Positions 1 through 64,000 of a DNA stretch of 64,000 nt are shown piece by piece. Both the position numbers and the translations under genes were made by a program. Under the pieces are notes generated by a model. It saw only the letters and a list, made by a program, of their open reading frames with translations, searched no databases and was not told the DNA's origin. Numbering within the stretch: position 1 is the stretch's first letter; the number at the start of each line of letters is the position of its first letter. The DNA lies in contig CAJQOX010000069.1 in NCBI GenBank assembly GCA_905480075.1, forward strand, positions 1 through 64,000. Reading direction: 5' to 3'. The stretch comes from an uncultured Aureispira sp. (lineage in GTDB: Bacteria; Bacteroidota; Bacteroidia; Chitinophagales; Saprospiraceae).

Positions 1-696
1 GGGCTGTTGGAATACAGTACAGACGGCACGAACTGGCAGGACGGCAACCTGTTTACCGGACTGACTGCGGGCATCTACGATTTGATTGTTAGGGATGAAA
101 ACGGCTGTGTCGATAGCACGCAGGTAGTAGTAGAAGATGCCAATCCCTTCTTCATTACTACAATAACAGAAAACACGACCATAGAATACCTCGACAGTAT
201 GACCGTAGAAGCAATGGTCAACGACACGACAAATGTACTCTACAGCTGGACACAACTGGAAGGCACCACTATAGGACTTATAACCGACAGCAGTTACAGC
301 TTCGGTATTGCACCGGAAGAGAAAGTCAGCTACCTCTTCTCAGCCGTCAACGAATTCGGTTGCCGAGTAGACAGTATCGTCATCATCGATGTTACAAAAC
401 CAAGACGTGCCAATGCCCCGACCGCCTTTACCCCTAACGGAGACGGCGTCAATGACAACTTCTTTATACAGGGAGGCGAGAAGGTCGAGGAAGTGGTTAT
501 TTTCAGAATCTATGACCGCTGGGGCGAGTTGATGTTTGAAGGAAGGAACCTGGAGATTAACAACCCTGTACAGGGCTGGAACGGTAATTTCAGAGGCAAG
601 CCCTGTTCTTCGGGCACCTATACCTGGTATGCTGATATTCTTTTTAAAGATGACGAAACCACTCAGATTAAAGGCGATGTTATTTTGTTGAGGTAA
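1..696 (+). CDS. SprB-repeat / gliding motility-associated C-terminal (T9SS type B sorting domain) protein, 5'-truncated by the window edge
   Basis: Frame is open from base 1. 'YSTDGTNWQDGNLFTGLTAGIYDLIVRDENGCVDST' resembles a SprB repeat; C-terminus 'APTAFTPNGDGVNDNFFIQG...FRIYDRWGELMFEGRN...GWNGNFRGKPCSSGTYTWYADILFKDDETTQIKGDVILLR' is a classic type B CTD. Confidence 0.9.
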   Translation, partial: GLLEYSTDGTNWQDGNLFTGLTAGIYDLIVRDENGCVDSTQVVVEDANPFFITTITENTTIEYLDSMTVEAMVNDTTNVLYSWTQLEGTTIGLITDSSYSFGIAPEEKVSYLFSAVNEFGCRVDSIVIIDVTKPRRANAPTAFTPNGDGVNDNFFIQGGEKVEEVVIFRIYDRWGELMFEGRNLEINNPVQGWNGNFRGKPCSSGTYTWYADILFKDDETTQIKGDVILLR

Positions 697-957
697 TAAG
701 TATTATAAAAATTAGATGAATTAAGTTCATTCATCAAAGAATCTTTTTATCTTTTTCATAATCAATACTAAAATTATTGATTCGCAGGGGACGCAATATT
801 TTGCGTCCCTTACGTTTTTTACAAAAAATTAAAAAAAAGAGAAATAGAATCTTGAGGACAGAGCAGATAAAATAAATGACTTAGATTTGTATCTTTTAGT
901 TTCATTGAAATTATAATGATGTCAGATTTACTCTTAACCTCGAAAAATTATATTTTT

Positions 958-1407
958 ATGAAAGTAATAGTCTCCTTTTTATTATTAGTAATTTCTTTTA
1001 ACACTAATGCACAGACAAGATATGCTGAAAATAAAATTATTCTAAAAGATAGTATATACTGGCTGAAGTATGATATGATACCGGCAACAGGAATTGTCTA
1101 TGGAGAAAAGTCGGCTGGGGATTATTCCTATAAATTTGAATATGGGCTAAAAGACGGATTGTTGGATGGAGAATATAAATATAAATATAATAATGGGAAA
1201 TTAAGTCAGTTGGAATTTTATAAAAAAGGAATTCGTGTAGGACCTATTAAAAGGTGGTGGATGAATGGAAATATACAATTGGAAAGGTCTGCTGATTTTA
1301 ATAAATCATGGTATAAAAATGGACAGTTAAGGGAATATACTGATTATAAAAATGAACAGCCAAAGCAATGTTGGGATGAAGATGGCAATGAGACGAAATG
1401 TAAATAA
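958..1407 (+). CDS. Secreted MORN-like repeat protein (YwqK-antitoxin-like family)
   Basis: Signal peptide MKVIVSFLLLVISFNTNAQ; repeats of the type 'YNNGKLSQLEFYKKGIRVGPIKRWWMNGNIQLE..WYKNGQLREYTDYKN'. ATG at 958 preferred over the upstream ATG at 916. Confidence 0.6.
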   Translation: MKVIVSFLLLVISFNTNAQTRYAENKIILKDSIYWLKYDMIPATGIVYGEKSAGDYSYKFEYGLKDGLLDGEYKYKYNNGKLSQLEFYKKGIRVGPIKRWWMNGNIQLERSADFNKSWYKNGQLREYTDYKNEQPKQCWDEDGNETKCK

Positions 1408-1484
1408 TCCGTTCATCTTAAAATCACACAATCAAATAGTGATACTGCTTTAATAAAGCCCTTTTGTTTTCATGAAAATATAAT

Positions 1485-4400
1485 TTATTTCAAAATAACA
1501 AGCTTTTGAAATTCACTGCTTTGTTTTGTATTGCTGTTGTTGCCTTCTGCCCTGACAAAGATTTTATAGATATACACCCCTTTTCCGATTCTGTCTCCAT
1601 AATCGTCAAGACCATCCCAGTTAATATTACTTACCCGGTATCCTGTGTTCACTTCTTTGTATACCTCATGTTCGAGGGTTTTTATTAACCTGCCCGAAAC
1701 CGTGTAAATCTGAATCTGAACTTCAAGTCCCTGATTAGGTAAATTGTGTTCAAACTGAAAATTGGTGTTTGTTGTAAAGGGGGTGGGGTAATTCAATACA
1801 TGCCTGAGGGCCATATTAGCATCATTTGCGACAATAAATTCTGTAGTACCTTCTCCGGGATTGTTATAAGTATCCCAGGCTTATATATCTACATTATAAA
1901 GCCCCTGAGGTAGATTTTTTAGTTGATATATTGCTGTACCCTTTGTGAAGTCATCGATGGCCGATTCATAAAAGTTATTTAAAATATATTCATTTTCAGA
2001 AAGACCTTCGGTCAGTTTTGCTGTTAAATCATGTCCAATACCGTTCCCAACAGTATTTATTCCGTTTTCATCATACAGCTTAATCAATAATTTGGGATTG
2101 TTGTCAGTAATTCCACCTTCTGCAAATTCTTCATTATTCATATAAACCATTACTTCCGGGCCTGTATTATCCATTGATGCATTAGCAAATGTACCACCAA
2201 CAACCAATCCATTATAATAACCTGTAGCATCCTTGTCAATACCATTCTCTGCGTAGCATGTGATTTTTCCGAAACCCAATGTATAATTTATATCCCTTGG
2301 GACAACAAAGGAGATTGTAAACTTTCCATTACTTACGGTAGCCTTGCCTTTGAAAATAATTTTTTTGCGGATAAAAAAGTCATCCTTATAACTATCATCA
2401 TCATTGCCCAATGTGTAAATTTTATCTTTCTTATCAAAAACAGTTATATATAAAGTACCGTTAAACCCATTTACAATACTATTAGTATTATCAGTAATAT
2501 CTCCTGAAACAGTCACAAATTGTAAAGCACTTATAGTGTCTTGCCCTGTAACGGTATTTCCGTTAATCTGATTGATTCTCACTTTATATTTTGGGTAAGC
2601 CAAAGTCATTGTAGGGTCACCCAGCAGAGTATATTTTCTAAAATTAGCAGATAAAGGATTGCCGACGGTATTTTTTGTGTTTTGCATAACCTCTCCGATA
2701 GTCGATCTGAGTCCATTTGCTTTCCTGTCAAAAATCACTTCAAAAGTTTTTTTAACCAAATCTTCGTTTTGGTTTGCCATAACAACCCTGACAGTAGTAA
2801 AAAGAGCAATTGCTCCCCCACCGGGGTTGAGGAGTAGTAATTCAGCAGCAGACACTATATCAGGATTGTCGTGCGGGCCAAAAGTACAGGTAGCAGTTAT
2901 AAAAAGTGGCAATTTATTTTTATTGGATAAAGACTTAATATCATTGCTTGTGAAAATTTGTTCCTGAGTCCATCCGTTATCACTTCCATGTCCCAGGTAA
3001 TTGACAATAAAACTACCTTTGCCCAAAACATCCAAGAGGGCATTTTTTGCTTCAGGATAACGATTGCCACCTGAAGTACTTTCTTGTTTGAAGGCATCGA
3101 TGTAAATTTTATCAATATTATAAAGACTGTCTTCTTGTTCTGTAATAACAGAAACTTTTTCAGAACCATTAAAGTAAGAGTTGCCATCGCTGTCATCAGC
3201 AACAAAGCATATTCTGTTTTTCCAATCCTTCATAAAGGCAGGGGCACTTTCATAAGCAATTATTTTATCAACAAATATTTTTGCTTCAGAAAGGTTAGAA
3301 GCAGGAAGCCTTCCTACTGCGATATCCAAAGCACTGAAACTTGAAAATGATTCGGTTGTATCCAATAATGCAAAGTAGTCATCAGAAGTATAAGTTGTGA
3401 TGGGGTTCATAGACTCCCTTGTTTCATAAACAGGGATTAAATTTGGATTATTCTCAGTTGTCCTGCCATAGCCCAGTGATTTGTAATCAAAGGTTCCAAT
3501 CCCAAACAGCAACAAGTGAGTAAATTTATTTGTAGGGGTTTCCCGTTCATAAAGCATTCTGCAATAATCTCTGATAGCTGTAACATCAGATTTTCCTGAA
3601 GAGAATTCATTAAATATATCCTGTACGTCTATAACATCTACAGTCATGTTGCTGAAGGTGCGTCTATGCGCAGCCAAACGGTCAGCCTCATCCTTAAGGG
3701 ATGAATGGCAAATAAAAACCGCATCAGGAGGGCTGGTGATTCCATGCAAATTCTGATTTCTTACAGAACCCACTGCAACAGGTGTATAGAATTGATTATT
3801 ATCGAAGGCAACAAATTCACGTAAAACGGAAGCCTCAGCACCAAAGGAAACCGTCCCTGATCCTGTAGCAACAATTTCGATGTTATCGGGGTATGTCACA
3901 TCCCAAATGCTTACATTATTAGCATTTGAAAGTTGATAGTTAGCTGTTGTCTGACCAACCGACCTGCTATCTCTGAAAGGAAGTTGACCAAAGCTGAAAT
4001 TCAATTGACAACGCACCTGTACCGAGAGGTAATTCATCCACATATCAGCAGTTGAACTGCTATGGTTTAAAGTTATCTGTGCATTAATATTCTGACCAGA
4101 CAAAATAGTTGAGTTGCAGGGGAAGGTCAATTTTTTTGCATAGGCTGTATGAATTGAAATAGATGTTGTAGCAGTGTTAACTGTACTGATAGCACTATTG
4201 TTGAGAATCAGGTCAGCAGAACCCGTAGTCATTACCCTTACGGCAAGGTCAGATAAAACAATAACCGGTTCGTTTTCAATTCTATTATAAAAATGAAAGT
4301 TAAAAGTTCTTGTTCTGTGTTGTTGAAACAAGAACGATTCGCCGTACCATTCCCTGCCTGAAGGGGGAAGCGCAAATTCTTTTTCCATCAGATTAAATTC

Positions 4401-5363
4401 ATCTTTTTCGTGATGTGCCAAAGCGTCATAGCTTGTAGTAGAATAATTTGCAGGGGATGCTGAGGCACGTCCTGTTATACGTTTGCCATTGCTGTTAGCT
4501 ATTTTAATAAAATAGTAACTGTTATCTGTATAGGGATTAGAAGAGTGATTGAATTTTCCACAGCTTGCAAAATTGTTGAAATTCCAGGTTTTGGTACCCA
4601 CGCCATAAAATAGTATATAGTCACTTTGACCGAAACTGCCATCGGATTCGCCTTCTACAAAAATGGCATTTTCCGTCAAATCATCGACGCCTGTAACAGC
4701 CATAGATTCTCTGAGGGCATTGCCACCATTTCCAAGTACCTGTATGTTGCGGGGGTCAATATTATCAACATCAACTCCCAGGGTTTTCAGGAAGTTATAA
4801 TCCATCTTAAAAATGCCGGTATTAGGAATTGATATTTTATAAATATAACCATCAGATAATTTTGAGGATGTTGTATAGTTTCTTGATGTGCCCGATGTAT
4901 AAGGCGAAGGTTTTGGAGTTTGCGAAACCTGTAGTTCTGCACTTATTAACTTCTCATAAACACCTGTAGTCTGATTTTTTCGTATAGGAACAAAATATAC
5001 TATTCCTACTGGTTCACGACGTTCAAAAGTTACTCCGGTTTTTATATCTATATCTTCAATCCCGGAAAGATCAATTTCTGAATTATTTGTAATAGCAGTG
5101 TATTGTGTGTTTACCAGCCTTGCGCTGATATCTGAATAAGAGTTTAATTTAATTTTAGCAGACCAAATTGGTGTTTGAGGATTTATACCATTATACGAGG
5201 CATCATGGAAATACAAATAGTGAAGTATGTGGTCTTCTGTTATTTTATATTTACGCGCTTGTTCCTCCCAGTTGATGTTAATTTTTTGTGTATTAGTTTG
5301 TGCATAAATGAATGAGGAAGCAAGGAAAGGAATTAATATAGAAAAAAGGATAAAACGTATCAT
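1485..5363 (-). pseudogene. porU: Type IX secretion system sortase PorU (gingipain-like C25 peptidase), interrupted by an in-frame TAA at 1881-1883
   Basis: ORF 1881..5363 (1160 aa) carries a C25 peptidase-like region (e.g. 'FIVNYLGHGSDNGWTQEQIFTSNDI...LPLFITATCTFGPHDNPD'). ORF 1485..1814 is in the same frame; the linker after the stop reads AWDTYNNPGEGTTEFIVANDAN-MALRHVLNYPTPF..., typical of the PorU C-terminal FlgD-Ig-like region. Confidence 0.85.
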
Positions 5364-6130
5364 TGGATATGTTTTTTGAATATCAGTGCAAAAGGTATTT
5401 GCAGAAATTTATTATCAAATCGTTAAATTTATTTAATAATAAAACAGGATAAAAACACCTGTTTTTTTACATAATAAATAATTATAAGACTGGCTACTAT
5501 TGTAGATGTTACTACATAAATAATTTGATAAAAATAATATTCAAAAAATATTGTGAATTAAGAAAATTGCTGTTTGTTCTTGTTTTTTATAAATACGCTT
5601 TTAAGAAGCTGTAAAATATATAAAAAATTAAATTGTTTTGAATGGGCATTTCGAGTTAAAATCATTTTTTGTTTTTTGTGATAACTACGGGTTTTTTTCT
5701 CTTTTTTGATAAGGAAATTTTTCTTTATTTGGAAAAGAAAGACAAAGCTAAAGTTAGTATTGTTATAATTACTTAACGCAGATTTATTAGATGTGTGGAT
5801 TTGCAGATTAATAAAAATGATATTTTATGATAATATTAACAAAAATGAATATAAAATATCGGGAGGGATAGTATTTTTCATAATGCCGTTTTATACCAGC
5901 AACAGTCATGAAAAAATGGAATTAGTGTTAAAAAATAATAATATCTGACCAAATTCATTAAGTACGCATCACTTTTGAGTTTTTACACGTTAAAAACTAA
6001 AAGATAGTATTGTAGAATTTATTAAGGCCGTTAAATAAGTGTAGTTTTGCCTCACAAATGAAAAAACGGAAGAAAAACTTATTTTAATTATTTTTTTTCT
6101 TCATCAGGTCCTTAACAACATGCTTTAGAC

Positions 6131-7135
6131 ATGAAGTTTATTATCATTATACTTTTATTATTGTTTATTAATGGACGGGTATCAGCTCAGGACCCCGTTT
6201 TCAGTCAGTTCTATGCTGCCCCTATGCAGCTGAATCCGGCACTTACAGGCTTGGTTGCCGCTCCTGTTTTGACCCTTAATTACCGAAATCAATGGCCATC
6301 GATACCCAATGCCTATTCAACGTATGCTGTTTCATTCAGTCAGTATATTCCCAAAATAAACTCAGGGCTTGGTGTTCTTATTGAGGCAGATATAGCAGGA
6401 GGGGGGATATACAGCACCTATAAGGGAGGATTGTTTTATTCCTATGACATCAGATTCTCCAAAAAATTATTCATAAGAGCTGGCATAGATGCATATTTTG
6501 TTAATTCCCGGCTTTCTAATGGACAATTGGTTTTTTTAGATCAGCTTAACCCGGAGACCGGTGCAGTAGATAATAACGGTAATGTTAATCCGACAAATGA
6601 ATTTATTAACAATCAGTCTTTCAGTTACTTTGATATGGGGGCCGGTTTTTTGTTTAACAGTCCCTGGTTTCATGCAGGAGTATCTATAAAACATTTAACA
6701 ATTCCCAAAGAAAGTTTCATAAAAAAGCAGGAAGATGGTTCTGAAGAACTACCTTTGAGGATTACAATTAATATTGGTAGTGAATTTCAGCTGTCGAAAC
6801 GCAATAAAATTAAAAATAAGACGTTTTTATCACCAAACGCTTTATTTATTAAGCAGCGGGAATTTCATCAGTTAAACATTGGGGCCTATCTTCGGTATGG
6901 TTTATTTTCCGGGGGAATTTGGCTTCGGCATACTTTTACAAATACTGATGCCGTTATATTGATGGTAGGTGTACGCAAGGGTATTTTTAAAATAGGTTAT
7001 AGTTATGACTTTACAGTTTCCGGATTAGGTATGAAATCAGGAGGCGCACATGAAGTCTCAATAAGCTTTAATTTTGAAAATAAAAAACAAAAATACTCGA
7101 ACCGATACAATGATTGTCTGGAAATATTCCGGTAA
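6131..7135 (+). CDS. PorP/SprF family type IX secretion system membrane protein
   Basis: Signal peptide, then 'QDPVFSQFYAAPMQLNPALTGL...NYRNQWPSIPNAYSTYAVSFSQY', the hallmark PorP/SprF N-terminus. Confidence 0.93.
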   Translation: MKFIIIILLLLFINGRVSAQDPVFSQFYAAPMQLNPALTGLVAAPVLTLNYRNQWPSIPNAYSTYAVSFSQYIPKINSGLGVLIEADIAGGGIYSTYKGGLFYSYDIRFSKKLFIRAGIDAYFVNSRLSNGQLVFLDQLNPETGAVDNNGNVNPTNEFINNQSFSYFDMGAGFLFNSPWFHAGVSIKHLTIPKESFIKKQEDGSEELPLRITINIGSEFQLSKRNKIKNKTFLSPNALFIKQREFHQLNIGAYLRYGLFSGGIWLRHTFTNTDAVILMVGVRKGIFKIGYSYDFTVSGLGMKSGGAHEVSISFNFENKKQKYSNRYNDCLEIFR

Positions 7136-7195
7136 TTAAAAATTTTACTATATTTGTTAGCCTTTTATTCAGAACATAAAAAATATTAGTACGTA

Positions 7196-8716
7196 ATGAA
7201 GAAATTATTTTTAATTGGACTGCTTGGTGTTCTACTGATGTCGTCTTGTAACAAGAACAATGAAAAAATGGGCGGACGGTCAGAAACTACCGGCTGGGCC
7301 TATAACAGTCAGGAATGGGGAGGTTTTGAAAAACCGATGGAGTATCAGGGACAAGCCACAGGTCCGAACCTTGCCTTTATTGAAGGAGGAACCTTTAATA
7401 TGGGACAAACGGAGGAAGATGTCATGAAAGATTATCGTGGAATCCCCCGTCGTGTAACTGTTTCTTCATTTTATATTGATGAAACTGAAGTGTCAAACCT
7501 CGATTATCTTGAATTTTTATACTGGCTTCAGCGTGTACATTCAGCTATGCCACAATTGCACAGAAAAGCACTTCCGGATACCTTGGTCTGGTACGAAGAA
7601 CTTTCTTATAACGAGCCTTATGTAGAAACTTATTTCAGACACCCTGCATATATGGATTATCCTTTGGTTGGGATTTCCTGGATTCAATGTCAGGAGTATT
7701 GCAAATGGAGAACGGACCGTGTTAATGAAATGATTCTGATTGAATCCGGTAAAATTACGGCAGATCATGAAGGACAACAAGGAGAAAATAACTTTGTAAC
7801 GGAATCTTATCTCGCAGGTATCTATGAAGCAGATCCGGGTGAAAAGCCAATGGTTAGCTATAGTACAGGGGAAGAAAGGAAAGTTAGATTTGAGGATGGT
7901 ATTGTACTTCCTGATTATCGTTTGCCTTCTGAAGCAGAATGGGAATATGCTGCGCTTGCTTTGATAGGAAATCAATCCTATTCCAGAGACGAACGTATCT
8001 CAGACCGTAGAATTTATCCTTGGAATGGTACTACAGTCCGTTACCCTCAGCATGGCCCTTATCAGGGAAATATAGTTGCAAACTTTAAACGTGGCCGTGG
8101 TGATTATATGGGTATGGCGGGTGCATTGAATGATAATGCTTCTATTACGGCACCGGTACGTTCTTATATTCAAAACGATTATGGTCTCTTTAATATGGCC
8201 GGAAATGTAAATGAATGGGTTCAGGATGTTTATCGTCCTTTAACAAGCACAACGCTCAGAGATGTGGAAACTCAGGATTTAAATCCTTTCCGTGGTAATA
8301 CTTTTACTGAAATCGAATTGGATGCTGACGGTAAGCCGCAGTTAGATAATGACTCTGTTAATCCTGGTCGTTTGAAATACAAAGCCCTGGATGCTGATGA
8401 GATTGCTTCAAGAAGAAACTTTCAGTTTTCGAATGTAATCAATCATATGGATGGTGATAAACAATCTGAATCTGAATATGAGTATGGAATACATTCTTTG
8501 ATTTCTGACAAAACCCGTGTTTACAAAGGGGGCGCATGGAATGACAGAGCTTATTGGTTGTCTCCTGGTGCACGTCGTTTTCTTGAAGAAGAAAAAGCTA
8601 CTGCTTATCTTGGGTTTCGCTGTGCTATGACAAGAACAGGTTCACCTAAAGGAAATATCGCTCCTGGTGGAAATCAAATCAGAACTTCCAACAGAGGATC
8701 GAGCAGAAGATATTAA
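7196..8716 (+). CDS. gldJ: Gliding motility lipoprotein GldJ-like (formylglycine-generating enzyme-like fold)
   Basis: Lipobox LLMSSC; 'FIEGGTFNMGQTEEDVMKDYRGIPRRVTVSSFYIDETEVSNLDYLEFLYWLQRV...YPLVGISWIQCQEYCKWRTDRVNE...LGFRCAMTR'. Confidence 0.85.
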   Translation: MKKLFLIGLLGVLLMSSCNKNNEKMGGRSETTGWAYNSQEWGGFEKPMEYQGQATGPNLAFIEGGTFNMGQTEEDVMKDYRGIPRRVTVSSFYIDETEVSNLDYLEFLYWLQRVHSAMPQLHRKALPDTLVWYEELSYNEPYVETYFRHPAYMDYPLVGISWIQCQEYCKWRTDRVNEMILIESGKITADHEGQQGENNFVTESYLAGIYEADPGEKPMVSYSTGEERKVRFEDGIVLPDYRLPSEAEWEYAALALIGNQSYSRDERISDRRIYPWNGTTVRYPQHGPYQGNIVANFKRGRGDYMGMAGALNDNASITAPVRSYIQNDYGLFNMAGNVNEWVQDVYRPLTSTTLRDVETQDLNPFRGNTFTEIELDADGKPQLDNDSVNPGRLKYKALDADEIASRRNFQFSNVINHMDGDKQSESEYEYGIHSLISDKTRVYKGGAWNDRAYWLSPGARRFLEEEKATAYLGFRCAMTRTGSPKGNIAPGGNQIRTSNRGSSRRY

Positions 8717-8738
8717 GAGTTTAATTTTTATGTTCTTT

Positions 8739-8776
8739 AAAAGCCGTTCCGGATTATCCGGAACGGCTTTTTTTTG
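8739..8776 (+). terminator. Rho-independent terminator downstream of gldJ
   Basis: aaaagccgttccggat-t-atccggaacggcttttttttt: near-perfect inverted repeat followed by a T tract. Confidence 0.93.
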
Positions 8777-9162
8777 TTTATAAACCTTAGAAAGTAGTTC
8801 AGGAAAACAATATTTTTAATTATTTTATCTTCTTTCATTATGAGTAATTTAATACGGGAGAAACAAAAACAGTTAAACCTGACTATAGGGCAGATGTATC
8901 CGGGAAACAGGAGCTGCCTGTGTCTTCTGTATTTCTCTTTATGTTGTTAAAGACAGGTTGACAATGCCTGAAGGTAATTAGCAGGAAAATGTTTGCATTT
9001 CATACAAGGCAACGCCATTATTTTTAGTCATGGTATTTTTGTTTTTATAAGAAAAAATAAGTAAATTAATACAATAATAAAGAATAAAATGAAACAATTT
9101 GTTTTTATTGGAAATTTTGATTAACTTGGATAAAAACAGATAACAAGTTTGAATTTTATTTT

Positions 9163-9711
9163 ATGGACAAAAGAGTTTTTTGGGTGATAATTGAATCAAC
9201 CTTGGAAGAAAGCTGTAATGATGCTGAAATTCAGGAGAAACTGATAAAAAAACATTTGCTCAACTTTAAATTGAATGACATTTATGATTTTCAGAAAATA
9301 TGTCTGGATCTTTTAAATGGAATTTGTACTATGCCTATTCATGCTGCAGCCTTTGTGGTACATAATAGTCTTAGCCCTGATAGTTTTAAGGCTTTTGGGG
9401 GTTGGTTGATATCACAGGGCGAAGAAGCTTATATGAATGCTGTCGACGATGCAGATTCTATCTGTGATTTGTTATTTGATAGTGGTGTTCAGAAAGTAAT
9501 GAGAACTGAATTGAGTATAGATTTACTTGCTTATGAAATAGTCCGTGAGGTTTGGGCTGAAAATGAAAGGGATTTTGATAATCAGTATAAAATGCTGCTC
9601 AAAAATAGAAAAACAGAAATTTTTGATAAAGTCACAGCACCGGTAAGTTCTCAGAAAAAAAATAGATTAATGTCTTTGGTTCCAAGACTGGTTTCGGCCT
9701 TTTATTATTGA
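9163..9711 (+). CDS. DUF4240-like protein
   Basis: N-terminus 'FWVIIESTLEES...' with an all-alpha pattern and 'FKAFGGWLISQGEEAYMNAVDDADSI', resembling DUF4240 proteins. Confidence 0.55.
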   Translation: MDKRVFWVIIESTLEESCNDAEIQEKLIKKHLLNFKLNDIYDFQKICLDLLNGICTMPIHAAAFVVHNSLSPDSFKAFGGWLISQGEEAYMNAVDDADSICDLLFDSGVQKVMRTELSIDLLAYEIVREVWAENERDFDNQYKMLLKNRKTEIFDKVTAPVSSQKKNRLMSLVPRLVSAFYY

Positions 9712-9852
9712 ATTTCCACTAAAAATAAAACTCTTTACTTTTCATTAAGAATATTTTATAAGGTTTTGTATTTTTGTAGGATTCAGAATAATACATTCGA
9801 TTTTTATCTTTCTATACCTCAGGCCCTCAGGAAAAATTATTAAATAAAAAAA

Positions 9853-11703
9853 ATGACTAAAGTAAAATATACAGAAGACAATATTCGCTCACTCGATTGG
9901 AAAGAACATATACGTCTTCGCCCGGGAATGTACATTGGGAAGTTAGGAAATGGTACGGCACCGGATGATGGTATTTATATCTTGTTTAAAGAGGTTATTG
10001 ACAACTCTATTGATGAGTATATGATGGGGGCCGGAAAGAAAATAGAGATCAAACTGACGGATGATGGCATGATGACCCTAAGGGATTATGGAAGGGGGAT
10101 TCCGCTTGGTAAAGTGGTTGATTGTGTCTCAAAAATTAATACCGGTGGTAAATACGATTCGAATGCTTTTCAAAAAGCTGTTGGTCTCAATGGGGTGGGT
10201 ACAAAAGCAGTAAATGCTCTTTCTACTTATTTTAAGGTTTGTTCCTTCAGAGATGGTAAGGTTAAAACTGCCGTGTTCGAACAAGGGATTCTCCTGGAGG
10301 ACAATAAGCTGCTGAAAACAGATGAAGCGAATGGAACTTATATTGAATTCCGACCTGATATTTCAATTTTTAAAAATTATAAATTTAATAAACAATATAT
10401 TGAAGACCGAATCTGGGATTATGCCTATTTGAATGCCGGATTGAGATTCAGCTTTAATAACAAATCCTTTGTCTCAAAAAACGGATTATTTGATTTACTC
10501 TCCAAAAGAGTAGACCCTGAAAAAATCCGTTATCCCATTATTCATCTTAAGGGAGATGATATTGAATTGGCGATGACCCACGGGACTCATTTTGGGGAAC
10601 AGTACAGTTCATTTGTCAATGGGCAAAACACGACACAAGGTGGGACGCACTTGAATGCTTTCAGGACGGCTTTAGTCAAAACTATAAGAGACTTTTATGG
10701 TAAGAATTATGACGCTTCTGATATTCGTTCTGCTATAATTGCAGCTATCAGTGTCAGAGTGCAGGAACCAATTTTTGAATCACAAACCAAGACAAAACTT
10801 GGTTCTATCAATATAGGACCGAAGGGGCCGAGTGTTAATGTTTTTGTAGCTGATTTTATCAAAGAAAAACTGGATAATTTTCTTCACAAAAACCCCGAAG
10901 TTGCTTCTGCTATTCAAAATCGTATTGTTCAGTCTGAACGCGAACGTAAAGAAATTGCAGGGATAAAAAAATTGGCAAATACCCGTGCAAAAAAGGCCAA
11001 TCTTCATAACAAAAAACTAAGAGACTGCCGCCTGCATTACAACACAAATAAAGAGGGGGCAAATGAAACTATGTTGTTTATTACTGAGGGAGATTCGGCA
11101 AGTGGTTCTATTACCAAGGCAAGAAATGTACAAACTCAGGCAGTATTCAGCTTGCGTGGAAAACCTTTGAATTGTTTTAATCTCAGTAAAAAAGTAGTCT
11201 ATGAAAATGAAGAGTTCAATTTGCTTCAACATGCACTGAACATAGAAAACGGACTCGACGACCTGCGTTATAATAAAGTAATTGTTGCTACCGATGCGGA
11301 TGTCGATGGTATGCACATCCGGCTTTTATTACTTACTTTCTTCCTGCAGTTTTTTCCGGAACTTGTCATTAACGGACATCTTTATATTCTTGAGACCCCT
11401 TTGTTCAGGGTCAGGAACAAGAAAAAGACTTTCTATTGTTACAGTGAGGAAGAAAAACAAAAGTCAATGGCAGAATTGGGTAAAACGGCTGAAGTTACCC
11501 GATTTAAGGGACTGGGTGAGATTTCCCCGGATGAATTCGGACAGTTTATTGGTGAAGACATTCATCTTGAACCTGTACAAATGAGTGCCTCTGCTGATAT
11601 TGATAAATTATTGTCTTATTATATGGGCAAAAATACGGCAGACCGTCAGATGAATATCATTCAGAATCTGCGAGTGGAAAAGGATGAGATTGAAGCCGCT
11701 TAG
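9853..11703 (+). CDS. parE: DNA topoisomerase IV subunit B (type IIA topoisomerase ATPase/TOPRIM subunit)
   Basis: GHKL ATPase '[12 protein letters not shown]...EVIDNSIDE', '[45 protein letters not shown]'; TOPRIM '[12 protein letters not shown]...LRGKPLNCF...[22 protein letters not shown]'. Confidence 0.93.
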
Positions 11704-11735
11704 ATAGTAGTATTTTTACTTTTATCTCCCGTTGA

Positions 11736-12239
11736 TTATTTTAATGATTCGGCAGATTTTATCATGGTTTCAATCTGTTCCTTAGTGAAATTGATCCCTT
11801 TTGCATTTTCCAATGAATAAATTAAACCGCCGATTTTAACCTGATAGGCAAAATGATATTGTTCTGTTCTGAATACAGTGGTTTTATAAAAAAGCAAATT
11901 GGGTTTGTCTGTCAAAAACTCTTCCAGTTTATTTACTGAATTGGATTCTATAGACGCTTTTTTTTTGGCAATTGTATAATTCTTGTTTTCTTCAATTTCA
12001 ATGGCAAAGGCCGGCTTGATTTTAGAAGCTTCTCTTATGTCACTGCTCTCTTTCCTCTGAAAATACAAAGCATCTCCAATAACCGTTTCCCATTTCAGCT
12101 TCTTTGCCTCAATACCATCAGGGGTGCTTATTTTTGCTTTTATTCCAATATTCTTAAGGTTTATTTTTGATGTTTTCTGAGCAAAAGCCGAATTTGAAAG
12201 AACGAAAAAAACTAAGATTAATAAGAATGAATATTTCAC
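11736..12239 (-). CDS. Secreted hypothetical protein
   Basis: ORF with signal peptide MKYSFLLILVFFVLSNSAFAQ and its own intergenic spacing; no family recognised. Confidence 0.65.
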   Translation of the reverse strand: MKYSFLLILVFFVLSNSAFAQKTSKINLKNIGIKAKISTPDGIEAKKLKWETVIGDALYFQRKESSDIREASKIKPAFAIEIEENKNYTIAKKKASIESNSVNKLEEFLTDKPNLLFYKTTVFRTEQYHFAYQVKIGGLIYSLENAKGINFTKEQIETMIKSAESLK

Positions 12240-12421
12240 AATTTGATAATTTATATAAATAATATTTTTTCATGAAATATAAATATATACAAACTGTTAG
12301 AATATCTCTCTTAAATTTGTAAATAAATAGGATGTAATATTCCATAAGAAGTGTTTTTTTTATATTGATTGTTTTTTGTAGTAAACTGAAAGTATTTTTT
12401 CCCGATTAGTATAATCTGAAA

Positions 12422-13876
12422 ATGAACAAAAAAATTAAAAATATTATTCTGTTTTCAATTGTTGTAATCAGCTTTATGATGCATTTTAATCATTTCTCAA
12501 AGGATTTGATGAGCATTCATGTATGGAGACAGACCCAGACTCAATCTACAATCGATAATTTCTACCAGGAGGATATGAATATATTTAATCCCCGTAGAAA
12601 CGACAGGGGAGATACTCAGGGTTTTTTCAGAATGGAATTTCCACTAATGCAATGGATGGTAGCCTGTGTTTATAAAGTATATGGGAAACATATTATTATC
12701 AGCAGACTGTTTATGTTTTTTATCGGAATTTTTTCTGTCCTTGGTATTTATAAGCTCTTGATGGCCATGTTCGTGAATGAAACACTTGCTGTTTTTGGTG
12801 CCTGGGCTTTTAATTTTTCTCCCTGCTTTTATTATTATACCATAAACCCACTCCCTGATAACCTTGCCCTCTGTTCTGCAATATGGGGATTGGCTTTGTT
12901 CTTTAGCTTGCATTCCAACAAAAAAGGCTATGTTTTGTTTCTTGCAGGCTTATTTTTTAGTGTTGCAGCTCTTTGTAAACTGCCCTTTATTATCTATTAT
13001 GTTGTACCCTTGCTCTTTTTTTTAAAAGAATTTAATAACAATGGCATTACAAAAAAAATAACAATTCAGTTTTTTTCTGTATTCAGCCTGTCACTGTTGC
13101 CAATTATATGGTATGCTACAGTTATTCCTCAATGGGAAGGGAATATGATTATTAAAGGAGTGGTTGATAATGAGGAGTCAGTTTCAATGTTGCTTTATTA
13201 TTTGCAGCATACATTAATATCAACATTGCCTGAGTTGCTACTCAATTATGGTTCTTTGCTTTTCTTTTTAGCAGGTTTTTATTTTATCTGTAGAAGAAAA
13301 GCTTTTAATGACCCCAGGTTTGCTTTGATGTTTTCTTTAGGATTAATAACACTTTTCTATTATTTTTATGAAGTCAATGCTATTGCAACTATTCATGATT
13401 ATTATCTTTTCCCTTTCTTGCCCTTAATCTTTATTTTAGTGTCATACGGTGCTTTTCATCTTTATAAATCAGGTCATTTTTATCGATATCTTACAATCTC
13501 ACTGCTAATGCTTTTGCCGCTCTTTTGTTTTTTAAGAATGCAGGGTAGATGGAATCCTGAAGCACCCGGATTCAATAAAGATTTATTGATTTACAAATCA
13601 GAATTACAGAAAGCAGTACCAGAAGATGCCCTTGTGGTTGCCGGGAATGACGTTTCACGCTTTATATTGTTTTATTATATCAATAAAAAAGGATGGTCTT
13701 TTACTGATGATAAGCTTACAGCATTTCAACTCACTTCTATGATGGAGAAAGGGGCAGAATATTTGTATACCGATTCAGAAAAAATTCAAAATGATTCCGG
13801 AATTAAAAAATGTGTTGATGAAATGATAATCCAAAAGGGCTCTGTTATGGTTTTTAAATTGAAAAAGATAAAGTAA
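12422..13876 (+). CDS. ArnT/PMT-like membrane glycosyltransferase (GT39-type)
   Basis: Multi-pass membrane protein with N-terminal 'HVWRQTQTQSTIDNFYQEDMNIFNPR' acidic/Arg loop and hydrophobic helices typical of dolichyl-phosphate-mannose mannosyltransferase-like enzymes. Confidence 0.7.
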   Translation: MNKKIKNIILFSIVVISFMMHFNHFSKDLMSIHVWRQTQTQSTIDNFYQEDMNIFNPRRNDRGDTQGFFRMEFPLMQWMVACVYKVYGKHIIISRLFMFFIGIFSVLGIYKLLMAMFVNETLAVFGAWAFNFSPCFYYYTINPLPDNLALCSAIWGLALFFSLHSNKKGYVLFLAGLFFSVAALCKLPFIIYYVVPLLFFLKEFNNNGITKKITIQFFSVFSLSLLPIIWYATVIPQWEGNMIIKGVVDNEESVSMLLYYLQHTLISTLPELLLNYGSLLFFLAGFYFICRRKAFNDPRFALMFSLGLITLFYYFYEVNAIATIHDYYLFPFLPLIFILVSYGAFHLYKSGHFYRYLTISLLMLLPLFCFLRMQGRWNPEAPGFNKDLLIYKSELQKAVPEDALVVAGNDVSRFILFYYINKKGWSFTDDKLTAFQLTSMMEKGAEYLYTDSEKIQNDSGIKKCVDEMIIQKGSVMVFKLKKIK

Positions 13877-13878
13877 AG

Positions 13879-14337
13879 CTATCGTCTGGAATGTTCAATT
13901 AATAAGTCCAGCCCTTTGAGGTCATGAAAAACCTTGTTGAACAATTTTGCCAGTAATATTTTTTCCCATATTTTATACATTGGTTCATCCAGGTAGGGAT
14001 TCCCAACAGCAGGAAATCTCCACTCCTGTTCTTCAACCTGAGCCATTTCACAAAAATCAGGGTGGTAAGGATTGTTTTCAAACATGGTCAACATTACAAA
14101 TCTTCTTTTATTATTGTCCCCGGTTTCGACTAATATATTTATCCCGAAAATTTGAGCTTCAATTAATTTATTGCCTTTGTGAAATAGACTGAATGACTCA
14201 TCGGGCCATTTTATACGTTGGTAAAGCCATTTCCAGACCCAATCATCTACAGAAATATTTCCATCCTGAACAAAATACCGGAAAGAAAGTTCCCAGCTCG
14301 CCGGATTGTTATCTTTTAGTGCCTTTTCTAAATCCAT
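13879..14337 (-). CDS. Hypothetical protein
   Basis: Intact 152-aa ORF immediately upstream of (and co-directional with) the sugar isomerase gene region; protein-like composition (Trp/Tyr-rich). Confidence 0.6.
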   Translation of the reverse strand: MDLEKALKDNNPASWELSFRYFVQDGNISVDDWVWKWLYQRIKWPDESFSLFHKGNKLIEAQIFGINILVETGDNNKRRFVMLTMFENNPYHPDFCEMAQVEEQEWRFPAVGNPYLDEPMYKIWEKILLAKLFNKVFHDLKGLDLLIEHSRR

Positions 14338-14361
14338 CTTGAAGTAATATTTCCAGACTGT

Positions 14362-15312
14362 TTATTTAATCTGATGTTTTGCAATAAGACCAATTAATAA
14401 GCCTTCTTTTATAACAGGTAGCGTGGTTATTTTCAACTCCCTCATTATTTGATCCGCTTTGAAAAGCAGGCAGGTTTCTTGGACTGTTTCAGGGTTTGTA
14501 GTCATCAGGTCTTTTGCGCTTAATTGAAAGAAGGAGTTTTCTGGAAATTTATTGAGTGCTCTTCTTAGGTCTCCATCAGTTATTACTCCAAGAACTTTAT
14601 TGGAATGATCAACAATTACGACCATACCAAACATGCCTGAAGACATTTCTACCAGTACTTCTTTCACAGGACTGTTTAAATCTGCTATGGGTAAATTATC
14701 GCGTTTCATGATATTTCCGACTTCTGTTACCAGTTTTTTCCCCAAAGTCCCTCCCGGGTGATTGCGGGCAAAGTCTTTTTCGCTGAATTTTTTTAGTGTA
14801 ATAAGTGCTGCAGCTATTGCATCTCCCATTGCCATTGTTGCTATTGTAGACGCCATAGGGACAGCTGAAAGGGGAGAGGCTTCTTCTTTTATCCCGATAT
14901 TTAAGACCCAACGGGCATTTTTTGCTAATGTCGACTCCCTCTTTCCGGTCAGGGCGATATGTGGAATCTGCATTTTCTTTAAATGTGGCATCAGTTGAAG
15001 AATCTCATCCGTCTCACCAGAATTGGATATACTAATAAAACAATCTTCTGACATCAAGGTTCCTATATCACCATGTAATGCTTCAGAAGGGTGTAAGAAA
15101 AAACTGGGTGTACCTGTGCTTGCAAGTGTAGCAGCAATTTTTTTGCCTACAAGGCCTGATTTTCCAATCCCGCAAATAACAACTCTTCCTTTACAGTATA
15201 AAAGACACTCAATTACTTTCTCAAAGTCTGAAGTCAGAAGTTTTTCTAAATCAGCTATTGCCTGAGATTCAATTTTAAATACCTCTTTTGCTACATCACT
15301 AATTTTTTTCAT
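14362..15312 (-). CDS. kdsD: KpsF/GutQ family arabinose-5-phosphate isomerase (SIS + tandem CBS domains)
   Basis: 'RVVICGIGKSGLVGKKIAATLASTGTPSFFLHPSEALHGDIGTL...ISNSGETDEIL...HPGGTLGKKL' and CBS repeats 'VLGVITDGDLRRAL'. Confidence 0.95.
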   Translation of the reverse strand: MKKISDVAKEVFKIESQAIADLEKLLTSDFEKVIECLLYCKGRVVICGIGKSGLVGKKIAATLASTGTPSFFLHPSEALHGDIGTLMSEDCFISISNSGETDEILQLMPHLKKMQIPHIALTGKRESTLAKNARWVLNIGIKEEASPLSAVPMASTIATMAMGDAIAAALITLKKFSEKDFARNHPGGTLGKKLVTEVGNIMKRDNLPIADLNSPVKEVLVEMSSGMFGMVVIVDHSNKVLGVITDGDLRRALNKFPENSFFQLSAKDLMTTNPETVQETCLLFKADQIMRELKITTLPVIKEGLLIGLIAKHQIK

Positions 15313-15558
15313 TGAATATTTTATAAATTTTTAAATCTTTTCATCGGAAGCTTTATTTGCAGTTTTCGAAATGCATAATGCTTGTTTATCCCTGTTTTCT
15401 TATATTATTACCTTTAAAATACCATCCTTCCAATCAAAACCAAAAAGAGTAGCAGTTTTTGATGATTTTTTTTTACTTTTGTATTCTCAGTTACATTCAA
15501 AAAAACTGATTATGATTGAATAACACATTTATTTATAAGTACCAAAAATATAATAATC

Positions 15559-15669
15559 ATGGGAAGAGGTGATAAAAAAACCAGAAAAGGAAAAATTACT
15601 CAAGGGTCATATGGTAAATCACGACTTAAAGGTAAACTCCTTAAAGCAAAAAAAAAGGCTAAAAAATAA
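15559..15669 (+). CDS. 30S ribosomal protein THX
   Basis: 36-aa ORF MGRGDKKTRKGKITQGSYGKSRLKGKLLKAKKKAKK, matching the THX signature (MGRGDKKTxxGKIxxGSYGKxR). Below the length cutoff of the supplied ORF track. Confidence 0.93.
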   Translation: MGRGDKKTRKGKITQGSYGKSRLKGKLLKAKKKAKK

Positions 15670-15680
15670 ACCTGTATAAC

Positions 15681-15710
15681 AAAGCCCCTGTAATTTTCAG
15701 GGGCTTTTTA
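15681..15710 (+). terminator. Rho-independent terminator downstream of the THX gene
   Basis: aaagcccctg-taatttt-caggggctttttattt. Confidence 0.92.
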
Positions 15711-15818
15711 TTTTATTTCCCTAATCTTTAACGATTTTAGATAAATTGAAATTGGCAAAAGACAGTTTATGTTCAGACCGTCTTTTTTTATAATCAATTA
15801 ATTTGTAAAATATTTTTA

Positions 15819-16670
15819 GTGTTGCGGATTATATATACTACTGCTGCCATTCTATTTTGTTATCTGTTCTTTCTCGGGGCTTCTTCGGGTCCCACGGGGA
15901 TAGCGGGAGACAGAACGGGTTCTCCTCTTAGTGGTGGTCTTTGTAATGCCTGTCACGCTTCTCCAGGTTCTTTTACTCCTCAGACAGTCATTACGCTCAG
16001 GGATTCAAATAATGTACAGATAACGAACGGTATGTATATTCCGGGGAACTCATATACCCTCACTGTCGCAATTTCTTCTCCTTCTGCCAATAATATCACC
16101 CCTCAATATGGTATGCAGGCGGTCATCCTTAAAGAGGATAATGCACAGGCAGGTATCCTGAATAACCCTACAACAGGCTTGTCAGGGACAGGGTTGGATG
16201 CCAGGATTTATAATTATTCGCTTCGCAGTTATCTCGAACATACTCAAAGATCAGTGGATGGCGTTTTTAATGCAACATGGCTTGCACCTGTCAAAGGTTC
16301 CGGAACGGTCACTGTGTACGCTATAGGCCAGGCTGTTAATGCTAATTCAGCCTTTACGGGAGATAATTTTGATACAACCAGTTTCACCCTGTCTGAAGAT
16401 TTGTCAGTGGGGGTTAACACTGTTCAAAATGATATCCCCGGATACCATGTTTTCCCTTCACCGGCTGTTAATGGCAAGTTCTTTATTGATGGTATCAACG
16501 GGGAGGCTGTTGTCAGGATTTATGATCTGACCGGGTCGCTAATTTATAATAAAATAATTAATTTCGAATCTGGTATTAAGGAAATAATTACTGATTCACC
16601 CAAAGGTGTCTTTTTTGTAAATGTATGGCAGAATGGCAAACAGTCCAGCCGGCAACTTATCTTTCTCTAA
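15819..16670 (+). CDS. Secreted choice-of-anchor V-like protein with T9SS type A sorting domain (GTG start)
   Basis: N-terminal signal, 'SGPTGIAGDRTGSPLSGGLCNACHASPGSFTPQTVITL', C-terminal 'HVFPSPAVNGKFFIDGINGEAVVRIYDLTGSLIYNK...KGVFFVNVWQNGKQSSRQLIFL'. Confidence 0.8.
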   Translation: MLRIIYTTAAILFCYLFFLGASSGPTGIAGDRTGSPLSGGLCNACHASPGSFTPQTVITLRDSNNVQITNGMYIPGNSYTLTVAISSPSANNITPQYGMQAVILKEDNAQAGILNNPTTGLSGTGLDARIYNYSLRSYLEHTQRSVDGVFNATWLAPVKGSGTVTVYAIGQAVNANSAFTGDNFDTTSFTLSEDLSVGVNTVQNDIPGYHVFPSPAVNGKFFIDGINGEAVVRIYDLTGSLIYNKIINFESGIKEIITDSPKGVFFVNVWQNGKQSSRQLIFL

Positions 16671-16933
16671 TTCTCTCAATCTGTAATTCTTTATTTTTAA
16701 TTAACTGGAAATATTACAGATCCATATCTTTTGCCATTCATAAAGAGAAGTCCGCTTTTCTTGTTTTTTGTATCTTCTAAAAATAACGATGGTGTAAACA
16801 ATGAATAATTGCCTTTCGTCTTTATTTATGGGTTTATCAGGCTTTTTTACGTTTGTTCTTATCATTAACTACAAATACTGAATTATCCTAGCATATTAAT
16901 AATACACCAAAGTAAAATTATTTGTTTCTTTCG

Positions 16934-16964
16934 TTGCAATTAAAAACAAATTGTTTTATATTTG
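16934..16964 (+). promoter_or_regulatory. Candidate Bacteroidota -33/-7 promoter for the 17058 gene
   Basis: TTG at 16934-16936, 20-bp spacer, then TATATTTG at 16957-16964 (matches TAnnTTTG). Confidence 0.4.
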
Positions 16965-17057
16965 TAGAATTGGTTGGGCTCAGGTTGCCCGGAGCTTCGT
17001 TTTCGGTTTCTCTGTGGTATATTATTATTAAATATATAAATTTGAAGATGTAAAATT

Positions 17058-17474
17058 ATGATTAAAAAAATTAGTGATTACCTCATGAAAATAGGTGTTG
17101 AACATGCTACAGATATAAAAAAAAAGGCCTTAAGCTTTAATGTTGATACCCCTGATGGCTCCTGGCCCTGTTCTATTCTTGTAAACAGGAGTGAGCAGTC
17201 ATCAAAAGTGGTTGGGGTGTATTCGACCTTACCCGTTAAGGTACCTGTTGATTTACTGAATCACATGGCTTTATTTCTTATGTGTCTGAATAATGACAGA
17301 CTGTACGGAAATTTTGAACTCGACCCTGATACAGGCGATTTGCATTTTAAAACCTATCTTGACTTTGAAAACAGGGCATTTTCTGAAAAAGCAGTAGAAC
17401 AAAATATGATATGCAATATATCTGTTATGCAAAAATACACGAACAGGTTTATGAGAATGATAAATTGTGCTTGA
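17058..17474 (+). CDS. YbjN-domain / type III secretion chaperone-fold-like protein
   Basis: 138 aa; 'DGSWPCSILVNRSEQSSKVVGVYSTLPVKVPVDLLNHMALFLMCLNNDRLYGNFELDPDTGDLHFKTYLDFEN' has the YbjN-like pattern. Confidence 0.6.
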   Translation: MIKKISDYLMKIGVEHATDIKKKALSFNVDTPDGSWPCSILVNRSEQSSKVVGVYSTLPVKVPVDLLNHMALFLMCLNNDRLYGNFELDPDTGDLHFKTYLDFENRAFSEKAVEQNMICNISVMQKYTNRFMRMINCA

Positions 17475-17597
17475 AAAGAATATCCATGCAGGTTTTATTA
17501 TACTATTTTATATTATTGCTTTTACCGTGATAAAATAAAATCCATTCATTTTATAACAAAATGAGTAAGGTGTTTTTGAGCTGCAATGACGTTGAGC

Positions 17598-19616
17598 TTA
17601 ACCATATTTACTTTCGTATATTTTCTTAAGTGTTAGCATTTCATCCCGATATTCTGCAGCAGTCAGAAAGTCCATATCCTTTGAAGCTGCCTTCATTTTC
17701 TTTTTCGATAAGGCGATGGTTTTTTCAAGTTGCTCTTTGCTCATAAATTCCATCACAGGGTCCGCCAGGTAGTCTACCGAAGTATCTTCGGGGTGCAGGT
17801 AGCTTTTTGACCCCACAACTGTAGTCTGACCCATTATTTCTTCTTTCGACTTTTTAATTGTGGTTGGAGTAATACCATGCTTTTTGTTATGAGCTATCTG
17901 CACTTTTCGTCTTCTTGATGTTTCATCAATTGTCAGCTTCATAGACCTTGTTATCTTATCAGCATACATTATAACCCTCCCTTCAGAATTCCTTGCAGCA
18001 CGTCCAGAAGTTTGGGTAAGTGACCTCTGATTTCTGAGAAAACCTTCTTTATCGGCATCCAATATAGCTACAAGTGCTACCTCAGGTAAATCCAGGCCCT
18101 CTCTTAATAAGTTGATTCCGATTAGTACATCAAATACCCCGAGTCGCAGTTCTCTTAATATTTCTACTCTTTCCAAGGTGTCAATTTCAGAGTGCAGGTA
18201 TCGGCATTTTACATTTAGGCTGGACATGTATTTCGAAAGTTCTTCTGAACTTCGTTTAGTAATAGTTGTTACCAGAACTCTTTGGTCTTTTTTGACGCAA
18301 TTATCAATTTCTTCCAATAAATCATCTATTTGATTAAGTGTTCCCCGAACTTCTATTGGCGGGTCAAGCAAGCCCGTAGGTCTTATAATTTGTTCCGTTA
18401 CGACACCGTCAGTTTGTTCAAGTTCATAATCTGCAGGGGTGGCGCTGACATAAAGTACCTGATTGACTACGCTCTCAAATTCTGTGAAACTCAAAGGGCG
18501 GTTGTCGTATGCAGAAGGCAAGCGGAAACCGTGTTCTACTAAAGTGGTTGTTCTTGATCTGTCCCCGCCATGCATCGCCCTGAACTGAGGGAGGGTAACA
18601 TGACTTTCATCAATTATTATCAGATAATCATCCGGGAAATAATCCAACAAACAAAATGGTCGGGCACCTGCTTTCCGGCGATCAAAAAACCGGGAGTAAT
18701 TCTCAATACCAGAACAATAACCCAATTGACGCATCATTTCAAGATCAAGGGTTACGCGTTCCTGTATCCGTTGACTTTCTTCATTCTTGTGTTCATTATT
18801 GAAATATTCTATTTGATCATGTAACTCATCTTCTATTTCACGGATAATATCTTTCATCCGGTCTTTCTGTGCAACATATAAATTTGCCGGAAAAATCGCT
18901 ATAGTATCCAGGTTCTCTATCCGCTTCCCACTTTCAATTTCGATACGCTCTATTTCTTCAATTTCATCTCCCCAAAAAGTAACTCTGAAACCATCTTCTG
19001 TATAGGGGAGGTTGATGTCTACGGAGTCTCCCCGTACCCTGAAAGTCCCCCGGCTGAATTCAATTTCTGTTCGTGAATACAAACTATCTACCAAGAGGTA
19101 CAAAAAACTGTTTCTGCTTAGAATCTGACCTACCTGCAATCGTATAATACTGTTTTTATAATCGTCAGGGTTTCCCAATCCATAGATACAAGAGACGGAT
19201 GCTACAACTATTATGTCCCGTCTGCCGGAAAGTAATTGTGATGAAGTTCTTAAACGTAGTTTGTCAATTTCTTCGTTTATAGCCAGATCTTTTTCTATAT
19301 AGGTTCCCGTAGAAACTACATAGGCTTCAGGTTGATAATAGTCGTAATAGGAAACGAAATATTCAACTGAGTTGTCCGGGAAAAACTGTTTGAATTCCCC
19401 ATACAATTGTGCTGTAAGTGTCTTATTGTGAGACAGGATTATTGTTGGTCGTTGTGTTTGTTCTATGATGTTTGCCATTGTAAAGGTCTTGCCCGAACCT
19501 GTAACACCCAATAAACATTGTGCACGCTCATTTTTGTTTATTCCTTCTACTAATTCTTTTATAGCCTTAGGTTGATCTCCTGTAGGTTTGAAATTGGAAT
19601 TTAATTTGAACTTCAT
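17598..19616 (-). CDS. uvrB: Excinuclease ABC subunit UvrB
   Basis: 'FKPTGDQPKAIKELVEGI...LLGVTGSGKTFTMANII...NKTLTAQLYGEFKQFFPDNSVEYFVSYYDYYQPEAYVVSTGTYIEKD...'. Start placed at MKFKLNSNFKP (19616); the track extension to 19685 runs into a terminator. Confidence 0.97.
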   Translation of the reverse strand: MKFKLNSNFKPTGDQPKAIKELVEGINKNERAQCLLGVTGSGKTFTMANIIEQTQRPTIILSHNKTLTAQLYGEFKQFFPDNSVEYFVSYYDYYQPEAYVVSTGTYIEKDLAINEEIDKLRLRTSSQLLSGRRDIIVVASVSCIYGLGNPDDYKNSIIRLQVGQILSRNSFLYLLVDSLYSRTEIEFSRGTFRVRGDSVDINLPYTEDGFRVTFWGDEIEEIERIEIESGKRIENLDTIAIFPANLYVAQKDRMKDIIREIEDELHDQIEYFNNEHKNEESQRIQERVTLDLEMMRQLGYCSGIENYSRFFDRRKAGARPFCLLDYFPDDYLIIIDESHVTLPQFRAMHGGDRSRTTTLVEHGFRLPSAYDNRPLSFTEFESVVNQVLYVSATPADYELEQTDGVVTEQIIRPTGLLDPPIEVRGTLNQIDDLLEEIDNCVKKDQRVLVTTITKRSSEELSKYMSSLNVKCRYLHSEIDTLERVEILRELRLGVFDVLIGINLLREGLDLPEVALVAILDADKEGFLRNQRSLTQTSGRAARNSEGRVIMYADKITRSMKLTIDETSRRRKVQIAHNKKHGITPTTIKKSKEEIMGQTTVVGSKSYLHPEDTSVDYLADPVMEFMSKEQLEKTIALSKKKMKAASKDMDFLTAAEYRDEMLTLKKIYESKYG

Positions 19617-19667
19617 GATTTGATAATTAGGAATATCTGAAAGTATTTCTTTGTATTGTGCAAAAAT

Positions 19668-19705
19668 AAAAAATGCCTTCCACAATTGAAAGGCATTTTT
19701 TATTT
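19668..19705 (-). terminator. Terminator for the 19756..20166 gene
   Basis: aaaaaatgccttccacaattgaaaggcattttttatt inverted repeat; T tract on the minus strand downstream of 19756. Confidence 0.8.
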
Positions 19706-19755
19706 ATTAAAAAGAAAGCTATTTGATCTTGCATTCTTTTGTGTTTTGAACAAGT

Positions 19756-20166
19756 CTAGTTTGTACCGACTTTTTCGTTTGAGCTGCTTGATATTTTTGC
19801 ATCAGCAGTTTTACTTTTTGTACAGGTCTTTGTAGTTTTAGAACAGGCTTTTCCTGTTTTACCTTTTTTGCAGCAAGCTTTTTTTGTAGTAGCAGTGCTT
19901 ACTGTAGTTGCTTTAGCTGCAGTAGTAGTTTTAGAACAGGTTTTGCCGGTTTTGGCAGTTTTGCAGCAAGCTTTTTTAGTAGTAGCAGTGCTAACAGTAG
20001 TTGCTTTGGCATCCTTTGAGCAAGCTTTTTTAGATTTTGTACAGGTAGTTTTTGTAGTTTTTGAATTTGCAGCAGCTTTTGCAGCAGCGTGAGGACATCC
20101 CTGAGCATAAGAATTTCCAACAGATACAAAGGCAAACATAACTAGTAGCAAAAGTAGATTTTTCAT
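19756..20166 (-). CDS. Secreted Cys/Lys/Thr-rich repeat protein
   Basis: Signal peptide MKNLLLLLVMFAFVSVGNSYAQ; 31-aa repeat (AKATTVSTATTKKACCK..KTGKxCSKTT) present about twice; 10 Cys in the mature part. Confidence 0.8.
   Translation of the reverse strand: MKNLLLLLVMFAFVSVGNSYAQGCPHAAAKAAANSKTTKTTCTKSKKACSKDAKATTVSTATTKKACCKTAKTGKTCSKTTTAAKATTVSTATTKKACCKKGKTGKACSKTTKTCTKSKTADAKISSSSNEKVGTN
19836..20021. repeat. 93-bp tandem repeat, about 2 units, inside the Cys/Lys-rich gene
   Basis: gttttagaacagg[c/t]ttt...gcagcaagctttttt.gtagtagcagtgct.ac.gtagttgcttt recurs with a 93-nt offset (gcagcaagc at 19870 and 19963). Confidence 0.8.
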
Positions 20167-20316
20167 AATTATTTTGATTTTTAATTTTAATTTATTTTAC
20201 AACTGATTCGCAATTTACAAAAAAATAGAATCTAAACCAAATATTATTAAGGCTTAACAAAATAATAATAGTTTTTATTTTAAAAGTAATGTGATTTGTT
20301 TAATGAATATAGTAAT

Positions 20317-21399
20317 CTACTTAGGGGGTTTGTATAATAAGAGAAATTTCTGAGGGTCTTTTTCTTCAAATATCCTATTTAATACCTGTTGATTAATTCT
20401 CTGTTCTGAAAGTTCAGGACTAGACTGCTTTAAGCTTTTTCTGTAATGATTTGCATAAGATAGAATAATGCGGTAGCCGAGCCAGGTACCACTGTTCCCT
20501 GGTAGGTCGAAATTTGGCTTGAAGGGGCCCTTAGTTATATATTTTGATATTTTTTTTCTGTCCCCCGAGTAGAATAATTCATTTTCTGATAAATAATTAT
20601 ACAAAGCCATTTCTCCTTTCTCGCAATACTCCATCTGAAAGGATGAAAATCCGAATTTAAGACTGTCTGCAATATTTGGAATTAATATATCTGTCAGATA
20701 CATCGTTTTACCATTATAGATCATCAGGTCTATCAGGTGACTGCCACCGGTTTCAGAGGATGTCATAATAATATTCTGTGCTACTGCATTCGCTGCCTTT
20801 GCAACAAGGTGTTCCCTGTTACAGGTGCGTTGGTCATACATCGGGAATTTTGAAAAAGTATAGGCAGGATACCCTATACCCAATGACATGTCAAGAGGTA
20901 AACCTACAAACCCTTCTTCAGGTAGTGCCAATCTGTCTCCATGATATTCACACATATAAGTGTAGGCCTTTGTCAGTGGTTTTGCATCCGGGAAATAGTA
21001 TTGGTAATAGGTCGCTAATTCATTTATCTCTTTCTGAACCTGATCTAGCTTGTTGAAAACCTTTTGAATTGTATCGTAGGTTATTTTGGCATCCTTGAAA
21101 TTCAGATATCCTGCGATAATTTGATTTTCCATGGAAGTATCTCTTACACCCAGAACAGAAGCAAGATAACCGTTGACAAATTCAGGATATTTTTCTCTCA
21201 ATAATTTTATTTCCTGAGGGATCTTTGTGGCGTCAATAGAAAAGAATTCATTTTCAAATCTGATAATTTCTACTTCAATATTTCCCCCTTTTATTTCAGG
21301 AACATATTTTTTTTCTCTGGTAGATGTATTACAAGATGTCAGAAAAAATAAAAAGCTATTAATAAAAAAAAATATGTTAATTATTTTGGGCGTTTGCAT
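20317..21399 (-). CDS. gldB: Gliding motility lipoprotein GldB
   Basis: Lipobox 'FLFFLTSCN'; 'VEIIRFENEFFSIDATKIPQEIKLLREKYPEFVNGYLASVLG...' and 'DMSLGIGYPAYTFSKFPMYDQRTCNREHLVAKAA', characteristic of GldB. Start at MQTPKI (21399), not the longer ORF start. Confidence 0.9.
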   Translation of the reverse strand: MQTPKIINIFFFINSFLFFLTSCNTSTREKKYVPEIKGGNIEVEIIRFENEFFSIDATKIPQEIKLLREKYPEFVNGYLASVLGVRDTSMENQIIAGYLNFKDAKITYDTIQKVFNKLDQVQKEINELATYYQYYFPDAKPLTKAYTYMCEYHGDRLALPEEGFVGLPLDMSLGIGYPAYTFSKFPMYDQRTCNREHLVAKAANAVAQNIIMTSSETGGSHLIDLMIYNGKTMYLTDILIPNIADSLKFGFSSFQMEYCEKGEMALYNYLSENELFYSGDRKKISKYITKGPFKPNFDLPGNSGTWLGYRIILSYANHYRKSLKQSSPELSEQRINQQVLNRIFEEKDPQKFLLLYKPPK

Positions 21400-21511
21400 T
21401 TTGTTTGTGATTTTGTTCCAATTATTATTATTCAGAAATACAATCTTATTAAAAAATAATGGAATAAAGGCTTTAGCTTCTGTCTTTTTTGAAGTAATTA
21501 TTCCTGATAAA

Positions 21512-22411
21512 ATGAAATTTATGCTTCGTAAAATATTTATTCTAACGTTATTATTTGCCAATATTGTATATTCCAATGCACAGGAAATAAAATTTGGTGT
21601 CCATATTGATCCGGCTATCTCTTTCCTTGATAGTGATTATTCTAAAATTTCTGCTGATGGTGTAAATTTTTCTTTTGCTTTAGGAGTAGAAGCAGAATAC
21701 AGATTTTCTGATAATGCAGCCTTTACTTTTGGCCTTGATTTTTCGCTAAATAACGGAGGGTCTATACTGTACGGCTATAGTGGAGTTCTCTTTGCTAACT
21801 CTGAGTTCGATAATGCCAAATCTTTTTTTAATATAGTAAACACAACGCCACCTTCTTCGACTGGAATTGATATGTATGCATTTACCAAAGTGAACTATAG
21901 AATCAACTATATTGAGGTTCCCTTGGGATTCAAATTCAGAACAGAAGAACTTGGAGGCAGTTATATGCGTGTTTTTTTCCATTTACCAATTGTCAAAGTT
22001 ATGATTCCTGTGATGGCTTCTGCCAAAATATTTGCTCCTCAGGCTGCGACCAATGGATTTGAAGATGATTTAAACCCTTCAAAATACGGAGTACCTCAGG
22101 CATCATCTTCAAATTCTGTAGACGACCTTGGATTTGTGGTTGAGAATAATGTTTGGAAAGATATTACACCAATACAGGTTAGTGTAGGTGCCGGGGCAGG
22201 GGTTGAGTTTTCTCCGACAGATCCTGATGGTCTTCGCTTGTATGCCGGAATTTATTATCATTCCGGACTATTGGATGTTACAGGTGGCTTTTCTGAAAAA
22301 ACAACTTTTACTGAAGCCCAGACTTTGTCGACACCTATTCCTGATTCTCAGGAAAGAAACCCCAGAAATGCTATGCACACTATAGCACTCAGAATAGGTG
22401 CTATTTTCTAA
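21512..22411 (+). CDS. PorT-family outer-membrane beta-barrel protein
   Basis: Signal peptide MKFMLRKIFILTLLFANIVYSNAQ; 'EIKFGVHIDPAISFLDSDYSKIS...LGVEAEYRFSDNAAFTFGLDFSLNNGG...INYIEVPLGFKFRT' barrel pattern. Start trimmed from the track ORF, which overlaps gldB. Confidence 0.8.
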   Translation: MKFMLRKIFILTLLFANIVYSNAQEIKFGVHIDPAISFLDSDYSKISADGVNFSFALGVEAEYRFSDNAAFTFGLDFSLNNGGSILYGYSGVLFANSEFDNAKSFFNIVNTTPPSSTGIDMYAFTKVNYRINYIEVPLGFKFRTEELGGSYMRVFFHLPIVKVMIPVMASAKIFAPQAATNGFEDDLNPSKYGVPQASSSNSVDDLGFVVENNVWKDITPIQVSVGAGAGVEFSPTDPDGLRLYAGIYYHSGLLDVTGGFSEKTTFTEAQTLSTPIPDSQERNPRNAMHTIALRIGAIF

Positions 22412-22435
22412 AGTGTTTAGGATGTTGATTTATTA

Positions 22436-22473
22436 AAAATGTCATAAGTGATTTATCATTTATGACATTTTTT
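22436..22473. terminator. Bidirectional terminator between convergent genes
   Basis: aaaaatgtcataa...ttatgacattttttat inverted repeat between the ends at 22411 (+) and 22472 (-). Confidence 0.8.
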
Positions 22474-23692
22474 ATAAATCCAATTCTGTCATAAAGATAA
22501 AGCCCCTTTCCATAACCTCTTCATAGTTCTCAGGATAATCTCCAATTACTATATGAGTGGTATTCCTTTTAATTTCTGTTGTGTAATTTATTTTGCCAGG
22601 GTTTTGTGTTAATTTATTTCGGGTGGCAAATGATACTATTCCCAGAATTGCTACAGAGGCATTCTCAGGCGTGAAACCAGGGTAAACAGATTCCTGCCAA
22701 TTCAATATCCTGCTTTTGGCTCCTTGCCTTATTGCCTCCTCCTTATGTGAAAGTGCTTCAAACAAATTAAATAAAGTCAGCTTTTGAAGTGCTGATTTGT
22801 CATTCATCAAAATTCCCATGAAAAGCAGTTGTTCCTTTTCGGGTGCATGAATTTTTCCATGATTGACTAATTCTTCAAATTGCCTCAGTATTTCATTCTC
22901 TTCCTTACTGTATTTGTCTGAGTCTTCTGATTTAATTGTTAATTGTTTTATTTCCGGAAGTTGTTTTATGGCATGTAAGGTAGACAATACATTAAAACAA
23001 TTATTCTGTGCATATAATTTCCTCAGATTTCCTAACTTAACAAAGCTTGGGGGGAGTGTTTTAAGTTGATTGTCTTCAATGTTCAGTACTTCAAGAAACC
23101 TGAATTGTTCCCATATGTCGGGCAATTCCTTCAATTCATTCCCCCAGAGTTTAATTTTATGGACATCTTTTACTGTTAGTATAGCCTCCGGAACAGTCTT
23201 TAATTTAAATCCCCCCATATCCAGAATGAAATGACCGGTATGTTCTCTTTTTTTTAAAAAGAGTATTATTTCCTGCTGAATCGAATAACTCCCGTATTTG
23301 ATTAAAAAACAGTTGACAGGGTTGTCTCCTGAAGGATAGAAATCATAAAATAATTTTGTGAATTCAGAATTATTAATGTTGAAAGAAGAGCAAAAGTTTT
23401 CAGTATCGGGATGAATAGTCAGGCTTGCCCCGGAATCAGGTAATAAAAATGGAGGTATTATTACTGATATACTTTCTTTTGAAAGGTAATTACTGATAAG
23501 GTCATATACTAATGCCTCGGTTGTTTTCTCCCCGGCCCATATCAATCTATTATATATCCAGTATAATTCCGTCAAAAGTTCAGGAACCAAGCCCCTGCCT
23601 TTTACTATTTCAAGGGCAAGCAAAAGGTTTTTAAGGTCTGCATCAGCAACCAATCGTTTAATGTTTGTTATTTCTGTTCCTGAGTAGGACAT
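22472..23692 (-). CDS. Leucine-rich-repeat protein with probable C-terminal BRCT-like domain
   Basis: 'DIWEQFRFLEVLNIEDNQLKTLPPSFVKLGNLRKLYAQNN' LRRs; C-terminal 'SVAILGIVSFATRNKLTQNPGKINYTTEIKRNTTHIVIGDYPEN' has BRCT-like G/T-T-HxV pattern. Confidence 0.75.
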   Translation of the reverse strand: MSYSGTEITNIKRLVADADLKNLLLALEIVKGRGLVPELLTELYWIYNRLIWAGEKTTEALVYDLISNYLSKESISVIIPPFLLPDSGASLTIHPDTENFCSSFNINNSEFTKLFYDFYPSGDNPVNCFLIKYGSYSIQQEIILFLKKREHTGHFILDMGGFKLKTVPEAILTVKDVHKIKLWGNELKELPDIWEQFRFLEVLNIEDNQLKTLPPSFVKLGNLRKLYAQNNCFNVLSTLHAIKQLPEIKQLTIKSEDSDKYSKEENEILRQFEELVNHGKIHAPEKEQLLFMGILMNDKSALQKLTLFNLFEALSHKEEAIRQGAKSRILNWQESVYPGFTPENASVAILGIVSFATRNKLTQNPGKINYTTEIKRNTTHIVIGDYPENYEEVMERGFIFMTELDL

Positions 23693-23827
23693 CTTTTGTT
23701 ATTTCAAAGTTAATATCTGCAAAATGTCACAGAGAATGGTTGACTTACAACAAAATTTACCTTTTTTTGTTCTGTAAATATAATTGAACTTATCTTTTGG
23801 TTGGTTTAAATATACTAAAGTTTATCT

Positions 23828-25084
23828 ATGAAAAATGCCAGAGCAATACGTTTATTATTATTTGCCAATTTTATATCAGGAATTGCTCAGGGGATAAGTA
23901 TGATTTCCATTCCTTTGTACTTTGCCAGAAATCATATGTCTAACTGGTTTAACATTGCTTATGTAATGATTACAGTTGTCAGCCTTTTCTGGTCTTTGTA
24001 TGGCGGAACTCTTATAGATAAATACAATAGAAAAAAAATATTCCTTCTGCTTAATCTTGTTAATGGTATTGCTATAGGTACAATAGCCTGGTTGGAATAT
24101 TCAACAACAGGCTTAACAAATTATTTAGCAGCAGCTGTTTTTGCTTTGACTTTCTGGAATTTCAATTTACACTATCCCTGTTTTTATGCTTTTATGCAGG
24201 AAATTTCTGAAAAGGAAAATTATAACAAAATTGCATCCTACATAGAAGTGCAATCACAAATGGCCTCTGCTTTGGCCGGTGCCGGTGCTGCATTATTAAT
24301 CAGTGGCGGGATTTCCACTTCCTTCTTTTCAATAGAAATTGAACCCTGGTCTCTTTCACAGATTTTTGCATTGGATGCCTGCACCTATTTTGTTGCTTTG
24401 GCAATAATTTATTTTATGCGTTTTGTCCCTGTATCGAAAAGAAAATCTGAATCCGGCGGTGTTTTTATACAATTGAAAACCGGCTACGATTATCTAAAAA
24501 AGAAACCATATGTTTTCTTGTTTGGCGTTGTAACCCACGCTGTTTTTATTGTAGTATTATTACATGTTTTTAATCTTGCCCCTCTTTATGTTGAGCAACA
24601 TTTGAAAGAGAATGCAGAGATATTTGCAATTTCTGAAATTTTTTATGCTTCCGGGGCTATTCTCGCTGGAGTAGCTATTCATAAAATATTCGGAGGGATG
24701 ACTTTTGTAAAAGCAATTATTGTCTTAACCTTTGTTTCGGTGTTTGAATTCTTGTGTATGGTAGGAAGTAACTGGGTTTCGGTGTTTTTTATAATGACTT
24801 TTTTACTCGGTATAAGCAATGCAGGGGTTCGGGTAATCCGAGTTTCTTATCTGTTCAAGGTGATCCCTAATCAAATAATGGGCCGGGCTAACAGTATTTT
24901 CTTTTTGACCAACGCGTTTTCAAGAATAGTCTTACTCTCATTATTCAGCCTAACCTTCTTTCATCATTCAGGAAATGTTATTTACACATTTGTGATTTTA
25001 AGTCTTTTTATGTTCGTTTCCGGTCTGATTTTATTGTTTTTTTATTCAGAAATTATCCTTAATAAAGAACTGAAAAAGAAATAA
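23828..25084 (+). CDS. MFS transporter
   Basis: 12-TM-like protein; 'YGGTLIDKYNRKKIFLLLNLVNG' loop between helices 2 and 3, 'VIPNQIMGRANSIFFLTNAFSRI'. Confidence 0.88.
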   Translation: MKNARAIRLLLFANFISGIAQGISMISIPLYFARNHMSNWFNIAYVMITVVSLFWSLYGGTLIDKYNRKKIFLLLNLVNGIAIGTIAWLEYSTTGLTNYLAAAVFALTFWNFNLHYPCFYAFMQEISEKENYNKIASYIEVQSQMASALAGAGAALLISGGISTSFFSIEIEPWSLSQIFALDACTYFVALAIIYFMRFVPVSKRKSESGGVFIQLKTGYDYLKKKPYVFLFGVVTHAVFIVVLLHVFNLAPLYVEQHLKENAEIFAISEIFYASGAILAGVAIHKIFGGMTFVKAIIVLTFVSVFEFLCMVGSNWVSVFFIMTFLLGISNAGVRVIRVSYLFKVIPNQIMGRANSIFFLTNAFSRIVLLSLFSLTFFHHSGNVIYTFVILSLFMFVSGLILLFFYSEIILNKELKKK

Positions 25085-25146
25085 TTTTGTTGTACTATTT
25101 AGATGATTATAAGTTGTCTGTGTTTAACTGATTTGAAAATAAACGG

Positions 25147-25575
25147 ATGAGAACAAAAATAAGATTGGCAATGGATTTTGGCATTCAGGGGGCATTATTA
25201 TGCTTTTTGTTCTTTCATGTTTCTTTCTATCCCGGACAGGCATTGGTCCACCTGTGGTTTTATATCTCAACAATTATTATATGGCAAATAATCCATGCTA
25301 TTTATGTAGCTCACAAATATCAGGATTGGTATAGTGTCCGCTATCTGAGAACAGTCAGAAAAATAGTTTTTGTAGCCCTGATTTTTTTTAGCAGTACTTT
25401 TGTTTTCTTCAGATACGATTATGAGATGATTTTGTCAGGAGGGGTTCAAGTAGTTAAGTTGGTCGGAATACTACTGCTCACTTTATTATGTTTTACTTTA
25501 ATAAAACAGTTTTACCGTTCAATTATTAATTTACACAACTACATTAGAAAGCCAAGGTCATTTTGGGACCTTTAG
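25147..25575 (+). CDS. Small integral membrane protein, hypothetical
   Basis: 142 aa with about four hydrophobic segments, directly downstream of the MFS gene. Confidence 0.6.
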   Translation: MRTKIRLAMDFGIQGALLCFLFFHVSFYPGQALVHLWFYISTIIIWQIIHAIYVAHKYQDWYSVRYLRTVRKIVFVALIFFSSTFVFFRYDYEMILSGGVQVVKLVGILLLTLLCFTLIKQFYRSIINLHNYIRKPRSFWDL

Positions 25576-25610
25576 ATGAAAAGCCATCATTAATTTGAAG
25601 TGATTTCTGG

Positions 25611-28181
25611 TTAATCTTCCTGATTGGGTGTTTCCTCCTCTTCAGGAGAATCTACTTCAACTTCGTTTTTAGTTTCTACGGATTTCAGCATTTCTTCTGC
25701 CGCTTTAACCTTAGCTTCTGCCGCTTTTATCTTAGCTTCGGCTGCTCTTATTTTTTCTTCCGCATCCCTTATCTTTTGCTCCGCAGCACTTACGTTTGCT
25801 TCTGCCCTCGCTTTTGCCTTTGCTTTAGCTTCCGCATCTGCCGCAGCCTTTGCTTCAGCTTTAGCCGCAGCTTCTGCAGCAGCTTTAGCTTCAGCCTCTG
25901 CCTTTGCTTTTGCCTTAGCCTCTGCCTTGGAGTTCTTGCCTTTTTGCTCTGCTTTCACACGTTTGGCTTTTTCTTTTGCCTCTTGTGCTTTTTTCTCTGC
26001 TTCTTTAGCCAATTCCTCCGCTTCTTTCGCTTTTAATTGTGCATATTTCACCCTCGATTTAGCATAAGCTTCTGCTTCTTTGGCAATAGCATGAGCATCT
26101 TTGGCATTTGCCTCCGCATCTTTGGCTTTAGCTTCCGCTTCTTTGGCTCTCGCTTCAGCGAATTTAGCATCCGCCTCAAGTTCTTTAATTTTAGAATCAT
26201 CTTCATTAGCTTTGGCTTTTGCTTCTGCTTCTTTAGCCTTGGCTTCCGCTTCTTTCGCTTCTGCTTCCATTTCTTTAGCGTATGCTTCCATTTCTTTAGC
26301 GTATGCTTCCGCTTCTTTAGCTTTAGCTTCCGCTTCCTGTGCAGCAGTTGCTGCATCTTCGGCTTCATCGGCCGCTTTTTTAGCCCTTTTAGCAGCATTT
26401 TTAGCGTCTTCCTCCGCTTTTTCTGCTTCTGCTTCTGCCTGCATTGTTTTGTCGTTACCTGAAATATAAATGGTGCAATAATCAGGGCCAAGTTTTCTTA
26501 ATGTTTTCCTGTTTTTCTTTTTGTCGCCAATAGGGTTTCTTGATAGTTCCAATTGACGTAATGAAAACAAAGGATGCGGTTCAAACTTAACTTTGTAAAA
26601 GCAAGGAGGTAATTCTGCTATCTGATTGTCTTTGAAAAACATATAAGCGATGTTTTCCAGTTCGCCTATTTCATCAGGAATAGTTGTCAACAGGTTGTGG
26701 TCCATGCTTAGAATAATAAGCTTTGAAAGCTTGCCTATTGTTTCTGGTATTTTTGATATTTTATTGTGAGAAAGGTACAGTCTTTTCAGACGCTTCATAA
26801 ATTGCAATGTATCAGGCAAACTGGTAATCTGATTGTTATTTGCGGTAAGGGTTTGCAATCGGACCAATCCTTTTATGCAGGAATCAGGGATGCTTGTAAT
26901 TTGGTTTTCGTGAATAAACAAAACTTCAAGCTTTTTTAAATTTGCCAGTCCCGCAGGGAAATCAGTAAAATTATTTCTGTGAAGATAACATTCCCTTAAT
27001 TTGCTTAATTGACCTATTGTATTGGTTATTTCACTCAATTCATTGTTGTGTGCAAGGAAAATCTCCAGTTCAGTAAGCAATCCCAGAGATTCCGGAACAT
27101 CGCTCAAATTATTGCTGTTGATGTGTAAAACCTCTAGTTGATTGAGTAATCCGAGGCTGTTTGGTAATTCAGTGATATTATTGTCAGAAAGATGTAGTTG
27201 CTTCAAATTTACCAGCTGAATAATTCCTTTTGGAATGTTGCTTAGCTTGTTTCCTGAAAGAGTAAGGGAAGTCAGGGAGCTCAGCATTTCGATAGAGTTT
27301 GGAAGGGCATTGATCTCGTTGTTGGAAAGCTGACAAATTTTTAATTTTGTCAATTTCCCAAAATCTTCCGGCAAGTCAGTAAGGTTGTTGTTGTCAAGGG
27401 ATAATTCTTCAAGATTGCCAAAATCAGTAAGACCCTCCGGGATATTGCTGATGTCGTTGCCACTTAGCAGGATAATTTTAAGCTTGGTCAATTCTTCGAA
27501 GGTGCCCGGAAATGAACTTATTTTATTGCTGTCTGCCCGCAGTACTTCAAGGTTTTTCCAGTTTCCGATTTCTTCAGGTAAAGAGACAAGCACGTTTTTT
27601 TGTGCATTGATTTTTTTTAATCCCGTTAAATTACTCAGACTTTCAGGGAGAGTTGATAAGTTGTTTTCAGATATATCCAGAACCTGTAGATGATTCAATG
27701 TCCCTATGCTTTCAGGTAAATCAGATAAGTTATTGTTGTTTATATGTAAAAATCTTAGGTTGGGTAGTTTGTCAAAGATATCAGGGAACGTCGCCAGTTG
27801 ATTGTATGAAATGTCAAGATAGACTAGCTTTGTTAATTTCTCAAGACTATCAAGATTGAAATAATTTTTTTGTGACTCAATTTTTGACTGCAGGTGTTTA
27901 TACTGCTGAATCCTTTTTTCCTTATTAGGTACAAAAATCGTGTCAAGCCCGTTTATAGTATCCTGTATTGACTTTTTTAGCTTGTCAAGACTCTTTATCC
28001 TGTCAGGGATACCGCGCAACTTTAATTTGTATACATTCTCTGATTCCTGAAGGGCCAATCTCAATGAAGTGTATATATGCTTTCTGTCTAATGCTATCTT
28101 TAACTCCTTTGACTTAAGGACTTGTGCAAATGAAATTTGACAGGTAATTATTATAAAGAAGAGAAAAGAAATGTATTTCAT
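25611..28181 (-). CDS. Secreted leucine-rich-repeat protein with long Ala/Glu/Lys coiled-coil tail
   Basis: Signal peptide MKYISFLFFIIITCQISFAQ; many LRRs (LxxLxLSxNxLxxLPxxLxxLxxL) followed by about 230 aa of EAEAKAKEAEAYAKEMEAYAKEM-type repeats. Confidence 0.9.
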   Translation of the reverse strand: MKYISFLFFIIITCQISFAQVLKSKELKIALDRKHIYTSLRLALQESENVYKLKLRGIPDRIKSLDKLKKSIQDTINGLDTIFVPNKEKRIQQYKHLQSKIESQKNYFNLDSLEKLTKLVYLDISYNQLATFPDIFDKLPNLRFLHINNNNLSDLPESIGTLNHLQVLDISENNLSTLPESLSNLTGLKKINAQKNVLVSLPEEIGNWKNLEVLRADSNKISSFPGTFEELTKLKIILLSGNDISNIPEGLTDFGNLEELSLDNNNLTDLPEDFGKLTKLKICQLSNNEINALPNSIEMLSSLTSLTLSGNKLSNIPKGIIQLVNLKQLHLSDNNITELPNSLGLLNQLEVLHINSNNLSDVPESLGLLTELEIFLAHNNELSEITNTIGQLSKLRECYLHRNNFTDFPAGLANLKKLEVLFIHENQITSIPDSCIKGLVRLQTLTANNNQITSLPDTLQFMKRLKRLYLSHNKISKIPETIGKLSKLIILSMDHNLLTTIPDEIGELENIAYMFFKDNQIAELPPCFYKVKFEPHPLFSLRQLELSRNPIGDKKKNRKTLRKLGPDYCTIYISGNDKTMQAEAEAEKAEEDAKNAAKRAKKAADEAEDAATAAQEAEAKAKEAEAYAKEMEAYAKEMEAEAKEAEAKAKEAEAKAKANEDDSKIKELEADAKFAEARAKEAEAKAKDAEANAKDAHAIAKEAEAYAKSRVKYAQLKAKEAEELAKEAEKKAQEAKEKAKRVKAEQKGKNSKAEAKAKAKAEAEAKAAAEAAAKAEAKAAADAEAKAKAKARAEANVSAAEQKIRDAEEKIRAAEAKIKAAEAKVKAAEEMLKSVETKNEVEVDSPEEEETPNQED
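25700..26455. repeat. Degenerate GCN/GAN-rich tandem repeat encoding the coiled-coil
   Basis: Reiterated 'gcttcngcttctttngcttt' motifs on the + strand; 'atttctttagcgtatgcttcc' occurs twice back to back around 26271-26311. Confidence 0.8.
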
Positions 28182-28293
28182 AATTAGTCAGATTTATTGA
28201 AAATTGAAACCCTGAAGTCAATATAAAGTTGTTCAGAAGTAAACTTCTAACTAAAATATCAAAAATATATGTGCTTATATAGTAAATAGCAAT

Positions 28294-28332
28294 AAAAAAA
28301 AAATCTAACTTCAATTTGTGTTAGATTTTAAT
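28294..28332 (-). terminator. Terminator downstream of the small lipoprotein at 28359
   Basis: aaaatctaac-ttcaatttgt-gttagatttt perfect 10-bp stem; poly-A on the + strand = T tract on the minus strand. Confidence 0.85.
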
Positions 28333-28358
28333 TAAAAGGGGCAAGATGGGGGAAATAT

Positions 28359-28568
28359 TTACATAGCAGTATTTTTTATATCATCTGAAACCAAAATATA
28401 GGATTTTTGTGTTTCTTTCTGAATATTATCTGTTGCACCTAAATTACGGTTTCCACTCCAGCTACCGGTACCTTTACAGCCTTTACGCTTGCTGTATGTG
28501 CTACTTCCACAGGATGATAATAAAATTATTATAAAAAATGTTGTTAAAATAATGCTTATATGTTTCAT
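28359..28568 (-). CDS. Small lipoprotein, paralogue A
   Basis: Lipobox 'LLSSC'; shares GCKGTGSWSGNRNLGATDNIQKETQKSYI-VS with the neighbouring ORF. Confidence 0.75.
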   Translation of the reverse strand: MKHISIILTTFFIIILLSSCGSSTYSKRKGCKGTGSWSGNRNLGATDNIQKETQKSYILVSDDIKNTAM

Positions 28569-28638
28569 GGTAATATTTTGTTGTAATTATTAGATTGCTT
28601 TTCTTAATGATTACATTTAGCTATTTATTACCGCATGC

Positions 28639-28677
28639 AAAAAAAAATCTAACACATTTGTAGCATTAGATTTTTTT
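28639..28677 (-). terminator. Terminator downstream of the small lipoprotein at 28696
   Basis: aaaaaaatctaa-cacatttgtagca-ttagattttttt inverted repeat; stem sequence similar to the terminator at 28294. Confidence 0.85.
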
Positions 28678-28695
28678 CGTCATTTCAACTTATGT

Positions 28696-28908
28696 TTATA
28701 TTTGTTTATCCTCAATTTCTTCAGATACCCAAATGTACTTTTTTTGAGTTGTTTTTTGAATTTTGTCGGTTGCACCCAAATTGCGGTGACCATACCAACT
28801 TCCGTTACCTTTGCAACGATGACGCTTTTTGTAAGGACTTCGGCCACAAGATGATAATAAAGATACTATAAACAGACTTGCAAGAATTAAACTTATCAGA
28901 CTTTTCAT
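28696..28908 (-). CDS. Small lipoprotein, paralogue B
   Basis: Lipobox 'LLSSC'; RCKGNGSWYGHRNLGATDKIQKTTQKKYIWVSEEI, clear paralogue of 28359..28568. Confidence 0.75.
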   Translation of the reverse strand: MKSLISLILASLFIVSLLSSCGRSPYKKRHRCKGNGSWYGHRNLGATDKIQKTTQKKYIWVSEEIEDKQI

Positions 28909-29784
28909 TATTTTGGAATTTTAATTAGAATCAGGAATGTATACCAAAGCTATGGTGACAATCATTTTTTCCCCTAGCAGCTGCAAAGGTATGAAAAAAA
29001 AAATGATAAAATAAATGATTTATATTCCTTTAGTTAGAATTTATGTGTTGTGTAAAATATTGAATTTTACGGTTTAATGATTGTTAGTGTGTATTATTTT
29101 TCGTAATCTGATAGTAGCTTGTTATAAAATGTAATTGTAAAAAAAAACCAAATATTATTTTGTAAAAGTATCTTGGTTGGCTTTTGCTAAAATTACGAAT
29201 TTTATAAAATATAACATGTTAATCTACCAAAAAGTTGCAGAAATAAATTAATATATAATATGAACTTATGATCTATTATGATTCAACTACCGATTGAATC
29301 TTTATGTTTTATATAACATATTGTACAATAATAGGTAGTTAAAACCAGGCCCGAATATAAATACTTGGTAATCAAATCATTTAAAAGTAAAAACCCTCAA
29401 GCGCTTTCCGTGTTATGGAGTATTTCCTTATTTTGAACTAAGTCCACTTGGTGATATTTTTTTTCTTTTTTAAATTCAGGAAACAAACTGTGTGAACAAA
29501 GAGATTAGAGTTTTATGAAGTGAATCCATAGCTCAGAAACGTGGCCCGTACACCTGTTAATCAGACTTTAAAATTGCTGCATCTAAAAAGTCAGAATGTT
29601 TTATATAAAAGATAATTGTCTGACCATCTTAAATGAGAATGCAGGGTAGGGGTACTTCTTATCCTTAGCTACAGCCAAAATGTAATCCCATAGAAGAAGA
29701 TAGAAACAATTATCTCTTTTAGATGGCAGAGGAGGTACTGAAAACTATGATTCCTGGCCAACAAATCTGAAGATCTTCGAGGGG

Positions 29785-32475
29785 TCAGTCATCTTCATCA
29801 TAAACTGTAGTGTTAGTAGCATCATTGCCTTCTTCCCGTATGTTTTTCTGAACAAATGCATCATATTTAAGGCAATTCATTTCGGTTTCAATGATTTCAG
29901 GTACCGGAAATTTTGACATGGGATCGAAAACGCCATCATCTCTTAATGTAGTGTCTGATTGCATGTTAAAGAGAATATTCCTGAATATAGGTCTTGCCAT
30001 TTTTGCCCCCTGACCATAGGTCAGACTCCTGAAACGAATAAATCTGTCATCACAGCCTACCCATGTACCGATTACAAGATCTGGAGTAATTCCCATAAAC
30101 CAACCGTCTGCCTGGTTATTTGTAGTGCCTGTCTTTCCTCCATAAGAACATTTTACATCACGAAGACGACCACTTTGAATTCTTTGCAACATTTGGTTCA
30201 TAACATAAGCGCTTTGTACAGAAAGTACCGGCTCGGAATCCTGATCTTTCCCTGCAAGATAAATTGAATTGCCATTTTTATCTTCAATTCTATCTATAAA
30301 CACAGGTTCTGTATAAATGCCGGAATTTGCAAAAATGGTATATCCGCCTGTCATTTCAAAGGGGGATAAATTGGGTACGCCAAGACAAATAGCTGCCGAC
30401 AAGGGAACCCGGTTGTCAGAGGTGTCTATCCCTACTTCTGCTAAAAAGTTTCTGAATGGTTGTGGTCCTTTCAATTCTTTTATAAGATAGGCAGAAACGG
30501 AATTGAGGGAACGGTTAAGGGCTTCCCATAATGGTATTTCGTCACCGCTGTAACCATCTGCATTTCTGGGGGTCCAATCTTCTAGTAAACCAAACTGACC
30601 CTCCCCCTTTGATATGGTAGTGGGCTGATCCCATACTTTAAAACAAGGGGAAAATCCTTTTTGATGAATAGTCAACGCATATAAAAATGGTTTTATTGTT
30701 GAACCTACCTGTCTGGCAAACTGCTGTTTGTTTACGTGGTCAAACTTAAAGTATTTGTGATTGATCCCTCCTACCCAGGCTTTGATGAACCCTGTCTTGG
30801 GGTCAACAGCCAAAAGACCGGACTGAAGGTGCATGCGATGGTATCTTATTGAATCGAAGGGGCTTATCAATGTATCTTTTTCCCCTCGTTTATTGTAGGC
30901 AAAAATAGTAGTTTTTACAGGGATTTTCATATAATCCATGATTGCCTTATATTGTTCTTCAAGAGCAGCAACGGAGGCTTTATCTGACAATATTTCTTTA
31001 TATGTCTGAGCTTGTTCTTCCTTGATGAAACCGGTTCTTTCCCATTTTTTTAATAAAACCTTCCCATCAACCAAGGGAGAATAGCGATCTTTGCGCCTTG
31101 GTTTTTTATCATAGGCTACAATTTGAAAAATTCTGTCGATGTCTATATCTCGTAGTTTATATTTTACTGCCAATGGCAAAAACCGGGGCCTTACTCTTTG
31201 ATACCTGTTTGTACCCCATATTTGTTTTACTAAGCTCAGTCTGCGTAATTCCATCTCATTGTCTGTGCTTTTGTAAGCCTTTCTTGCCCAGGGGTTTTTT
31301 ATCTTCGAACTTATCTTTGGGTCTACTGCATTCCAATCTTTCCAGGTATCAAATAATCTTACCTGATGTTTGCTCAGATGGTCTTTTACCGCTTTTTCAG
31401 CATGTTTTTGTACCCTTGAATCAATAGTGGTATAAATATTAAGACCGTCACGGTAAATGTCATAGGGTGTCCCGTCAGGTTTTCTGTACTGTGGATCATC
31501 TTTAGCTAACTGCACCATCAGTTTCTTAAGGTGGTTCCTCAGGTACATTCTGAAATAGGTAGCAATACCATCATTGTGATCTTTAACTCTGAACTTAGAA
31601 ATGTCAATAGGCAATTTTCTGAGCTCATCGTATTTTGCTTTATCAAAATGTCCCTTTTGTCTCATGTTGTCCAATACTACCTCTCGGCCAAGCTTTGCTC
31701 TTTTTGGGTATTTTATGGGGTTGTACCTTGATGGGTTTTTTAACATTCTTACCAACATGGCAGACTCAACAATGTTTAAATCTATAGGTTTCTTTTTAAA
31801 GTATACTTCCGCCGCAGATTTTATACCATTAGCCCCGTAAAGAAAGTCAAACTCATTAAAATACAAAGAGATAATTTCTTCTTTTGTATAAGACCTTTCC
31901 AGTTTTACGGCTGTCAGCCATTCTTTAAGTTTTGTAGATACAAGAAGCCACTGTCTTACAAAATAGCTCTTGTCTTTAGTGTTAGGACGTCCGACCAGAA
32001 GTTTTGCAAGTTGTTGTGAAATAGTACTTCCCCCTCCTGCATTTTTCTTCCTCAGAATCAGTGTTTTTACAATAACCCGCATCAGTGCCTCAGCATCAAT
32101 TCCGGAATGTTCAAGATATCGGGCATCTTCCGTTGCAATTAATGCATTGATAAGATGAGGAGAAAGGCTGTCGTATTCTACAGGAGTCCGGTTTTCAATA
32201 TAGTATTTTCCCAATATTTTGCCATCAGATGAAAATACATTAGAGGCAATACGGCTTCGTGGGTTCTCAAGGTATTCAAAAGAAGGCAAGTCATAGGATA
32301 GCATGATGAAAATTCCTGCCACCATTAATATCCCCAGAAAATACAAGCGCCACATCCATTTTATGAAAGCTTTGTATTTCTTTACCCTTTGTTCCTGGGT
32401 TTTTACAGGTTTTTGTTCATTTATTTCAGGTGTGGATGATTCTGATGGGTCAATTTCGCTATTATTATCTTGCAT
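29785..32475 (-). CDS. Penicillin-binding protein 1A-type transglycosylase/transpeptidase
   Basis: GT51 'ATEDARYLEHSGIDAEALMRVIV...GGGSTISQQLAK'; transpeptidase 'RQVGSTIKPFLY' and 'YGGKTGTTNNQADGWFMG'. Confidence 0.95.
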   Translation of the reverse strand: MQDNNSEIDPSESSTPEINEQKPVKTQEQRVKKYKAFIKWMWRLYFLGILMVAGIFIMLSYDLPSFEYLENPRSRIASNVFSSDGKILGKYYIENRTPVEYDSLSPHLINALIATEDARYLEHSGIDAEALMRVIVKTLILRKKNAGGGSTISQQLAKLLVGRPNTKDKSYFVRQWLLVSTKLKEWLTAVKLERSYTKEEIISLYFNEFDFLYGANGIKSAAEVYFKKKPIDLNIVESAMLVRMLKNPSRYNPIKYPKRAKLGREVVLDNMRQKGHFDKAKYDELRKLPIDISKFRVKDHNDGIATYFRMYLRNHLKKLMVQLAKDDPQYRKPDGTPYDIYRDGLNIYTTIDSRVQKHAEKAVKDHLSKHQVRLFDTWKDWNAVDPKISSKIKNPWARKAYKSTDNEMELRRLSLVKQIWGTNRYQRVRPRFLPLAVKYKLRDIDIDRIFQIVAYDKKPRRKDRYSPLVDGKVLLKKWERTGFIKEEQAQTYKEILSDKASVAALEEQYKAIMDYMKIPVKTTIFAYNKRGEKDTLISPFDSIRYHRMHLQSGLLAVDPKTGFIKAWVGGINHKYFKFDHVNKQQFARQVGSTIKPFLYALTIHQKGFSPCFKVWDQPTTISKGEGQFGLLEDWTPRNADGYSGDEIPLWEALNRSLNSVSAYLIKELKGPQPFRNFLAEVGIDTSDNRVPLSAAICLGVPNLSPFEMTGGYTIFANSGIYTEPVFIDRIEDKNGNSIYLAGKDQDSEPVLSVQSAYVMNQMLQRIQSGRLRDVKCSYGGKTGTTNNQADGWFMGITPDLVIGTWVGCDDRFIRFRSLTYGQGAKMARPIFRNILFNMQSDTTLRDDGVFDPMSKFPVPEIIETEMNCLKYDAFVQKNIREEGNDATNTTVYDEDD

Positions 32476-32586
32476 AAATATATTATCTGAATTAATAATT
32501 GGTATAATTTATATCCGGATATTGAAGACAATAAAGAAGCATTTTTTTGTTTTTATTCCGGGCAAATTTATACAAATACAAAGATA

Positions 32587-32630
32587 AAAAAAGAATTGGC
32601 ATCTCTTTCAGGAAGAAATGCCAATTTATC
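32587..32630 (-). terminator. Terminator downstream of porW/sprE
   Basis: aattggcat (32594-32602) / atgccaatt (32618-32626) with an A-run on the + side, i.e. a T tract on the minus strand. Confidence 0.75.
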
Positions 32631-32649
32631 AATCGGTCGAAAAAATTAT

Positions 32650-35445
32650 TTACCGGTAGTTTTTTTCAAAGAATTCTACATACTCAAAGAATTTCTGTGT
32701 AGAAAGTGCAAGGTTGTAGTTCTGCTGAGAAATAGCATAGACGTTAAACCCTTGTACTCCTGACAAGAACTCAGGGTTTGAACGAGAGTCTACTACATAT
32801 TTCATAGCAAGTTCTCCAGTTGTAAAGGCCCTTATTGTCAGACTGGGTGTGCCCCCGTCAACAAGAATAGAAGAAGTACTTAGTCTGTTGGATAAATAGT
32901 ATTTATTATTAAATGTAGTAACAGGGGCTCTGTACTGATTTATTTTAGTTTTTTTGTTGTCGAAAACAACGAGTACCAGGTGCTTTGTTTTTAAGTTTAG
33001 AATATAGGGAGTTTTGTCTCCTTTTTGCATAAACCCATCATTAGCAATATTTTTGTTATTAGCCTTTGCGTTATCACTCAAAATAGCAATCATCGCCTTA
33101 GCTTGTTTTTCTTCTTTTGTGTTTGGAAAACTTGTGATAATTACTCTAAGGGCTTTAATGTAATCCTTCTCACCTTTTATGCCGCCCATGCACATTGCTT
33201 CGAGTAGTGCAAACCGAGCCTTCATTTCATAGTTTTTTCCAAATTCAGTAGGGACTGCTCTGACTTTATCGAGTGCCATTTGTGACTTTCCACCTTGTAT
33301 CAGTGCATAGGTGTCATCGTAATATTTGTTTATTGTCTCGTATTTAATTTTCTCAGAATTAGCGAAATCGGGGTCGATAAGCACTTTTGCTATATTCGAT
33401 TCCGGATATTTTTCAAGAATTTTGTTTTTGTAATAATCCGCTTTTGAGATATTGTTCGCCCCGGAATATATATTGTAGGCCAAAAACATAGCTTCTACAG
33501 CATAGGCGTTGTCAGGATAATTTTTCACCAATTTCTCTATAAGTGCAATCGCCTTGTCTTTTCTGCCGAGGTCTTCGTTATAATGCTCGGCTGCTTTAAA
33601 CATAGCCTCACCCAATTTATCATTCAGTGCTTTTTTGTCCTGATCGGACTTTGGTACTCCTTTTTTCTTGAGGTAGGCATCAATCTCCGCCTGGGTTTTT
33701 GGTACTATAGCTGCAATTTCTCCTTCATCGATTTCGCTGTCTTCATCTCCTTTGTCGGATTGCCTCCAATTGTCAACCCAGGATCGGGAACTCCATCTTT
33801 TTTCAAATTCTCTTTCCCCTTTTTTCTTTAAAGAAGCATTATAAAGCATGAATTTGGATTTTTGTAATGCAGCATCAGAAATGGTAATTGGACCATTAGG
33901 GTTATTCTGACGTCCTCTCCTCGGATTCAGCCCGTCGCTCGTTGGCATTCTCATGGAATTTACTTTGTTTGTTTTTCCATCTTTTGGGCTACCGCCATTA
34001 TTTTGAACTGATTGTGTAGCAGAAAATGTAGCATCTTGTTCCATCCCCTTTATTGCCCATCTTTCTTGCTCAGATCTTTCCCATGAACCAACAATTCTCA
34101 TGCTGTCTTTATCATAAACAACAATCATATGAGTAGCTACCCCCTGCAATTTTCGTTTGTAAATATCAGTTTCAACATAGCGTTCATCATCTTTTTTCAT
34201 TACCATAACAGTACTGTCATAGTAGGCATAAGATGTTACGAAATCATCTTTTTGATAAAATAGCTGCGCCAGCAAAAGGCATCCTTCTGTGCGCTGAGCA
34301 TTGCTTTTGCTATAGCTAAGCGATTGTTGAAGGGCAAGTATCCCTTCTTCTGTATTACCGGATTGCAGTTTTAATTGTGCAAGAGCAAAATAGATCTGAT
34401 CCTTGTATTCTTCGTTTTTAGAATCCCTGAGCATCTTTTTAAGGGCAATTTCAGGGTTGATAACCTTTTTGCCCGTTGCAGAGGCTGCATTTTTGACCAT
34501 ATTAAGTCTTGCATTGAACTCCATCTCGTAACTTGGCTTCATTCTCAGTACCTTGTGGAAGTTCTCCATTGCTAACTGACTGTTTTCCTGCATCTGATAG
34601 ATCTGACCCAAAAGATAGATGTAACGGTTTTTGACAGTTTTGCGTTTAGTGTCTCTTATGGCGTTTTCCAACGGTATTATAGCCTTTTCATACTCCTTTT
34701 GCTTTGTCCAGCTATAAGCTATAACTGCCTGTACTTTCGGACGAAGTTTGTAGGGTACCTTCAGGTCGTTTTCAAGCTGCCTCAGATAAAACCCGGCATC
34801 GTCATACATGCCCAGTTCAATATAGGTTTTTGCAAGCCACAACATAGCCTGATATCGGACCGGACGATGTTTTATACCATATATCTCAGGTTTCTCTTCC
34901 TCTGTTTCTTCCGATGCCGTCTTCTTTTTCTTTTTCTTTTTCTTTCTTCTCTTTTTCTTTCTTCTCTTCTTCTTCTTCTTCTTCTTCTTCTTCTTGGCTT
35001 TTAGTTTTGCAAGTTCCTTCGCTACATTTTCAGGATGGTATTTATCTACTATAAATTTAAAAGTGTTAGCACTTCTTTCGTATTCTTTTTTCAGGAACTC
35101 TGATTTCCCCATCAAAAAATAACTGTCATCTGTCCAGTTTCCAATATGATGTAATTTGATGTTACGGGCACATTTAGTGATAGCCACATCAAGTTGCTGA
35201 CTTACAGAACCGGCATCTTCAATTGCAGCGTAAGGAAAAAGATGAAGTGGTTTGTTGTAATTGTCAACATATTGCTTGTTGAGCATATCAAAACTCTCCA
35301 TAAAAGCCATGTTAGCATTATAATATGCATTATAACGCCCGGTAAGATTGTGATAGGGCTTGGTAACAAGAGTTTGTTTAGCACAACCTACCATCAAAAG
35401 GAGGGTCAGAAAAATAGTACTGATGAAATAAATCCGGCTTTTCAT
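32650..35445 (-). CDS. porW: Type IX secretion system periplasmic lipoprotein PorW/SprE (TPR)
   Basis: Lipobox 'LLLMVGCAKQ', 'KPYHNLTGRYNAYYNANMAF', TPR-like helices, 'ILEKYPESNIAKVLIDPDF', typical PorW/SprE features. Confidence 0.9.
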   Translation of the reverse strand: MKSRIYFISTIFLTLLLMVGCAKQTLVTKPYHNLTGRYNAYYNANMAFMESFDMLNKQYVDNYNKPLHLFPYAAIEDAGSVSQQLDVAITKCARNIKLHHIGNWTDDSYFLMGKSEFLKKEYERSANTFKFIVDKYHPENVAKELAKLKAKKKKKKKKKKRRKKKRRKKKKKKKKTASEETEEEKPEIYGIKHRPVRYQAMLWLAKTYIELGMYDDAGFYLRQLENDLKVPYKLRPKVQAVIAYSWTKQKEYEKAIIPLENAIRDTKRKTVKNRYIYLLGQIYQMQENSQLAMENFHKVLRMKPSYEMEFNARLNMVKNAASATGKKVINPEIALKKMLRDSKNEEYKDQIYFALAQLKLQSGNTEEGILALQQSLSYSKSNAQRTEGCLLLAQLFYQKDDFVTSYAYYDSTVMVMKKDDERYVETDIYKRKLQGVATHMIVVYDKDSMRIVGSWERSEQERWAIKGMEQDATFSATQSVQNNGGSPKDGKTNKVNSMRMPTSDGLNPRRGRQNNPNGPITISDAALQKSKFMLYNASLKKKGEREFEKRWSSRSWVDNWRQSDKGDEDSEIDEGEIAAIVPKTQAEIDAYLKKKGVPKSDQDKKALNDKLGEAMFKAAEHYNEDLGRKDKAIALIEKLVKNYPDNAYAVEAMFLAYNIYSGANNISKADYYKNKILEKYPESNIAKVLIDPDFANSEKIKYETINKYYDDTYALIQGGKSQMALDKVRAVPTEFGKNYEMKARFALLEAMCMGGIKGEKDYIKALRVIITSFPNTKEEKQAKAMIAILSDNAKANNKNIANDGFMQKGDKTPYILNLKTKHLVLVVFDNKKTKINQYRAPVTTFNNKYYLSNRLSTSSILVDGGTPSLTIRAFTTGELAMKYVVDSRSNPEFLSGVQGFNVYAISQQNYNLALSTQKFFEYVEFFEKNYR
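34921..34995 (-). repeat. AAG/AAA/AGA microsatellite encoding 25 consecutive Lys/Arg residues inside porW
   Basis: Minus strand (AAG)10 AGA AGA AAG AAA AAG AGA AGA AAG AAA AAG AAA AAG AAA AAG AAG; translates K10 RR KKK RR K8. Confidence 0.95.
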
Positions 35446-35685
35446 TCTAAGGATTGTTTGTCAGGTAAAATAGGGGAGGACTAACTTTGAGAAAAATTTA
35501 TGATTTCCTTCTTTATCTAAATAAACGAAAAAAAAATCAATTTCAGTTTGTATCCTCCTACAAAAATACGCTCTTTATTTTAATTTTGCTGCTTTGTTGG
35601 CATTTTTTAACGAAAGTCTAAGAGTTTAAGTACCAATTACACCTTCATATTTGTTACTTTTGCTTTTTGAGAACTATTTTTATGT

Positions 35686-36609
35686 TTGATGCCAGGGTTG
35701 TTTTATGAAAATTCGCTTTCAGATATAAAAAAATATTTAAAGATAAAATATAGATTGATGTCAAAATGGTTAGATGACAAGCATCGTTTGGTGCTTATAA
35801 ATGATGAAACATTTCAGGAAGAACGCTCTTTCAGGCTGATCCCTTTTAATGTTTTTGCAATTCTCGGGGGTTCTGTATTTCTGGTAAGTTTAATAACGGT
35901 TTTGTTACTTGTTTTTACTCCGCTCGGAAGAATAGTTCCGGAACGTAGCAATCAACACATCAGAACTCAACTCAATAGTATGTTCATTCAAATAGATTCG
36001 CTCGAACAATCTGTAATGGCCAGAGACTTATACATAACAAAAGTCAGAAATCTGGTATACGAAAATTTTGAATATGCGGATGATGTTAAAGATCCAACTT
36101 CAAAAGAAGGAGGAAAAAATGTTGTTGTCCCCCAAAAATCTGATGAATTAAGAGTGTTGATGGAATCTGTGGATAATGAAGCTGAATTGGGGAATCTGCT
36201 GGATAATACCCTGAGTGCCGAAACCAATATTAATGATTTAATTTTTATTCCCCCTATAACCGGAATGGTCTCCGATACTTTTTCCCCTAACAGAGGACAC
36301 TACGGTACAGACATTGTCGCTCCTAAAGGCAAACACATTAAAGCCACTCAGAAAGGCACTGTTATTGTCGCTACTTTTTCTGTCGAAACGGGGCATATGT
36401 TAGCTGTTCAACATAGCAATAATGTCATTTCTGTCTACAAACACAATTCTGTGATTCTTAAGAAAACCGGTGATGTCGTCAGGGCCGGAGAAGGTATTGC
36501 AATAATTGGTAATACCGGAGAACTTACCGAAGGACCACATCTGCATTTTGAAATGTGGATAAATGGTCAGCCTGTTAATCCGGAGCGATATATTCAATTC
36601 AGAAATTAA
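35686..36609 (+). CDS. M23 family murein endopeptidase with N-terminal TM anchor
   Basis: 'TFSPNRGHYGTDIVAPKGKHIKATQKGTVIVATFSVETGHMLAVQHSNNVISVYKHNSVILKKTGDVVRAGEGIAIIGNTGELTEGPHLHFEMWINGQPVNPERYI'. True start may be the ATG at 35689 or 35758. Confidence 0.9.
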   Translation: MMPGLFYENSLSDIKKYLKIKYRLMSKWLDDKHRLVLINDETFQEERSFRLIPFNVFAILGGSVFLVSLITVLLLVFTPLGRIVPERSNQHIRTQLNSMFIQIDSLEQSVMARDLYITKVRNLVYENFEYADDVKDPTSKEGGKNVVVPQKSDELRVLMESVDNEAELGNLLDNTLSAETNINDLIFIPPITGMVSDTFSPNRGHYGTDIVAPKGKHIKATQKGTVIVATFSVETGHMLAVQHSNNVISVYKHNSVILKKTGDVVRAGEGIAIIGNTGELTEGPHLHFEMWINGQPVNPERYIQFRN

Positions 36610-36628
36610 TGTTCCTTTTTAGTACCGC

Positions 36629-36967
36629 TTATTTTAATTTTGGATTGTTTGTATGTCTGTCCTTGTCTCTGATGCTACGTTTCTGCATTATTTTTTCCAA
36701 TGATGCTCCAAGGTCTACTTCTGCCTGATTGGCCAGGCATATCAGTACAAATAATACATCTCCCATTTCTTCTGCAAGATCTGATTTTGCTGTGGCTTCC
36801 TGCGTTTTGGATTTGAAGGATTGTTCTCCGTATATCCGGGCCATCAACCTGGCTACCTCCCCTACTTCTTCCATCAGAATCGCAGTGTTTGTGAGTTCGC
36901 TGTAATAACGTACTCCAATTGTGTTAATCCATAAATCAACCTTCGCCTGTGCTTCTTGTATTGTCAT
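36629..36967 (-). CDS. MazG-like nucleotide pyrophosphohydrolase
   Basis: 'MTIQEAQAKVDLWI...AILMEEVGEVARLMARIYGEQSFK...SDLAEEMGDVLFVLICLANQAEVDL' (EExxE...ExxD). Start trimmed from 37087 to 36967 because the extension overlaps the next gene. Confidence 0.88.
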   Translation of the reverse strand: MTIQEAQAKVDLWINTIGVRYYSELTNTAILMEEVGEVARLMARIYGEQSFKSKTQEATAKSDLAEEMGDVLFVLICLANQAEVDLGASLEKIMQKRSIRDKDRHTNNPKLK

Positions 36968-36989
36968 TAAAATTAGTTTAGACAATCTT

Positions 36990-38324
36990 TTAAGAAATAA
37001 TAGTTTTATGTGATGTATTGTGATCTTTCGATACGAAAGGTTTAACAGGTTTGCTTTCAAAACCTGAATTGAACTTTTTATTACCAAACTTGCGGAAATT
37101 CAGAATTTGGGTAATAAGAATTGTCAGTAAACCCAATGCAATCGCCCTGTATCGAACTATTGTTCCAACATTTGATACTAATAATCCGACCAATAACAGG
37201 TTGCTTAATGTGTAAGCAACAATAAAATGAAGAATTAAATCAGGTCGTTGGTTGGCTTTTTTCTTTAATAAAAATGATAATATTACTAAAAATAGAAAAC
37301 ATAAAATCTCTATACTTGCCAATACCTGAAGGAAATCCTTGCATTCCCACAAAAAAGGCCGAGCGATAACATTGATTGTCGCCACAGGTAGCATTTCCGT
37401 TACCCCCCAAAAAGATGGCGCAAAAGCTTTTGCGTCTACTAAGCTTGACGTCCCCTTCTCTGATAAAAAAGCGGCCTGCTTATCTGCTAATACCTCAAAG
37501 ATATTTGTATTTAGAAAAAAACTGCAGGAAAGTACAACAGTGATCAAAAAACAACTGTAAACAGAAAAGTAGGTTGTATATATTCTCTTGGAATATTTTA
37601 TTGTGATGAAATAGGAAATTGTAGCAGGTAAAATTAAAATTAAAAGATAATGCCGGCTAAGTCCAATAATCAGTATTGAAACGGCTAGTTTTAACATCCT
37701 TTTTGTAGAAGGTTTTTCCCTTAGCTTCAGCAGTGACAGGAAGAAAAGACTCAAGCCATAATATACATATACATCTTTGTGTAAGCCGGATGTCCAAAAA
37801 GTCAGAGAGGGAAGAAAGAAACAACATGTCAGCAGAACAGTTTTTGGTAAATTTAAAAGCTGACCGAATAGTTTATAACAGTTAAGACTGCCAAATAACC
37901 CTGCTATTGCAATGAAAAAAATATGAAGATTATAATTCCCAAAGGTGAACAAGTGAAGCAGACCATGTAAATGTACAAGTGTATACGAACCCAAATCTTT
38001 CCAGAAAATACTTGACTCAGGATAGATAAAAACCTCAGCGCTTGGTAATGTTATTTCCCATCCTAATAAAGAACTTATATAATAATCAGGGTAGGTGAAA
38101 AATGTTTTGCCTATTAGGGTGCTTTCATTTAGGAAAAGGATAGTATCTCCTCCATCAAAATAGGAAAGATGAATTAAGCCATATATTATGCCGGATAGTA
38201 TCTTTGTGCAGAAAACAAAGAAAATAAACTTTCGGCTAAGGCCTTCAACCGCAAAACTGGCAGAGGATTTTATCCACCAGCCTGCCAGCAACATATATAT
38301 GAGTAGCAAAATGTATATCATCAA
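36990..38324 (-). CDS. Multi-pass membrane protein (possible polysaccharide polymerase/GT-like)
   Basis: 444 aa, ~10 hydrophobic helices; 'LPSLTFWTSGLHKDVYVYYGLSLFFLSLLKL' motif seen in polymer biosynthesis membrane proteins. Confidence 0.6.
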   Translation of the reverse strand: MMIYILLLIYMLLAGWWIKSSASFAVEGLSRKFIFFVFCTKILSGIIYGLIHLSYFDGGDTILFLNESTLIGKTFFTYPDYYISSLLGWEITLPSAEVFIYPESSIFWKDLGSYTLVHLHGLLHLFTFGNYNLHIFFIAIAGLFGSLNCYKLFGQLLNLPKTVLLTCCFFLPSLTFWTSGLHKDVYVYYGLSLFFLSLLKLREKPSTKRMLKLAVSILIIGLSRHYLLILILPATISYFITIKYSKRIYTTYFSVYSCFLITVVLSCSFFLNTNIFEVLADKQAAFLSEKGTSSLVDAKAFAPSFWGVTEMLPVATINVIARPFLWECKDFLQVLASIEILCFLFLVILSFLLKKKANQRPDLILHFIVAYTLSNLLLVGLLVSNVGTIVRYRAIALGLLTILITQILNFRKFGNKKFNSGFESKPVKPFVSKDHNTSHKTIIS

Positions 38325-38497
38325 GGCATTATAGTCAGAATGTATTATTCAATGGGTTTTGTAATTATGCTACCATATTTTCTTTTCAATGAAAAAATAA
38401 AATGTGAAAGTAATAAGTAATTGTTATATTATCAAATAATTATGACTGATATTGTATCCTTATACTTTAACGTTAAAATTGTTAAAAAATTGTGAAA

Positions 38498-39157
38498 TTA
38501 TTTCTCAGACCATAAGTTTTTGCCTTCAAGCAAAGGGACAAAGCGAAACTTTCCAAATATTTCCTTTCTAAATTCATTTTCACCCGTTTTGGTTATTCGC
38601 AACATAGTTTGGGACGCTCTGTCTCCAACGGGTATTACCAATATGCCTCCAATTTTTAGTTGCTCTTTAAGGGCTTCAGGAATTTGATTCGCCCCGGCTG
38701 TTACCAATATCTTGTCAAAGGGGGCAAACTCCCCCAATCCCTTATAGCCATCTCTGAAAAAGCTTCTGATGCCCATTAATCCAAGGCTTCTAAACATTGC
38801 TTTTGCTTTCTTATATAGTTGCTCATGTCGCTCAATGGTATATAAGCGGGCTCCTAGATAGGAAAGAACTGCCGATTGATATCCCGAACCTGTACCAATT
38901 TCCAATACCTTCTCTCGTTTTTTTACTCCAAGTAATTCTGTTTGAAACGCGACAGTGTATGGTTGTGAAATAGTCTGTTTTTCATCAATAGGGAATGCCT
39001 TGTCTTCATAGGCATGTTCTTCAAAAGCTATGTCCAGAAAAAAATGCCTTGGGATACTGCGGATTGCTGCTAATATATTAATATCTTTTATCCCTTTATT
39101 TTCGACAGTTATTGCCAGCTGTTTCCGCATTCCTTTATGCCTGTTACTGTCTTCCAT
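38498..39157 (-). CDS. pcm: Protein-L-isoaspartate O-methyltransferase
   Basis: 'IPRHFFLD...YEDKAFPIDEKQTISQPYTVAFQTELL...VLEIGTGSGYQSAVLSYLGARLYTIERHEQLYKKA...FDKILVTAGANQIPEAL'. Confidence 0.95.
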   Translation of the reverse strand: MEDSNRHKGMRKQLAITVENKGIKDINILAAIRSIPRHFFLDIAFEEHAYEDKAFPIDEKQTISQPYTVAFQTELLGVKKREKVLEIGTGSGYQSAVLSYLGARLYTIERHEQLYKKAKAMFRSLGLMGIRSFFRDGYKGLGEFAPFDKILVTAGANQIPEALKEQLKIGGILVIPVGDRASQTMLRITKTGENEFRKEIFGKFRFVPLLEGKNLWSEK

Positions 39158-39325
39158 TTATTTTTTTCGTTTTTGCTCTTGTTAGTATTTAGCTCTAAAG
39201 TACAAAATATGAATGTAATAAAACTCTTTAGGGCCAAATGAGTAGAATAGATTGTACTTTTTTGCTAATTTGGCAGAAAATTTATTAAAAGTATACACAA
39301 TCGCGAAATAAATTAAATTATTATT

Positions 39326-40723
39326 ATGACAGAAATTAAATTTGGAACAGATGGCTGGAGGGCCATTATTGCTAAAGAATACACAGTTGATAATGTAAAA
39401 AGAATTGCTACTGCTACTGCTTTGTGGATTAAACAGAATGGAGGAAATAGTATGGTTCTTGGATATGATTGCAGATTTGCAGGGCTGATGTTTGCTCAGA
39501 CTACGGCTCAGATAATGGGCTTTCATGGTATTAAAACTTATTTTGATAAAAATTTCTCTTCCACTCCTATGGTTTCTCTTGGGGTTGTTAAGCTGAAAGC
39601 TAAAATGGGAGTAGTGATTACTGCCAGTCATAACCCGCCTTCCTATAATGGCTATAAATTGAAGTCGGAACTCGGCGGCCCTTCTATTCCAAAAGATATT
39701 GATGCTGTTGAAGCGCTTATTCCTGATCATAATATTACGGACGTTTTGCCGTCGATGGAAGAAATGGAAAATAATGGCCTTCTTCATTATATAAACCTCG
39801 AAGACCTTTATATGGAGGAAGTGGAAGCTAATTTTGACCTTGACCTGATCAGGAATTCAGGCGTGGTATGTGCCTATGATGCTATGTATGGTGCAGGTCA
39901 GAACATCGTCAGAAGGATTCTCCCTTCAGCTGTTCCCCTGCATTGCGATATTAATCCCGGATTTGACGGTCAGGCACCTGAACCTATTCACAAGAACCTT
40001 AAAGAATTGTCGGATTTAATTAAAAATAATGACAATATCAGCTGTGGATTGGCCAATGACGGGGACGCCGACAGAATTGGTATGTATGATGAGGATGGTG
40101 TCTTTGTCAGTTCTCATCAGATTCTTTTGCTGATTGTTCATTATCTCTTCAAATATAAAGAAATGACCGGAAAAGTAGTTGTTTCATTCTCTGTAACCGA
40201 TAAATTGAAGAAATTATGTGAACTTTATGGCCTGGATTTTCAGGTCGTCAAAATTGGATTTAAACACATTGCTGAAATTATGATTACTGAAGATGTCCTC
40301 GTTGGGGGCGAAGAATCAGGTGGCATTGCTGCTAAAGGGCATATCCCGGAAAGAGATGGTGTTTGGATTGGTTTGGTAATTCTTGAGTTTATGGCTAAAA
40401 CAGGGAAATCTATCAAGGAACTGATGGAGGATGTTTATGGGCTGGTCGGGCATTTTGCATTCGACAGAGATGATTTGCATATCGCTAATGATAAAAAGTG
40501 GAAAATTATTGAGAATTGTAAAAATGGCACTTACAAAAAATTTGGGGACTATACTGTTCAACATGTTGAAACGATCGATGGCTTTAAGTTTTATCTCGCA
40601 GACGATAAATGGGTTATGATCAGACCTTCAGGTACTGAACCTGTACTCAGAGTTTATGCTCAGGGACCTTCTGAAGATGAAGTCAGTAATATCCTGTCCT
40701 CGACTCATGCTACCCTTGGTTAA
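39326..40723 (+). CDS. Phosphoglucomutase/phosphomannomutase family protein
   Basis: 'KFGTDGWRAIIAKEYT', 'GVVITASHNPPSYNGYKLK', 'LANDGDADRIGMYDEDG', 'GGEESGGIAAKGHIPERDGVW', 'RPSGTEPVLRVYAQ'. Confidence 0.95.
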   Translation: MTEIKFGTDGWRAIIAKEYTVDNVKRIATATALWIKQNGGNSMVLGYDCRFAGLMFAQTTAQIMGFHGIKTYFDKNFSSTPMVSLGVVKLKAKMGVVITASHNPPSYNGYKLKSELGGPSIPKDIDAVEALIPDHNITDVLPSMEEMENNGLLHYINLEDLYMEEVEANFDLDLIRNSGVVCAYDAMYGAGQNIVRRILPSAVPLHCDINPGFDGQAPEPIHKNLKELSDLIKNNDNISCGLANDGDADRIGMYDEDGVFVSSHQILLLIVHYLFKYKEMTGKVVVSFSVTDKLKKLCELYGLDFQVVKIGFKHIAEIMITEDVLVGGEESGGIAAKGHIPERDGVWIGLVILEFMAKTGKSIKELMEDVYGLVGHFAFDRDDLHIANDKKWKIIENCKNGTYKKFGDYTVQHVETIDGFKFYLADDKWVMIRPSGTEPVLRVYAQGPSEDEVSNILSSTHATLG

Positions 40724-40750
40724 AAATTGCCCGGGTTTAAGATATGTATG

Positions 40751-40783
40751 AAACGCCGGCTGCAAGTGCCGGCGTTTTTTTTT
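40751..40783 (+). terminator. Rho-independent terminator after the phosphohexomutase gene
   Basis: aaacgccggc-tgcaagt-gccggcgttttttttt. Confidence 0.93.
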
Positions 40784-41008
40784 GCTCTTTGATGGCGATG
40801 AGGCTTCCTTTTTTGTTTTTATTTTCAATTTCTGATTCAAGACTACTTTTGTTTTTACAGAATATTATTACACTTTTTGAATCTATTTCTACTCATTTTC
40901 GTAGTTTTGTTATTTATCGCTTATTTCTAAATAAATATTTTTTTTGATTTTTTATCTGCACTGCCTGTACGCTTTTTTCCTTTGAATTTTTAAAATTACC
41001 TGATTATA

Positions 41009-42667
41009 ATGATTCGCAAATTAACAATAAAAAATTATGCAATAATTGAACATCTTGAAATCAATTTCTCTGATAACCTCACTATCATAACAGGCGAAAC
41101 AGGGGCAGGTAAATCTATTATGATGGGTGGATTAGGTCTTATTATGGGAAAAAGGGCAGATAGTAAAACCTTGTTTAATAAAAATAATAAATGTGTTATT
41201 GAGGGGGTCTTTGATGTTTCTATGTATCGGTTGAAGGAGTTCTTTGATGTGAATGACCTCGATTATGAAGAGGAGACCTTTTTGAGGAGAGAAATTACTC
41301 CCAATGGAAAATCAAGGGCCTTTGTAAATGATACGCCCGTTCTACTCAGTACGCTCAAAGAACTCTCAGATAAACTTATCGACCTGCACCAACAGTTTGA
41401 TACGCTCGATATTCATGATGCCCTCTATCAGATTAAAGTTATTGACTCTATTGCGAATAATAAAGCGCTTTTGGATGAGTATCAATCTGCCTACAAAAAA
41501 CACTTGATTTCTAAAAAAGAATTGAATGCATTGTTCCGCAAAAGAATTGATGCAAAAAAAGAATCCGATTTCCTCTTGTATCAATTTAATGAATTATCTG
41601 ATGCTCACATTTCTGAGGGGGAAGTTGAAAGACTGGAATCTGAACAGAAATGCCTTGTTAATGCGGAAGATATTCAACGTGTACTGGGGGCCGCGGCTTT
41701 GCAAATCGTTGAAAATGATTCCGGAATCTGTAATCAAATGTCGGAAGTCTCAAATGCAGTTTCGAAACTTATAGATTTTTATCCGAACCTTAAGCAGCTA
41801 TTAGGTCACTTTGACTCTATGTTGCTGGAGTTGCAGGAAATCGGTAATGAATTTCTGAGAATTACCGAATCTACCGAACATAACCCTGACAGGTTAACCG
41901 AAATAAATGATCGGCTCTCGGTTCTCTATACTCTCCTCTCAAAGTATCACGTTCGATCAGATGCTGAACTTATTGATATTAAAAATAAACTCCAACAGAG
42001 TATTGGGAATAATGAAGACCTCGATTCCAAAATTGAATCTTTGGAGGTTTTAGTCCTGAAACAAGAAAAGAAACTCCGTAAACTTGCACTGAAGCTCTCT
42101 GCTAATCGCAAAAAGGTAGTTGGAAAATTTCAAAAATCTGTACACGGTCTATTAGCGCAATTGTCTATGGAACATGCACAGCTTTTCGTTGAAATTACTC
42201 CTGCTTCTGAGTTTATGCCAACGGGTATTGATGATCTGAAGTTTTTGTTTGCAGCCAATAAAGGCAGCAGGCCCGAAGAAATTAAAGGGATTGCTTCAGG
42301 AGGTGAATTGTCAAGACTTGCTTTGTGTATCAAATCTTTGGTGGCTAGTGCTATTCCTTTGCCCTCTCTTGTCTTTGATGAAATAGATACAGGGGTCTCA
42401 GGAGTGGTAGCTTTGCAGATGGGAGGTATCCTGCAACAACTTTCAAGGTCTCATCAGGTCATCACTATAACACATTCTCCTCAGATTGCTGCTAAAGCTA
42501 ATAAACATTATTTTGTAAGAAAAAAAGTTGAAGGAAATAAAACAAGTACTTTTGTCTCTCAATTGAATGCAGAAGAACGCATTCTCGAAATTGCCAAAAT
42601 GCTGAGTGGTAATCCGCCCTCAGAAGTTGCTAAGGAAAATGCCAGGGAATTGCTCGGCAGTTCCTGA
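41009..42667 (+). CDS. recN: DNA repair protein RecN
   Basis: 'MIRKLTIKNYAIIEHLEINFSDNLTIITGETGAGKSIMMGGLGLIMGKRAD' Walker A; 'ASGGELSRLALCIKSL...LVFDEIDTGVSGVVALQMGGIL' signature/Walker B. Confidence 0.96.
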   Translation: MIRKLTIKNYAIIEHLEINFSDNLTIITGETGAGKSIMMGGLGLIMGKRADSKTLFNKNNKCVIEGVFDVSMYRLKEFFDVNDLDYEEETFLRREITPNGKSRAFVNDTPVLLSTLKELSDKLIDLHQQFDTLDIHDALYQIKVIDSIANNKALLDEYQSAYKKHLISKKELNALFRKRIDAKKESDFLLYQFNELSDAHISEGEVERLESEQKCLVNAEDIQRVLGAAALQIVENDSGICNQMSEVSNAVSKLIDFYPNLKQLLGHFDSMLLELQEIGNEFLRITESTEHNPDRLTEINDRLSVLYTLLSKYHVRSDAELIDIKNKLQQSIGNNEDLDSKIESLEVLVLKQEKKLRKLALKLSANRKKVVGKFQKSVHGLLAQLSMEHAQLFVEITPASEFMPTGIDDLKFLFAANKGSRPEEIKGIASGGELSRLALCIKSLVASAIPLPSLVFDEIDTGVSGVVALQMGGILQQLSRSHQVITITHSPQIAAKANKHYFVRKKVEGNKTSTFVSQLNAEERILEIAKMLSGNPPSEVAKENARELLGSS

Positions 42668-42695
42668 TTTTTACCCCCGCCAAATTCTATAATTT

Positions 42696-43367
42696 ATGAA
42701 CTGGTTTAATAAAAAGTCGAAAAAAAATGCTAACCCTAATGAATATGCCGGCTTTTTGTTTGACGAAAAGGGAACTCAGATAAACTCAGATGATATTATT
42801 ATTTTCCCGGACAGAGATAAAGTTTTTGTCTCGGTCTCAGAACAGGTAGACAAGGTGTTCTTCCCCCTGTGCTCTGTAAATATGAATCTTATTAATCCTG
42901 ATTGGCATTTTTGGGGACATTTTGTCTATGTTTTCAGAGAACAGGAAGAAAATATATTTTTATCGAAATATTATACAGAATATTGTGGCGATTACTCCCT
43001 GGGCTTTGATTTTGTAGAGGGTAAATATGACCTGCAGGCAAAGGAAAATATGTTGACTGTTTCTGACAGGTATATAAAGTACCTTGATAAAGCAAAGGAG
43101 AAATATCTCAGGTTTTTAAGGGATTATCTTGAAAAGGGTCCGGACAGCCTGATTCCACCAAATAAGGATTTTAATTTCCTTGTAAAGAGATTCGCCGGGG
43201 AACCTATGTGGATTCAAAAGGAGGAGACTCCAAAAGATTTCAAAGGAAAGGATCTGTTCTTTGTTGGTCAGCTAAGGGTGCTCGATTTTATTGCGGAAGG
43301 ACAATATTTATACTTGTTTTTCTGCCCTGAAAACAAATACTTTGTTCAAGTTGAACAATATCGATAA
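42696..43367 (+). CDS. Hypothetical protein
   Basis: Intact 223-aa ORF just downstream of recN; C-terminal 'FVGQLRVLDFIAEGQYLYLFFCPENKYFVQVEQYR' is weakly DUF1963/YwqG-like. Confidence 0.6.
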   Translation: MNWFNKKSKKNANPNEYAGFLFDEKGTQINSDDIIIFPDRDKVFVSVSEQVDKVFFPLCSVNMNLINPDWHFWGHFVYVFREQEENIFLSKYYTEYCGDYSLGFDFVEGKYDLQAKENMLTVSDRYIKYLDKAKEKYLRFLRDYLEKGPDSLIPPNKDFNFLVKRFAGEPMWIQKEETPKDFKGKDLFFVGQLRVLDFIAEGQYLYLFFCPENKYFVQVEQYR

Positions 43368-43402
43368 GTTTTTTTTGAACAAGAGTGTGGGCTATTGTTT
43401 AT

Positions 43403-44449
43403 TCACATTGCATTGTGCAATTCTTCGTTGTAATTCACTTCCTTTACTTCTGTGTTTTTTAACAAATCTTCAGCAGATATAGATTCTGCTCCAAAATCAT
43501 GTTTGTTTGAATAACTACCAATCTTAATGTCTTCTGTCCAGTCTACATCAGGAACCAAATCTTCTAATATATGAGGGGAACCATCATACATTAATCGTTT
43601 TCCAGGATATATATTTGCTCTCCATAAATACAATGGCATATTGTCCAGGCTAAGATTGGGATGAATATAGGGTTCTATATATTTATCATGATGTTCAGGC
43701 AAAAGACTCCAGTGTAAGCTTGGTCTGTTATGATGTGCACCATGGTATCCATTGTTGAAACAAAGGAAATTCATAAGCTTGCCGGTAAATGTACGCGAAT
43801 GATTGTATTTGTGCTTGGGGTCACATCCATCATGCTGCCAGATATTGCAGCCGAATAATCCCCATATTGCATAAAATTGTGGAAACCAAATGAACATCAG
43901 GCCAGCAGGAAGGTTTATAAATAAAACACCAATCCTTAAAATGTTTACAACTATTGTTTCACTTAACCATTGGTAATACCAACTTGGTTTTTCCTTGCGC
44001 ATCTTTGTAGCCCATTTAAGCTCATATTTTAGCATGGAACTTGAAACAAGAAAGAAAAATAAAAACTGATTAAGAAAATTCCATCTGAACCTTGCTTTGG
44101 ATGTACGAATTGCATCTTTAGGGTTTTGAACCTCTTTATGATGACTGAAGTTATGGCCGGGCACAAATGCACTGACTGAATATCCATGCGCAAGGCTCAG
44201 GATATATTGCATGATTTTATTGTGTGTCTTATTGTAGAACATGGGGGCATGTACAGTGTTGTGTACTATTACTGCAACAGAAAAACTGATTATTGATGTT
44301 GCAACACATAGTGGGACAAGGACAGTCCAGAATGAAGTTTCATAAAAGCTATCAAAGAAGAAAAACCCGCCGTATGTTAATATGAAATATATTAATATAA
44401 AAGCAAGGGTCATGTAATCAGCCTTAAATCGTATAATAGATGTACTCAT
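43403..44449 (-). CDS. Fatty acid desaturase family protein (copy 1)
   Basis: Histidine boxes HNTVHAPMF, HNFSHHKEV, HGAHHNRPS; several TM helices. Confidence 0.88.
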   Translation of the reverse strand: MSTSIIRFKADYMTLAFILIYFILTYGGFFFFDSFYETSFWTVLVPLCVATSIISFSVAVIVHNTVHAPMFYNKTHNKIMQYILSLAHGYSVSAFVPGHNFSHHKEVQNPKDAIRTSKARFRWNFLNQFLFFFLVSSSMLKYELKWATKMRKEKPSWYYQWLSETIVVNILRIGVLFINLPAGLMFIWFPQFYAIWGLFGCNIWQHDGCDPKHKYNHSRTFTGKLMNFLCFNNGYHGAHHNRPSLHWSLLPEHHDKYIEPYIHPNLSLDNMPLYLWRANIYPGKRLMYDGSPHILEDLVPDVDWTEDIKIGSYSNKHDFGAESISAEDLLKNTEVKEVNYNEELHNAM

Positions 44450-44487
44450 AATTTATCTGAATAAATCAATGGAATTTTTTTCTCATC

Positions 44488-45525
44488 TTATATTTTTAAT
44501 ATGTCGTTTGTAGTTTTGGACACATCAGTAGTTTGTAAAATATCATCAACAGAACCTTCTTCCGCTCCAAAATCGTACTTATGTGCTTTGTCTGTGACAG
44601 ATAAAGCAGCCACCCAATCTTCATCGGGTACCCAATCTTCTAGTACATAGGGGCTTCCGTCATAATTTATCCTTTTTCCGGGGTAAATATAGGCTTTTAC
44701 CAAATAGGTAAACATGTTTCTCTGATTCAGGTTCGGGTGTATATAAGGTGCTATGTTCTTTTCGTGAAATTCAGGTAAAAGGCTCCAATGAAGGCTCGGA
44801 CGATCATGATGCGCACCATGATAACCATTATTAAATAGAAAATAATTTAGCAAAGGCCCGGTAAAAGTACGGGAATGATTATATTTATCTTGTACATCAC
44901 AACCATCATGTTGCCATACATTTGTACTTACAACACCCCATGCAGCATATAAATGAGGTCCCCAAATAAATATTACTGCAGCAGGAAAAGAAATGAAAAG
45001 TGCAGAAATACGTACTGTATGTACAAGTATCATTTCGGCTTTCCATTGATTGTACCAATCTTTTTTATCATTTTTCATCTTGGCCACAAAATTCTTTTCG
45101 GCTTTGAGTAAGGCAGGTGTTACAATAAAGAAAAATAATAATTGATTAAGCAAATGCCATTTGAACCTCACTTTTGATGTCCGCATGTTGTCTTTTGCAG
45201 TCTGAACTTCTTTGTGATGACTGAAATTATGTCCGGGTACATAGGCGCTAACTGAATATCCATAAGCAAGACTCAACACAAACTGAAAGTATTTATTGTG
45301 TTTCTTTTTATAGAATATAGGTGAATGTATTGTATTATGTACAATTATGGCACAAGCAAAGGAGGACAGGCAGGTTACTATGAACCATAATGTCCATACA
45401 GGCCAGGTAAATAACTCAGGATAAACTATGTAGGTGGTAAATCCACCATATGCTATTACAAAATAAACGAATACAAAAACAAAGGTTCTGTAGTCAGCTT
45501 TGTAACGAAGAATTGAAGAATCCAT
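44488..45525 (-). CDS. Fatty acid desaturase family protein (copy 2, tandem paralogue)
   Basis: Histidine boxes HNTIHSPIF, HNFSHHKEV, HGAHHDRPS; highly similar to 43403..44449. Start at MDSSILRYKADYR. Confidence 0.88.
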   Translation of the reverse strand: MDSSILRYKADYRTFVFVFVYFVIAYGGFTTYIVYPELFTWPVWTLWFIVTCLSSFACAIIVHNTIHSPIFYKKKHNKYFQFVLSLAYGYSVSAYVPGHNFSHHKEVQTAKDNMRTSKVRFKWHLLNQLLFFFIVTPALLKAEKNFVAKMKNDKKDWYNQWKAEMILVHTVRISALFISFPAAVIFIWGPHLYAAWGVVSTNVWQHDGCDVQDKYNHSRTFTGPLLNYFLFNNGYHGAHHDRPSLHWSLLPEFHEKNIAPYIHPNLNQRNMFTYLVKAYIYPGKRINYDGSPYVLEDWVPDEDWVAALSVTDKAHKYDFGAEEGSVDDILQTTDVSKTTNDILKI

Positions 45526-45713
45526 ATTACTTATTGAAATTTGATAATACACCATATTCATTATCTGAATATGGAAATAATCACAAAAATAAAATTAATT
45601 CACTAAAGTAGTTACTTTTTTAGAAACAAAAGCTAATATTCCTTACTATTGTTACCGATTTAACAAAAATAAAATTACTATTATGTTTAATTTTTTGATT
45701 TAATAATTTTTTT

Positions 45714-46430
45714 ATGAAAAGATTAAATCTGATATCTAGCCCCAGGAATCTCTCCACTGCCCTGATGTACTCTTTTGCACAGAGGGAGGATACTAAGGTA
45801 ATTGACGAACCTTTCTATGCGCATTATCTTTCCTGTACTGATATAAATCATCCCGGAAAAAAGGAAGTATTGCAAAGTCTGAGCCAAAATGCAGATGAAA
45901 TAATCAAGGAGGTAATTTTTGCTGAGTATGCCTCCGATGTTTTGTTTGTAAAAAATATGACTTCTCATATTATTGAAATGGATGAACGTTTTTTAAACAG
46001 GCTTACAAATATTTTTTATATAAGAAACCCCAGTCAGATAATTGCTTCTTATGCTAAAGTTGTTAATATGCCTTCAGCTTCTGAAATTGGTACTGTCCGT
46101 CAATGTGAATTGTTTATGAAATTGAAAAAGGCCGGAAATAATCCTGTCGTTTTCGACTCAGGTGAATTATTGAAAAACCCGGAAAAGGCTATCAAAAAAC
46201 TCTGTGCGGCTTGTGATATTCCCTTCAACAACAAAATGATGTCCTGGTCAACAGGGGGGATTCCGGAAGATGGAGTATGGGCAAAATATTGGTATGAAAA
46301 TGTACATTTGTCCACTGGTTTTAAAAAACAAAAAACTAGTTTACGTGTTTTGCCTCAAAAATTAGTGCCCTTATACGAATACCTTAATCCTTTTTACCAA
46401 AAAATGTACTCATTCAGCATTAAAGTGTAA
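45714..46430 (+). CDS. Sulfotransferase-like P-loop protein
   Basis: 'LISSPRNLSTALMYSFAQREDTKVIDEPFYAHYL' PAPS-binding-like loop; 'LFVKNMTSHI...IFYIRNPSQIIASYAKV' 3'-phosphate-binding-like motif. Confidence 0.8.
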   Translation: MKRLNLISSPRNLSTALMYSFAQREDTKVIDEPFYAHYLSCTDINHPGKKEVLQSLSQNADEIIKEVIFAEYASDVLFVKNMTSHIIEMDERFLNRLTNIFYIRNPSQIIASYAKVVNMPSASEIGTVRQCELFMKLKKAGNNPVVFDSGELLKNPEKAIKKLCAACDIPFNNKMMSWSTGGIPEDGVWAKYWYENVHLSTGFKKQKTSLRVLPQKLVPLYEYLNPFYQKMYSFSIKV

Positions 46431-47386
46431 TGCTGCAGGAGTTTTTTAATGATCTTATTGCTAAAGTAAAATATAATAAAATGCTGCAACAATTCAATCC
46501 GAAAAATAAAGATATTCAGGTATTTGTGAAGGAGGGTCTCTGCCACCGAAAGGATGCTAAAGTGTCAGTTTTTGATAGTTCTGTCCAGGGAGGCGATGCT
46601 GTTTGGGAGGGATTAAGGGTCTATAAAGGAGGAATATTTTGTCTGGATAAACACCTTGAAAGATTATATGCTTCTGCAAAATCGCTGGCCTTTACCGATA
46701 TTCCTGATTTGTCTTTTATCAAAAATGCAGTCTTCGATACCTTGAAGGCCAACGCTATGAAAGATGACGTTCATATCAGATTGACCCTGACCAGAGGTGA
46801 AAAAATTACCTCAGGAATGGATCCCAGACTGAATCAAAATGGTTCCTGCCTTATTGTGCTCGCCGAATGGAAACCCCTTGTTTATGACAATGATAATGGG
46901 ATTAAGGTAATTACCGCCCATATTCAACGCAATACCCCTAAGCATCTTGATTCCAAAATTCATCACGCTAACTTATTGAATAATATCCTTGCAAAAATCC
47001 AGGCAAATGTCGCAGGGAAAGATGCTGCATTAATGCTTGATGCCTATGGCTTTGTAGCTGAACTGAATGGTACTAATTTGTTTATGGTGAAAAATAATAT
47101 CCTTTATACTCCCCACGCAGATGCTTGCCTGCACGGAATCACAAGAGGTCTTATTATTCAAATAGCCAAAGATAATGGTATTGAACTTGTTGAAAAAAAT
47201 CTGTCCCTGACTGAATTTTATACTGCAGATGAAGTATTTTGTACCGGGACTATGGGCGAATTAACTCCTGTAATTGAAATTGATGGAAGAATAATCGAAA
47301 ACCGTAACAAAAGCGAACTGTTGCCTTTTTTGCAAGAATTGTTTACAGCGGTGATTCCTGAATACAGCGAACCTTTGCCCTTCTAA
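46430..47386 (+). CDS. Class IV aminotransferase (branched-chain/D-amino-acid transaminase-like)
   Basis: 'SVFDSSVQGGDAVWEGLRVYKGGIFCLDKHLERLYASAKSL', 'DSKIHHANLLNNILAKIQAN..AALMLDAYGFVAELNGTNLFMV', 'ITRGLIIQIAKDNGIELVEKNLSL...FCTGTMGELTPVIEIDGR'. Start overlaps the upstream stop (TAATG at 46428-46432). Confidence 0.9.
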   Translation: MLQEFFNDLIAKVKYNKMLQQFNPKNKDIQVFVKEGLCHRKDAKVSVFDSSVQGGDAVWEGLRVYKGGIFCLDKHLERLYASAKSLAFTDIPDLSFIKNAVFDTLKANAMKDDVHIRLTLTRGEKITSGMDPRLNQNGSCLIVLAEWKPLVYDNDNGIKVITAHIQRNTPKHLDSKIHHANLLNNILAKIQANVAGKDAALMLDAYGFVAELNGTNLFMVKNNILYTPHADACLHGITRGLIIQIAKDNGIELVEKNLSLTEFYTADEVFCTGTMGELTPVIEIDGRIIENRNKSELLPFLQELFTAVIPEYSEPLPF

Positions 47387-48198
47387 ATATTTTCCCGGAG
47401 GTTGTTTGCCGCTTCCATAAATCTTGCTGTTCTTTCATAATCAAGTTCGTTGGCCCAGTGACCACCCTTTTTGAAATGTGATCCTACTATTAGCGCATCA
47501 CTTATTGGCAAATACCTGCCTATATTATCAATTGTAATTCCTGAACCAACCATAACTGGGATTTTACAGGCGTAACGTACAGCTTCAATCTCTTCCGCTT
47601 TACTTTCCCTGCCGGTTCCCGACCCTGTTATGATCACACCATCACTAAGAAAATACTCTGCGGCAATGGCTGTTTCTATAATGTCCACATCTGATGTGAC
47701 TGCATGTGAACTGTGTTTCTTTTTAATATCTGTAAAAATTGCTATATCTTCTGCGCTTATCATTTTTCGGTACCGAAGCAGGCCGGCAGCATCGGAATCA
47801 ATAAAACCCTCGTCCGCTAAATGTCCGAATACGAAACCCTCTGCACGAATAAAATCAAGACCGGCTGCCTTTGCAACTGCCACAGAGGCTTTGTTTGCCG
47901 CCGCAAGGATCTGTATCCCGCAAGGCAGACCGCTCATTTTTTTAACCTCATGACCGACAATTGTCATTACGGATGAAATCTCATGCCCTACTTTTTTCTT
48001 GGTGTAGGGTATGTCATGCATGTTTTCTATAGCGATGGCATCAATACCTGCTTTCAGGTATATCTGAACCTCCTTCAGTGCAGTATCGATTATATGATTA
48101 ACATCATGGTTATATTTGGGTGTACCGGGCAGTGCCTTGAGATGTATCATCCCTATCACTGATTTTTCTTTCTTAAAAATAGAATTAAAAACTTTCAT
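47383..48198 (-). CDS. BtpA/SgcQ family protein (TIM-barrel)
   Basis: 'VIGMIHLKALPGTP', 'AGIDAIAIENMHDIPY', 'GLPCGIQILAAANKASVAVAKAAGLDFIRAEGFVFGHLADEGFID', 'VMVGSGITIDNIGRYLPISDALIVGSHFKKGG'. Confidence 0.9.
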   Translation of the reverse strand: MKVFNSIFKKEKSVIGMIHLKALPGTPKYNHDVNHIIDTALKEVQIYLKAGIDAIAIENMHDIPYTKKKVGHEISSVMTIVGHEVKKMSGLPCGIQILAAANKASVAVAKAAGLDFIRAEGFVFGHLADEGFIDSDAAGLLRYRKMISAEDIAIFTDIKKKHSSHAVTSDVDIIETAIAAEYFLSDGVIITGSGTGRESKAEEIEAVRYACKIPVMVGSGITIDNIGRYLPISDALIVGSHFKKGGHWANELDYERTARFMEAANNLRENI

Positions 48199-48319
48199 GA
48201 TTTTTTATCTTTCCTGAGTCAATTTCAAATACAATCATCAAATTAATATAATAATAGATATACTTGAACTATTTTACGTCAAATAACTAATATTATTTAG
48301 TAATACTATCCAATATATT

Positions 48320-49228
48320 ATGCATAAATATTTAGATATACTCCCGGAAGTGAAAGAGGCAATAAAAAACAATAAACCGGTTGTGGCACTCGAATCTACC
48401 ATTATTTCACATGGTATGCCCTTTCCTCAAAACATGGAAACTGCTCTGGAAGTTGAGAATATAGTGCGTTCCAAAGGCGCTGTCCCTGCTTCTATAGCTA
48501 TTTTGAATGGTAAATTCAAAGTCGGGCTCACCAAAAATGAAATTGAATATCTTGGCAAATCCGGAAAGAAAATCGTTAAAGCAAGCAGAAGAGATGTTCC
48601 CTATCTGATTACTCAAAAGATAGATGGCGCTACTACTGTTGCATCTACTATGATTGCTGCTGATATGGCAGGAATTAAAATATTTGCTACCGGTGGTATC
48701 GGAGGTGTTCACCGTGAGGCCCAATCTACCTTTGATGTTTCGGCAGACCTTCAGGAATTGGCTAATACTAATGTCGCGGTTGTCTGTGCAGGTATCAAAG
48801 CAATTCTTGATCTACCTTTAACCTTAGAGTATCTTGAAACACATGGTGTGCCTGTATTGGGTTATAAAACTAAGGAACTCCCTGCTTTTTATTCACGAAA
48901 AAGTGGTTTTGAGGTCGACTATCAATTAAATAGCTCTCAGGAAATTGCGGATTTTATGAAAACTAAATGGGAAATGAACCTTAAAGGTGGTATTGTTGTA
49001 GCGAATCCTGTACCTGCTGATAGTCAATTGGATTACGACTATATGATGCAACTTATTGATGAAGCCGTTTCTGAAAGTAAAAGGTTGGGAATTAAAGGTA
49101 AGGAATGTACGCCTTTCCTCCTGGAAAAAATAAAAAATCTTTCCGCAGGAGGGAGTTTAGTCTCAAATGTAGAACTTGTCTATAACAATGCAGCACTTGC
49201 TTCAGAGATTTCTTTGTGTTTGTTTTAA
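48320..49228 (+). CDS. psuG: Pseudouridine-5'-phosphate glycosidase
   Basis: 'VALESTIISHGMPFPQNMETALEVE', 'KASRRDVPYLI...GATTVASTMIAADMAGIKIFATGGIGGVHREAQSTFDVSADLQELANTNVAVVCAGIKAILD'. Confidence 0.95.
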   Translation: MHKYLDILPEVKEAIKNNKPVVALESTIISHGMPFPQNMETALEVENIVRSKGAVPASIAILNGKFKVGLTKNEIEYLGKSGKKIVKASRRDVPYLITQKIDGATTVASTMIAADMAGIKIFATGGIGGVHREAQSTFDVSADLQELANTNVAVVCAGIKAILDLPLTLEYLETHGVPVLGYKTKELPAFYSRKSGFEVDYQLNSSQEIADFMKTKWEMNLKGGIVVANPVPADSQLDYDYMMQLIDEAVSESKRLGIKGKECTPFLLEKIKNLSAGGSLVSNVELVYNNAALASEISLCLF

Positions 49229-49389
49229 TTTATATTCTGTTTTTTTTTGTTGTGTATTTGACTGTAAGTAAGGTTTTTCTGATTGTTTAGATTGCATTGT
49301 TTAAAGGCGCTTGTTTTTTTTGTAAGTCTCTTGGTAAAGTAATTGAATGTTAATCCATACAAACTTTTTTAACCTTTAAGACCTATTCT

Positions 49390-50268
49390 ATGAAACTTGC
49401 AATTTTTACTTCTCTTATTTTATTCTATTCGTATGGTGTTTTTGCTCAATGTCCGGCATCTATTGCTTCCTTAGGCCAGGGAAATGGTATGCAGGTTTGC
49501 TGGTTGTCAGGTGAAGCTCCTCTTGTTCTTGATACGATTACTTATGATAATGTTAAATATTTCGGAAGGTTCGTTAACGGAGGCTCAGGTGACTGCTGGA
49601 GAACGTCAGAAGCGGCTACTTTCGGTGTTAACGGAAATCATCAAATTGAATTCAGACAGTTTGGGACTAATATTGTTTGTAATGTTAAAGATGGTGTTGT
49701 AGACCCTAATCCTGTTAGTCTTAGTGTAAAGTTTGAATATTTCAGACTTCAGAAACTTAATGGGACTGTCTCTGTATTGTGGAAAACCTCAGAAGAGGAG
49801 AATAATGACTTTTTTATTGTTGAAAGAAGCAGGGATGGTATCGCTTTCGAACAGATAGCGCTTGTGCCTGGTAAAGGCTTCGGTACAACGTATTCTTTTT
49901 CTGACCCGGAAGTTGCTAATTTTTCCGGTATTTATTATTACAGATTAAGACAGGTGGATTTTGATGGTACCGAATTTATTACTTCAATACAAGCAATTGA
50001 AATAAAATCATCCACAAATTCAGCCTTTTCAGTTTATCCTAATCCGGTAAATGATAATTTATTTCTAAAGTTAGATTACTCCGGGTCTTCTGAAATACAA
50101 ATTGTTGTTAATAATGTATGGGGACAGACAGTTATCGAAAAAAAATTCTACTCTGATCAGAGTAATAATCTAATAACGTTAAGTGTTGAACATCTCTCAG
50201 GAGGATATTATTTTATTAATCTCAATGCTTCTGGTTTTTTTAAGAATCAAAAATTTCTGAAAGAATGA
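49390..50268 (+). CDS. Secreted T9SS type A CTD protein (tandem paralogue 1)
   Basis: Signal peptide; N-domain 'CPASIASLGQGNGMQVCWLSGEAP...'; 'FSVYPNPVNDNLFLKLD...GGYYFINLNASGFFKNQKFLKE' CTD. Confidence 0.88.
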   Translation: MKLAIFTSLILFYSYGVFAQCPASIASLGQGNGMQVCWLSGEAPLVLDTITYDNVKYFGRFVNGGSGDCWRTSEAATFGVNGNHQIEFRQFGTNIVCNVKDGVVDPNPVSLSVKFEYFRLQKLNGTVSVLWKTSEEENNDFFIVERSRDGIAFEQIALVPGKGFGTTYSFSDPEVANFSGIYYYRLRQVDFDGTEFITSIQAIEIKSSTNSAFSVYPNPVNDNLFLKLDYSGSSEIQIVVNNVWGQTVIEKKFYSDQSNNLITLSVEHLSGGYYFINLNASGFFKNQKFLKE

Positions 50269-50569
50269 TTTAGTTATCTTAAATTCAAATAAAGTGTATT
50301 GGCAGGAAATTTATTTCCTGCTTTTTTTATGCCCTTTTTTGAACTATTGTAATAAGTAGGTTCGGTTTGTACTTAATTCTCCCCTGTGTGTGGTTTGGTA
50401 CTGTTGTTTTTATCTCTGTTATAAAAATGAAAACTTAAAGTGTTACCGCTGAAGTGTTAAAAAATAAAGAAAATTTATTTGTGGTAACATTATTGGTTTT
50501 GACAACATCAATCAAGACAAAACCAAACACAAACTACTTATACAAAAGATATTATAATCCATTCTTGTC

Positions 50570-51448
50570 ATGAAACATATATTATTTATATTTTATTTTA
50601 TATTTCTTTCTTTTCATTCTTTCTCTCAATGTCCTTCATCTATTTCTTCTTTGGGAGTAGGCAATGGTCTTCAGGTTTGTTGGAATTCTGGCGAAGCACC
50701 TGCTGTAATGGATTCTATAACCTATGATGATATTACCTATGCAGGAGAATTTGTGAATGCTGGTGCGGGTGACTGCTGGAGAACCACTGATGCTGCTACT
50801 TTAGGAGTAAATGGCAATCATGAAATTGAATTTGAAATGAATGGAGTTCATTTTGTTTGTCAGATTGTTGATGGAACGGTTGACCCTGTTCCTCAGATAT
50901 TAAGTGTGGAGTATGTTTATTTTGAAATTGAAAAGGTCAATAATAATGTTTCACTTATCTGGGAAACTGCCGAGGAGGAAAATAATGACTTCTTTGTAGT
51001 TGAAAGAAGTGTTGATGGCATTACTTTTAATGATATAGCTACTGTTCCTGGAAATGGTTACGCTTCCGGTTACAGATACGAAGATTTGGATGCCTCCTTT
51101 TATTCCGGTACTTATTATTATAGATTAAAACAGGTTGATTTTGATGGGGTTTTTGAATACTCAGCACTAAAAGTGGTTTCTCTGGATTTTGAAAAAACTG
51201 CTGAACTTCAGGTCTTTCCCAATCCAGCGGATAATGAAATATTTATTAAATTTGATAGAAATAATGAAAGCGAACTGAGTATTGTGGTCTATAACCTCTC
51301 AGGACAATCTGTAATTCAGGTTCAGAATGTTGATTCCGGTGACGCACAGGTCTCTAAATTAAATTTGGAAATTCTTGATCCCGGGTTCTATATTGTAGAA
51401 TTATCAAATGATGAATATACTCAAAGACAGCAATTTGTTAAACGCTGA
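50570..51448 (+). CDS. Secreted T9SS type A CTD protein (tandem paralogue 2)
   Basis: Same length (292 aa) and architecture as 49390..50268; 'LQVFPNPADNEIFIKFDRN...DPGFYIVELSNDEYTQRQQFVKR'. Confidence 0.88.
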   Translation: MKHILFIFYFIFLSFHSFSQCPSSISSLGVGNGLQVCWNSGEAPAVMDSITYDDITYAGEFVNAGAGDCWRTTDAATLGVNGNHEIEFEMNGVHFVCQIVDGTVDPVPQILSVEYVYFEIEKVNNNVSLIWETAEEENNDFFVVERSVDGITFNDIATVPGNGYASGYRYEDLDASFYSGTYYYRLKQVDFDGVFEYSALKVVSLDFEKTAELQVFPNPADNEIFIKFDRNNESELSIVVYNLSGQSVIQVQNVDSGDAQVSKLNLEILDPGFYIVELSNDEYTQRQQFVKR

Positions 51449-51503
51449 AACTTTAAAAAAAGCTGAATTTTTCCTGGTTTTTTATATTCTTTAAAAATTG
51501 TTT

Positions 51504-53270
51504 TTATAAAGGAATAAGGAAAATAAAAAATACTGATTTTCTGATTATTTCATAAAGCTTCAAAGGGTCAAATGGTTTTAGCAAATAATCATCAACACCT
51601 GCACCCTTTGCTTTAGAAATGTCAAGGGAAGTAGCTGAAGCAGATAAAGCAATTATAGGGATTTTACATCCTTCTTCTCTTAGCTTTTTTGTGGTGTCAA
51701 AACCATTCATCACAGGCATTTGCATATCCATAAGTATTGCATCGAATTTATTTGGTTTGTACCTCTCCAGGGCTTCAATGCCATTATAAGCTACTTCAAA
51801 GTTAATATGCCACTTTTTTAAAAACCTCGAAAGAACTAATATATTTACTTTGTTGTCTTCCACTACCAGTAAATGAGAAGTTTTTTTAAAAGGAACTGTT
51901 TCAACAACTCCTGATTTTTCCTGTACTTCCTTGTTTTTAATGACCACAGGACAGTTTAGAACGAAACTGAAAACGGAACCTTCTCCTTCTGTACTTTGTA
52001 CCTGAATGTCTGAGTTCATTAACAAAAGAAGTTGTTTACAGATCGAAAGCCCGAGCCCGGTTCCAATTTCCTTTTTTTGGTTTATTGAATCAATTTGTGT
52101 GAATTTATCAAAAACTGATTTGATCTTGTTTTCAGGAATGCCAACCCCGGTGTCAGTTACCCTAAATAACAGAGTTGTTTGATTGTTTTTTATTAATTCT
52201 TGTTCAACAATGACTTTGATGTTGCCACAGGAAGTGAACTTAATAGCATTTGAAATCAGATTGCCTAATATTTGCCTTAGCATACCATCATCTGTCAGTA
52301 TGTTTTCAGGAACATTTTCATTTATGTCAATAATAAGAAGATTCTTTTTTTCTTTTGACTTTTCAAGATAAGACCCTTGTATATTTGAAATCAATTCCCT
52401 TATATTGGTTTCTGTCAAATTTATTTTTTTATTTCCGGATTCTATTTTACTGAAATCAAGTATGTCGTTCAGCAAACTAAGCAAATGTTCGCTCGAAGAA
52501 TTCAGGGCATTGACAAGTTCTACGTCCTCGGAATTATCAAATTTATGATCTTTAAGTATGTTTGATACACTTATGATAGCATTTAGTGGTGTTCTGATTT
52601 CATGGCTCATGACAGATAAAAAATTGGATTTAACCTGACTTGATTGTTCTGCCTTTTCTTTTTCTGTTTTAAGGTCTTCCTGTGTCTCAAGTAGTCGCTC
52701 ATTTTTGCTCTCTACCAATTTTTGGTTTGTCTGATAAGCCATTTTAAAATAATATATGGGCAATGAGGTAAGCAATAGAGTACAATAAAGAGAAATGGAA
52801 ATATCAAATACTTTTTGTTCCTTGTCTGAATATTCTGTTACCCATTCAGGGAAGCTATACTGAAGATATATTAGTATGGTTATATTGATAAGTACTACAA
52901 AAATAAAATAGGAGTAATGTCTGTAGTTTATAAGGCTTGTCAGGACAACTATTACTATTATAAAATTAAAGGCTGCAGGCCCGGTAATACCATTGATTAA
53001 AAACCAGGAGGAACTAATCCCCGAAAGAGATAGTATTATTAACAGTACAACAGCTATATTAAATGTGGTTTTGTTTTTTGCAGATAAGTAAAGAAAATAA
53101 AGCAGGAAAGCACAGATCAGGTTTAAAACAACCATCATCATATTTCCGGAAACAAACAAATTAACGGAAAGTCCAACTATACTGAGAACTATACCCAAAA
53201 GGCAGGCCTTTAAAAAAAGCTTTTGTTCAAGGGTTAATTCACTTCCTGTCTTGTTGTCGGAAAGATTCAT
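51504..53270 (-). CDS. Hybrid sensor histidine kinase/response regulator
   Basis: ~5-6 N-terminal TM helices; 'FLSVMSHEIRTPLNAIISVSNIL' H-box; 'RQILGNLISNAIKFT...TDTGVGIPENKIKSVFDKFTQID..GTGLGLSICKQLL'; REC 'LLVVEDNKVNILVL...AILMDMQMPVMNGFDTTKKLR...IIALSASA...GVDDYLLKPFDPLKL'. Confidence 0.95.
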   Translation of the reverse strand: MNLSDNKTGSELTLEQKLFLKACLLGIVLSIVGLSVNLFVSGNMMMVVLNLICAFLLYFLYLSAKNKTTFNIAVVLLIILSLSGISSSWFLINGITGPAAFNFIIVIVVLTSLINYRHYSYFIFVVLINITILIYLQYSFPEWVTEYSDKEQKVFDISISLYCTLLLTSLPIYYFKMAYQTNQKLVESKNERLLETQEDLKTEKEKAEQSSQVKSNFLSVMSHEIRTPLNAIISVSNILKDHKFDNSEDVELVNALNSSSEHLLSLLNDILDFSKIESGNKKINLTETNIRELISNIQGSYLEKSKEKKNLLIIDINENVPENILTDDGMLRQILGNLISNAIKFTSCGNIKVIVEQELIKNNQTTLLFRVTDTGVGIPENKIKSVFDKFTQIDSINQKKEIGTGLGLSICKQLLLLMNSDIQVQSTEGEGSVFSFVLNCPVVIKNKEVQEKSGVVETVPFKKTSHLLVVEDNKVNILVLSRFLKKWHINFEVAYNGIEALERYKPNKFDAILMDMQMPVMNGFDTTKKLREEGCKIPIIALSASATSLDISKAKGAGVDDYLLKPFDPLKLYEIIRKSVFFIFLIPL

Positions 53271-53510
53271 TTCAGCATATTACTTATTGGTTAAAAAGGA
53301 TTTCAGAACTAATTTGTTGTTCTTCGCCAGGGGATATATGTATCAATACGGGAATGAAAAATAGAGTGTTGTAACCTGAGATAAATAAATTATTGGGGAT
53401 CTAATTCTAATTTAATCCTTTAATGTAATTAAAATTGAAAGAAAATCTTTGTTTTTTTACCTTATTTATTTAAAGTCTTATTTTAATGTTCTTACTTCTT
53501 TGTTTTAACT

Positions 53511-53543
53511 AAAAATGCCTCCCGGAATGAGAGGCATTTATTT
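53511..53543. terminator. Terminator at the 3' side of the YiaA/YiaB-like gene
   Basis: aaaaatgcctc-ccggaatga-gaggcatttatttatt. Confidence 0.7.
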
Positions 53544-53566
53544 ATTAAATTTTATTTATACATTAT

Positions 53567-53854
53567 TTAATCATCATTCTCCGTGCCAATGTATTTACTA
53601 ATCATCTGTTCCGTTTTTGCATTTTCAAACTTTTTCAGGTAATCCTGTGTTTCTTGTTTGTCACGTACGACCTTTGCCAATACGAAAGCGGACGATATAC
53701 TGAATAAAAAAGTCATCCCGAAAAATGCTTTCTGATAAATATCCATCGGAAGATAAATAAGACCTACTACCATTCCAATAAATGAAACTCCAAATGAAAT
53801 CCAGGACAAGGTTGAAAAGGCCTGTGTATTCATTGTTTGATATTTGCTAGACAT
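53567..53854 (-). CDS. YiaA/YiaB-family inner membrane protein
   Basis: 95 aa, two TM hairpin: 'FSTLSWISFGVSFIGMVVGLIYLPMDIYQKAFFGMTFLFSISSAFVLAKVVRDKQE'. Confidence 0.8.
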   Translation of the reverse strand: MSSKYQTMNTQAFSTLSWISFGVSFIGMVVGLIYLPMDIYQKAFFGMTFLFSISSAFVLAKVVRDKQETQDYLKKFENAKTEQMISKYIGTENDD

Positions 53855-54177
53855 AATTTCTGATTTTAAGGAAGATTATATGTCAGTTGTTCTAACACTA
53901 ATCTTCTCGTTGAAAAAAATGTTTATTCATAATCTGTCAAAGAACTCAGGTGTTGTTCTCCTGAGTTAACTATGCCTAATTACAGTAAATATTCAACGAA
54001 AGTTCCATTGCATTAAAACATTAAGAGAGCTTAACAAACAGGTAGACTTTCCTTAACAATTGTATTTTTTAATCAAACATTATTATCCTTGATCAATATA
54101 ATTTGTTGATTTTCAGTCCTTTTTTGATAGTCTTCCTTTCTTGATTATTAATGTATAATTTGTTTTCAATCAGTTTT

Positions 54178-56511
54178 CTATCTTTTTTTTAGTTTTTTTT
54201 GCATCATGACGTAAGCCATCACAATTACCACAAAAATAGCTGTTGTGATAGCCCCGATTTTTATATAATTCAAAAATCGGATCCATTCCGCTTGTTTTTG
54301 AATTTTCACATAATCAGGATTGATAGATGCAGGGCTCCCTGAACGTTGTTCTTTTCTCCAGTTTTCTATACTGCTATTCTCCAGATTGAAATCCCGCAGT
54401 ACGATTGTATGGACATTCTTGACAGAATCCAGAGAAAAATCATAGCCAATACTGTCAACAGGGTTCTCTTCTTTATCAAATAGCATAACCACTTCTTTTT
54501 TACTGCCAATCCCAAAGGTCATTCCATCAATATAATTATTGCAGGTTGGGAATTTTTTCGCAAATTGCTTTTTGTTATTTGAAATAACTAGATAATCTTT
54601 GGCTTTGATTGATATATCCGGAAAAATAAATTCTTTACCATTGGACGCTATTATTTTCCAACCTTCAACATTCAGGTCTTCAGAAGAATCGTTGAAAAAC
54701 TCGATCCAGTCCCCCGAAAGGGTATCTCCAAAACTTACTTCATTTATTATTATCTGCCTTGCAGAAGGGTGTTCTCCCTTTATAAATATAGCCTTTAGCT
54801 GATGTGCACTTTCCGAAAAACGAATGGATAATTCTTTGCCTTCTATCCGTTCTCCATCAAGTTCCCAATGGGAAAATAAACAACCAAAATAGGGCTTTGC
54901 TTTAACATTGGCGGGGATTTTACGGAAATATATCCCCCTGAATTGACTGATTACCTGTATAACATCATTCAAAATTACAGTGCCATTACTGTCGGCATGA
55001 ATAGTTAATTCTACGTCTTCACCGAATTTAGGGAACATTTCATGTAGAAAATCACGCATAAATGCCGGCCTTTTCCTGGAAAACTCTTTCATTCGGGCTA
55101 CCTCTGTATTCCATCGACGCGGTCCAAGGTCCCAACGGTCCCAATGCCTCGGTAGCTCAGGTAGTATTACTGATGCCATCTTATCTATACGGGGGATAAT
55201 ATTTGATGAATCCAGTGTAGAATTTATACGGTCCAGAAACCGGGAAACAAAATTTAATTGAAAATCCTTGTTTTGAAGTAAAGCCCTCAGGTTAAGTGTA
55301 CTCCAGGGAGGGTTCGGCCAGGCAGGTCCATCTATTCGTGTATGAAAGGCCAGGCTGTTGTTCTTATATCCATACCTGCCGTAATGCCCAAGGCCAAAAT
55401 CTGTGTCAAATAATATCCAACGCCACTTTCCTCCTTCCTTCATGGGCCGCCAGAATTTAATGTTGCCACCGGCATCCTGATTGTCGATGTAAATTTGCAT
55501 GATTTCATATTCCATGAAATTCTCAACATCCATCTGTGTTGCTATATAATCAAAGTTTTCCTGTACTCTAAGGCTGTTGTCTATCATGAAGTTACGCATT
55601 GCGTCATAGGTTCTTCGACTGCCCGCCTGTATACTTTTTCGGTGTTCTATAAGATTTAAACTGTCTTTGTGATAGCCGAAATTTTCTGCTATGTAATGTC
55701 TTGTAAGTTTTTCTCTGAAGTTGTAGATTCCCCAATATTCCCCGTTAATAAAGACTACTGCAGGGCGATAAGCCTGTACTTCAAGACCCATTTCTTTTCC
55801 CAGGCTTGTTATTAATCCATCCCTGAAATGTGTTTCACCGAAATCACTCCCTGAATTGCGCAAGACAAGCCTTTTATATTTCTTCTGGTTTTTTTCAGGG
55901 AATATGCGATGGCGTATGTATTTGTTGCCATATCTGCTTTTACTCGCGTATAAGGAAAATGATTTTTGTGGAAAAATTCGACTCATTCCTCCGAATATCT
56001 TAAACCCGATATCACTGCTGTAAACGGGTTGTTTGTCGGCTTCAAATATTTCTACATGACAGGGGAATTCTTTACGGGAATAAAAATTTGCGCCATTGTG
56101 AGGGAATTTATGAGAGGCATTAGGCCCTCTGAGAAAGACTCCCTTTACAGGGTCGAACAAAGCCGGTGGTTCAATTGCTACTGAAAGTACTGGAAGGGTG
56201 ATCGAATCATCATTAATGAAGTAGGTGCCCGTATATATTTTACTTCTTTCTCCATTTGAATAAGCTACAGCCCGCAAGACATTGGTAGAATCTATTGAAA
56301 TAAAATTCCTGTAACGTCTTGAATACTTCGATGGCCTTGATCCATCTGTTGTGTAGTATATACTTGCTGAAGCTTTGTTTGACTCTAGTTTTACTGAAGT
56401 GGCCGTTTTGTAAAAACCGGATTCAGGGGTGGCTTTTAATATAATTGTATCCTGTGCAATCAGGATTTGCAAGCCGAATTGGAATAATAGTAGAAAAAAA
56501 AATGATTTCAT
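54178..56511 (-). CDS. CotH kinase family protein with chitobiase-type N-domain, lamin-tail-like domain and C-terminal TM anchor
   Basis: 'SGFYKTATSVKLESNKASASIYYTTDGSRPS'; CotH 'RNSGSDFGETHFRDGLITSLGKEMGLEVQAYRPAVVFINGEYWGIYNFREKLTRHYIAENF'; LTD 'IIINEVSFGDTLSGDWIEFFNDSSEDLNVEGWKI'; C-terminal hydrophobic segment. Confidence 0.88.
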   Translation of the reverse strand: MKSFFFLLLFQFGLQILIAQDTIILKATPESGFYKTATSVKLESNKASASIYYTTDGSRPSKYSRRYRNFISIDSTNVLRAVAYSNGERSKIYTGTYFINDDSITLPVLSVAIEPPALFDPVKGVFLRGPNASHKFPHNGANFYSRKEFPCHVEIFEADKQPVYSSDIGFKIFGGMSRIFPQKSFSLYASKSRYGNKYIRHRIFPEKNQKKYKRLVLRNSGSDFGETHFRDGLITSLGKEMGLEVQAYRPAVVFINGEYWGIYNFREKLTRHYIAENFGYHKDSLNLIEHRKSIQAGSRRTYDAMRNFMIDNSLRVQENFDYIATQMDVENFMEYEIMQIYIDNQDAGGNIKFWRPMKEGGKWRWILFDTDFGLGHYGRYGYKNNSLAFHTRIDGPAWPNPPWSTLNLRALLQNKDFQLNFVSRFLDRINSTLDSSNIIPRIDKMASVILPELPRHWDRWDLGPRRWNTEVARMKEFSRKRPAFMRDFLHEMFPKFGEDVELTIHADSNGTVILNDVIQVISQFRGIYFRKIPANVKAKPYFGCLFSHWELDGERIEGKELSIRFSESAHQLKAIFIKGEHPSARQIIINEVSFGDTLSGDWIEFFNDSSEDLNVEGWKIIASNGKEFIFPDISIKAKDYLVISNNKKQFAKKFPTCNNYIDGMTFGIGSKKEVVMLFDKEENPVDSIGYDFSLDSVKNVHTIVLRDFNLENSSIENWRKEQRSGSPASINPDYVKIQKQAEWIRFLNYIKIGAITTAIFVVIVMAYVMMQKKLKKR

Positions 56512-56925
56512 TGTCCCTCTGTCTGTTCGTGACCGATAGTTAGTATATGATAAATAAATATGTAACTTTTTGACTTAATCGCATTTTATTAGCTCTTTTT
56601 TTGAAGGCTGAATAAAAAAAACATTGCATTTGTTTGTTGGCAGTCAGTTCTTTATGTTTGTCAATCTTGGTCGGATATTAAGATCCTCAAATGTTGCTTC
56701 GGATGCTTAATGTAGTTGCTTTCATTTGTTTTTATGATTTTTAATAAAACATTTTTTTAGCAGTTACCGTAAACCTTCCCTGACTATCCTGATAATTGTA
56801 AAAGTACTAAGTTTAATCTAAACTGCGAAAAACTGGAAAGGTATTATCACTTTTTTAATTCCTCCGGATTATCAGATTCTATATATTATTTATATTCCTA
56901 AAATAAAAATTACTGTTATAAAACA

Positions 56926-57633
56926 ATGAATTACACAGAAGAAAACAAATTAAAATCTATTAAATTGTGGGCAGTGGAAGACCGGCCAAGAGAAAAAATG
57001 GAACAAAGAGGCAGAAAACATCTTTCTAATGCTGAATTACTTGGAATCGTTCTGGGGTCCGGATCTTCCGATGAGTCTGCAGTAGCACTTGCAAGAAGGG
57101 TTCTTAATGATAATGATAATAATTTGAACCAACTCGCGAAAATGAGCCTTGAAGAACTTCAGAAATTTAAAGGAATAGGCCCTGCAAAAGCAATCAGTAT
57201 TGCTGCTGCCCTGGAACTGAGCCTCAGAAGAATGTGCACCCCAATAAGTAGTAAACCGCAGATTACTCAAAGTTCTGATGCCTATGATGTCCTTAAAGCA
57301 GATCTTATGGACCTGCCGCACGAAGAATTTATTGTTTTGTTACTCAATCAGGCAAATAGGGTGATCGACCGTAAGTATATTAGTGTCGGAGGGGTTGCAG
57401 GTACTGTTGTTGATGTAAAAAAAATATTTCGGTCTGTCGTAAGCAATTCCCTGGTGGCTGCTATTATTTTAGGACATAACCACCCTTCTGATAATCCGAG
57501 ACCCTCTAAAGCAGATATTGAAATCACTAAAAAAATAAAATCTGCGGGTAAAAATCTGGATATTGCGGTGCTCGATCATATTATTGTTACTTCCATGTCT
57601 TTTACGAGCCTTGCCGATGAAGGCCTGATGTGA
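56926..57633 (+). CDS. radC: RadC family JAB1/MPN protein
   Basis: 'EDRPREKMEQRGRKHLSNAELLGIVLGSGS', HhH 'LQKFKGIGPAKAISIAAALEL', 'ILGHNHPSDNPRPSKADIEIT', 'LDHIIVT'. Confidence 0.95.
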   Translation: MNYTEENKLKSIKLWAVEDRPREKMEQRGRKHLSNAELLGIVLGSGSSDESAVALARRVLNDNDNNLNQLAKMSLEELQKFKGIGPAKAISIAAALELSLRRMCTPISSKPQITQSSDAYDVLKADLMDLPHEEFIVLLLNQANRVIDRKYISVGGVAGTVVDVKKIFRSVVSNSLVAAIILGHNHPSDNPRPSKADIEITKKIKSAGKNLDIAVLDHIIVTSMSFTSLADEGLM

Positions 57634-57859
57634 TTTTGTATTATCATCTGGTATTTTATCTTTTTTGTTCTGCAAAAAAAATAAAAATATTTTTAATGTC
57701 TTGATTTACAAATCTACACGAAGTTATACAGTTTTTTGATTCTTTTTTATTGTAACAAATTTTAATGTTAACCGTTAAATTCTTTATCAAAGATGCCCTA
57801 CTATGATTTTCATTGATGGTGTCAATTTTACGAGCTACCCCCGAAAACTCTAAAAATAT

Positions 57860-59464
57860 ATGGAAGTTACATCCACTTTTTCCCTCGTTGAAGGCCTTGA
57901 AATAACCGGAGAATATCATGACGGTTTTGAAAAGATATTAACTAAAGATGCTCAGGCTTTTATTATTAAACTGCATCAGCTTTTTAATGATAAAAGAAAA
58001 AAATTACTTGATGACAGACAAGTAATTCAGAAAAGATTGGACGAGGGGCATTTGCCTGATTTTTATGATGAAACCCAATCGGTCAGAAATTCTGATTGGC
58101 AGGTTGCCTCTCTACCGCCTGATTTGTTAGACCGTAGAGTTGAAATCACAGGACCTGTGAACCGAAAAATGGTTATCAATGCCCTGAATTCAGGCGCTAA
58201 GGTCTTTATGGCTGATTTTGAAGATTCCAATTCCCCTTCATGGTTCAATAATATCGATGGGCAGATTAACCTCAGGGATGCTGTGGACAAAACTATTACC
58301 TTCGTTAATCCTAAAAATGGTAAAAACTATCAATTGAATGATAGTGTCGCTACTCTCATGGTCAGACCAAGAGGCTGGCACCTGGAAGAAAAAAATATTA
58401 CCTTTAAAGGGGAAAAAATGAGTGGAAGTTTAATCGATTTTGGGTTGTTCTTCTTCCATAATGCCCATAATTTAGTGGCAAGAGGTTCGGGCCCCTATTT
58501 TTATCTCCCCAAACTGGAACATTATCTGGAAGCAAGGCTTTGGAATGAAGTATTTGTCTTTTCTCAATATTTTCTCGGAATTCCTCAACAAACTATTAAG
58601 GCTACTGTTTTGTTGGAAACTATTCTCGCCTCTTTTCAACTCAACGAAATACTTTATGAATTGAAAGATCATTCCGCCGGACTCAATTGTGGTCGATGGG
58701 ATTATATCTTCTCTTTTATTAAACGTTTCAGAAATATTGATGGCTTCGTTTTGCCCGATCGTGCTAAAGTGGGCATGACGACACCCTTTATGAGTGCTTA
58801 CTCTCAGCTGGTAATCAAAGTTTGTCACAAAAGAGGTGTCCATGCTATGGGGGGAATGGCCGCTCAGATTCCAATCAAAAATGACCCCGAAGCCAATGAC
58901 AGGGCTATTGAAAAAGTTAGAAAGGATAAATTACGAGAAGTGAAAAATGGCCATGATGGCACTTGGGTAGCTCACCCTGGATTAGTGAAAGTCGCTACCG
59001 ATATCTTTGATGAATTTATGCCGGAAAGCAATCAGATAAAAAATAAAAGACTCGATGTAAATATTTCTGCTGCTGACCTCATAGAAGTCCCTCAGGATAC
59101 GATTACGGAACATGGCGTTCGGGAAAATATTAATGTTGGAATCCTTTATGTTGAATCCTGGCTCAGGGGTATAGGCGCAGCTGCCTTGTATAACCTCATG
59201 GAAGATGCTGCCACGGCCGAAATATCCAGGTCTCAGCTTTGGCAATGGATTCAGAAAAAATCCAAACTTGATGACGGAAGAACTGTAAACATCGAATTAT
59301 ATCAGCAACTGCTGCCAGAAGAACTCGATAAAATTAAAGCTTATGTAGGGGAGGATAATTATAGTAATGGTCGTTTTGAAGAAGCAATCGACTTGTTTAC
59401 TGAATTGATCAGCAAAGAAGGTTTCTATGAGTTTCTGACTCTGCCTGCATATGATTTATTATAA
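57860..59464 (+). CDS. aceB: Malate synthase A
   Basis: 'GPVNRKMVINALNSGAKVFMADFEDSNSPSW', 'VRPRGWHLEEKN', 'LNCGRWDYIFSFIK', 'GVHAMGGMAAQIPIKNDPEAN...DGTWVAHPGLV'. Confidence 0.97.
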   Translation: MEVTSTFSLVEGLEITGEYHDGFEKILTKDAQAFIIKLHQLFNDKRKKLLDDRQVIQKRLDEGHLPDFYDETQSVRNSDWQVASLPPDLLDRRVEITGPVNRKMVINALNSGAKVFMADFEDSNSPSWFNNIDGQINLRDAVDKTITFVNPKNGKNYQLNDSVATLMVRPRGWHLEEKNITFKGEKMSGSLIDFGLFFFHNAHNLVARGSGPYFYLPKLEHYLEARLWNEVFVFSQYFLGIPQQTIKATVLLETILASFQLNEILYELKDHSAGLNCGRWDYIFSFIKRFRNIDGFVLPDRAKVGMTTPFMSAYSQLVIKVCHKRGVHAMGGMAAQIPIKNDPEANDRAIEKVRKDKLREVKNGHDGTWVAHPGLVKVATDIFDEFMPESNQIKNKRLDVNISAADLIEVPQDTITEHGVRENINVGILYVESWLRGIGAAALYNLMEDAATAEISRSQLWQWIQKKSKLDDGRTVNIELYQQLLPEELDKIKAYVGEDNYSNGRFEEAIDLFTELISKEGFYEFLTLPAYDLL

Positions 59465-59553
59465 ATAGCTGCTTATTAATCCAAAAAAAACAAAATATCT
59501 ATTCTAAAAAAAAATATTATTACTCTAATACTTAATTAAACCAAAATTCAATA

Positions 59554-60828
59554 ATGGAAAAAGAAGCAAGCATTCAATATCTTCTGGATAATTGGAAGAA
59601 TAATCCCAGATGGGATGGTATAGAAAGACCTTATACACCTGAAGATGTCATCAAGTTAAAAGGTTCTGTTCACGTAGAATACTCTTTGGCTAAGATGGGG
59701 GCTAAAAAATTATGGTCCAAATTGAATTCTCAGGATGTTGTCTGTGGCCTTGGTGCCCTGACCGGTAATCAGGCTGTACAGGAAGTTACTGCAGGCCTTG
59801 ATGCAATTTATCTCTCAGGATGGCAGGTTGCAGCGGATGCTAATCTTGCTGGTCAAATGTATCCTGATCAATCGCTGTATCCCGCAGATTCTGTTCCCAG
59901 TGTAATCAAAAGGATCAATAATGCACTCATGAGAAGAGATCAGATCCAATCGGTAACCGGTGAAGGAAATATAGACTGGATGGTGCCTATTATGGCTGAT
60001 GCGGAAGCTGGTTTTGGGGGCAATCTTAATGCTTATGAACTGATGAAAGCAATGATTGAAGCGGGTGCTGCTGGTGTGCATTATGAAGATCAGCTATCCT
60101 CTGCAAAAAAATGTGGCCACCTCGGTGGTAAAGTGCTTGTTCCCACTCAGGAGGCTATCAATAAATTGGTTGCTGCCAGACTCGCTGCAGATGTCATGGG
60201 AACCCCTACTGTTCTTGTAGCAAGAACCGATGCTGATGCGGCAGGTCTTATAACGTCAGATATAGATCCGCGTGATCATAAATTTATTACTGGAAAACGT
60301 ACTTCTGAAGGCTTCTATGAAGTCAGAAACGGCCTGGAACAAGGTATTGACAGGGGGCTGTCTTATGCTCCTTATGCCGATTTGATCTGGATGGAAACTT
60401 CTAACCCTGATCTTGGTATTGCAAGGGAATTTGCTCAGGCTGTTCACGAAAAATATCCCGGCAAAAAATTAGCCTATAATTGTTCGCCTTCTTTCAACTG
60501 GGCTGCAAAACTCAATAATGAACAGATGTTGACCTTCCGTGAAAAAATTGCTGAAATGGGATATAAATTTCAATTTATAACCCTTGCTGGTTTTCATGCG
60601 CTTAATACTTCTATGTTTGAATTGGCTAAGGCTTATAAAGCACGTGGTATGGCCGGATATTCCGAGTTGCAGGAACGTGAATTTAAATTGCAGGCTGACG
60701 GTTTTAAAGCTATCAAACATCAGACTTTTGTCGGTACTCAATATTTTGACTATGTCCAATCTACCGTTCAACGTGGAAAATCATCAACTACTGCTATGGA
60801 AGGTTCTACTGAAACAGAACAGTTTTAA
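59554..60828 (+). CDS. aceA: Isocitrate lyase
   Basis: '[31 protein letters not shown]...MYPDQSLYP', '[57 protein letters not shown]', 'YNCSPSFNW'. Confidence 0.97.
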
Positions 60829-60854
60829 CAAAATAGTTTATACTGCTTTTATAA

Positions 60855-60888
60855 CAGCCACCCCTTTTATAGGGTTGGCTTTTTTTAT
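60855..60888 (+). terminator. Rho-independent terminator after aceA
   Basis: agccacccct-ttat-agggttggctttttttat (one mismatch in stem). Confidence 0.85.
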
Positions 60889-60992
60889 CTAAAATAAATC
60901 CCCTTGGTTTATTGATTTTTTCTTTTGCTTAGAATATACTTACATTGATTTGAACTTTTGTTTTTTTTACTTTCCTGTTATTAATTATATAC

Positions 60993-63266
60993 ATGATTTT
61001 TTTCAGATACTCACTCTTTTTGGTTTTGTTTTTAGTTAGTGCTTGTACTGATTCGAAAGATGATTCGACAATGCCGCTTATTAATGAGAATTATGCCTTG
61101 ATTCCTCAGCCTCAGTATTGTGATAAAAAAACAGACCTTTTTGTAATTAATAAAGATACCCGTTTCCTTTTCTCCGGCAAACTGGCAAAAGAAGCTGCTT
61201 ATTTCTTGAAACTGATTCACCTTAGCTCTGATTTTCAACTGATCACTGTTAACGAATTGCCTGAGAAACCGGAGAATATTATTATTCTGGAACTGGAACA
61301 ATCTGACAAGAATGATAAATCGGAACAATACCAACTTAGTGTTGATTCTGAACAGATTCGTATTAAATCTTCTTCTTCTACCGGGATATTCAGAGGCATT
61401 CAAACACTGCGTCAAATGTTGCCTCCTGAGTTTCATGCCAAAGGAAAAAGAAAGTCATGGGGCGTCAGAGGAGTGCTAATAAAGGATTTTCCTGCTTTTA
61501 AATGGCGTGGCTTGTTGTTCGATTGCTGCAGACATTTCTTCAGCAAAAAAGTTGTATTGAAATATATCGACCTGCTCGCCTTTTATAAAATGAATACCCT
61601 GCATTGGCACCTTACTGAAGATCAGGGGTGGAGGATCGCTATCGATAAATATCCCGAACTTACCCGAACCGGTGCCTGGAGAAAAGATAAGGAGAATTCA
61701 AAATACGGGGGCTATTACTCTAAAAAGGATATAAAGGAAATTATTGCATATGCTGCCGAAAGACATATCAATGTGGTCCCCGAAATAGAATTGCCGGGAC
61801 ACTCTCAGGCTGCTATTGCAGCGTATCCTCACCTTTCATGTACCGGACGTCAACTTGAAGTGGGAAATAAATGGGGGGTATTTAAAGATGTTTATTGTGC
61901 TGGAAATGACAGTACTTTTGTTTTTCTCGAAGATGTACTCAATGAAGTTATTGAACTTTTTCCTTCTCAATATATTCATATTGGTGGCGATGAATGTCCG
62001 AAATACAGATGGGAACATTGTAATAAATGCCAAAACAGGATTAAATCTGAAAATTTAAAGGATGAACATGAACTACAAAGCTATTTTATTAAAAGAATTG
62101 CCAGGTTCCTTGAGTCCAGAAATAAAACCCTCATCGGTTGGGATGAAATACTCGAAGGTGGCCTGGCCGAAAATGCTGTAGTTCAGTCATGGAGAGGTAT
62201 GAATGGCGCCCTTGAAGCTGCTGATAACAGTCAGTTTGCTATTGCTTCTCCTACCTCTCACGCTTATTTTGATTACAACCTGCAGGCTATTGATTTAGCC
62301 AAGGTATATCAGTTCAATCCCATACCCTCAGGACTCGATCCTGCTAAACACCGGTTTATACTCGGTGGTGAATGTAATATGTGGACAGAACATGTTCCTG
62401 ATGAAGACGGGTTGGATAACAAGGTCTTTCCTCGTCTACTTGCTATGTCTGAAGTGCTTTGGTCTGATTCTGTTAAAAGAAACTATGAGGATTTTTATCA
62501 AAGGGTACAAATGCATTACCCGATACTTGACTTTATGAATGTAAAGTATGGCGCTGAAACAGTGCCCGTCAGACTTTCTGCTTTCACAAGCACAAAAAGT
62601 ATTAATATTAAATTGTTGAAAGGTGCGGAGAATCTTGACCTCTATTATACCCTCAATGATAGCTTGCCATCTCCTTCTTCTTCACTGTATGAAGGTGCTA
62701 TACCTTTAAAAAAGTCCGCAACTCTTAAGGTCCTTGCCTTTAAAAATAATAAAAAATACGGAAGCCTTTTTGAAAGGAAATTCAGCAAACATCTTGCTAA
62801 TGGCCTGCAACCCGAATTAAGTTATTCTTATAGTCAGAATTATACCGGTGGGGGTGATCTTGCTGTGACAAACGGTGCAAGGGGAAGTCTCAATTTCAGG
62901 GACGGCAACTGGCAGGCTGTGCAGAAAGTGCCTATGCAGATTACTATTGATTTGAAAAGCAATAAGACAATTTCCAAATTGTCTGCTGCGTTCTACCAAA
63001 AACAGGATTCCTGGATCTTTCTGCCGCCCAAAGTGGACTTCTATTATTCTGTGGATGGCAAAAAATATACGCTTATTAATTCTGTAGTTAATACTATTTC
63101 CCCTGAGAAAGGGGGCGAGTTTATTAAGGAATTTAGTACAAATAGTAATATTGTTGAAGCTGAATTTGTAAGAATAATAGCACATAATATAACTTATTGC
63201 CCTAACTGGCACCCTGCTGCAGGATCGGAGGCATGGTTGTTTATTGATGAATTTGTTGTTGAATAA
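60993..63266 (+). CDS. Beta-N-acetylhexosaminidase, GH20 (lipoprotein)
   Basis: Lipobox 'FLVSAC'; GH20 'FKWRGLLFDCCRHFFSKKVVLKYIDLLAFYKMNTLHWHLTEDQGWRIAIDKYPELT', 'VVPEIELPGHSQAAIAAYP', 'YIHIGGDECPKYRW', C-terminal chitobiase-like and F5/8-C-like regions. Confidence 0.95.
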   Translation: MIFFRYSLFLVLFLVSACTDSKDDSTMPLINENYALIPQPQYCDKKTDLFVINKDTRFLFSGKLAKEAAYFLKLIHLSSDFQLITVNELPEKPENIIILELEQSDKNDKSEQYQLSVDSEQIRIKSSSSTGIFRGIQTLRQMLPPEFHAKGKRKSWGVRGVLIKDFPAFKWRGLLFDCCRHFFSKKVVLKYIDLLAFYKMNTLHWHLTEDQGWRIAIDKYPELTRTGAWRKDKENSKYGGYYSKKDIKEIIAYAAERHINVVPEIELPGHSQAAIAAYPHLSCTGRQLEVGNKWGVFKDVYCAGNDSTFVFLEDVLNEVIELFPSQYIHIGGDECPKYRWEHCNKCQNRIKSENLKDEHELQSYFIKRIARFLESRNKTLIGWDEILEGGLAENAVVQSWRGMNGALEAADNSQFAIASPTSHAYFDYNLQAIDLAKVYQFNPIPSGLDPAKHRFILGGECNMWTEHVPDEDGLDNKVFPRLLAMSEVLWSDSVKRNYEDFYQRVQMHYPILDFMNVKYGAETVPVRLSAFTSTKSINIKLLKGAENLDLYYTLNDSLPSPSSSLYEGAIPLKKSATLKVLAFKNNKKYGSLFERKFSKHLANGLQPELSYSYSQNYTGGGDLAVTNGARGSLNFRDGNWQAVQKVPMQITIDLKSNKTISKLSAAFYQKQDSWIFLPPKVDFYYSVDGKKYTLINSVVNTISPEKGGEFIKEFSTNSNIVEAEFVRIIAHNITYCPNWHPAAGSEAWLFIDEFVVE

Positions 63267-63278
63267 AAAATCTATGAT

Positions 63279-64000
63279 GTGATTATTGAAATATGTCTCG
63301 ACTCTCCTGAACATGCGATTCAGGCTCAAAAATATGGCGCTGATCGTATAGAACTTTGTGCCAACCTGCCTGAAGGGGGAATTACACCCTCCGCAGGTTG
63401 TATTGCTACTACAAGAGAGGCTGTGTCTATTGATCTTTTTGTTCTTGTCAGGCCCCGAAGTGGCCATTTTTATTTCAATGATAAAGAGGTCGAACAAATG
63501 AGGTACAATATTGACCTTTGTAAAAAAATGGGTGTGGATGGTGTTGTTATTGGTTTGTTAAACAGGGACGGATCAGTTGATGTTGAAAATACTGAATTGC
63601 TTATTAAGGAGGCAGGCCCTATGTCTGTTACTTTTCACAGGGCTTTCGATCGGTGCAGCAACCCTCTCCTCGCTCTATCTGTTCTTAAGAATCTTGGTGT
63701 AGACAGAATCCTGACTTCCGGACAATGCAAAAAAGCAGAGGAAGGTAAAGTGCTCATCAGATCACTGATTGAAAAAGCCGGGGATAATCTCGTTATTATG
63801 CCCGGTAGTGGCATAAATGAACTTAATATCAGGTCAATGGCAGAATATACCTCCGCTTCTGAATTTCATTTCTCTGCGAATAAAAAAAGCAAGGTTGATA
63901 TTAGTTTTATACACAAAAATTTTGAAATTAATGAATATAATGATTTTGTTTTTGATAAACATAAACTCCTGAATTGTATCGCTGCTGTCCATGGTTTGTG
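63279..64000 (+). CDS. cutC: CutC family protein (copper homeostasis protein CutC), 3'-truncated by the window edge, GTG start
   Basis: Translation from GTG 63279: VIIEICLDSPEHAIQAQKYGADRIELCANLPEGGITPSAGCIATTREAVSIDLFVLVRPRSGHFYFNDKEVEQMRYNIDLCKKMGVDGVVIGLLNRDGSVDVENTELLIKEAGPMSVTFHRAFDRCSNPLLALSVLKNLGVDRILTSGQ...; open to base 64000. Not in the supplied ORF track. Confidence 0.93.
   Translation, partial: MIIEICLDSPEHAIQAQKYGADRIELCANLPEGGITPSAGCIATTREAVSIDLFVLVRPRSGHFYFNDKEVEQMRYNIDLCKKMGVDGVVIGLLNRDGSVDVENTELLIKEAGPMSVTFHRAFDRCSNPLLALSVLKNLGVDRILTSGQCKKAEEGKVLIRSLIEKAGDNLVIMPGSGINELNIRSMAEYTSASEFHFSANKKSKVDISFIHKNFEINEYNDFVFDKHKLLNCIAAVHGL

Follow-up and report, generated by a model that had tools for sequence, protein, structure and literature searches.

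A premature stop codon in one of two porU paralogs of an Aureispira-clade genome

The window examined here, a 64,000-nucleotide stretch of DNA from an Aureispira-clade draft genome (G000; 5.08 Mb in 408 contigs, 92.4% complete), carries a gene for the T9SS sortase PorU whose reading frame is divided by an in-frame stop codon. The gene lies beside a porP/sprF-family gene and gldJ, which are conserved neighbours of porU in related genomes (Table 1). On the other side, the contig starts inside a gene that ends in a T9SS type B sorting domain (window positions 1-696; TIGR04131), and porV, the usual neighbour of porU, is absent from this side.

Table 1. Coordinates of the divided porU gene and its conserved neighbours in the window
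Feature	Position	Strand	Content and basis
Window porU paralog, truncated ORF	1881..5363	-	1160 aa; signal-peptide-like start, N-terminal region, C25 peptidase domain; PF01364, NF033707
Premature stop codon TAA	1881..1883	-	Lys in 11/11 other genus copies
Detached in-frame 3' tail, 131 codons plus stop	1485..1880	-	NF033707 positions 972-1095, TIGR04183, alignment with 6za2
porP/sprF-family gene	6131..7135	+	TIGR03519; upstream flank of the porU locus in seven other genus genomes
gldJ	7196..8716	+	TIGR03524/TIGR03530; second conserved neighbour of the porU locus

The 1160-residue product of the truncated ORF, hereafter the body, scores 1065.6 bits against the T9SS sortase PorU model NF033707 over model positions 2-969, where the equivalog cut-off is 420 bits, and its PF01364 match has an E-value of 1.2e-102. 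The tail beyond the stop matches positions 972-1095 of the same model (E-value 8.3e-40) and also exceeds the cut-off of the T9SS type A sorting domain model TIGR04183. In alignments with the PorU chain of Porphyromonas gingivalis (PDB 6za2), the body extends up to residue 1025 and the tail covers residues 1032-1144, and the His (NYLGHGS, with GHG) and Cys (ITATC, with TATC) motifs of the truncated ORF align with the structure. The N-terminus, MIRFILFSILIPFLASSFIYAQ, is typically signal-peptide-like when judged by eye. The window gene thus resembles known PorU, the identity given in the preliminary description, in its domain order, in a C25 domain with both catalytic motifs, and in a tail that matches the C-terminal domain. 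However, P. gingivalis PorU keeps its C-terminal domain, whereas the window ORF stops short of it: the T9SS domain is encoded in frame beyond the TAA and not on the same polypeptide as the body, although it is present in all other PorU copies examined. The putative sortase PorU2 (NF052324) is likewise a T9SS-linked member of the C25 family, and several copies occur in the window genome, but assignment of the window gene to PorU2 is excluded by its score of 188.6 bits against a cut-off of 450.

At the break, the minus strand reads GTA GAT ATA TAA GCC TGG GAT, and the tail frame then remains open until its own TAA at 1485-1487 and takes in the final portion of one domain and, after it, the entire T9SS C-terminal domain. 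Because the two parts cover neighbouring segments of NF033707, they represent one gene with a single interruption and no indel, as the preliminary description had proposed in reporting an in-frame TAA that cuts off 131 codons and leaves the 3' part as intact coding sequence. Its proposal that Lys is the ancestral residue also agrees with the comparison: the stop column is Lys, encoded by AAA or AAG, in all 11 other genus copies (10 PorU copies from seven related genomes plus the second copy of the window genome, described below), and across all homologs it is Lys in 16 of 18, the remaining two having Thr and Arg. The suggested single change is correct for AAA to TAA but not for AAG to TAA, which takes two changes. 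Among the PorU genes of approximately 58 related genomes, the window gene alone has an open frame that ends where the body match ends. A crude test of adjacent open segments identified porU as the sole gene in the window split by a single stop; the other adjacent segments proved to be pairs of distinct genes, a stretch of low complexity, or an unlikely reverse-strand frame. TAA is the commonest stop in the window, terminating 28 of 38 long open frames including the end of this gene itself, and this usage rules out recoding of the codon.

A whole-genome search with the window body recovered a second porU that is split over contigs C273 and C174. The C273 piece (C273:1-2832) is 69% identical over query residues 1-946, and the body match on C174 (C174:3-617) is 74% identical over residues 956-1159, lying within a 338-aa frame (C174:3-1019) with an intact C-terminus that ends in FQKLVILK. 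The PorU model matches the pieces over adjacent parts, giving 828.7 bits over positions 2-750 for C273 and 387.9 bits over 768-1095 for C174. Together they hold both catalytic motifs and the intact C-terminal domain, with porV (NF033710, 425 bits) directly downstream on C174. The expected gap between the pieces is nine residues, and no stop occurs in either piece (~25 nt between them being unassembled). The end of C273 is unique in the genome except for the window paralog and no foreign sequence was seen at either contig end; a mobile element or other insertion in the gap is unlikely. A disabling lesion therefore coexists with a second copy that is undamaged outside those ~25 nt, which is the combination that marks a pseudogene of a duplicated gene. 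The preliminary description had by implication placed the attachment sortase of this genome in doubt, while noting that an intact second porU would make the window copy dispensable. Such a copy is present beside porV, and the doubt is not upheld.

The arrangement of the two copies can be compared with that in seven other genomes of the genus (Aureispira, Saprospiraceae), where porP and gldJ lie on one side of porU and porV lies on the opposite side; porU adjoining porV is the usual arrangement. The window copy retains the porP/gldJ side and the C174 copy retains the porV side, as expected from a tandem pair that was later separated. In three of the genomes a tandem pair of porU genes occupies the space from porP to porV (G003, L033; G004, L034; G006, L035), and G001, G002, G005 and G007 carry a single porU. 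The porV-adjacent genes of the clade (the second copy, those of G001, G005 and G007, and others) have bodies 60-70% identical to the window copy and share the porP/gldJ flank. In contrast to them, the window copy is not beside porV, is evolving faster and bears the stop. The longer branch belongs to the porV-distal copy in all four pairs, with distal and proximal lengths of 0.023 and 0, 0.074 and 0.0065, and 0.25 and 0.045, and of 0.30 and 0.12 in the window genome, although four pairs are too few for significance (two-sided sign test, p = 0.125). Two further observations concern individual genomes. In the G004 pair the tails are 100% identical and the bodies 91.6% identical, a pattern that suggests gene conversion of the C-terminal domain. 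In G008, a 99%-complete assembly, porU is represented by its first ~90 residues, which lie at the end of a contig (L044), and by its last ~29, which lie near porV (G008:C38, G008:C31); the assembly lacks the middle, which a tandem duplication left unresolved would explain.

In the PorU tree, the window copy is sister to a group formed by the G007 copy and the C273/C174 copy (support 100/99). The tree and the AU test (p = 3e-62) reject an ancestral duplication held in common with the pairs in G003, G004 and G006. The arrangement that makes the two copies of the window genome sisters, corresponding to a within-species duplication, is only borderline rejected (p-AU = 0.049), and therefore the age of the duplication is unsure. 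The tree of PorP, GldJ and PorV joins the window genome with G007, and the duplication therefore probably predates the split between these two genomes.

Sequence change in the window copy is elevated but bears the pattern of a coding gene. Of the positions at which the other genus copies do not vary, it departs from them at 39 of 492 in the body and at 7 of 80 in the tail. Body differences in those copies are mostly 0.2-3.6%, and only G002, the deepest branch, is similar at 7.4%. For the window branch, dN/dS = 1 is rejected under a codon model with three branches (2dlnL of 76.2 and 66.4), and the tail alone gives values of 8.9 and 4.3; codon dS is saturated (8 or more), so that only this test, and not the dN/dS estimates, was used. 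No further stop or frameshift occurs in the 3.87 kb of body and tail, where each 0.1 neutral substitutions per site is expected to produce ~15 stops in the body and two in the tail. This limits unconstrained divergence to at most ~0.02 substitutions per site when the whole gene is counted, and to 0.15 if the tail alone was released. The window copy was under purifying selection until recently, and these results argue against a long-standing loss of constraint. Because no second lesion has accumulated, the stop is either recent or not real. Thus, both options in the preliminary description, a recent lesion or an assembly error, still stand; the lesion is very young, or it is a consensus error or a population variant.

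The probable consequence of losing the tail can be judged from P. gingivalis, where the C-terminal domain of PorU spans A1054-Q1158 and where PorU with its last six residues replaced stays in the periplasm and mimics a porU deletion (PMC11285876). That mutant resembles the window gene in losing the C-terminal export signal while keeping the rest of the enzyme, although there the change was engineered, was far smaller, and was introduced into the porU native to that organism. By analogy with it, a window PorU that lacks the whole C-terminal domain should miss the surface and should no longer work as a surface sortase. Some residual activity is possible, given that the catalytic His and Cys are kept.

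We consider it likely that the premature TAA marks the recent loss of function of a redundant porU paralog, with the other copy carrying out cargo attachment. By this account, the window gene would be one of two porU paralogs in the genome, and the TAA would have recently removed the last 131 codons, and with them the T9SS C-terminal domain on which PorU depends for its own passage across the outer membrane. Judging from its signal-peptide-like start, the 1160-aa product should still reach the periplasm by Sec export but would not be secreted through the T9SS, and the published P. gingivalis mutants suggest that it would not act at the surface. Cargo would most likely be attached by the copy beside porV. 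The damaged gene, presumed here to be functionally equivalent to that copy, would be a redundant duplicate, already evolving fast and only beginning to be lost. On this view the explanation is an ordinary one, a spare paralog that recently lost its function, or else an artefact of sequencing or of the population. The genome contains at least 150 type A cargo matches above the TIGR04183 cut-off, an abundance consistent with a working second porU, and it has most likely not lost its attachment sortase. More generally, a broken porU should not be read from a single contig of a draft assembly.

It is rather unlikely, but well worth considering, that the TAA reflects an error in the consensus, or an allele carried by a minority of the source population, and that the genome encodes two intact, working PorU paralogs. 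One substitution separates TAA from Lys, the genome is a draft in 408 contigs, and the absence of a second lesion over 3.9 kb, along with a tail that still appears to be selected, would fit an intact gene. However, the lesion is a substitution rather than an indel in a homopolymer, the window showed no second gene split by a single stop, and the copy affected is the spare, fast-evolving one, which could tolerate a real lesion. The preliminary description also raised a functional stop, by readthrough or a two-piece protein. A tail-less PorU active in the periplasm, or readthrough that tunes the amount of surface PorU, would accord with the retained catalytic motifs and signal-peptide-like start and with purifying selection on body and tail along most of the branch. 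We regard this as very improbable: none of the homologs is split, no other PorU gene in the ~58 genomes ends at this site, TAA serves as an ordinary stop in the window, the body carries excess changes at invariant sites, and the missing T9SS export domain is one without which P. gingivalis PorU is neither secreted nor functional (PMC11285876). Only slightly less improbable is a broader proposal, in which Aureispira porU has been repeatedly duplicated in tandem and the porV-distal copy becomes a specialised second sortase that may be full-length, tail-less or lost, so that the stop would be one such state and not simple decay. The recurrent duplication in the genus is nevertheless a modest lead on sortase specialisation, and is the more useful by-product of this analysis.

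There is also little chance that the second porU derives from a contaminating relative, which would leave the window organism with only the broken copy. C273 and C174 have no physical link to the window contig, and in the tree the window copy branches immediately outside the G007 and C273/C174 pair. However, measured against the genome's own contigs, C273 (0.138) and C174 (0.111) have tetranucleotide distances inside the 0.083-0.155 seen for 18 of 19 sampled own contigs and outside the 0.20-0.31 of the seven related genomes, and contamination is therefore unlikely. The estimated contamination of the genome is 0.93%, tandem pairs occur in three sister genomes, and the window and C174 hold complementary sides, porP and porV, of one ancestral locus. 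A contaminant source was accordingly rejected on composition and synteny. The one outlier among the sampled contigs (L092, G000:C147) has a GC content of 0.438 and a tetranucleotide distance of 0.36 from the rest of the genome, and may be foreign or a binning outlier, or may carry a repetitive cargo gene.

Other sortase-like genes were encountered in the same genome. The PorU2-type family is expanded, with members on C399, C98 and C159 and a partial one on C15, but these genes are not evidence of PorU function. The member on C399 (L085:5992-12108; NF052324, 665.6 bits) lies directly upstream of a second PorV-scoring gene, whose 458 bits exceed the score of the PorV beside porU. A weak C25 match on C272 (L041:4446-7739) was rejected as a PorU; it is a gingipain-like cargo protein with choice-of-anchor J and T9SS type A sorting domains. 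Elsewhere in the window, a low-complexity open frame at 25599-26459 on the plus strand is very rich in Phe, Cys and Ser, contains one internal stop, and is probably the reverse strand of a repetitive gene.
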